Source: a virus. Taken from it: DNA of 28,015 nt. This document shows positions 1 through 28,015 of the stretch, in pieces. Numbering within the stretch: the stretch's first letter is position 1; every line of letters starts with the position of its first letter. The stretch lies in the IMG/VR virus record IMGVR_UViG_3300024346_000394, positions 1-28,015 of that record. One strand, 5' to 3'. The notes beneath the pieces are model-generated. The model made no database searches and was not told where the DNA came from. It was given only the letters and a program-made list of their open reading frames with translations. The position numbers and the translations under genes are program-made.

Positions 1-386
1 CCACCCCCCGCTGAATCAAGCAGAGCAGATACTACTGGTTGCAACTCACCTGGCATTGCTGCTGTCACGCTGGCCCATTGGATGCTGCGTGGATAGACGT
101 TTGTGTCTATCTCCGATCCACCACCAAAAACATGCTCGACGAAATAAGCAATCAGAACTTGCGATTCAGATCCGACTGGCAATGTTTCGTAGTATGAGAT
201 GAGCAATCCACTTTTTGATCCGTTGATCGGATCAACGATGACCGCACCGTTCTCTTGCAGTATCTCTTTTGCATTTTCGCACGATATGGGTTGTGCAGTC
301 CTGTCTTGCAGATGCTTTAGGATGATATCATCCGAAAGGCCTTGGTCTTGCAGTGGTTTGATGTCTCGTAGGTAATCAATACTCAT
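1..386 (-). CDS. Hypothetical phage protein, C-terminus cut by window edge
   Basis: An open frame runs from an ATG at 386 leftward off the window with no stop, giving at least 128 residues. It starts MSIDYLRDIKPLQDQGLSDD. The start is preceded by AAGGA about eight bases upstream, a good ribosome-binding site lying over the stop of the next upstream gene (398). The visible part is soluble, mildly acidic and without membrane segments or recognisable catalytic motifs. It follows the probable lysis genes in the same direction and is probably co-transcribed with them. I do not recognise the family. It resembles, from memory only, hypothetical proteins near the end of late operons in other planctomycete-type phages. 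Confidence 0.75.
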   Translation of the reverse strand, partial: MSIDYLRDIKPLQDQGLSDDIILKHLQDRTAQPISCENAKEILQENGAVIVDPINGSKSGLLISYYETLPVGSESQVLIAYFVEHVFGGGSEIDTNVYPRSIQWASVTAAMPGELQPVVSALLDSAGG

Positions 387-397
387 TAGTTATTTCC

Positions 398-619
398 TTA
401 GTTTTCGTTTGTAGATTGTTTTGATTGATCTGCAAGAGCCTTCCAGATTTCTAAACGGTCCTGCTGGCAGTCTTCCGCTAATTTCTCTGCTCGCTCAAGG
501 CGAGATTCAGTCACGCTTAAATGTTTCATTGTTTGCCTCCACAACACGGTGATGGCCCCTGACATTCCAGTTATTGCTGTAGCAAGCAAACCTAGTGTCG
601 TTGGGTCTGGACTCGTCAT
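398..619 (-). CDS. Small single-span membrane protein with helical tail
   Basis: This 73-residue protein has one N-terminal hydrophobic segment (about residues 8-27, LGLLATAITGMSGAITVLW). A charged, heptad-like helix follows (about 30-60, rich in E, R, L), so an N-out or N-in anchor with a cytoplasmic or periplasmic coiled coil is expected. It overlaps the start of the gene downstream of the thioredoxin-like gene by four bases (ATGA), which implies translational coupling. Small one-span proteins of this design are common beside phage lysis genes as holin accessory or spanin-like parts. That role is inferred from position, not from a conserved motif. Confidence 0.7.
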   Translation of the reverse strand: MTSPDPTTLGLLATAITGMSGAITVLWRQTMKHLSVTESRLERAEKLAEDCQQDRLEIWKALADQSKQSTNEN

Positions 620-1026
620 CGCTTTACCTCTACTGTTTTCTTTAGCCAGCGGAAAAATGACCCACGGTTTTTGTATCCTGTCTTTGATTCAACAATGCGA
701 CCACCAAGCTTGATGTCAAAGCTTGGAGTTGATCGCCCGTCAGGTGGTCGCTTAGTAACTCTCCACCCTGCCTTTCTGAGCGGAGTTACGCAGTTCGCTT
801 CAAAAGCTTTGCATGGAGGGCAGTTTTCTTGACTCGTGAAAATAACTTCAGATACAAGCGTTTCTTTTGGGTCTTCAACCAATGCAGGTTGCTCGATCTC
901 AATCAAATCATATTGCTTGACCTCTTCATTGCTTTCTCGCTCCGCCTGAGTAGCGGCAGAGATTACTGATAAAATCACTACGGTTGCTGCACCGTACAAA
1001 ACGAAGTCTAAAATCTTGCCAGTCAT
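616..1026 (-). CDS. Membrane-anchored thioredoxin/glutaredoxin-like protein (CPPC)
   Basis: This 136-residue protein has an N-terminal hydrophobic anchor (about residues 6-25). An acidic linker follows, then a compact thioredoxin-like domain with a CPPC redox motif at 69-72 and a probable cis-proline in the TPSF segment near 107-110. CPPC is a typical active site for thiol-disulfide exchange. I chose the ATG at 1026, whose A is shared with the TGA of the peptidase gene upstream, rather than the TTG one codon earlier; no strong Shine-Dalgarno is seen, so translation is likely coupled. Its neighbour is a cysteine peptidase, so a role in keeping that enzyme or envelope disulfides reduced is possible but unproven. 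Confidence 0.8.
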   Translation of the reverse strand: MTGKILDFVLYGAATVVILSVISAATQAERESNEEVKQYDLIEIEQPALVEDPKETLVSEVIFTSQENCPPCKAFEANCVTPLRKAGWRVTKRPPDGRSTPSFDIKLGGRIVESKTGYKNRGSFFRWLKKTVEVKR

Positions 1027-1772
1027 CAAATTACTTTCGCTGATTTAATTGCGACATATTCTTGAGCAATGCAGTTACGACTGCCTTTCTCCCAAAGCAC
1101 TTGCATTCCATCACCCGACCAACTCTTACCCCAAGAGTTTACGATGAGAATGCCATATCCCTTTCCCTCTTCGTACACACCTTTAAGTCCAAGAACCAAG
1201 TGACCCCACCAACTCAGTCCAAGAGTCACAGGTGAGCAGTCCGGTGCAATCAGAGCACTGAAAGCAGTTGAGAAGTCTCTGCTTGGGATCTCTTCGTACT
1301 CTGCAATCCCGTATTTTTGAGCAGACTTCTTTACGCTTTGTCTCTGAGACTGACTGCGTGAAATCAACGCTTCTGGGAAAACTTGAACGGTAGGTATTCC
1401 ATGCTCTTGCACTGCTTTGACAGCTTGCATAGCCCAGCCACCGACATTGCGGTAACCCTTGTGTAACTGAGCAGGGTAGCTTGCTGAGAGATGCAAAGGT
1501 GGTGACTCATCGTATCCCGACTGTGCTAAAGCTACAGCTACACCTTGCACAAGACCGAAGCACCAACAGTAGTTCGTTTTTGACTGGCTATAGACGGGGC
1601 AGTTTGCTGACTTAAATGCATGGTAAGGAGAACACTTTCGTTCATCCTGTTCTTTAATTAAGTCACGCCAGATATCTTTTGGGTACGTTTCGCCGGAAAA
1701 CTCAGGTACTACAGATCCAAACGGCTCTGCGTTGAAGTCCCTATCGATAAAGCCTGTTCCGTACTCGCTCAC
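1026..1772 (-). CDS. Papain-like (C1 family) cysteine peptidase
   Basis: This 248-residue protein has the ordered catalytic signature of papain-fold peptidases. Gln63 lies six residues before Cys69 in NYCWCFG, matching the Q...CW.F spacing of papain. His191 is in WWGHLVLGLKG, and Asn212 is in VNSWGKSWSGDG, the classic NSWG motif. There is no obvious signal peptide or propeptide, and the N-terminal 60 residues are short for a pro-region. The start is a GTG at 1772 overlapping the stop of the upstream gene (GTGA), so it is probably coupled. It sits among membrane and thioredoxin-like proteins where an endolysin would be expected. Its likely role is envelope or host-protein cleavage at lysis; processing of virion proteins is an alternative. 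Confidence 0.85.
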   Translation of the reverse strand: MSEYGTGFIDRDFNAEPFGSVVPEFSGETYPKDIWRDLIKEQDERKCSPYHAFKSANCPVYSQSKTNYCWCFGLVQGVAVALAQSGYDESPPLHLSASYPAQLHKGYRNVGGWAMQAVKAVQEHGIPTVQVFPEALISRSQSQRQSVKKSAQKYGIAEYEEIPSRDFSTAFSALIAPDCSPVTLGLSWWGHLVLGLKGVYEEGKGYGILIVNSWGKSWSGDGMQVLWEKGSRNCIAQEYVAIKSAKVI

Positions 1773-2212
1773 TTAGCACCAATCCTTTCCCTGAATTCTG
1801 AAACAGACGATGGAGCAGGATAAGACTTGCTGCCACCGCTAGAATCAACAATTGCTAAACAAGGAGATTTTCTTTCATGCTCTAAAAAAAGCTTTTGCAA
1901 CCAATCTGGTGCTCCAGATATTTCTCCAGGTGCATCGTCAATGACCCGAAACTTAATTCCTCGCTGGTCAGCAATTTCATCGAGCACTGGACTTGATGCA
2001 GTGTATTGCTGTTGGATTGTCATCTCTGGTGATTTAATGAGAAGAGCAGCGTTTGCTGAAACAGTCTCGTTCTCGCGATCATTGCTAGGAAACCACTTCT
2101 CCATGTATGCGGAGTCCCAAATTACAAATGCTAGTGCAGCAAACAATGCAATAGATATCCTGCTGTCGCAAACGCCAGTCGAGAAGACAGGATCAGGTTT
2201 AATGTCAATCAC
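1769..2212 (-). CDS. Membrane-anchored, thioredoxin-fold-like hypothetical protein
   Basis: This 147-residue protein starts at a GTG (2212) with an AGGGG ribosome-binding site about seven bases upstream. A hydrophobic segment lies at about 18-33, followed by a soluble domain of alternating strands and helices: ALLIKSPE, an acidic helix, FRVIDD, PDWLQKLF, then SPCLAIVDSSGG and a final EFRERIG helix. This order resembles degenerate thioredoxin folds without a CxxC pair. The only late cysteine sits at the place of the cis-proline strand. It overlaps both neighbours by a few bases in the lysis-type cluster. Function is unknown; the fold suggestion is an inference from the pattern only. Confidence 0.65.
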   Translation of the reverse strand: MIDIKPDPVFSTGVCDSRISIALFAALAFVIWDSAYMEKWFPSNDRENETVSANAALLIKSPEMTIQQQYTASSPVLDEIADQRGIKFRVIDDAPGEISGAPDWLQKLFLEHERKSPCLAIVDSSGGSKSYPAPSSVSEFRERIGAK

Positions 2213-2588
2213 TTGCTTTCCCCTCTAGTTTCTTCAGACGCTCGTCAAGGTCGTTGAGTACCCCCAGAAGCTTGTCAACGTCTACAGAATCTTCGTTCTG
2301 TACAGAAGCTTTTTTAGGAAACCGATCCTTTACTGCATCAACCGTCCATTCTGCAAAAGGTTTTAGCAATCCGCTAACTACCGCCAAGCTTAAAATGCCT
2401 ATCAACTGAATCGCGCTGACTAGGCTACTGATAGCTAAGGTAGCTAGTGAAACGCTCTCCATTCCTTCGGGAGGTTCGTCGGTGACAAGGAACGAAAAGA
2501 CGTTGTTTTTCCACATGAAAAACAACAACGCCAATGTTCCGCAACCGCAAATAAACTGAAAGCTTTTGTTGCTTTTAAGTTGACTCAT
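2205..2588 (-). CDS. Holin-like two-span membrane protein
   Basis: From the ATG at 2588 the protein has 127 residues. That ATG has a GGGAG site nine bases upstream; a longer in-frame extension of 20 residues upstream lacks support. It has two hydrophobic stretches, about 13-35 and 47-75, separated by an acidic loop (TDEPPEGMES). The C-terminal half is a charged, coiled-coil-like tail (KLLGVLNDLDERLKKLEG). Size and topology fit a class II-type holin or a related lysis regulator. It overlaps the upstream small gene by 14 bases and the downstream gene by eight. No family is recognised by sequence, so holin is a topology-based call. Confidence 0.65.
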   Translation of the reverse strand: MSQLKSNKSFQFICGCGTLALLFFMWKNNVFSFLVTDEPPEGMESVSLATLAISSLVSAIQLIGILSLAVVSGLLKPFAEWTVDAVKDRFPKKASVQNEDSVDVDKLLGVLNDLDERLKKLEGKASD

Positions 2589-2910
2589 AACCTGGTTCTC
2601 CCTGTTGATAAGAGTTCGGCAAATCCTTTGCTTGTAGATTTTGATCAATCCACTGAGTTATCAAGGAAATGATTAGCTTGGTCGCAAGACTCAAGAGCAA
2701 AGAGTGGATGATCCCACCGTACTCTGCTGAATTCTTAATGCGAATCGTTGAACTGCGAATTGCAATTTTGCGAATGCTAGATTTGTCCGCATGGAAATCG
2801 GGATTTATCCTGCAAGCAACAGAATACTCCTGCCACGCAACTTCGCGCAGTCGGATGCGTTTCTTTTTAGAAAGCAAAAAATTCACTAAGATACCCCACA
2901 ATTCCCTCAT
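2575..2910 (-). CDS. Small basic protein with C-terminal membrane segment
   Basis: This 111-residue protein has a hydrophobic N-terminus, a basic stretch (SKKKRIRLRE), a central soluble part containing ACRINPDFHAD, and a hydrophobic helix at about 69-86 (SLLLSLATKLIISLITQWI). It is the first gene after the 70-nt gap separating the lysis region from the helicase, and overlaps the holin-like gene by 14 bases. The Shine-Dalgarno is poor: only AGGG directly before the ATG. A plus-strand open frame covers the same bases but is not supported by context. Together with its neighbour it may form a holin pair. I recall similar small proteins in planctomycete phages, but cannot verify this here. Confidence 0.55.
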   Translation of the reverse strand: MRELWGILVNFLLSKKKRIRLREVAWQEYSVACRINPDFHADKSSIRKIAIRSSTIRIKNSAEYGGIIHSLLLSLATKLIISLITQWIDQNLQAKDLPNSYQQGEPGYEST

Positions 2911-2951
2911 CCCTGATCACTGAATGAGAGAATCGCGGGAGAAGAACGAGC

Positions 2952-2978
2952 ATTTTAGCAAAACATTGATTTTTTCAA
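2952..2978 (-). promoter_or_regulatory. Weak candidate promoter for the lysis region
   Basis: In the 70-nt gap between the helicase stop and the first lysis-region gene, the minus strand reads TTGAAA (2978-2973), a 15-nt spacer, then TAAAAT (2957-2952). The boxes are close to bacterial consensus but the spacer is short. It would direct transcription of the genes below 2910. An AT-rich 7-bp dyad (TGATTTT-GAA-AAAATCA, 2967-2983) starting at the helicase stop overlaps the -35 box and might act as a weak terminator or operator. Confidence 0.25.
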
Positions 2979-2980
2979 AA

Positions 2981-4741
2981 TCAGAACGGCATATCGTCTG
3001 GATCTACCAGAAAGGCCTGTGTTTCTGCAACAGAATCTTCAAGGTCGTAATCTTCAATCCTGTCGTATGCGCCGTCTTTAATGATCTCAATTCTCTTTGG
3101 TGTTTTCAACGCACCTTTCTCTGCAAGAACTATTGCATCTTCGATTTTTGCAGGGAAAGGCAGGGAGGTGCGTTTTATCCACCATCGCATTGCCATGCTT
3201 CTCGCGAAACCTTCATGGAGAATGCAAACCCATTCGCTAACAACCTTCCTCTCAAGCCAGTCACCATCAAGGCTAACTGAGTAATCCACCCTTAGAGTGT
3301 CAGGCTTGCCCGCCTTGCCCTTCCAGAGTTGGTACGAGATAGATTCGACGCTATGCCATCGGGGAGCTTTTAGGATAGCTTGGCGGGATGCTCTAGTTTC
3401 TACGTTCAACTGTTTTGGGAATTCAAACCCGCACTTTTCGCAGGAGGTTGTGGAAGCTGCAAGAATCTCAAAGCAACTAGGGCAAGCTTTCTTTGGTGCT
3501 TCCCCACCCTCTGTCTTAACCTTAATGGTATTGATGCCATAGCTCGGAGAATCAATCGGGCCATGACGCTCAATGTTGCCACCGAAGTCTTGAATCCAAC
3601 AAACATCCTTGCCCTTGTGGAGTCGAAACCCCCTGCCGCAAATCTGGTAAAACAAACCAGGTGATTCAGTTGCTCGGCAAACTGCAATGTGATCGATACG
3701 AGTGCAGTCGAAACCTGTTGTCAGGACATCGACATTAACAAGAAACCGCAAGCTCCCTCGATTAAAGTTGTCGATGAGAGTTGACCTAATAAGGGGCAGC
3801 GTTTCACCAGTGACTAGCCCAACCGAATGCCCCTTGTCAGCAATCCTAGCTCGAATGGATTCTGCATGAGCAACGCCACTTGCAAAGATGAGCACCGACT
3901 TAGTTTCCTTCTCGTCGCTGGCAGCAACGATCTGGTCGGTGACCACAGTACCCGCCTCAAGGAACTTCCCCTCGACTTGGCTTTTGTTGAAGTCACCAGC
4001 AGTCTTAGTGACCCCTGACATATCAACCTGCTCGGCAACAAGAGTAGCTGGTTTTGTCAGATACTTGCTGTCAATCAAATGACGAAGAGGCACAGCATGC
4101 GAAACGTAGTCGAACTGCCTGCTGGGTCCGTAGATCAGTCCACCATCGAGTCTGTAAGGAGATGCCGTCAAACCCAGCAAAATAGCGTTTGGAGAGACTT
4201 TCCGAATGTCGTTTAAGAACACTTGGTACTGAGACTCTTCACGGTCTGGTATCTCATGCGCCTCATCAACCACTATAAGTTGTCGCTCACCAAACTGCTC
4301 GCCCTTGGTGCAGCATGACTGTATAGTCGCAAAGATGATGTCAGGTGCAGTTTCTTTCCTTCCAAGGCCCGCGCAGTAAATCCCTGCTGAGACATCAGGC
4401 AAGTGCATAGAAAACTTTTCTAGGTTCTGCTTAACAAGTTCTTTGGATCTAGCGAGGACAATGGACCTGTAGCCGATCTTCGCGATCCCCCGAAGGATGT
4501 CAGCAATGACAATGGTCTTGCCTCCTCCCGTTGGAAGCACAATCAGAGGGTTCTGTCTTTTGTGCGTTTTTGTTCCTCTCCAAAACGCTTCAATTGACTC
4601 CTGTTGATAATCCCTCGGGACAAACTCACCGGATGCTAAAAATCTTCTGTCCAAAAGACTCTCCAAGTACGGGCAATTTTGGCATCCATTGCTACAGCAT
4701 CGCCCTCTACTGAGCAGGAACTCTCTACTTAGAGGCATCAT
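2981..4741 (-). CDS. SF2 DNA helicase with N-terminal Cys motif, zinc ribbon and SSB-like tail
   Basis: This 586-residue helicase is of the superfamily 2 / ResIII-like type. Motif I is TGGGKT (71-76), motif II DEAH (159-162), motif III TAS (192-194), and motif VI QICGRGFR (366-373). It has a short N-terminal CC-x3-C-x2-CPY module (Cys 15, 16, 20, 23). A treble-clef or ribbon-type zinc site lies at Cys 420, 423, 434 and 437. A C-terminal tryptophan-rich domain (WRW-type pattern near 500-535) is known from other phage helicases. The last residues, DPDDMPF, look like the SSB C-terminal tail. It overlaps the HExxH gene by four bases and closes the replication operon. It should unwind or anneal branched DNA during replication or recombination. 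Confidence 0.92.
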   Translation of the reverse strand: MMPLSREFLLSRGRCCSNGCQNCPYLESLLDRRFLASGEFVPRDYQQESIEAFWRGTKTHKRQNPLIVLPTGGGKTIVIADILRGIAKIGYRSIVLARSKELVKQNLEKFSMHLPDVSAGIYCAGLGRKETAPDIIFATIQSCCTKGEQFGERQLIVVDEAHEIPDREESQYQVFLNDIRKVSPNAILLGLTASPYRLDGGLIYGPSRQFDYVSHAVPLRHLIDSKYLTKPATLVAEQVDMSGVTKTAGDFNKSQVEGKFLEAGTVVTDQIVAASDEKETKSVLIFASGVAHAESIRARIADKGHSVGLVTGETLPLIRSTLIDNFNRGSLRFLVNVDVLTTGFDCTRIDHIAVCRATESPGLFYQICGRGFRLHKGKDVCWIQDFGGNIERHGPIDSPSYGINTIKVKTEGGEAPKKACPSCFEILAASTTSCEKCGFEFPKQLNVETRASRQAILKAPRWHSVESISYQLWKGKAGKPDTLRVDYSVSLDGDWLERKVVSEWVCILHEGFARSMAMRWWIKRTSLPFPAKIEDAIVLAEKGALKTPKRIEIIKDGAYDRIEDYDLEDSVAETQAFLVDPDDMPF

Positions 4742-5037
4742 TCAACAGAAACGAAAATCCGGTCGGTAGCTAGAAGTGCTCTTGCTATGTCGGTTCCCAT
4801 TCGCGTGACCGTTTCCTCTGCCTCAAAAAGAAGTTCGTTTTGTGCATGAATCAATTCATGCAGCAAAGTGTCGAGAAACGTCTGCTTCGACAGGTCAACA
4901 CGAACACTGATTGTTTTTGAGTCACGGTTGCAGACTCCCCACGTTTTTCTTGGCAACCTTGATGCGTTCCACTGACTGTAGGTCAGCAGGTTGATTGTCC
5001 ATTCACAACCATTGATTTTAGTCTTTACGCTTTCCAT
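4738..5037 (-). CDS. Small HExxH zinc metalloprotease-like protein
   Basis: This 99-residue protein contains TLLHELIHAQNE (HExxH at about 61-65) followed by an EAEE acidic stretch that can supply the third zinc ligand. This is the layout of minimal SprT/ImmA-like metallopeptidase domains. The start ATG at 5037 has GGAAGGTG just upstream, placed over the end of the preceding gene. It is coupled to the helicase by an ATGA overlap. SprT-type proteins act on DNA-protein crosslinks and ImmA types cleave repressors; the position beside a helicase favours a DNA-linked role. The protein is too short to assign one family firmly. Confidence 0.75.
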   Translation of the reverse strand: MESVKTKINGCEWTINLLTYSQWNASRLPRKTWGVCNRDSKTISVRVDLSKQTFLDTLLHELIHAQNELLFEAEETVTRMGTDIARALLATDRIFVSVE

Positions 5038-5040
5038 GGG

Positions 5041-5433
5041 TCACCTTCCGTTTTCAGCGTCAAAGTTCCTATCGTCTTCAACGAAATCGTAATCAAATTC
5101 TTCGCCGCACCTTTTGCAAGCAGCATACTCCCACTCAACAGGCATTGCATCGTGGCAAATGATGCATGTCATTCCCAAATAAACTTGACCATCGTTTCTA
5201 GCGGGGACCACGTCAATCTGCAAACTTAAGTTAATAGTATGCAACCACTGAGTCTTTCCACCAACGTCCCTGACGTACACACCTATTTTCGCAGGAAGCT
5301 TAGTTGACTTCCTGAAAAGGTAGTACCAGTTAGCCATACGTCTAGCGGTTTCACAGTAGGTAAGTCCTTCACCAAAACACATCCAGTTCGGGAAGTCCTT
5401 GTCTCCCGTAATCCTAGCTTCTCGCTTAATCAT
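5041..5433 (-). CDS. Zinc-ribbon protein of unknown function
   Basis: This 130-residue protein has a C-terminal four-cysteine zinc site (Cys 90 and 93, then 106 and 109: CIIC...CKRC) and an acidic tail. The N-terminal part contains FGEGLTYCETARRMANWYYLF, a helix that may pack on nucleic acid or a partner. The ATG at 5433 has AGGATG five bases upstream; an earlier in-frame ATG is not seen. It lies between the ssDNA-binding protein and the metalloprotease in the replication operon, so a DNA-binding accessory role is likely. I do not recognise the family. Confidence 0.75.
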   Translation of the reverse strand: MIKREARITGDKDFPNWMCFGEGLTYCETARRMANWYYLFRKSTKLPAKIGVYVRDVGGKTQWLHTINLSLQIDVVPARNDGQVYLGMTCIICHDAMPVEWEYAACKRCGEEFDYDFVEDDRNFDAENGR

Positions 5434-5450
5434 GATGCATCCTAAAAAAA

Positions 5451-5514
5451 TGGTTGCGGGGGAATCAAACCCCCGTGTTTAACAATCCCTTGAAACATTA
5501 CCTTCAGTCAACCA
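5451..5514 (-). ncRNA. Branched tRNA-like RNA structure ending in a T-tract (terminator or attenuator)
   Basis: Read on the minus strand, an outer 6-bp stem TGGTTG/CAACCA (5514-5509 with 5456-5451) encloses two hairpins. One is TGTTT(12-nt loop)AAACA (5497-5476). The other is CGGGGG(TTTGATT)CCCCCG (5475-5457). Seven Ts (5450-5444) follow at once. The second hairpin has the size of a tRNA T-arm (5-6 bp, 7-nt loop) and the 3' strand ends CAACCA. The rest does not form a canonical cloverleaf and the loop lacks the usual TTC. It lies between the SSB and zinc-ribbon genes. The simplest reading is a branched intrinsic terminator or attenuator within the replication operon. Confidence 0.5.
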
Positions 5515-5519
5515 ACCCA

Positions 5520-5978
5520 TCAGAACGGTGCTTCGTCAGAAGACACTGCTGGATGGGGCTGGACTGGAGTCGATGCGTCCACCGCTCCACCAGTAATCCT
5601 TTTAACGGTATTGCTGTCGCCGTACTCTGAATCCTTTCGGATATCCACTGTAACTGCCACAATACTGTTCGTGCCAGCAAGCTCGGAAGGGTCCGCGATT
5701 TTGCCCTGAATGCCAACAGCATTCGCAAGACGCTTGATGCCTTCAAGGCCAATCTTGACAACCTTGGGGTTTCCGTGGACGACCATTAGTGAATCCCAGA
5801 TCTTGGAATTCTTGTTATCGCCTTCGACAACTTGGTAGGTCACCTTGACCCGCTGGCCGCCGTTCTTAGTTTCAACCAGACTGCACTCTTCAACGATGCA
5901 GTTGTAGGTTCCTTTTGGAAGTGGACCGATTGGGCGATCCTCTACCTCAATTTGATCGAGATCAATTTGAAACGACAT
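5520..5978 (-). CDS. DUF669-type phage ssDNA-binding protein
   Basis: This 152-residue protein fits the DUF669 family of phage proteins. It has GPLPKGTYNCIVEECSL at about 18-34, a KVTYQVVEGDNKNSKIWDSL strand pair near 45-65, then an NPK...IGLEGIKRLANAVGI helix. The C-terminus is flexible and ends SSDEAPF, an acidic tail plus Pro-Phe as in single-stranded-DNA-binding proteins. The start has GGAGAGAG upstream. The next upstream gene is a Sak4-like ATPase, a pairing widely seen for DUF669 proteins. It most likely coats ssDNA and loads the annealing or recombination ATPase and the helicase. Confidence 0.85.
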   Translation of the reverse strand: MSFQIDLDQIEVEDRPIGPLPKGTYNCIVEECSLVETKNGGQRVKVTYQVVEGDNKNSKIWDSLMVVHGNPKVVKIGLEGIKRLANAVGIQGKIADPSELAGTNSIVAVTVDIRKDSEYGDSNTVKRITGGAVDASTPVQPHPAVSSDEAPF

Positions 5979-5993
5979 TCTTCTCTCTCCGTA

Positions 5994-6719
5994 TTAAGAA
6001 ACATTTGTGACTGCGGAAATGTACGTTTCCGCATCCGAAAGATCAAACTTTTCGGGTAAGCTTGGAACCCTGTTTTTTGCTTGAAAGGCAGGTTTGCCGA
6101 CTGTGTGAAACACGCGACGACCTTTGTCGATGCCAACATTCCTTGTGCGACCAAACGACTCCTCTTTCTGAGAAACCGCCATCTCTGGTTCTGCAAACAG
6201 CACCTCGTCGCACCACTCTGAAACGAGTGCTCTGCACTGCTTGGAAAGGTTGACTGCCATTTGGTCCCAACTCATTCCGTTTGGATGTTCGATCTTAACC
6301 TGAGTTGCATGACCGATAAGCAAGACATGCTTCCCTGCATCTCTTGCCTTATCGCATGCTTTAAGTATCGCACCCATGCGTCTAGCCGCTTCGATATTGC
6401 CTTTGCCGTAATCCATCTTAAAACCCTCTTCGGCAAGCTCGCTCCAGATAAGGTTTTCTAGCCAATCTACTGAGTCAACTATGATAGTCTCAAACTGACT
6501 TGCAACGCACTCCATGACAGCAGAATACACATCTCGCGATCCAGTTAGTCTCTGCGTTGCAGTTACATCAACGTGAGCAAATCCGTCCTCTGTGGGAAGC
6601 AAAACGGCATTCGGCCACTTTGCTGCAAACGTAGTTTTGCCAACCCCTTGAGCACCGTAAATCAAAGTCCTTCTCGGGACACTCTGTATTCCACTTGTAA
6701 CATCATCCAAAAAAGCCAT
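5994..6719 (-). CDS. Sak4-like RecA-fold ATPase (single-strand annealing)
   Basis: This 241-residue protein is an AAA_24 / Sak4-type NTPase. Walker A is GAQGVGKTT (22-30) and Walker B is TIIVDSVDW (78-86), followed by the YGKGNIEAARR region and a sensor-like LLIGHATQ. The size matches stand-alone phage Sak4 proteins, which promote single-strand annealing and recombination with a partner SSB. The ATG at 6719 uses a GGGAG site embedded in the end of the upstream gene, leaving one base between the genes. It lies directly upstream of the DUF669 SSB, supporting a joint role. Confidence 0.87.
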   Translation of the reverse strand: MAFLDDVTSGIQSVPRRTLIYGAQGVGKTTFAAKWPNAVLLPTEDGFAHVDVTATQRLTGSRDVYSAVMECVASQFETIIVDSVDWLENLIWSELAEEGFKMDYGKGNIEAARRMGAILKACDKARDAGKHVLLIGHATQVKIEHPNGMSWDQMAVNLSKQCRALVSEWCDEVLFAEPEMAVSQKEESFGRTRNVGIDKGRRVFHTVGKPAFQAKNRVPSLPEKFDLSDAETYISAVTNVS

Positions 6720-6720
6720 T

Positions 6721-7032
6721 CTACTTTTCTCCCAAAACGTATTCTGTAATTACTTCAACTGCCTCATCAACTTCCCACGCTACGTCAACAATGTCTTTTG
6801 CCATTGCCTTGACTTCTCTTGCAACGATTGTGTCGTTTCCGAATCTAAATCTTTGCTGGACTACCCCCCAAACACTTCTTACGCAAGCATCTCCTAAAGC
6901 TTCTATCAAATCTAGCAAAGCTTCTGACTGCGGACCTCGATTAAACTTTTCTGCTGCCTCTAGCCTCTCTCTTGCTTGAAAGGCTTTTAGTCTTAACCAG
7001 TTCAGGTGCTCGACATCTGCTTCACTAAACAT
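6721..7032 (-). CDS. Hypothetical helical protein in replication operon
   Basis: This 103-residue, largely helical and acidic protein (start MFSEADVEHLNWLRLKAFQA) has an AGGAAA ribosome-binding site at the right distance. It has no cysteine cluster, Walker motif or membrane segment. It overlaps the stop of the upstream gene by eight bases and leaves one base before the Sak4-like gene, so it is certainly in the same operon. Function is unknown; a small helper of the recombination proteins is possible. Confidence 0.72.
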   Translation of the reverse strand: MFSEADVEHLNWLRLKAFQARERLEAAEKFNRGPQSEALLDLIEALGDACVRSVWGVVQQRFRFGNDTIVAREVKAMAKDIVDVAWEVDEAVEVITEYVLGEK

Positions 7033-7501
7033 CGTATTTCCTGTATTCGCGGTTTACGCCTCTACTCTGCAAAGCAACTGCCTCTAACGATGAAAGACTC
7101 ATTACAAAAGGATCTGTTCCCTTTGCCTCTTGGCGAGTCAGACAATGACCGCACTTGCACATTATCATGCACTCCGCATCAACATCGATTTCAACAGCCT
7201 CTCCTTCTTCAGTGACAAGTCTGGTCACCCATACATCTATTGTTACAAACTTTTTATCAGGTTCCATTTGCAGGATTTTCGCACCTTCGTAGTCTGAATC
7301 TTCCTTAAAATGATGGAAAGAGTTTCTCAGCCTTCTAGAAAGGTATCTAGTAAATTTCAAGTATTTACGTTCGTCCATAAACTCTTTGAAACTTTCAACG
7401 AAACGAAACGCATCGGCAAATCCAATTGCGTACGTTGTCTCTGTGTAGATATTGCAACCGACCGTAAAAGGTGGGCAAATTTGCTGATTTTCAACTTTCA
7501 T
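7025..7501 (-). CDS. Hypothetical protein, first gene of replication operon
   Basis: From the ATG at 7501 (MKVENQQICPPFTVG) the protein has 158 residues. An open extension reaches 7564 and would overlap the divergent resolvase gene; neither start has a convincing ribosome-binding site. The middle is basic and aromatic (MDERKYLKFTRYLSRRLRNSFHHF), followed by strands and a late CKCGHC cluster (CMIMCKCGHCL) that could bind metal. It is the promoter-proximal gene of the leftward replication operon, with only about 31 bases separating it from the rightward resolvase gene. No family is recognised. Confidence 0.65.
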   Translation of the reverse strand: MKVENQQICPPFTVGCNIYTETTYAIGFADAFRFVESFKEFMDERKYLKFTRYLSRRLRNSFHHFKEDSDYEGAKILQMEPDKKFVTIDVWVTRLVTEEGEAVEIDVDAECMIMCKCGHCLTRQEAKGTDPFVMSLSSLEAVALQSRGVNREYRKYDV

Positions 7502-7532
7502 GCGACAATCCATTTTGCGCAAAGGAAAAACA

Positions 7533-7988
7533 ATGTTTGAGCAACGCATCCTTACTATCAGCATAGACGCTGATTTAAAAAATCAAAATAGCGGTCAAAC
7601 CAGACACTGGTCAACAGCACATCGCGAAAAAAAGATAATGACGACTGCTTTGCTTAACGGACGAATTTTATATCCAGGTGACGGAAACCTTAAGTTTAGC
7701 GTGTTTTGCGGGGAGATTATGAAACATGCGTTCGACTCTAAGGTTGACATTACTGTTAAAAGAATCCTTGGAAAAGCACAGAGGCTTTTTGATCCAGACT
7801 CAATCCTTCGTGGCAATTGCAAGCAATTATTAGATGCAATTGTCGATTCTGGAATTCTAGTTGACGACTCGTCTAGGCATATCGGGAGAGTGCTTGGCGT
7901 TCAGGACGCGACTCAGCGTGATCGCGGACCTGCGATTGAAATCACCTTTTGGAAATCTCCTGATGAGCAGAGTACTAGTTGTCCCTGA
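7533..7988 (+). CDS. rusA: RusA-like Holliday-junction resolvase
   Basis: This 151-residue protein starts at the ATG at 7533, with AAAGGA seven bases upstream. RusA-family features are clear in the second half: FDPDSILRGNCKQLLDAIVDSGILVDDSSRHI, in which Asp87 and Asp89 match the D-x-D pair and Asp111-Asp112 match the downstream DD. A DITV...K segment precedes it and QDATQRDRGPAIEITF ends the fold. The spacing from D89 to D111 is about three residues longer than in E. coli RusA. RusA cleaves four-way junctions as a dimer and would resolve recombination intermediates before packaging. It begins the rightward operon and overlaps the phosphoesterase gene by 26 bases. Residues are given as positions; no longer motif is intended. 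Confidence 0.85.
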   Translation: MFEQRILTISIDADLKNQNSGQTRHWSTAHREKKIMTTALLNGRILYPGDGNLKFSVFCGEIMKHAFDSKVDITVKRILGKAQRLFDPDSILRGNCKQLLDAIVDSGILVDDSSRHIGRVLGVQDATQRDRGPAIEITFWKSPDEQSTSCP

Positions 7989-8664
7989 CCTGCATTCTCC
8001 AGCTATTCACCCTTTAGCTTTTGACTTTGTAAAGCAAATTCAAGAGGAATGGAAAACAGACAGGACAGTCTTTCTCGGTGACATCTTCGACTTGCATGCA
8101 TGCTCGTATCATGCAAAAGAACTTGGCACTCCGAGAGCACTTGCGGAAGTAGATGAATCGCATGAACAAATGCAACCATTTTACGATCACTTTTCAACAG
8201 GAAAAGTAGACTTTTTGATTGGAAATCATGATGCACTCATATGCAGGAAAGCAGTAGACGCTGAGATTCCTGAAGAGTGGATCAAGCCAATCAAAGACAT
8301 ATTCGGAATACCCAAGAATTGGCGAGTCACCGAAAGATATGGAACAGTGCTCTGCGATGGAGTTGCCTACAGGCACGGTGACGCTGGTGCAGGAGGACAA
8401 ACACCTGCCATAGCACAGGCAAAACAGGCAATGCGTTCAACAGTAATCGGTCATTACCATGCTGCGTTTGGAGTCCACTGGTACGCCTGTGACGCGATGC
8501 GGATCTTCGGGTGCAGTGCAGGATCTCTTTGCGATCCTAGCCACTTGCAGCAGCGGTATGGCAAACGATACGCAAAACGACCAATACTCGGTATGGCAGT
8601 GGTAATCGACGGAACGCATTGCTTTTGTGAGGTCATGCCTGTAAAAAACAGAGGAGTTAAATAA
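7963..8664 (+). CDS. Calcineurin-like metallophosphoesterase
   Basis: This 233-residue protein starts at the ATG of MSRVLVVPDLHSP (7963); a longer frame upstream lies inside the resolvase gene and is not needed. Metal-ligand motifs occur in order: D9-x-H11 (PDLH), GD39-40 with following D (LGDIFDLH), GNHD (87-90), RHGD (137-140) and GHYH (163-166). This is a complete two-metal phosphoesterase site. Phage enzymes of this type may be nucleases (SbcD/Mre11-like) or nucleotide phosphatases; this short single-domain form leaves the substrate open. It ends TAATG, sharing a base with the next start. Confidence 0.88.
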   Translation: MSRVLVVPDLHSPAIHPLAFDFVKQIQEEWKTDRTVFLGDIFDLHACSYHAKELGTPRALAEVDESHEQMQPFYDHFSTGKVDFLIGNHDALICRKAVDAEIPEEWIKPIKDIFGIPKNWRVTERYGTVLCDGVAYRHGDAGAGGQTPAIAQAKQAMRSTVIGHYHAAFGVHWYACDAMRIFGCSAGSLCDPSHLQQRYGKRYAKRPILGMAVVIDGTHCFCEVMPVKNRGVK

Positions 8665-8879
8665 TGGATGCGGTCATGATTCTAGATGGTTGCAACGATG
8701 CTATTGTCGCAACAAACCTTGACGGAACTCTTGTCTACGACTATGAAATGCTGCTCGACGTTTTCATTGACGATCATGAGATGTCACTAGACGAGGCAAG
8801 AGACTGGGTCAGTTTTAACATTATTGGATTGCTTGGAAATGAAGGTGCGCCGTCTATCAGAATGCCAGAGTGTTTATAG
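8664..8879 (+). CDS. Small acidic hypothetical protein
   Basis: This 71-residue protein (start MDAVMILDGCNDAIVA) is translationally coupled to the phosphoesterase by a TAATG overlap. It is acidic, predicted helical in DEARDWVSFNIIGLL, and without metal or nucleotide motifs. Its end overlaps the methyltransferase start. Small acidic proteins of this kind (containing a sequence like L-G-T-...-V-Y-D) are common in phage nucleic-acid modules, but I cannot name a function. Confidence 0.65.
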   Translation: MDAVMILDGCNDAIVATNLDGTLVYDYEMLLDVFIDDHEMSLDEARDWVSFNIIGLLGNEGAPSIRMPECL

Positions 8880-9618
8880 CGTTGGAAGTTTATTTTCAGG
8901 TATAGGTGGACTTGAACTCGGGTTGACCAGGACAGGAAGATTCCAGCCTGCTTACTTTGTGGAGAAAGATGAATATGCTTGTAAGGTACTTAGGAAACAC
9001 TACCCTGTCACTGCAATTGAGAAAGATGTTGTCAGGTTTCCGTACCGTCCGATTAAAGACTGGCACTGCGATGTTTTGTCCGCAGGATTCCCATGTCAAG
9101 ACATATCGACCAGCGGGCCAAAGACAGGATTCTCTGGCAAGAAATCAAGTCTCTTCTTTGAAGTCATTCGCGTGGCTAGATTGCTCAGACCCAAAGGAAT
9201 ATTGCTGGAGAACGTGGCAACGATGCTTGATAGAGGAATGGACGAGGTACTCTGGTCGCTTTCCGAAATCGGGTACGATGCTGAGTGGCACGTTGTATCA
9301 TGCGAATCAGTTGGTGGATCTCACAAGCGACCGAGAGTCTTTGTGTTGGCCTACCCCAGCGGCGCACGAAGCAAGGCTCGGATATCAGAGGAGGCATGCG
9401 GGAGCAAAGGGTATACAGGAATCCCTTACGACTGTTGTGATCAATCGTCTGGGTGGACGGGAAGCAGTCACTGGGCAACTGAACCCAATGTGGGTCAGTT
9501 GGTTGATGGGTTTCGAGACAGGGCATGTCAACTTAAAGCGTTAGGGAATGCCGTGGTTCCTCAGTGCTCCGAAATCATTGGTTATCGACTTGCTCAGATA
9601 CTTGACTCTCTGCATTAG
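8839..9618 (+). CDS. DNA (cytosine-5) methyltransferase
   Basis: This 259-residue C5-methyltransferase has all core motifs. SAM-binding FSGIGGLELGL is at 19-29 and the catalytic GFPCQDIS has Cys86. ENV is at 124-126, the SHKRPRVF motif (R164/R166) precedes VLAYP, and LKALGNAVVPQ is at 232-242. The target-recognition region between 172 and 230 is short, typical of small phage enzymes, so specificity cannot be read. I chose the ATG at 8839; a TTG at 8824 is in frame, and neither has a strong ribosome site. It probably protects phage DNA from host restriction; no cognate endonuclease is visible. Its stop overlaps the end of the convergent leftward gene. Confidence 0.92.
   Translation: MKVRRLSECQSVYSVGSLFSGIGGLELGLTRTGRFQPAYFVEKDEYACKVLRKHYPVTAIEKDVVRFPYRPIKDWHCDVLSAGFPCQDISTSGPKTGFSGKKSSLFFEVIRVARLLRPKGILLENVATMLDRGMDEVLWSLSEIGYDAEWHVVSCESVGGSHKRPRVFVLAYPSGARSKARISEEACGSKGYTGIPYDCCDQSSGWTGSSHWATEPNVGQLVDGFRDRACQLKALGNAVVPQCSEIIGYRLAQILDSLH
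8957..9544 (+). CDS. Possible overprinted ORF inside the methyltransferase (+1 frame)
   Basis: A 195-codon frame lies wholly inside the methyltransferase, shifted by one base. It opens at a TTG (8957), with ATGs at 8969 and 8975. It contains segments that look like a phage protein family I know from methyltransferase loci: WRTWQRCLIEEW, SGRFPKSGTMLSGTLY (99-114), CWPTPAAHEARLGY (130-143), and QLNPMWVSWLMGF (174-186). Parts of this resemblance can be a passive shadow, because conserved methyltransferase codons (for example VLAYP and EPNVGQLVDG) fix the bases of the other frame. No good ribosome-binding site is seen. It is reported as a candidate only. Confidence 0.3.
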   Translation: MWRKMNMLVRYLGNTTLSLQLRKMLSGFRTVRLKTGTAMFCPQDSHVKTYRPAGQRQDSLARNQVSSLKSFAWLDCSDPKEYCWRTWQRCLIEEWTRYSGRFPKSGTMLSGTLYHANQLVDLTSDRESLCWPTPAAHEARLGYQRRHAGAKGIQESLTTVVINRLGGREAVTGQLNPMWVSWLMGFETGHVNLKR

Positions 9619-9865
9619 CAATCGCTTTATCGACAAGCAATGCTGCCCCTGCTCTGAGTGCCGAAGTTGGCAGAATTCTAAGCGGAGCGGGAAGCAGATT
9701 TTTTTGCTGCACTAACCTCTGCACGATCATCGGCTTGCTCGCCTTGCACCACTCGATTCCATTGCTATCCATCTTGCGTTTCCAGTTGTTGCACCCACAA
9801 CCTCTGGTCTGCCTTGCAAGCCAGTCTGGTATAAGCTTACCTAGTTCTGTGCCTGCTCCGCTCAT
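9575..9865 (-). CDS. Small Cys-containing protein at end of tail operon
   Basis: This 96-residue protein starts at ATG 9865, which overlaps the stop of the large tail protein (ATGA). It begins MSGAGTELGKLIPDWLARQT and then has RGCGCNNWKRKMD (Cys 23, 25) and a further Cys at 40. A G..L...I...C.C...K..MD pattern is recurrent in small phage proteins next to tail-fibre genes, from memory. No membrane segment is evident. It is the last gene of the late operon and converges with the methyltransferase, overlapping it by 44 bases; no terminator is apparent there. Function is unknown. Confidence 0.7.
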   Translation of the reverse strand: MSGAGTELGKLIPDWLARQTRGCGCNNWKRKMDSNGIEWCKASKPMIVQRLVQQKNLLPAPLRILPTSALRAGAALLVDKAIANAESQVSEQVDNQ

Positions 9866-12252
9866 ACGGTGCAATCCGTAATTGTGATATCTACAATGTT
9901 ATCCCAGTTGCCTGAAGTGTCTGGATTGAAGGGCAGTACACCACAGTTATTTAAACCGTACTGCCCAGCACAACCAGAAGGCAATCCTTGCCCCATGACC
10001 GTTGGCAAAGTAACTCCAAAGACTGTTGCGGGTGACCAAGAAAGATTTATTTCAAGACCACCAGAGCAAGCTGGGATACTAGAAGCGGTTGCCAGACCTA
10101 CCGAAGCAGTTGCAGTGATGTTGTTTATGTTGGGTTCGTCTGTCTCAAACTCAACAGTCAGAGTTGCATCGCAATCGCCTGCGCCTGCGGTCCAGACTGC
10201 TGTGTTAATCAACGCTCTCCCTGCAAAACCACTTTGAACTGCACTGTCCCACTGAATTCCGTTGAGTTGGTACTCTAGTCCACCATTATCACAAAAATCG
10301 CATGGGAGGCACTCGTCTTCTGGGCAGTCGCCTGCCGTCCACGTTCCATTGCAGTCTGCCTGTGCAACATTTGGAGTGTACGTTCCAGGCGGATACTCGC
10401 AGCATCCAAGTGGGTCATCACAGCAGACATCAATGCACTCAGGCTCTGCAACTGGCGTTGTCTGGCAGACGTAAACTGTGTCATAGGTGAAACAAAGCTG
10501 ATCGCTCAATGCCCAAGTTCCGCCTGCGCTGTTGCACTCAGACTCAGTTTGGATGCTCGGATCAACATTGCCGGCCACCGTGCATGTGTAGGCACGATCA
10601 ACTCCTGAAACAACCTGAACAGGTTGAAGCGTTGGTGAAATAATTATTTCATCCTGCGTTGCTTCGCATTGAGGGTTTGCACCAAACACCTTAAACGGTG
10701 ACATCTTCTGATATTTTAGATCGCAACCATCGTAAGCAAGTAACTCGGGCAACGAACCAGAAGTATCTGTCTCTTGTGCAATAGCTTGAATGTTAACAGC
10801 CTCACCATACAGCGATGAGTTGGTGCTAATGACTTGATAGTTTTGTGAATTTGAATCCCAATACGCAATGCCTTTCTGGCCGTTTTCCAAACAATCTATT
10901 TCTAGGCACTCATGTGTAAGGATGTGATCGCTTACCGTTTGCCCTTCTGGGGCAAAGTAAGTGACTGGACTGTAACCCTCATGGTAAGTGTCTGCGTAAA
11001 TCCAAGACCCGCCTTCGTCCCCACCACTTGCTTGGAAATTAGCACAGACCCATCTTGCAATCGGGTACTGCACATCAACGACATGCCACTCAACTGCATC
11101 TGTTTGGCCTTGGGAATAAGGAACGCATGTGTTTTCTGCGTTTTCTAGGCGACCGCTGCACTGAACACGTTCTATTATTGCCCACCCATCTAAAGCAGTG
11201 AACATGTGTGGGTTGTGGACATTAATTTTGTAATCATAACCCTCACCTGGGACAATGATCTCGGGAGGATAGTCCACAAACGGCCACTGACTTATGAACG
11301 CTTCAGCAGGCGTAAACTTTAGTATTTTCTGACCTTCGTTTGATCCATCTTCTGCTATTTCCCCAGTAATTTTTCCCGTTCCATTAGTTGCATCAATCTG
11401 CACCTTCATCTTATTTGCGATCTGAGTGCATTGCTCGACTTCCCAGCGTGGATAGCAGTTAGCAGGTTCGCAAGCACTAATAGGGGTTTGGCAATTAAGG
11501 CAGTCTTCGGGCGGGTCAATATCATATGTCATGACCGCATAGCCAACGCTTCCGCCTGCATGCAAGAAGTCACCTATGGAAGGGTTTTCATTATGTATCG
11601 CTGTAAGCGAGTCCGCTCCAATTGCGTGAGCAAACAATTTTCTAGGATCGCATACATTGACGGGAGTGTTTAAAGTGAGGTCGTTGCATCCCCATTGATC
11701 TAAAACGTATGCCGATGCATAACCATTGTCGTTGAAACTTGTTTTAAGCCTAAACCTTATACGCTTCTGAGTTTTCTGCGGAGGGAAAGCAAACAAGACT
11801 CCACCAACTAAAGCACACAGACTCATTGTGTTTGCTGGGATTGCTTCTGTGTGAGTGTTGTATACCCAGTAAGTCGCTGTGCCGTACTGAGTTGAACCAG
11901 ACTTTTGCGTCCCGTCTGCAAAAGTCTTAACTCTATTTACGTCAACATCCTTGTCATTGTCTGCCCAATCACTTTGTGACCGCATGCGAGGCTTGTATAT
12001 CTTGCACAACGCTTTTGTGCATTCAATCTTTACATCATCTCCTGCCGCAGCAACTTCTTCTGCCGCAGGAATCCCATCATCTGCCCTGAACATGTATAGC
12101 TCAGGATCTCTTGCAGTCTGTGCTCCGTCTTTAAACTCGCTAAGACCAGGAGCACTTGCTGGCTTAGTTGGGTAGTTTGCAATAAGATCTTTCTTTGCAA
12201 ACTCGCTCAACTGCTGCGCAATGTCTTTTCTAGAAAATCCGTAGAGAGACAT
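9862..12252 (-). CDS. Large Cys-rich tail/fibre-like structural protein
   Basis: This 796-residue protein begins MSLYGFSRKDIAQQLSEFAKK, with an AAGG ribosome site in the end of the upstream gene. It has about 36 cysteines, an unusual load for a virion protein, concentrated at 251-275 and 557-654. Two related modules, C-x3-G...T-E-S-E-C-N-S-A-G-G-T-W...C (557-587) and CCEYPPGTYTP...ADCNGTWTAGDC (617-643), resemble disulfide modules common in planctomycete extracellular proteins. The rest is strand-rich with many aromatic and Asn/Thr residues. Its place after the tape measure and the 357-residue protein suggests a tail-tip, fibre or receptor-binding protein stabilised by disulfides outside the cell. 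No enzymatic motif is seen. Confidence 0.75.
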   Translation of the reverse strand: MSLYGFSRKDIAQQLSEFAKKDLIANYPTKPASAPGLSEFKDGAQTARDPELYMFRADDGIPAAEEVAAAGDDVKIECTKALCKIYKPRMRSQSDWADNDKDVDVNRVKTFADGTQKSGSTQYGTATYWVYNTHTEAIPANTMSLCALVGGVLFAFPPQKTQKRIRFRLKTSFNDNGYASAYVLDQWGCNDLTLNTPVNVCDPRKLFAHAIGADSLTAIHNENPSIGDFLHAGGSVGYAVMTYDIDPPEDCLNCQTPISACEPANCYPRWEVEQCTQIANKMKVQIDATNGTGKITGEIAEDGSNEGQKILKFTPAEAFISQWPFVDYPPEIIVPGEGYDYKINVHNPHMFTALDGWAIIERVQCSGRLENAENTCVPYSQGQTDAVEWHVVDVQYPIARWVCANFQASGGDEGGSWIYADTYHEGYSPVTYFAPEGQTVSDHILTHECLEIDCLENGQKGIAYWDSNSQNYQVISTNSSLYGEAVNIQAIAQETDTSGSLPELLAYDGCDLKYQKMSPFKVFGANPQCEATQDEIIISPTLQPVQVVSGVDRAYTCTVAGNVDPSIQTESECNSAGGTWALSDQLCFTYDTVYVCQTTPVAEPECIDVCCDDPLGCCEYPPGTYTPNVAQADCNGTWTAGDCPEDECLPCDFCDNGGLEYQLNGIQWDSAVQSGFAGRALINTAVWTAGAGDCDATLTVEFETDEPNINNITATASVGLATASSIPACSGGLEINLSWSPATVFGVTLPTVMGQGLPSGCAGQYGLNNCGVLPFNPDTSGNWDNIVDITITDCTV

Positions 12253-12255
12253 GAG

Positions 12256-13329
12256 TTACCTTAGAAAAGTGTCAAAATCAATTTGTGGTTGCAGATGCAA
12301 GATATCGTAGGGAGGAACTCCATACTGCTTATCCTCTGCATGAGCTTCGCCGTTTTCCTTAAGGTAGATTTGCTGATGACCCCAAGCACCAACATTTGCA
12401 GCAGGCAAGACTGCACCTTCAGCAGCATAAGGAGGACTGTAGTCTCTGTAACGAGTATCTGCGCGGACGCGAGGCTGATCCCAACCGATCTTAGGGCTAA
12501 CCTGAACAATACTGCCACTGTCATTTAGCTCATACAGTTCCCACCTTCGCACCCGTATCGTGTAGGTAACTCGGTAGCATGTCTGCGTACCATTTACAAT
12601 GGGAACCGTTGTCTTTTCATACGCAATGTCAGTGATCATTGCGTTCCTCGCAGGGACCGAATTCCTTACACCAGTAACTGGTGGTCCGTAGACGTTCCAG
12701 ATTTCGTCGTTGAGAGAGTACAGTCGTTCAAAGTATTTGTCGATTGTAAACCCAACCTCATACTGAGAAAACGTAATGACTTCTTGAGGAACAATCTTGG
12801 TTGGAGGATTGCTGTAAAGAGAACCCGTGGGTAGGACGCAAGGTTCTGGTGGACTGGCGTAAGTTTCATCCTCGGTCCAAGCTGTCACCTCATGCTGCTC
12901 AGATGCATATGTGATTATTGGGGCAATTAGCTGGGGGTTTTCAACAGCAGTCTCACCTGCGTCCTTCCCTGTAGTGTCAGTAAACGTGCAACTGACGGAA
13001 AACTCCAAACCGTTAGAAGTATTTCTGTTTACTCCAACTGAGGTGCATCGCCACCAATAGTAGACATCACCCGCAGGAGTCTCGTAGACGGTGTCTCCAG
13101 CCTTTGGTAGCGTGTTGTTGAACGTAGCACCAACAGTTGGTGCAGGAGCGTTACGCACCATGTCCTCGTCCACATCGGCAGGGCCGAAGTTTAGATCAGC
13201 AGCATCCGTCACATGAACCCTGTATGTGACCTGAATGGACTTGCTAACAACCTCTTGTCCGTTCTTCTGGACAAGTGAGTAGGTTGCGTTGCCTGTTTTC
13301 TTGCGGCAAATTTCGTATGCGATAGTCAT
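12256..13329 (-). CDS. Tail-tip/baseplate-like structural protein
   Basis: This 357-residue, strand-rich protein (start MTIAYEICRKKTGNATYSLV) has no nucleotide-binding, metal or membrane motif. It contains YDILHLQPQIDFDTFLR at its C-terminus and long hydrophilic beta segments. It begins one base into the tape-measure stop and is followed at four bases by the large Cys-rich protein. The position directly downstream of the tape measure is that of distal-tail or tail-associated proteins in siphophages. I assign a structural role from synteny; the exact family is not recognised. Confidence 0.65.
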   Translation of the reverse strand: MTIAYEICRKKTGNATYSLVQKNGQEVVSKSIQVTYRVHVTDAADLNFGPADVDEDMVRNAPAPTVGATFNNTLPKAGDTVYETPAGDVYYWWRCTSVGVNRNTSNGLEFSVSCTFTDTTGKDAGETAVENPQLIAPIITYASEQHEVTAWTEDETYASPPEPCVLPTGSLYSNPPTKIVPQEVITFSQYEVGFTIDKYFERLYSLNDEIWNVYGPPVTGVRNSVPARNAMITDIAYEKTTVPIVNGTQTCYRVTYTIRVRRWELYELNDSGSIVQVSPKIGWDQPRVRADTRYRDYSPPYAAEGAVLPAANVGAWGHQQIYLKENGEAHAEDKQYGVPPYDILHLQPQIDFDTFLR

Positions 13330-15503
13330 TAGTTAACAGCCTGCAACTTATTGATCATTTCAGTATGATTGAGGTCGAGCATCTCAAGCATCTTTGAAAT
13401 CAAAGTGTTTCTATCTTCATCCATTGATTCTCTTTTTTTGTTGGCTTGCTCTTCAAGCCTCTTCGCTTCAAGCTCACCCCGTCTTTGCTGGACAAACTTG
13501 TAGTCAGTACCTGCCGCAGTAAAGTCATCACTCGGCCCCCCTGATTTTCTTGCTAATTCAGCAAGCTTTTGAGCGTCTTGGAATTCTTTTCTTGCATCTT
13601 CTTCTTTTCTCTTTCGTATGTCATCAATTGTTTTCTTCTTTGACTTATAAAGATTGTTTTCATGCTCTATCTCTCTCTTCCTGCTTTCCTTAAGTTCTTT
13701 CGTTCGATCCCTAACCCTTGCTATTTCTTCTACAATCTTAAGGTTTTCCTCCGCTTGCTGTATTCCCCTATCGCCTCCCTGTCGAATTGCATCGCGAAGA
13801 TCTTTTGCTGCCTCAACCCGCATCAAGTCTTGATCTTTTAATCCCATAAGCTCATGCCTTATCTTTACCATTTTGCCAGTTTCTTCTCCTAGCAGTTCAG
13901 AATACTTTTCTTCTAGGTCAAGTCTTTTTTTCGTCCAGTTAGATTGTTTTCTTGAATCTTGGATTTGTTCTTTGGTAAGAACAGAGCCTTTCTTAATCCC
14001 TTTCCTCAAGTCAGACCAAGTCTTTCTTGTGTTTTCAAAAAACCCTTGCTTCTTTTTACCAGGTCTTTGGAAAACTTGGTCAGGATCTAGTGCATAACGA
14101 ATGTCATTTCCCAAAGAAGTAAGGATTTGAGTGAACCTATCCCCGCGAGCAAACTCTGCAACATCATCTACAGCATTATCGCCCATTTGCTTTGCGTTGG
14201 CAGCAAAGTTGTTAAGTCCTTTCATTAATATAACCGCCAGAGAATGCAACCCTGTTGCTTCGCCTTCTTCTGCAGCTATTTCTGCCATCAATCCTTTAAA
14301 CTTTTCCCACTGCGCAGTAACCGTGTCCATGGAAGCTTCTAATCTTCCAGAATATCTCTCCGCAGCGTGAGACAATGTGTCTGATGTCATATCAGCAGTA
14401 AATCCACCCTCTTCCATTTGCTTACGCAACTTAGAGTAACTTTCTCCAGTCATATCAACCATTTCCCTAATAGGGTTGAATCCTTGATTTGTGAACTGCC
14501 GAAGTTCTTGCCCCTGCAATTTTCCAGCGGCGGTTACGTCTGCAAACGCTTTGGTTAGCAACTTTAGCCTTTCAGTGTCACCTCCAGCAATTGTTGCTAA
14601 TTTCGTAAGATCATCTACAACAAAACTAGACGCTCTTCCAAACGAAAGGAGTTGCCTTGCGCCTTCTGCCAAGACAGCAGTAGACAAAGGTGTCTTCCTT
14701 GCCAATTCCTGAAACTGATTGACCATCCTGCCAGCAGAGTCTGCGTTATTGTCCATTAAGACAGTAAGGTCAATTGTTATTTTTTTCAGCCGATCCGCTT
14801 GAACGATAGCCGACTTGGCGGCAAGACCAAGCCCAACTACAGCAGCAACAGGAGCAGCGAATTTAGCACCAAGCATGGCAGCACCTCTAACAGCCCCAAT
14901 CGTTGCTCCCGAAGCACCCGCTGCACCAGCAATGTTTCCAAATATTCCAGCTTGCATTCCAGGAGACATTGCCGCTAAAGCTCGCATGCGTTCACGCATG
15001 TTGAGCATCACAAGCCTGTGGCCTTTAGCGTTCGCCCTTTGGATCTGCAACTGCCGGTCCATCACAGCGCGATGATCTGCTTGACTTCGATTCCTGCGTT
15101 TGACGGAACGATCTGTCTCATGCTTCGCAGCTAACGCAGCATTCTTTTGCTCTTGATCTCTTATCGCATTGTTTTCTGCCAGTTGCTTTCCTTCGTCCTG
15201 CAAAATCTTGAGGTGCGTCTTCTCAAACTTGTTGTGGGCAACCTTCTTGTATCCAGCTTTCTCTAGCTCCTTGTTCAGTTGCTTGAGGATCGTAAGACCC
15301 TGCTCTCGGGTGATGCTGCCATCTGCTGATAGCTTCTGAAGGTTTTTGATCCCTGCCTGATATCTTTCGACATCTGTGGTCGCACCCTTCATTCCGTCAC
15401 GGAATGTCTTTAACGCTGAACGTGCATCGTTTGCACCTTTCTTCATCGATGATGCGTTGAGAATAACATCGTATCGTAGAGCACCGACTCGTTCAGTAGC
15501 CAT
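13329..15503 (-). CDS. Tail tape-measure protein
   Basis: This protein is about 724 residues long. A tape-measure core at about 240-410 includes VNQFQELARKTPLS, LLSFGRASSFVVDD, GQELRQFTNQGFNP and TVTAQWEKFKGLMA. This is the pattern of siphophage tape-measure N-terminal domains. A hydrophobic, glycine/alanine-rich stretch lies near 190-232. Highly charged coiled coils occupy about 30-160 and 520-720. I chose ATG 15503, one base overlapping the chaperone stop, with AGGA eight bases upstream; a GTG one codon earlier is also open. At roughly 0.15 nm per residue, the usual rule, a tail near 110 nm would follow. Confidence 0.93.
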   Translation of the reverse strand: MATERVGALRYDVILNASSMKKGANDARSALKTFRDGMKGATTDVERYQAGIKNLQKLSADGSITREQGLTILKQLNKELEKAGYKKVAHNKFEKTHLKILQDEGKQLAENNAIRDQEQKNAALAAKHETDRSVKRRNRSQADHRAVMDRQLQIQRANAKGHRLVMLNMRERMRALAAMSPGMQAGIFGNIAGAAGASGATIGAVRGAAMLGAKFAAPVAAVVGLGLAAKSAIVQADRLKKITIDLTVLMDNNADSAGRMVNQFQELARKTPLSTAVLAEGARQLLSFGRASSFVVDDLTKLATIAGGDTERLKLLTKAFADVTAAGKLQGQELRQFTNQGFNPIREMVDMTGESYSKLRKQMEEGGFTADMTSDTLSHAAERYSGRLEASMDTVTAQWEKFKGLMAEIAAEEGEATGLHSLAVILMKGLNNFAANAKQMGDNAVDDVAEFARGDRFTQILTSLGNDIRYALDPDQVFQRPGKKKQGFFENTRKTWSDLRKGIKKGSVLTKEQIQDSRKQSNWTKKRLDLEEKYSELLGEETGKMVKIRHELMGLKDQDLMRVEAAKDLRDAIRQGGDRGIQQAEENLKIVEEIARVRDRTKELKESRKREIEHENNLYKSKKKTIDDIRKRKEEDARKEFQDAQKLAELARKSGGPSDDFTAAGTDYKFVQQRRGELEAKRLEEQANKKRESMDEDRNTLISKMLEMLDLNHTEMINKLQAVN

Positions 15504-15772
15504 CACATCATTCCTAGCAGTTGATCTCGGGCAGATTCCATATCAAGCTTCTCCCCCGATGTGGCAGACTCTTCCATTTTCTGGACTGCCAAGTGATACG
15601 CGATCCAACTGTCAACGACTGCTGGATCTACGTTGTTCATCCATGTGACCGGATCATCAATACTTAAGTCAGAGCATATTTTAAAGACCCACTGAAGTCG
15701 GTGGTTCTTTTGGAACTCTGTCTCTAGCTTTGCGATCCGGCTTCCTCGTTTTTTTCCTTGCTGTCCACCCAC
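15503..15772 (-). CDS. Tail assembly chaperone, -1 frameshift extension (T part)
   Basis: This frame has 89 codons from a GTG at 15772, but it is best read as the extension reached by a -1 shift from the upstream chaperone. After the slip it continues RGSRIAKLETEF and then HRLQWVFKICSDLSIDDPVTWMNN...WIAYHLAVQKMEE, a pattern typical of lambda G-T-type second domains. The fused product would be about 193 residues: 112 from the first frame and 81 from this one. It precedes the tape-measure gene exactly as in many siphophages, where the long form recruits tape measure and tube protein during tail assembly. An independent start is unlikely. Confidence 0.85.
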   Translation of the reverse strand: MGGQQGKKRGSRIAKLETEFQKNHRLQWVFKICSDLSIDDPVTWMNNVDPAVVDSWIAYHLAVQKMEESATSGEKLDMESARDQLLGMM

Positions 15773-16083
15773 TCTTGAATTGCAGAGTGCAACGCATCGA
15801 GTTTCATGGAGTCGAGGCTAGCAACAGCCTCTGTGTCAGCATCAGAGAAAACAAGCTTCCCGTCTTTATCGCAAACACAATCAATGATCGTGTACACGCG
15901 ATGACGCTCTCGGTAAGAGTCTTTCGCATTACCCTTCGCATCGAACATCTGTGCTGCCCTGCGGCAACGCTTCAGTTCGCTAGGAAGTTTTACATAAACA
16001 TCTTCACCGAAAAACTTTTTGGCAAGCTTCTGAGGCTTGTCAATCGCTGCCTTCTCCAGCAGTTTCTTCTTCGTCAAACTCAT
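15724..16083 (-). CDS. Tail assembly chaperone (G-type)
   Basis: This 119-residue protein has MSLTKKKLLEKAAIDKPQKL, then FGEDVYVKLPSELKRCRRAAQ, a RERHRVYTIIDCVCDKDGKLVFSDADTEAVASL segment, and an acidic end. This follows the common phage tail-chaperone layout: a membrane-free N-domain, R-rich helix, then the CL-C-D-G..LF.D.D......L signature. The start ATG has GGGAGAAG upstream. It sits between the tail tube region and the tape measure and carries the slippery site near its 3' end, so a short and a long chaperone are made from one start. It overlaps the preceding gene by 44 bases. Confidence 0.87.
   Translation of the reverse strand: MSLTKKKLLEKAAIDKPQKLAKKFFGEDVYVKLPSELKRCRRAAQMFDAKGNAKDSYRERHRVYTIIDCVCDKDGKLVFSDADTEAVASLDSMKLDALHSAIQEWVDSKEKNEEAGSQS
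15748..15754 (-). promoter_or_regulatory. -1 programmed ribosomal frameshift site (A AAA AAC)
   Basis: On the minus strand the end of the chaperone frame reads GAA AAA AAC, giving the heptamer A AAA AAC in the exact X XXY YYZ phase. Slipping back one base leads directly into the second frame (CGA GGA AGC, R-G-S). The run contains seven As (15755-15749). The zero frame stops 22-24 bases later (15726-15724), so the overlap is short, as in known G/G-T pairs. Confidence 0.88.
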
Positions 16084-16360
16084 AGAACTCTTCTCCCTGT
16101 TCTTTGTTTAGTAACTCATCAGGAATACTTGGAACCTCGCGTGAGTCCAAGGAACTCACGTTTAGGATCTTAGCAACCTCTTCAACGACCTGTTGCTTTT
16201 TCAAAGGATCGAGGATCTTTGTAAAAGCAACAGTTTTCGTATGCCTGTAGTGAATGACTCCCACAACCTCTTGGTCGCAGACGACCAGATATCTGTGGCA
16301 GTCTTGTTCACGCCCAGTGGCAAGGTTCTTGCCGCTTAAATTTTTAAGTTGAATTTCCAC
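16040..16360 (-). CDS. Hypothetical protein between tail tube and chaperone
   Basis: This 106-residue protein starts at a GTG (16360) with a strong GGGAGAAAG site seven bases upstream. The N-terminal half forms a strand-rich fold (HRYLVVCDQEVVGVIHYRHTKTVAFTKILDP). A helix QQVVEEVAKIL follows, then a very acidic tail ending EEFYEFDEEETAGEGSD, which overlaps the chaperone start. No known motif is present. Its place suggests a tail-assembly accessory, but function is unknown. Confidence 0.7.
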   Translation of the reverse strand: MEIQLKNLSGKNLATGREQDCHRYLVVCDQEVVGVIHYRHTKTVAFTKILDPLKKQQVVEEVAKILNVSSLDSREVPSIPDELLNKEQGEEFYEFDEEETAGEGSD

Positions 16361-16391
16361 CGCTTTCTCCCGTAACGATTAAGGTCAACTA

Positions 16392-16868
16392 CTAACAAGT
16401 CACAATCGGAGTTTCGATTGTCAAGTTTGGACCGGATGCTCCGTCCATTTGAATAGAAATAGTCAATTCCATCAAAGTGGATGTTTCCAAAGATGGCAGG
16501 CCCAAAGATGACACAAATCCCGATGCAGTAAAGATTGCTGCCTGCGTAGTCGTTGAACGACTTTCAGGTAGAGCGATTGTTACATCAACAATCGACCCAG
16601 ACGAAAACAGATTGAATGATGTTGCAGCACCTTTACCAAATTCTTCTTTTCCAGCATCAAAGATAAACGTCACTTCAAGAACACCTGGGTCAGCAACGTC
16701 TGCTGGAATACGTTGCATGAATCCAACTGAGTCAAGGCAAGTTGTATCAATGCCTTCCATCGAAAGTTCTGGAAGTTGAATCGTGCGAGGACATCCTGCA
16801 CAAATAAGCCCGTCATCGCCGGACAGAACAATCGTTGATCCTTGCCCAGTGTCACCTAAATAAGTCAT
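16392..16868 (-). CDS. Major tail tube protein
   Basis: This 158-residue protein, MTYLGDTGQGSTIVLSGD, has IQLPELSMEGIDTTCLDSVGFMQRIPADVADPGVLEVTFIFDA, a strong match to the siphophage tube pattern (start with a discrete tag, central loop with D.T......R..I....D.G.....). It ends with a beta-rich C-terminus (MELTISIQMDGAS). AAGGA precedes the ATG by about nine bases. Position between the tail terminator and chaperones is canonical. It should polymerise as hexamer rings around the tape measure. Segments are quoted in part only; no further domain such as an Ig fold is evident. Confidence 0.87.
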   Translation of the reverse strand: MTYLGDTGQGSTIVLSGDDGLICAGCPRTIQLPELSMEGIDTTCLDSVGFMQRIPADVADPGVLEVTFIFDAGKEEFGKGAATSFNLFSSGSIVDVTIALPESRSTTTQAAIFTASGFVSSLGLPSLETSTLMELTISIQMDGASGPNLTIETPIVTC

Positions 16869-16882
16869 GATCCAAAATCCTT

Positions 16883-17299
16883 CTAAGTAAATGAGAAGCA
16901 GACATTAAAGTCTTGCATTGTTCGATAAATATGTAGATCGCTTCCATCAATAGGCTTGAATGCATCAGTCGATGGTCCGCTGTTCTGACCTATCGACCTA
17001 ACCATCAAGTCTTGCGCGTACCCCCTCGGGAACGATTTGAAGGATGACCTACATGCTTTCCATGTGTTCTGCGACTCTCCCTGATTGTAACTCCAAGCCT
17101 CCAACTGAATGCGAGACTCAAAGAAATCAACCATGTTGCATTCTACAGCATCGTAGGCAGAACTGCTAATTTGAGTAATGACCACATATTCCCCAGCAAC
17201 ATCTTGCGGAGGGTTTGTGCAAAACACGTTGCTTCCAACTGCTGCCGCAACATCAACATCTGTTAGAAGCTGGTTACGCAGATATTCAAGGAGCATCAT
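16883..17299 (-). CDS. Tail terminator / DUF3168-like protein
   Basis: This 138-residue protein, MMLLEYLRNQLLTDVDVAAA, has a central YVVITQIS strand and SRIQLEAWSYNQGESQNTWKA near 82-103, which fits the tail-completion/terminator pattern (R.Q...W......). The C-terminus is short and beta-rich (DFNVCFSFT). Two ATGs in a row overlap the stop of the gp10-like gene. Location before the tube gene is that of tail terminators, which cap the tube at its head-proximal end. Family assignment rests on pattern and synteny. Confidence 0.75.
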   Translation of the reverse strand: MMLLEYLRNQLLTDVDVAAAVGSNVFCTNPPQDVAGEYVVITQISSSAYDAVECNMVDFFESRIQLEAWSYNQGESQNTWKACRSSFKSFPRGYAQDLMVRSIGQNSGPSTDAFKPIDGSDLHIYRTMQDFNVCFSFT

Positions 17300-17979
17300 C
17301 GATCAATCTCCGGTACATCCACGGGTTTACCAAGCCTCTTAGCCCACTGCTTTGCAATCTGCACAACCTTCTTCTGCTGCTTGGACATTGTGGTGTCCGC
17401 CGCAGTCCTGAAAAACGGTCTTGGAGGAAGACGCATGGCAACCTTACCGTTGCCACCTTTTTTGTCTTTGTTGATCCCGCCCCAGAGAATGATTACAGCA
17501 CCATACTCAAGCAGATGTGCATGAGGTGCTATTTGGTGCGATGGACCCGCAGTGCTGCCTACAACACCATCCCTCCGACGACCCTTCCAATTGCGAGCTA
17601 TGATAGCGTCTGCAAGTGTCCTCCTCGGCCCCCATCGCTTTGACTGAGCCTTTTTGCCAAGCTTGTCGAACGTCCCAGTGCTCCGCGACCTACCAATGGG
17701 TTGCCCTTGCGGACTTACAGAACCCTCTGCGTCCAGAGATCGCTCGCCAGTCCTCATGACCTGCTTCTTCGCCTCTGCCCTGACAATGGTCGTAGCGGCG
17801 CGAGCGGCAGGTCTTGCAACACGTTCAGTGATCAAGAAACTGAGATCTCTGAACAGCATGTCAGTTGACTTGCTGTGCTGAAAACCAGACTGCTTTTTTT
17901 TACTTGCCCGTTTTCCACGCTTGATCGCCAAAGCTTCTTTTTTGGCATTCTGAAGCAACCTGTATTGGTTTCCATTCAT
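17296..17979 (-). CDS. HK97-gp10-like head-tail/neck protein
   Basis: This 227-residue protein has a very basic N-terminal half (KRGKRASKKKQ, KKAQSKRWGPRR). It has the HK97-gp10 signature in the second half: PHAHLLEYGAVI at about 150-161 and RLPPRPFFRTAADTT near 182-196, then a helix that ends the fold. The basic N-terminus is longer than in typical gp10-like proteins and may contact DNA in the neck. ATGA overlaps tie it to the adaptor above and the terminator below. It is expected at the head-tail junction. Confidence 0.85.
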   Translation of the reverse strand: MNGNQYRLLQNAKKEALAIKRGKRASKKKQSGFQHSKSTDMLFRDLSFLITERVARPAARAATTIVRAEAKKQVMRTGERSLDAEGSVSPQGQPIGRSRSTGTFDKLGKKAQSKRWGPRRTLADAIIARNWKGRRRDGVVGSTAGPSHQIAPHAHLLEYGAVIILWGGINKDKKGGNGKVAMRLPPRPFFRTAADTTMSKQQKKVVQIAKQWAKRLGKPVDVPEIDR

Positions 17980-18338
17980 GACTTTTTCAACTCCACCCGA
18001 AGTTCACGATTGGTCCCAGACACATCTCTTGTTGCAACAATCCCATATTCTTCGCCGTCAATCATTACTCGCATGATTGCACTGACGTTCTTCGCTTGCT
18101 CTTTGTCGCCAACAATCACATGAGTCGATACCTCGCTCACAGCATCGCCGTAGACCGTTTCTTTGCCGGATACGCTAATTAGCTCGCAAGGCCAATCGCT
18201 AACGCTGGTGACCCATGTGGAGTCCTCTGTATACGTCCGCTGCCCATATGAGTCAGTTTGCAGGTTTTGCGTTTGGAACGTAGCGAGGTAGTTTCTGAAA
18301 CCTACTCGCTTACGTTTAAATCCAGTCAGTTTTGTCAT
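17976..18338 (-). CDS. Head-tail adaptor (SPP1 gp16-like)
   Basis: This 120-residue protein, FRNYLATFQTQNLQTDSYGQRTYTEDSTWVT, matches the head-tail joining pattern (R......D.YG......W.......W......). A GKETVYGDAVSEVSTHVI strand region follows, then RVMIDGEEYGIVATRDVSGTNRELRVELKK. These features are typical of phage head-closure proteins. It overlaps the connector stop by four bases and the next gene by four. It should sit below the portal-connector ring and help close the filled head. Residue runs are cited as partial motifs. Confidence 0.87.
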   Translation of the reverse strand: MTKLTGFKRKRVGFRNYLATFQTQNLQTDSYGQRTYTEDSTWVTSVSDWPCELISVSGKETVYGDAVSEVSTHVIVGDKEQAKNVSAIMRVMIDGEEYGIVATRDVSGTNRELRVELKKS

Positions 18339-18931
18339 GGATAGCTACTCCGCATTAACTTGCGGACAATTGCCTCGTAGCTTCTTCCATCGTTTGTGTT
18401 GACCAGATTCTCCTGAGCCGGATCGAAGTAAAGCCTTCCGACTTCTAGCAAGATTGCCTGCTTCGCAAGCTCAGGGACGCACTCTGCACTTGGTTGACCT
18501 GCGGTGAACGCAATGGTCACTGACCGATTGTTTTCGACAGTGCTCGGCCATGAATCAACGTCAGGTGCTAGGAAGATTCTTCGTCTGGCAACATCGACAT
18601 CGTACTGAGTGTCTGCAAGAGTTGCGTCAGTTGCTACCCCGCTGTTCTCGTACTTGTACGTTATCTCTTCGACAGAATAGACAGGACGCATGTTAATCAG
18701 GATGCTGCCTCCCTTCTCGGGGAAACCAAGCATACGCTGCTCAAACGTCTGAGCGATCCAAGAACGCTCTGTATCAATTTCCAGTTGTTCAGTCGCAGCG
18801 GTCACAAGACGCTGGATCATCGCATCCTGAGCAGTCCCTCCGACTCTTAGGTGCTGCTTTGCCTCTACGAGGCTTACTGGATTGCTTGCGGGACTTGTTT
18901 TTCTTTCGATTGTCCAGTTTGGAATCTTCAT
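18335..18931 (-). CDS. Head-tail connector (HK97 gp6-like)
   Basis: From ATG 18931 this is a 198-residue protein, MKIPNWTIERKTSPASNPVS. It has the hallmark VSLVEAKQHLRV segment, a helix with TAATEQLEIDTERSWI, and beta segments ending in VNTNDGRSYEAIVRKLM. This is the gp6-like / DnaT-like connector family, which forms the ring below the portal. A 14-codon upstream extension begins with TTG and is not favoured. Its first 143 bases overlap the upstream small ORF in another frame. Ribosome-site support is weak, so coupling to that ORF is plausible. Confidence 0.85.
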   Translation of the reverse strand: MKIPNWTIERKTSPASNPVSLVEAKQHLRVGGTAQDAMIQRLVTAATEQLEIDTERSWIAQTFEQRMLGFPEKGGSILINMRPVYSVEEITYKYENSGVATDATLADTQYDVDVARRRIFLAPDVDSWPSTVENNRSVTIAFTAGQPSAECVPELAKQAILLEVGRLYFDPAQENLVNTNDGRSYEAIVRKLMRSSYP

Positions 18932-19049
18932 CGACTTTTTCACAAACCCCAAGGTAGAGAAGAGTTGTAACAACCCCCTCGTTAAGCTTATCTGTGATAA
19001 ACCCCACCTCGCGATTGAGGTGGGGTTTTATGAATTTAACCTTGGTCAC
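18789..19049 (-). CDS. Small ORF after capsid, overlapping the connector gene
   Basis: An 86-residue frame opens at a GTG two bases after the capsid stop. The N-terminal 40 residues (MTKVKFIKPHLNREVGFI, then NEGVVTTLLYLGVCEKVDE) resemble tiny phage proteins often found between capsid and connector genes. The C-terminal half is Lys/Arg/Ser-rich and ends with cysteines (CSGCDDPASCDRC); it lies over the connector start. There is no clear Shine-Dalgarno, and a 12-bp hairpin sits inside codons 8-17. Either a real gene with a structured start region or a noncoding segment is possible. Confidence 0.45.
   Translation of the reverse strand: MTKVKFIKPHLNREVGFITDKLNEGVVTTLLYLGVCEKVDEDSKLDNRKKNKSRKQSSKPRRGKAAPKSRRDCSGCDDPASCDRCD
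18999..19028 (-). terminator. Perfect 12-bp hairpin downstream of capsid gene
   Basis: AAACCCCACCTC (18999-19010) and GAGGTGGGGTTT (19017-19028) are exact reverse complements around a 6-nt loop, GC-rich at the middle and flanked by A/T runs on both sides. Leftward, the stem ends GGGGTTTATC, with a short T-run only, so termination would be partial. It lies 24 bases past the capsid stop, a place where a leaky terminator or mRNA-stabilising stem could set capsid over connector levels. It also lies inside the small ORF. Confidence 0.55.
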
Positions 19050-19051
19050 GA

Positions 19052-20305
19052 TTACGCGATGGTCAGTTTGACCAGTGCCTCTGGGTTAACCGATGCAATC
19101 GCAATTCGCTGAGTTGCCTGAACCCCGATCTGATCGGTATTTGCGTAAAGCTGATCGAGGATTCTGAAGGACAGATTTCGACGATCACCGAAGTAGTGGC
19201 TAGTTCCGATATCACCGAAGGTGATAAGCAGGTCGCCAGATGTGCTTGATGCAGCACCTGGAACAGCCTCACAAAGGTTTACAGGGAAACCGAACAGTGA
19301 AGGACGCTGACCGGACTCGATGTCGCCCATCGCAGTTCCACCAGATGCGTTGATAAGATCACGCACCTGACCGTAGAACACGCTTCGGTTCATCGTCCAC
19401 TCACGATTGATTCCTGCAAAGTTTGGAAGCAGTGCAACCAAAGCAGTGAGGTCAGTCAGTGCAATGTTTCCAACGCCAACAACAGTGTTGCCAACAACAT
19501 TTGCATCGCCTTCAATTCCACCCGTGTAAAGAGTAGATCCAGTAAAGAGCGAATTGTCCTCTGCCTGAGACATGCCATAGGCGATGTCTCGCGTAACCTC
19601 GTCCACAATATTTACGATGGAATCTTCAACGAGTTCCGATGAGATTTTTACAAGCCCCGCCATTTTTTTCGCTGTCAAAACGGCTTGCTCGAAAGTCATG
19701 TGGCTCGAACTCAATGCCGATTCTTCGGCTGGGTACGAAACGGATGCGTGACCGATGACCTTTGGAACGGTCCAAGTCAGAGCACCCATCGCAACCCGAC
19801 GACAAAGCTTTCGTGCATGACCATACTCATTGAGCAGGTTGATCAACGCATCGCTCAGTGGAGTCGGCACGGTTTCAATTCCGCGACCTGCGTCCGTTTC
19901 GTTTTGGCTAGCAAGGAACTGCTTGGCCTTTGGGCTTCCACCAAGTGCAGCAAGCCACATGCCTGACTGGTATGCATCTTCAACACTGTTGAAGACAGTG
20001 GTCTTCTGGTTTTTTACTCTTGCGGGAATCAAGGGTTCATCCTCTTTCTCAATGTCAGGTTCGGTGATTGCTGCGACAGCAGCAGGAGTGATTTTGGCAG
20101 CAGCGATCTTGTCTTTCGCTGCTTGAATTTTTACGAACCGATCCTTTTCGTTTTCCAATCCAGAAAACTCTAAATTGAGGGCATCGATTTGTTTATTGTC
20201 ATCCTCGGTAAGGCTACCTTCGCCTTCGAGTGCAACATCCGAAATTGCCTGCATCTCATCAGCGATGTCAGACAGGCGAGCGTTGATAGCGTCTACGCGA
20301 GACAT
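19052..20305 (-). CDS. Major capsid protein, HK97 fold, with delta-like N-domain
   Basis: This 417-residue protein has a helical, charged N-terminal region (1 to about 110, coiled-coil-like: RLSDIADEMQAIS, EFSGLENEKDRF) that fits a built-in scaffold (delta) domain removed by the upstream protease. The mature part follows with VPTPLSDALINLLNEYG, WTVPKVIGHASVSYPAEE, KKMAGLVKISSELVEDS, and the C-terminal G-FPVNL...GDIGTSHYFGDRR and ATQRIAIASVNPEALVKL pattern of HK97-type capsids. AGGA lies six bases before the ATG. Order protease-capsid-connector is canonical. The cross-link lysine cannot be judged. Confidence 0.93.
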   Translation of the reverse strand: MSRVDAINARLSDIADEMQAISDVALEGEGSLTEDDNKQIDALNLEFSGLENEKDRFVKIQAAKDKIAAAKITPAAVAAITEPDIEKEDEPLIPARVKNQKTTVFNSVEDAYQSGMWLAALGGSPKAKQFLASQNETDAGRGIETVPTPLSDALINLLNEYGHARKLCRRVAMGALTWTVPKVIGHASVSYPAEESALSSSHMTFEQAVLTAKKMAGLVKISSELVEDSIVNIVDEVTRDIAYGMSQAEDNSLFTGSTLYTGGIEGDANVVGNTVVGVGNIALTDLTALVALLPNFAGINREWTMNRSVFYGQVRDLINASGGTAMGDIESGQRPSLFGFPVNLCEAVPGAASSTSGDLLITFGDIGTSHYFGDRRNLSFRILDQLYANTDQIGVQATQRIAIASVNPEALVKLTIA

Positions 20306-20362
20306 GTTTTTCCTTTTTTGTCAAGGGAGAACCCACAAGTTGGGGAATTTTAACAGATTTTT

Positions 20363-20998
20363 TTATTTCGACAAATTGTTCAGGCGAAGTCTCATTCGTT
20401 TTGCAGATGCATCGGCCTTGTTGCTAATCGCAGCAGGACACAGTGCAAGTGGCTTTACTTCAGCCTTTACGGTCTTTTTGCGTTCTTTTGGTGCATAGAC
20501 AGAATCAACAAAACCCATTTCAACAGCTTGTTCAGCGTTCATCCAAGTTTCATCATCCATCATCTTTTTGCACTCCTCTGCTGACTTACCGCATCGCTCT
20601 GCGTAGACCTCAGAGATCTGTTCGTCGAGCATGTCGAGGATGTCAGCAACCTGACGGAAACCCTTTGCGTTCTCCGCAGCGACCGTCCAAGCGTTGTGGA
20701 CAAAGAACAACGCATTGCTGTTCATGACCACCTTGTCAGCAGCACAAGCAACCACAGTAGCGATAGAGCATGCTTGAGAATCAATGTGAATCGTGACTTC
20801 ACCACCTTCGTATGCTCGGATCTGGTTGTACATGCTAATACCACTGGTAACGCACCCACCCTCAGAGTCGAGGTGAATAGTCAGGTCGCCAGTCTGCTCG
20901 GCCATGAGATCCATGAAGTCATCGGAGGAGACTCCATTTTGGAAGTCACCGATCATGCCTCGCATCGTGATGCTTCCGTCTGTTCCTTCAAGTTTCAT
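20363..20998 (-). CDS. ClpP-like prohead/capsid maturation protease
   Basis: From ATG 20998 (AGAGGA site upstream) this is 211 residues; a longer in-frame opening lies inside the portal gene and is not needed. The Clp/crotonase serine protease fold shows IHLDSEGGCVTSGISMYNQI at about 41-60. The nucleophile is Ser78 in QACSIA, His101 is in FFVHNAW, and the late Asp is near 149 in DDETWMNAEQAVEMGFVD. This matches ClpP-type head maturation proteases that trim the capsid N-domain. It overlaps the portal stop by 11 bases and directly precedes capsid. Basic KERKKTVK near the C-terminus may mark a self-cleavage or scaffold tail. Confidence 0.9.
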   Translation of the reverse strand: MKLEGTDGSITMRGMIGDFQNGVSSDDFMDLMAEQTGDLTIHLDSEGGCVTSGISMYNQIRAYEGGEVTIHIDSQACSIATVVACAADKVVMNSNALFFVHNAWTVAAENAKGFRQVADILDMLDEQISEVYAERCGKSAEECKKMMDDETWMNAEQAVEMGFVDSVYAPKERKKTVKAEVKPLALCPAAISNKADASAKRMRLRLNNLSK

Positions 20999-22280
20999 CG
21001 TCTTGTTCCTCTGGGGTCGCGGGGGGTAACTCGGGTGACTCACCCGCAGGTTCGTTACTGAAGTCGTCATCAAGTCCTTCGACAGGATTAAATCCATGCA
21101 TGATGCGAATTTCATTTGTGCTAAGTGCAAACTGCTCACGCATCTTGCGAGTGTAGTCTGCTAGCGTCGATGGATCGCCTTTGAGCAGTGGAGTGGTGTC
21201 AAACTCATAGTGGACGTTACCACTGTCTCTTAGTTGTTCAGGAAGCAGTTTCCGGTTGCACTCTTCTTCCCACTTGCAGAACCACCGACTCAGGCATCCG
21301 TTAATGAACGCAGCATTACGTTCGGTGATAGACTTGTAGGTGATACCTGTCTCGTCGCCAAGGATTGATTCAAGGCCGAAGATCATTGCAATATCAACTC
21401 TCTGGAATTGACGTTGCTCAATGAACTGTGCATCAGATGCAGAGATTGGCAATGTGTTAAGAGACATCCCTTCTCTAAGCAAACCAACCTTGCCACTGTT
21501 TTCAACACCTTCGTGCTTAGTCTCGAAATTAGCTAGGAATTCAGAAGCTTCTTTGGAACTTCGGAACATTCCAGGAGGTGCTGTTATCACCATACCTGGC
21601 CTCCCTGAGTTCTTCAGTGCAGAGGCAGATCCGTCTTGCCCAGCAATGCCAAGGCCAAACGCATCGCGTAGCACATCGATAACGTGCATGCCCCAGATAC
21701 CGTTGTAGGACATGCCCATGATGTGAAGCATGTCACGGTCTGGAACTTTCCAGTATTCGTTTTCGGAGAAAGCAGTACCAAGGTTTGCTGAGATACCTGC
21801 ATTCTTTGTGACCAGATGCCACTTCTGATCATCAACCAAAATGGTCTGACAGTTTTCGGGGAGCACTGGAATGAGTGCTGTTGGTTGACCAAGGCTGTTG
21901 CGATCAATGAACGCTCGCCCATTACCAAGAATCAACGCATGAATCATCATCAACTCTTTGAGTTGAAACGGAGTCATAAGATGATTGGGTGATACGTTCA
22001 AAAGCTTGTGACCAGGTGAAGTCCTTGACACTTCGCTTCCGCCGTCAGGCCTGCTTTTCCTTGCATTGATTGGAAGTCCTGCAAGATGCCCAGAGATCTT
22101 CTGAGCAGCAAACCAGACGGGAGGCAACCCAAGTACGGAGTTCGTTGTTACGTTGACTCCTGATTTAGCCTTCCCTCCACCGAATGCTTCGATCAACCAT
22201 GCTGCCGGATCAGAGATCCTGCTTTGCAATGCTTTAAACTTCTTGCCAAGCCTTTCGGCCATTTTAATTTCATGTGACAT
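20988..22280 (-). CDS. Portal protein, HK97 family
   Basis: This 430-residue protein has TTNSVLGLPPVWFAAQKISGHLAGLPINAR at about 45-74, then HKLLNVSPNHLMTPFQLKELMMIHALILGNGRAFIDR, PVLPENCQ, and late IAMIFGLESILGDETGITYKSITERNAAFI. All are diagnostic of HK97-type portals. AAGGAG stands six bases before the ATG, and the gene overlaps TerL and protease by 11 bases each. It forms the dodecameric vertex for packaging. The proline- and acid-rich C-terminus (ESPELPPATPEEQDDET) is longer than minimal. Confidence 0.93.
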   Translation of the reverse strand: MSHEIKMAERLGKKFKALQSRISDPAAWLIEAFGGGKAKSGVNVTTNSVLGLPPVWFAAQKISGHLAGLPINARKSRPDGGSEVSRTSPGHKLLNVSPNHLMTPFQLKELMMIHALILGNGRAFIDRNSLGQPTALIPVLPENCQTILVDDQKWHLVTKNAGISANLGTAFSENEYWKVPDRDMLHIMGMSYNGIWGMHVIDVLRDAFGLGIAGQDGSASALKNSGRPGMVITAPPGMFRSSKEASEFLANFETKHEGVENSGKVGLLREGMSLNTLPISASDAQFIEQRQFQRVDIAMIFGLESILGDETGITYKSITERNAAFINGCLSRWFCKWEEECNRKLLPEQLRDSGNVHYEFDTTPLLKGDPSTLADYTRKMREQFALSTNEIRIMHGFNPVEGLDDDFSNEPAGESPELPPATPEEQDDET

Positions 22281-23958
22281 ACCAGTCTCCTTTTCCCCGC
22301 ACAGGTGCTACAGTCGCTCTCGCGAGGGACATAAGTAGCGAAATTAGCGGATCTATTTTCTGAGAACTCGACGCTTTGTCGAGCATATATCTATCACTTC
22401 GATCCCGCACAGCAACTGCGTTGGACAAGCACCATTTGAGAAGAACATCGTCATCGTGACGAAAGTTCCCGTCAGCGCATGCTTGTCGAAAGATGCTAAT
22501 TGGGGAATTAAAGTGAGCGGTTGTTTGTGCCATAGAGGCAATGGTCAGGCCCTGCTGAGTGCATTGCTCTCCAAACTGCTGTGCCTGATAGGGATCGATG
22601 GCAACGTCTGTTCCGTTGAGATCCCAGTAGTCTTTCATCAAGTCTGCTTGGAGGTCGGCAATGGGAGCAGGGGTTATCCTGATTCGCCCATCGTCAATAA
22701 AGTCACAGAACGGCTTTTCTCGGAGATCTCTTTTTGTATTGACTGAGATGTATGCCTGAGTCTTTGACTCGTACCTGTAGATCGGCGTTCCGTCTGTTTC
22801 GCTCTGGTCTGTCTGGAACCTCGCCGTTGCCGCATACGCGCAGAGATCGTCCCTGCCTCCAAGATCCACTCCAAAACTTACTGCGTCTGCCTCACGCCAG
22901 TCGGACAGTTCACCGGAGCACTTGGCAAAGTGCTCCATATCAAAGATGTGTTCGGTTGAGCTAACAAGCACGTTTGCATGGTAACGCTTAAATCGGTTCA
23001 TGGCCGTTACGCTTGACGCTGCCTGCTTCGCCTGCTGCTCAAGGAACTCTGCTGAAACAGAAACGCCAATGTTTGGGTTGGACTTTATCCACAAGTCTGG
23101 ATCGAGTGGATCATCCTTCTCGTCCATTTCGTAGCAAGCAACAAATAGGCTGTTGTCATCAACTGCTTGCTCAAGCACCTGCTTGGCATAGTTGACTTCT
23201 TCAATCCATATGTGACTACGGTCATCGCCTGCGGTGGTCACGGTTAAAATGAGTGGTTGTGCTCTCGAACCAGAACCTGTCTGCATCGTGGAGTAAAAAG
23301 GCTGATGAACTTTACGCCACGCATGAGTCTCGTCCAGAACACAGAGCACTGGATTGAGTCCATCGAAAGGACGGTCAGATCCTACGCAAGATATGTTGCC
23401 ACCGTTGTGGTTGAACCGAATGATTTTGTTTTGGTAGATGGAACCTTCTTTAATCAATGGCGACTGCTCACGCATCCGGATGCACTCGGCCATGACCACC
23501 TTCTCGGCTTGTTCCTTCTTGGTTGCTGCTAGGATGACTTGTGCTCTAGCTTCTGCATCGTTGGTGAACGGGTTGATGTCGATAGATGCCATGAGCATCG
23601 CAATGCCAGCAGCAATCGATGACTTACCGTTCTTACGTCCCATCGACCAGTACGCCCTGCGGAACCTGCGGCAATTATCGTCCTTGCGTTTCCATCCAAA
23701 GATTGCAGAAATGCAAAACTCTTGCCAAGGTTCTAGGTGAAACCGTTTTCCAGCATGCTTTCCGATGGAGTGCCTTAAAGCAACTGGAAAATACTGGCAG
23801 ATTGCGTTCGCAGTCTCTCTGTCAAAGTAGTAAGGGAAGTCTTTATTTTCAGAGTTTGCTAAATCCCGAACTTGCCTTTCAACAGCTTGACGTACAGAAC
23901 GACAGACAGTTATTTTTTCATCTAGAACGTCTTGGATGTACTGCTCGTTAGGAGTCAT
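22270..23958 (-). CDS. terL: Terminase large subunit
   Basis: This 562-residue packaging motor has a Walker A-like GRKNGKS (107-113), a C-motif region VILAATKKEQA, Walker B VLCVLDE (204-210) followed by THAWRK, and coupling TVTTAGDDRS. The RNase H-fold nuclease opens with SFGVDLGGRDDLCAYA at about 362-377, and later acidic positions lie in AIDPYQAQQFGEQC and near the C-terminus. The family is Phage_terminase / HK97 terminase-like. It overlaps TerS and portal by 11 bases each. It translocates and cuts phage DNA; headful versus cos cannot be judged. Confidence 0.94.
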   Translation of the reverse strand: MTPNEQYIQDVLDEKITVCRSVRQAVERQVRDLANSENKDFPYYFDRETANAICQYFPVALRHSIGKHAGKRFHLEPWQEFCISAIFGWKRKDDNCRRFRRAYWSMGRKNGKSSIAAGIAMLMASIDINPFTNDAEARAQVILAATKKEQAEKVVMAECIRMREQSPLIKEGSIYQNKIIRFNHNGGNISCVGSDRPFDGLNPVLCVLDETHAWRKVHQPFYSTMQTGSGSRAQPLILTVTTAGDDRSHIWIEEVNYAKQVLEQAVDDNSLFVACYEMDEKDDPLDPDLWIKSNPNIGVSVSAEFLEQQAKQAASSVTAMNRFKRYHANVLVSSTEHIFDMEHFAKCSGELSDWREADAVSFGVDLGGRDDLCAYAATARFQTDQSETDGTPIYRYESKTQAYISVNTKRDLREKPFCDFIDDGRIRITPAPIADLQADLMKDYWDLNGTDVAIDPYQAQQFGEQCTQQGLTIASMAQTTAHFNSPISIFRQACADGNFRHDDDVLLKWCLSNAVAVRDRSDRYMLDKASSSQKIDPLISLLMSLARATVAPVRGKGDWYVT

Positions 23959-24427
23959 CGCGTTTCATTGCCTCGACAATCGATGCCAATGACTCTGCTT
24001 GTTTCTTTTTGTCATCACCGTCAGGCAAGGAAAGTTTACCCCGACTAGCGGGGGTTAACCCAAGCTCGGTGACAAGCTTAATGTGCTCAGACGCAAGACG
24101 ACCCATTGCAGTTGATGCTGGAGTAATCCGACTGCCTGACTCATGAATGTGACCTTCTTGCTGAACAATCTCATACAACTTGAGGTACTCTGCGTAGGTG
24201 ATTGAGTAGTGTTCAAGCAAGTGGGTGTCGGTTTTTGAGAGCATCCCCATTTCTCTGAGAATGTCACATGTCTGCTTCCAAACCTTCTTTGCTGTCTTGC
24301 AAAGGTGGCGAGGCATGGTTGGTTCTGATTTACTGGAAGATGGTTCGCGATGGTTCTTCCTCTGCGGATCTTTCTTGTAAGAACCGTTCTCTTCTTTGAC
24401 TTTTGTTGCTAATCGTCTTGCTGGCAT
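23948..24427 (-). CDS. terS: Terminase small subunit, P27 family
   Basis: This 159-residue protein begins at ATG 24427 (MPARRLATKVKEENGSYKKD), with AAGGA just before it; an in-frame TTG at 24484 is not favoured. The P27 pattern is seen: basic N-terminus with SYKKDPQRKNHREP (cf. G..G....R), then PRHLCKTAKKVWKQTCDILREMGMLSKTDTHLLEHYSITYAEY, followed by GSRITPASTAMGRLASEHIKLVTELGLTPASRGKL. It is the first gene of the late operon and should bind the packaging site, perhaps nearby. Cited motifs are partial segments. Confidence 0.9.
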   Translation of the reverse strand: MPARRLATKVKEENGSYKKDPQRKNHREPSSSKSEPTMPRHLCKTAKKVWKQTCDILREMGMLSKTDTHLLEHYSITYAEYLKLYEIVQQEGHIHESGSRITPASTAMGRLASEHIKLVTELGLTPASRGKLSLPDGDDKKKQAESLASIVEAMKRDDS

Positions 24428-24456
24428 TTCCTTACCCCGTTTGAGATTTAGCCTGC

Positions 24457-24484
24457 ATTCTATCAAATTTGCAGGTTTCGCCAA
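24457..24484 (-). promoter_or_regulatory. Candidate late promoter for structural operon
   Basis: Upstream of TerS the minus strand reads TTGGCG (24484-24479), a 16-nt spacer, then TAGAAT (24462-24457), about 30 bases before the ATG. Four of six and five of six bases match the sigma-70 boxes. It is the only gap above 50 bases upstream of the structural genes in that direction, so a promoter here is expected. Host promoter rules in planctomycetes are poorly known. Confidence 0.4.
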
Positions 24485-24494
24485 AAAGTACGGG

Positions 24495-24522
24495 TTGACT
24501 GGCAGTATCTGGCAGGTATACG
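24495..24522 (+). promoter_or_regulatory. Candidate promoter and operator for PrimPol gene
   Basis: On the plus strand TTGACT (24495-24500), a 16-nt spacer, and TATACG (24517-24522) precede the PrimPol start. Two tandem TGGCAG copies lie in the spacer at a 10-bp period (24500 and 24510). An inverted pair GTTGAC/GTCAAC (24494-24499 and 24533-24538) brackets the region. Together these look like a regulated divergent promoter zone shared with the late operon. Confidence 0.4.
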
Positions 24523-24554
24523 GTCTTGTTTTGTCAACAACTATGGAGAGAAGA

Positions 24555-26522
24555 ATGATACCTAAGTTTTACAAAGAGATTGGTGCTCGGCTTGTTTGCA
24601 TCAAGAAAGGAACCAAGTCACCGGGGGTTCCTGCTTGGACAAAGATCGAGGATCGATACGACCAAGCGTCAAAGAAGTTTGACCCGAGTGTCCACAACAA
24701 GGTCGGCTGGATTCTCGACGATACGCATTTGGTCATTGACATTGATACTCATGATCCAAGCAAAGACGGGTACGCTGCGTTGCAGAGACTATCGGACGAT
24801 CTTGGAGTGGATCTTTACGAGAGAGCAACCGTTGTCGTCAAAAGTCCATCTGGTGGTGCTCACTTGTATTTCTGGAAAGATCCAGAGATCAAGCTTCCGA
24901 AGTCATCGAAAGAGTATGCAGGACTCGATTTCCTAAGTGCCGGATCTCAGGTCATCATTGCTGGGAGTTCGCACGATGCTCATGCAGGTAGCTACGTCTT
25001 TGAACGCGAGTCAGAGTTCATTGCTCCGGTCATGACAGCGGCCTTGCATGAATCCTTGTCGGACAGGTCGCAAGACACTGACACTTCAAGGGCAGTAATC
25101 GAGCCATCTGAAGATAGACCTGGCGACGAGTTCAATAAGAGCGACAGAGCACTTGAGCATGTCAAGAGCCACATGTCTCAGGAAGGTTATTCGTTTAAAC
25201 ACAAAGTCGATCACTACGAGTTCACCCGACCAGGTAAGACCGACACTTCGTTTGCAATCTCTGGAACACTTGGACGCAAGAGTAAGCAGGGCAACTACAT
25301 CCTTCGCAACTTCTCTACCAGTGACCCAGTCTTTCCCAGCGATGCGTCGATAACCATCTTTGAAGCATTCAGGCTGATTAACCACTGGGACAGAGATCAG
25401 GTCACATTGCATGCGTCTGACCTTGGGTTTGGTACGCAGATCGATACAAGTGAAATCGAGGAAAGCGTTGACGACTGGCTTGCCAAGGTTCCTGAAACTA
25501 AAAACAGAGTTGACCAGCTTCCAAGCTACGAGATTGCAAAACGTGTTCTTTGCAGAACATTCGATGAACTGCCCGACATCAGTTCTGGACTGCGTAGACC
25601 TTACGTCATCGAAGGGCTGATCAGGACCGGAGAAGTGATGAACGTCATTGCTGCACCGAAAGTTGGTAAATCTTGGTTGGTGTACAACCTTGCCGTGAGC
25701 ACCGCATGCGGAAGGGAGTTCCTTGGATACAGAGCAAGCAAGAACCTCAAGGTGCTCCTGATCGACAACGAGTTGCACTGGGAAGAACTTGCTTGGAGAG
25801 TTCAGCAGGTTGCAGGCAACATGGCCGCCAACCCTCACGATGCCCTGACAGTCTCATGTGTGCGTGGGATGGACATTAGCCTTGCTGGGATAGAGAAGTT
25901 GCTCGACGAGATCGGTGGGGAACAGTTCGACCTTATCATCATTGATGCCCTTTACCGAGTTCTTCCCAAAGGTGCATCAGAGAACGACAACGCCCAGATG
26001 ACTCAGTTGTACAACCGGATCGACCAGATTGCAGGGAAGAACAACACAGCGGTCATCTGCATCCACCACACAAGCAAAGGTGCTCAAGGAGGCAAAGATG
26101 TTACCGATGTCGGCGCGGGAGCCGGTGCAATCAATCGTGCCGCTGATACGATCCTGACGATTCGCCCGCACAGAGATGACCCATACTTCGTCATCAACGC
26201 GCTGACTCGGTCTGGGCAGAGTCCTGAGCCAATCGTGGCTGAGTTTGATTGGCCGATCTGGATGGTTGCACCCGATGTGACCCCAGAGTTGCAAGATGAC
26301 TCACCACCAAAGAAACAGTCCGCCAAAGAGGTCAACACTGCCCTGTGCCTCGATATAGTCCGCAGGGACTCTGAAACTAGCCTCAAAGCCATTGCTGACG
26401 AGACAGGACTCTCTGAGGGTTCTATTCGCTCTTACTGCAAGCAGATGCAAGACGATGGACTAATCGAGATCGAGAAACGCCCCTACAAGCCTAGCATCAT
26501 TCGGGACGCTTCGGAATTCTAG
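24555..26522 (+). CDS. PrimPol-like primase fused to RecA-fold ATPase and HTH (replication protein)
   Basis: From ATG 24555, five bases after GGAGAG, this is a 655-residue protein. Residues 1-150 form a bifunctional primase/polymerase (archaeo-eukaryotic type) domain: DID (62-64) metal motif, SPSGGAHLYF with His103, and GLDF...GSQVIIAGSSH (123-140). Residues 350-540 form an AAA_25/RepA-like ATPase: Walker A APKVGKSW (367-374), Walker B LIIIDA (460-465), then ICIHHTSKG (His504/505) and the GAGAGAINRAADTIL region. A C-terminal winged-helix-like LKAIADETGLSEGSIRSYCKQMQDDGLIE (610-638) ends it. It should prime and unwind at the phage origin. It stands apart from the other replication genes under its own promoter. 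Confidence 0.92.
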   Translation: MIPKFYKEIGARLVCIKKGTKSPGVPAWTKIEDRYDQASKKFDPSVHNKVGWILDDTHLVIDIDTHDPSKDGYAALQRLSDDLGVDLYERATVVVKSPSGGAHLYFWKDPEIKLPKSSKEYAGLDFLSAGSQVIIAGSSHDAHAGSYVFERESEFIAPVMTAALHESLSDRSQDTDTSRAVIEPSEDRPGDEFNKSDRALEHVKSHMSQEGYSFKHKVDHYEFTRPGKTDTSFAISGTLGRKSKQGNYILRNFSTSDPVFPSDASITIFEAFRLINHWDRDQVTLHASDLGFGTQIDTSEIEESVDDWLAKVPETKNRVDQLPSYEIAKRVLCRTFDELPDISSGLRRPYVIEGLIRTGEVMNVIAAPKVGKSWLVYNLAVSTACGREFLGYRASKNLKVLLIDNELHWEELAWRVQQVAGNMAANPHDALTVSCVRGMDISLAGIEKLLDEIGGEQFDLIIIDALYRVLPKGASENDNAQMTQLYNRIDQIAGKNNTAVICIHHTSKGAQGGKDVTDVGAGAGAINRAADTILTIRPHRDDPYFVINALTRSGQSPEPIVAEFDWPIWMVAPDVTPELQDDSPPKKQSAKEVNTALCLDIVRRDSETSLKAIADETGLSEGSIRSYCKQMQDDGLIEIEKRPYKPSIIRDASEF

Positions 26523-26564
26523 TGGCAGTTTTAATTCCCGACCGTTACCCCACTGCATCCCAGT

Positions 26565-26684
26565 AAAACGGTTATCGTCTTGCGTAGCATGACGCCTTCG
26601 TGCTGCGTTGCTTTTGCTGATCGCAAACGTAAACGGCGAAGCATTCGCACGGCAACGAAGCGTCACCGCGACGATAACCGTTTT
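26565..26684 (+). ncRNA. 120-nt highly structured hairpin (ncRNA, palindromic repeat or terminator)
   Basis: AAAACGGTTATCGTC (26565-26579) and GACGATAACCGTTTT (26670-26684) form a perfect 15-bp outer stem, followed by two more Ts. Inside, TGACGC (26590-26595) pairs with GCGTCA (26660-26665), then TTCGT with ACGAA, or alternatively CGTTGC (26606-26611) with GCAACG (26652-26657). The apex has two small hairpins: TTTGC(TGATC)GCAAA (26613-26627) and GCGAA(GCA)TTCGC (26636-26648). The inner part is richer in CG than its surroundings. It lies 42 bases after the PrimPol stop and holds no convincing ORF. It could terminate that transcript, encode an RNA, or be an acquired palindromic element. Confidence 0.65.
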
Positions 26685-26719
26685 TTGGGGAAATGCAAGT
26701 GGTAACAGAAATTTGGTTG

Positions 26720-26746
26720 TAAGTCGTTTGTGTGTAAGGACTTAGG
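26720..26746 (+). repeat. Dyad motif copy A: TAAGTCGTT-N10-GACTTAGG
   Basis: TAAGTCGTT (26720-26728), ten bases, then GACTTAGG (26739-26746), an inverted half-site pair (TAAGTC/GACTTA). The same two blocks with the same 10-base gap recur at 27943-27969. Repetition of both blocks and the gap argues for a protein-binding or origin site rather than chance. Confidence 0.6.
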
Positions 26747-26751
26747 ACAAA

Positions 26752-26790
26752 AGTTTTTGACCAAAACTGCGTGACAGTCACAGGTGTCAC
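26752..26790 (+). promoter_or_regulatory. Two adjacent dyads upstream of the early promoter
   Basis: AGTTTT-TGACC-AAAACT (26752-26768) is followed two bases later by GTGACA-N8-TGTCAC (26771-26790). Both are short perfect inverted repeats of operator size. They lie between dyad copy A and the TTGACA promoter, consistent with a control region for the rightward early genes. Confidence 0.45.
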
Positions 26791-26815
26791 AAGATTTTCC
26801 AGCGAGATTTTGCTG

Positions 26816-26845
26816 TTGACATGGACTATCGATGCCGAAGATACT
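26816..26845 (+). promoter_or_regulatory. Early rightward promoter (TTGACA-N18-GATACT)
   Basis: A perfect -35 TTGACA (26816-26821) is followed after 18 bases by GATACT (26840-26845). Initiation near 26852 would leave an approximately 85-nt leader to the first supported gene at 26937. This and the three dyads explain most of the 414-nt gene-free stretch 26523-26936. The stretch also contains the 120-nt hairpin. Confidence 0.5.
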
Positions 26846-26936
26846 ATTAATTCAATGAAACGACTCACCAATCGATCAGGTCACAACCCCTCCCCAGTGG
26901 TTGATCTGGTCGGTTGGTTTTTACATGGAGAAGAGA

Positions 26937-27176
26937 ATGCAGGTCTGGAAGATAGGATGGACGGATGAAAATGGAGTTAGGCAGTCGCGATACAGAGGTT
27001 CAAAACATGCTGCACTGTCACGCCACAAGAGAGCACGCAGGGAAGAGAAAATGGCCGAGGTGGAACAAATAGAGGTTCCTGTCTCAAGGTTTGATCTGAT
27101 TGACTTTTTGAACTCTGAGATGGATAAAAATCAAGCCTTTAGCGATTTTAGCAAGGAAGAGGGTGGCAATGAATAA
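26937..27176 (+). CDS. Small charged early-type protein
   Basis: This 79-residue protein, MQVWKIGWTDENGVRQSRYR, has a basic stretch (SRHKRARREEKMAE) and an acidic C-terminus. The ATG has GGAG seven bases upstream; the leader ATGGAGAAGAG is nearly the same as before the PrimPol gene. The first ten residues (W-x-I-x-W-x-D-E-N-G) resemble strand starts in phage integrase-arm-like or Arc-type small proteins, but no family is clear. It opens the row of tiny rightward genes behind the early promoter. Confidence 0.6.
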   Translation: MQVWKIGWTDENGVRQSRYRGSKHAALSRHKRARREEKMAEVEQIEVPVSRFDLIDFLNSEMDKNQAFSDFSKEEGGNE

Positions 27177-27435
27177 ATGGACATTTACCAGTGACCGACT
27201 CCCAGCAGAAGAAGATGCTAGCCCAGACGGGAATGTCCTCGATGGATCGTACTGCCTGCAACACTGGTCGAGCATAGTCGAGGATGAACTTTGGTATCCT
27301 CTGCCAAGGCATGAGAAAACCCAGCATGACCGTATCCAAGCACTTTTATATGCACTGGATCGATGGGACAAGGACTACGAAGATGAAGATGGATGGAATC
27401 ACATCATGAAACTAAGAAGGGAAATCGATGGTTGA
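27169..27435 (+). CDS. DUF551-like small protein
   Basis: This 88-residue protein starts MNKWTFTSDRLPAEEDASPD at ATG 27169, overlapping the previous stop by eight bases. KWT...DRLP...DGNVLDGSY..QHW....ELWYPLPR recalls the DUF551 pattern of phage proteins (W.....RLP......V......W.PLP). A helical C-terminus (IQALLYALDRWDKDY, then LRREIDG) is added. DUF551 proteins have no known activity and usually stand in early/accessory regions, as here. Confidence 0.65.
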   Translation: MNKWTFTSDRLPAEEDASPDGNVLDGSYCLQHWSSIVEDELWYPLPRHEKTQHDRIQALLYALDRWDKDYEDEDGWNHIMKLRREIDG

Positions 27436-27508
27436 GTTTTGGATGTTTGTTGTTGGGACCGTATTTGTTTTAACAGGCATTGTCCTTAGATCGAAAAGAG
27501 GTTGGTGA
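27428..27508 (+). CDS. 26-residue membrane microprotein
   Basis: ATG 27428 opens a 26-codon frame ending TGA at 27508: one hydrophobic segment (WMFVVGTVFVLTGIVL) and a basic tail RSKRGW. AAGGG stands seven bases upstream. It overlaps the preceding gene by eight bases, and its stop overlaps the next start (TGATG), so it fills the gap exactly. This coupling and the clear membrane/positive-inside design support a real gene. Function is unknown. Confidence 0.55.
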   Translation: MVEFWMFVVGTVFVLTGIVLRSKRGW

Positions 27509-27720
27509 TGAGTGAACACTGCATCGGAAAGAAAGCATACGGGTCGTACAAATCTGCCACTCATTCAATGAGGCTAATCCGCAAGGGAAGCAGTAGACAC
27601 GAAGTTCCCAGCAGAGTGTATAAATGTGGATCTTGCGGGAACTGGCATCTGACTAGTTCCCAAGATGGTTTCAAGGAAAGCAATGCAAGGAACAGGAAAT
27701 GGACCCATTCGAGAAGGTAG
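27508..27720 (+). CDS. Small zinc-finger-like phage protein (CxxC...WHLT)
   Basis: This 70-residue protein, MSEHCIGKKAYGSYKSATHS, has a central YKCGSCGNWHLTSS at about 38-51. A C-K..Y..Y..A...........Y.C..C..WHLT layout is widespread among tiny phage proteins and probably binds zinc through Cys5/His and the CxxC...H group. AGAGG lies six bases before the ATG, which overlaps the microprotein stop. The basic C-terminus (NARNRKWTHSRR) suggests nucleic-acid contact. The exact role is unknown. Confidence 0.75.
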   Translation: MSEHCIGKKAYGSYKSATHSMRLIRKGSSRHEVPSRVYKCGSCGNWHLTSSQDGFKESNARNRKWTHSRR

Positions 27721-27863
27721 TACGTCAACTCTTGGACAACCTAGATACTCGGTTGAGCGAAGCAAGGACTCAGGAGGATGTTCGTCGGTACGAAATCGTC
27801 ACAGACATCCTGAGAGATCTTAAACGCCTTTGCGACAACGTATTAGCCGAGGAAAAGCGGTGA
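27699..27863 (+). CDS. 54-residue coiled-coil-like protein
   Basis: ATG 27699 opens 54 codons (MDPFEKVVRQLLDNLDTRLS ... ending in a KR) ending TGA at 27863. The whole protein is an amphipathic charged helix with L/V heptads. AAGGA lies nine bases upstream, inside the end of the zinc-finger gene, with a 22-base overlap. Such short helical proteins are typical of early operons. Function is unknown. Confidence 0.55.
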   Translation: MDPFEKVVRQLLDNLDTRLSEARTQEDVRRYEIVTDILRDLKRLCDNVLAEEKR

Positions 27864-27883
27864 CAATGGAACGGAATCCATTG
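27864..27883 (+). terminator. Hairpin after the last small gene
   Basis: CAATGGA (27864-27870) and TCCATTG (27877-27883) form a 7-bp stem with a 6-nt loop, directly after the stop, followed by TTTTCTT. It fits a modest rho-independent terminator for the rightward early genes; the stem is not GC-rich. Confidence 0.45.
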
Positions 27884-27906
27884 TTTTCTTGGACATTCGG
27901 ACACAA

Positions 27907-27926
27907 ACGTCCAAGAACGTCCAAGA
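27907..27926 (+). repeat. Tandem 10-bp repeats ACGTCCAAGA x2
   Basis: Two exact copies stand head to tail. TCTTGGAC (27887-27894) upstream is their inverted partner, and CGGACAC (27898-27904) pairs with GTGTCCG (27980-27986). The nested arrangement in non-coding DNA resembles operators or origin iterons. Confidence 0.5.
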
Positions 27927-27942
27927 AACTGAAAAATCGTCG

Positions 27943-27969
27943 TAAGTCGTTGGCATCAAACGACTTAGG
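27943..27969 (+). repeat. Dyad motif copy B: TAAGTCGTT-N10-GACTTAGG
   Basis: The second copy of the motif at 26720-26746, with the same blocks and the same 10-base gap. Here the dyad is longer: TAAGTCGTT pairs with AACGACTTA (27959-27967) over nine bases. It lies past the last small gene; the two copies thus bracket the rightward early cluster. Confidence 0.6.
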
Positions 27970-28015
27970 GCTTATTTGGGTGTCCGTATTTGAAAAGCGG
28001 AAAAACACAGATGGG

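Follow-up and report, generated by a model that had tools for sequence, protein, structure and literature searches.

A long stem-loop just past the replicase gene of a tailed phage as a probable replication-initiation site

For most environmental phages the origin of replication is unknown, and searches based on skew or repeats often miss it. The window analyzed here, a 28-kb IMG/VR virus record of a tailed phage (IMGVR_UViG_3300024346_000394, positions 1 to 28,015), contains a long, ordered hairpin in the gap behind its replicase gene. An earlier note, made from the sequence alone, had offered four guesses about it: a small RNA, a recombination substrate, a replication-initiation structure or a host-type palindrome that had moved into the phage. 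What does this hairpin do, and does its place behind the replicase gene matter? The evidence favors the third of those guesses.

The replicase gene and the hairpin behind it

The terminase, portal, capsid and tape-measure genes of the window lie on the - strand. Other products include an SSB-like protein, a Sak4-like annealing protein, an SF2-type helicase, a methyltransferase and a phosphoesterase; no DNA polymerase was recognized among the proteins searched. The replicase has three domains, all above the family cut-offs: an N-terminal Prim-Pol domain (PF09250), an AAA_25 domain (PF13481) and a winged helix-turn-helix (PF13412). The nearest solved chain by sequence is RSF1010 RepA, a weak match (E 0.009). 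An AlphaFold2 model (mean pLDDT 76) was used for a structure search that covered mainly the helicase domain; the top match was again RSF1010 RepA (Z 21.4 over 213 residues, 2.6 A), with DnaB tied within about 1 Z. The C-terminus is confidently predicted to have a winged-helix-like pattern, helix-helix-helix-strand-strand. The GC-skew minimum falls at 24179, 2.4 kb from the hairpin and at the flip of gene direction, and because skew follows gene direction here it is uninformative on the origin. The features discussed below are as follows, L041 and L042 being relatives described in the next section.

24396-26522, + strand: replicase gene, 708 aa, with Prim-Pol at about 24570-25013, AAA_25/RepA-type helicase at about 25593-26084 and winged HTH at about 26349-26468
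26544-26706, no strand: whole stem-loop, proposed replication-initiation site, defined by the inverted repeat, the fold z-score and homologues in L041 and L042
26544-26563: left half of the outer, imperfect extension, GTTACCCCACTGCATCCCAG, where L041 has a single compensated pair (C-G to T-A)
26550-26553, - strand: CCAC (GTGG on the - strand), mirroring the site at 26699; not kept in L042
26565-26579: left arm of the perfect 15-bp outer stem, AAAACGGTTATCGTC, with three compensated pairs in L042
26580-26669: asymmetric inner stem and apex; its 3' half, TTCGCACGGCRACGAAGCGTCNCCGCGACGATAA, continuing into the right arm, is nearly invariant in three lineages
26670-26684: right arm of the perfect 15-bp outer stem, GACGATAACCGTTTT, exact reverse complement of the left arm
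26691-26702, + strand: 3' block AAATGCAAGTGG, invariant in three lineages, with a candidate primer start, GTGG, at 26699-26702
26816-26845, + strand: past the hairpin, a promoter-like site for the following block of genes, a TTGACA-18-GATACT consensus match conserved in L041

The element begins about 21-22 nt past the replicase stop codon. The hairpin that the earlier note had placed at 26565-26684 is real, with the perfect 15-bp outer stem ascribed to it (the arms are exact reverse complements, spaced 90 nt apart), but those limits are too narrow: beyond the arms the inverted repeat goes on, with short breaks, as far as GTTACC (26544-26549) on the left and GGTAAC (26701-26706) on the right, a total of 163 nt. 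The 120-nt segment folds at -55.7 kcal/mol on the + strand (z -5.6) and -54.2 kcal/mol on the - strand (z -5.4), and none of 200 dinucleotide shuffles did as well on either strand, so the fold passes the comparison with shuffled sequence that had been proposed as a check. The longer segment 26542-26706 reaches -75.4 kcal/mol (z -7.1) as RNA, and z -7.6 and -7.7 on the two strands with DNA parameters. In sliding 170-nt windows the 26544-26706 element is the most stable structure of the 28 kb, in which it is single-copy.

The folds also bear out the asymmetric inner stem, with unpaired bases mainly on one side. The two apical hairpins described at the outset depend on the model: DNA parameters (+ strand) give two small ones, and RNA parameters give one irregular stem. 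The inner CG richness is present but modest, with 57% G+C in the inner 90 nt versus 47% in the window and 43% just downstream.

Other inverted sequences occur in the window. The palindromic GTGACAGTCACAGGTGTCAC adjoins the TTGACA-18-GATACT site (26770-26845) and is strongly conserved in L041. The motif TAAGTCGTT...AACGACTTA is present in two copies in inverted relation about 1.2 kb apart (26720-26748 and 27939-27967), the second of which is itself a 9-bp hairpin; it is possibly a repressor or recombinase site. In the structural-gene region, 16190-16233 holds a terminator-like 17-nt near-perfect inverted repeat (CTGTTGCTTTTTCAAAG / CTTTGTAAAAGCAACAG) with a 10-nt loop.

Hairpins after related replicase genes

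A search with the flank pattern returned 30 loci, among which the only real ones were L002-L005; L006 and L047 also proved to be chance matches. L003 and L004 are contigs of essentially the same phage and carry an identical hairpin. L002 is about 89% identical over the replicase region, and its element is 96% identical; L005 and L041 are one contig. In this 89%-identical relative the 5' flank is unrelated, and homology begins sharply at the left end of the repeat. Extra DNA with an opposing ORF stands between the primase gene and the hairpin (L005:486-885), and the break in homology falls at the hairpin's left edge.

A third lineage, L042, has a replicase 63% identical to the window's and a homologous element, AACAGATTATCGTC ... 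GACGATAATCTGTT, where the window has AACGGTTATCGTC ... GACGATAACCGTT. When the three lineages are aligned, 92% of cells are paired, versus 33-47% with the structure slid along the alignment. Seven stem pairs, five of them in the outer stem, are altered on both sides with pairing intact, a result reached by none of 500 shuffles. These figures come from three sequences and from a model-fitted alignment, which leans toward the model structure; the outer-stem compensatory changes are also plain in an unfitted alignment. (A MAFFT alignment begun at 26558, in which the L042 stem is shifted, was left out.) Homologues with compensatory changes, which the earlier note had wanted to see, therefore exist in both L042 and L041. 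Apart from R and N, neither the inner block TTCGCACGGCRACGAAGCGTCNCCGCGACGATAA nor the 3' block AAATGCAAGTGG varies; the latter is retained even though L042 preserves only part of its pairing partner and not all of the outermost helix. Both strands of the window and of L041 carry GTGG 3' of the stem, and in L042 only the + strand does; as evidence a 4-mer counts for little.

With the replicase, profile searches extended to relatives at 40-46% identity and to more distant ones. Nearly all of the 40-46% relatives with sequence past the stop codon have a strong downstream hairpin, unrelated in sequence to the window's:

L064, L070, L072 and kin: hairpin TAAGCTATCA/TGATAGCTTA, with covarying variants TAGACTATCA/TGATAGTCTA and TAAACTATCAC/GTGATAGTTTA
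L065: hairpin GGTTAAACTCT/AGAGTTTAACC
L068: hairpin TGTATTAGACT/AGTCTAATACA
L099: 145-nt rod
L100: 144-nt rod

The first of these belongs to a second homologous family (L064, L069-L072, L074) with compensatory changes of its own. Strong hairpins likewise occupy the gaps after the primase/helicase genes of the annotated phages EFC-1 and FP_Lugh, and repeats that are likewise able to pair fill a 401-bp gap in Javan535. L067 and L076 have strong hairpins without perfect 10-bp arms; no long repeat was found after the replicase in relatives L079, L104 and L106.

We scored a gene end as positive when perfect arms of 10 bp or longer, 20-140 nt apart, lay no more than 250 nt from the stop codon. Of 28 replicase loci 15 qualified, and of 11 near relatives 8 did, compared with 5 of the 87 other gene ends in these loci (Fisher 1.2e-7 for all loci, 1.2e-6 for the near relatives); these values ignore kinship, and the replicase loci, being related, are not independent trials. 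An earlier count in 200-nt windows gave 9/15 versus 0/54. At least five unrelated hairpin sequences are represented among the replicase loci. The median fold z-score was -4.7 after replicase genes and -0.95 in controls. Across the 28 loci, RNA folding was not consistently better on either strand (Wilcoxon p = 0.26), as expected of an element that acts at the DNA level. Recurrence of a hairpin behind this replicase family is thus observed directly.

Several of these loci have further features. In several relatives (L064:6140, L065:6222, L068:6382) the hairpin is followed by a small gene that has a conserved DPDGY motif. In Streptococcus phage Javan535, the DNA after the RepA-type helicase gene (L077:3803-4203) holds many AGGGACAAACCCGAG-like repeats and looks like iterons and hairpins combined. 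A virus contig (L105:4040-4180) has GTCCAACTTTT/AAAGTTGGAC repeats after its replicase gene; GTCCAACTTTT is also found in the origin stem of the Sulfolobus plasmid pRN1 (L119, 5084-5183), by chance or as a shared recognition motif.

Does the hairpin vary with any part of the replicase? Among eleven replicases, hairpin homology was recognizable only between those whose C-terminal domains share about 45% identity or more. This defines two groups, window/L041/L062 and L064/L069/L070/L071/L072, and the sole borderline case is a weak local resemblance between the hairpins of the window and L067 (z 5). L065 and L068 have cores that are 78% identical, C-termini that are 28% identical and unrelated hairpins; the next gene has also diverged. 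In these sequence comparisons hairpin homology follows the C-terminal domain, which does no more than suggest a coupling by recognition. The C-terminus and the hairpin are neighbors, so a single recombination event or one fast-evolving block could explain the coupling without recognition. We offer tentatively, and with less than even confidence, the broader proposal that C-terminal domain and hairpin are matched for recognition and can be exchanged as a pair, that Prim-Pol phages in general bear a structured origin past the replicase gene, and that a joint swap alters origin specificity but leaves the primase-helicase core in place. If the two are such a pair, phages with a shared core need not replicate each other's DNA.

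Terminator, RNA, packaging and mobile-element readings

The hairpin could instead end or stabilize the replicase transcript. It lies between the replicase stop codon and a promoter-like site, and a T-run (TTTTTT in the window) is kept at the 3' end of the stem in the window, L041 and L062, so that an RNA stem might halt polymerase there before the next promoter, or protect the mRNA 3' end. However, some of the Ts are within the stem, and between the arms lie 90 nt, not a short loop; at this locus and its relatives we did not find the GC-rich, short-loop stem followed by a conserved T-run that marks a Rho-independent terminator. Most of the same-place hairpins in relatives have no T-tract. Moreover, in L041 the DNA with the opposing ORF parts the hairpin from the replicase gene, yet the element is 96% conserved. 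The fold is as strong on the - strand as on the + strand, and a terminator should not need an invariant inner block. We consider this explanation, the main rival, unlikely, although the hairpin may have some part in termination in the window's own lineage. The initial impression of something "far beyond a simple terminator" has held up, given the T-tracts that most relatives lack and the intervening DNA of L041.

A structured phage RNA that acts after transcription, such as a small RNA, an RNase III site or a regulatory leader, would account for a strong RNA fold with compensatory changes and for the ordered, irregular interior. No Rfam family matched at gathering or permissive thresholds, so the covariance-model check suggested by the earlier note came back empty. 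The 28 loci show no preference for folding on the + strand, and between lineages the hairpin sequence is unrelated while its place after the replicase gene is kept. Such an RNA is distinctly improbable. Still less probable is some other phage DNA site, for packaging or recombination, that merely lies beside the replicase gene: the terminase genes are about 2 kb away, but the hairpin is associated with the replicase gene and the C-terminal domain of the replicase, and the pRN1-type relatives are plasmids without packaging.

The element was also sought in cellular genomes and other replicons. The arms pattern had four matches in GTDB species genomes, all unrelated. A covariance model of the hairpin found nothing in 398 Pseudomonadota genomes and the four arms-match genomes; these genomes need not include the host's phylum, so absence from host genomes is weakly tested by these searches. 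Searches of plasmid and annotated-phage DNA with the hairpin returned nothing relevant. The core sites of integron attC (RYYYAAC/GTTRRRY), for which a check had been recommended, are absent from both strands of 26521-26730. The weakest reading, a MITE-, REP- or attC-like palindrome of mobile or host origin inserted in the phage, would fit the abrupt start of homology on the hairpin's left side in L041 and an inner G+C somewhat higher than in the surroundings, but the element is single-copy with nothing related in the species-genome arms scan, the covariance model was negative in Pseudomonadota, an attC core is lacking, and the place after the replicase gene is kept to 63% identity in homologues and over deep divergence beyond them, which leaves that guess barely credible. 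A long near-perfect palindrome on a Hwanghaeella MAG contig (L036:3271-3450), whose 180 inspected bases fold along their whole length, is probably a fold-back assembly artifact.

A proposed origin and its known counterparts

We conclude that 26544-26706 is probably a cis-acting replication-initiation stem-loop, either an origin or a primase-assembly site, in a tailed phage whose adjacent gene encodes a replicase of the Prim-Pol/RepA-type-helicase/winged-helix kind. We infer this activity from the position, conservation and recurrence described above, from the parallel with the pRN1 stem-loop, from a hairpin scan that recovers the pRN1 element, and from the parallel with the hairpins recognized by the RSF1010 primase. 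In the mechanism we propose, the winged helix of newly made replicase would bind the element just past its own gene, and the helicase would oligomerize there and open the DNA. The exposed strand might then fold into the hairpin, or the duplex might extrude it. The Prim-Pol domain would begin a primer beside the hairpin, perhaps at the GTGG 3' of the stem (+ strand, 26699-26702) and its mirror (- strand, 26550-26553), and host or phage factors would extend it.

If this is correct, the origin of a phage with a Prim-Pol/RepA-helicase replicase could often be read from sequence, as a long inverted repeat just after the replicase gene. In the literature we found, the principle is already published, though thinly, for one plasmid family and one phage group, both with SF3 helicases. 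What is new here is a stem-loop that is conserved, evolves by compensatory change, lies behind a Prim-Pol replicase of the RepA type and recurs across phages, with hints of matched exchange with the C-terminal domain. The 2014 pRN1/BIP-1 proposal would thereby be widened from SF3 to RepA-type replicases and to several phage lineages, with the evidence of compensatory change added and a protein domain suggested that may recognize the structure.

Among known systems, the Prim-Pol of phage NrS-1 is also joined to a helicase domain and initiates at GTGG/GTGA or TTTGGTTA (PMC8718748); the comparison is by description, and we know of no hairpin described for it.

RSF1010 is closer in its parts. Its replication starts where an AEP primase recognizes a hairpin with GTG on the 3' side, at one site per strand (PMC4434180; PMC4234260), and its RepA is the top-ranked match to the phage helicase domain. 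In contrast to the phage, its oriV (ssiA/ssiB) is served by three separate proteins, the primase RepB', the helicase RepA and RepC, together with iterons, and the ssi hairpins, likened here by description, are of about 21 nt within 40-nt sites. A repeat search of the whole window found no iteron-like direct-repeat family near the hairpin, unlike the RepC-bound iterons beside the RSF1010 ssi sites.

The authors of the pRN1 study saw a similar stem-loop in phage BIP-1 (PMC4234260). The BIP-1/BPP-1 case differs from ours in its SF3 helicase and in a hairpin of unrelated sequence, and it was a single phage group in that paper. The likeness is that of a tailed phage with an AEP primase replicase and a hairpin, predicted in that work, directly 3' of the gene. 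BPP-1 and pRN1 served as positive controls for our hairpin scan: with a shorter allowed spacing the scan found a 70-nt hairpin after the BPP-1 primase, and unchanged it returned the exact 100-nt pRN1 element.

pRN1 provides the best-studied counterpart. Its 100-nt stem-loop, from 54 bp after orf904, is essential and restores replication when moved; it is conserved in shape but not in sequence, and the authors proposed it as the origin (PMC4234260). The stem-loop of the pRN1 family was reported independently (PMC3869888). pRN1 is a plasmid whose stem-loop has been tested for function, whereas the phage element is known from sequence. The pRN1 structure is a 21-bp stem with a 58-nt loop and the phage hairpin a bulged rod to its apex. 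The pRN1 helicase is SF3 while that of the phage replicase is RepA/DnaB-type, so the phage system is a variant rather than a strict member of the pRN1 type. What the two share is a replicase that combines Prim-Pol, helicase and winged helix, and, tens of bp past its stop codon, a stem-loop of about 100 nt that has GTG motifs and keeps its shape as its sequence changes between relatives.
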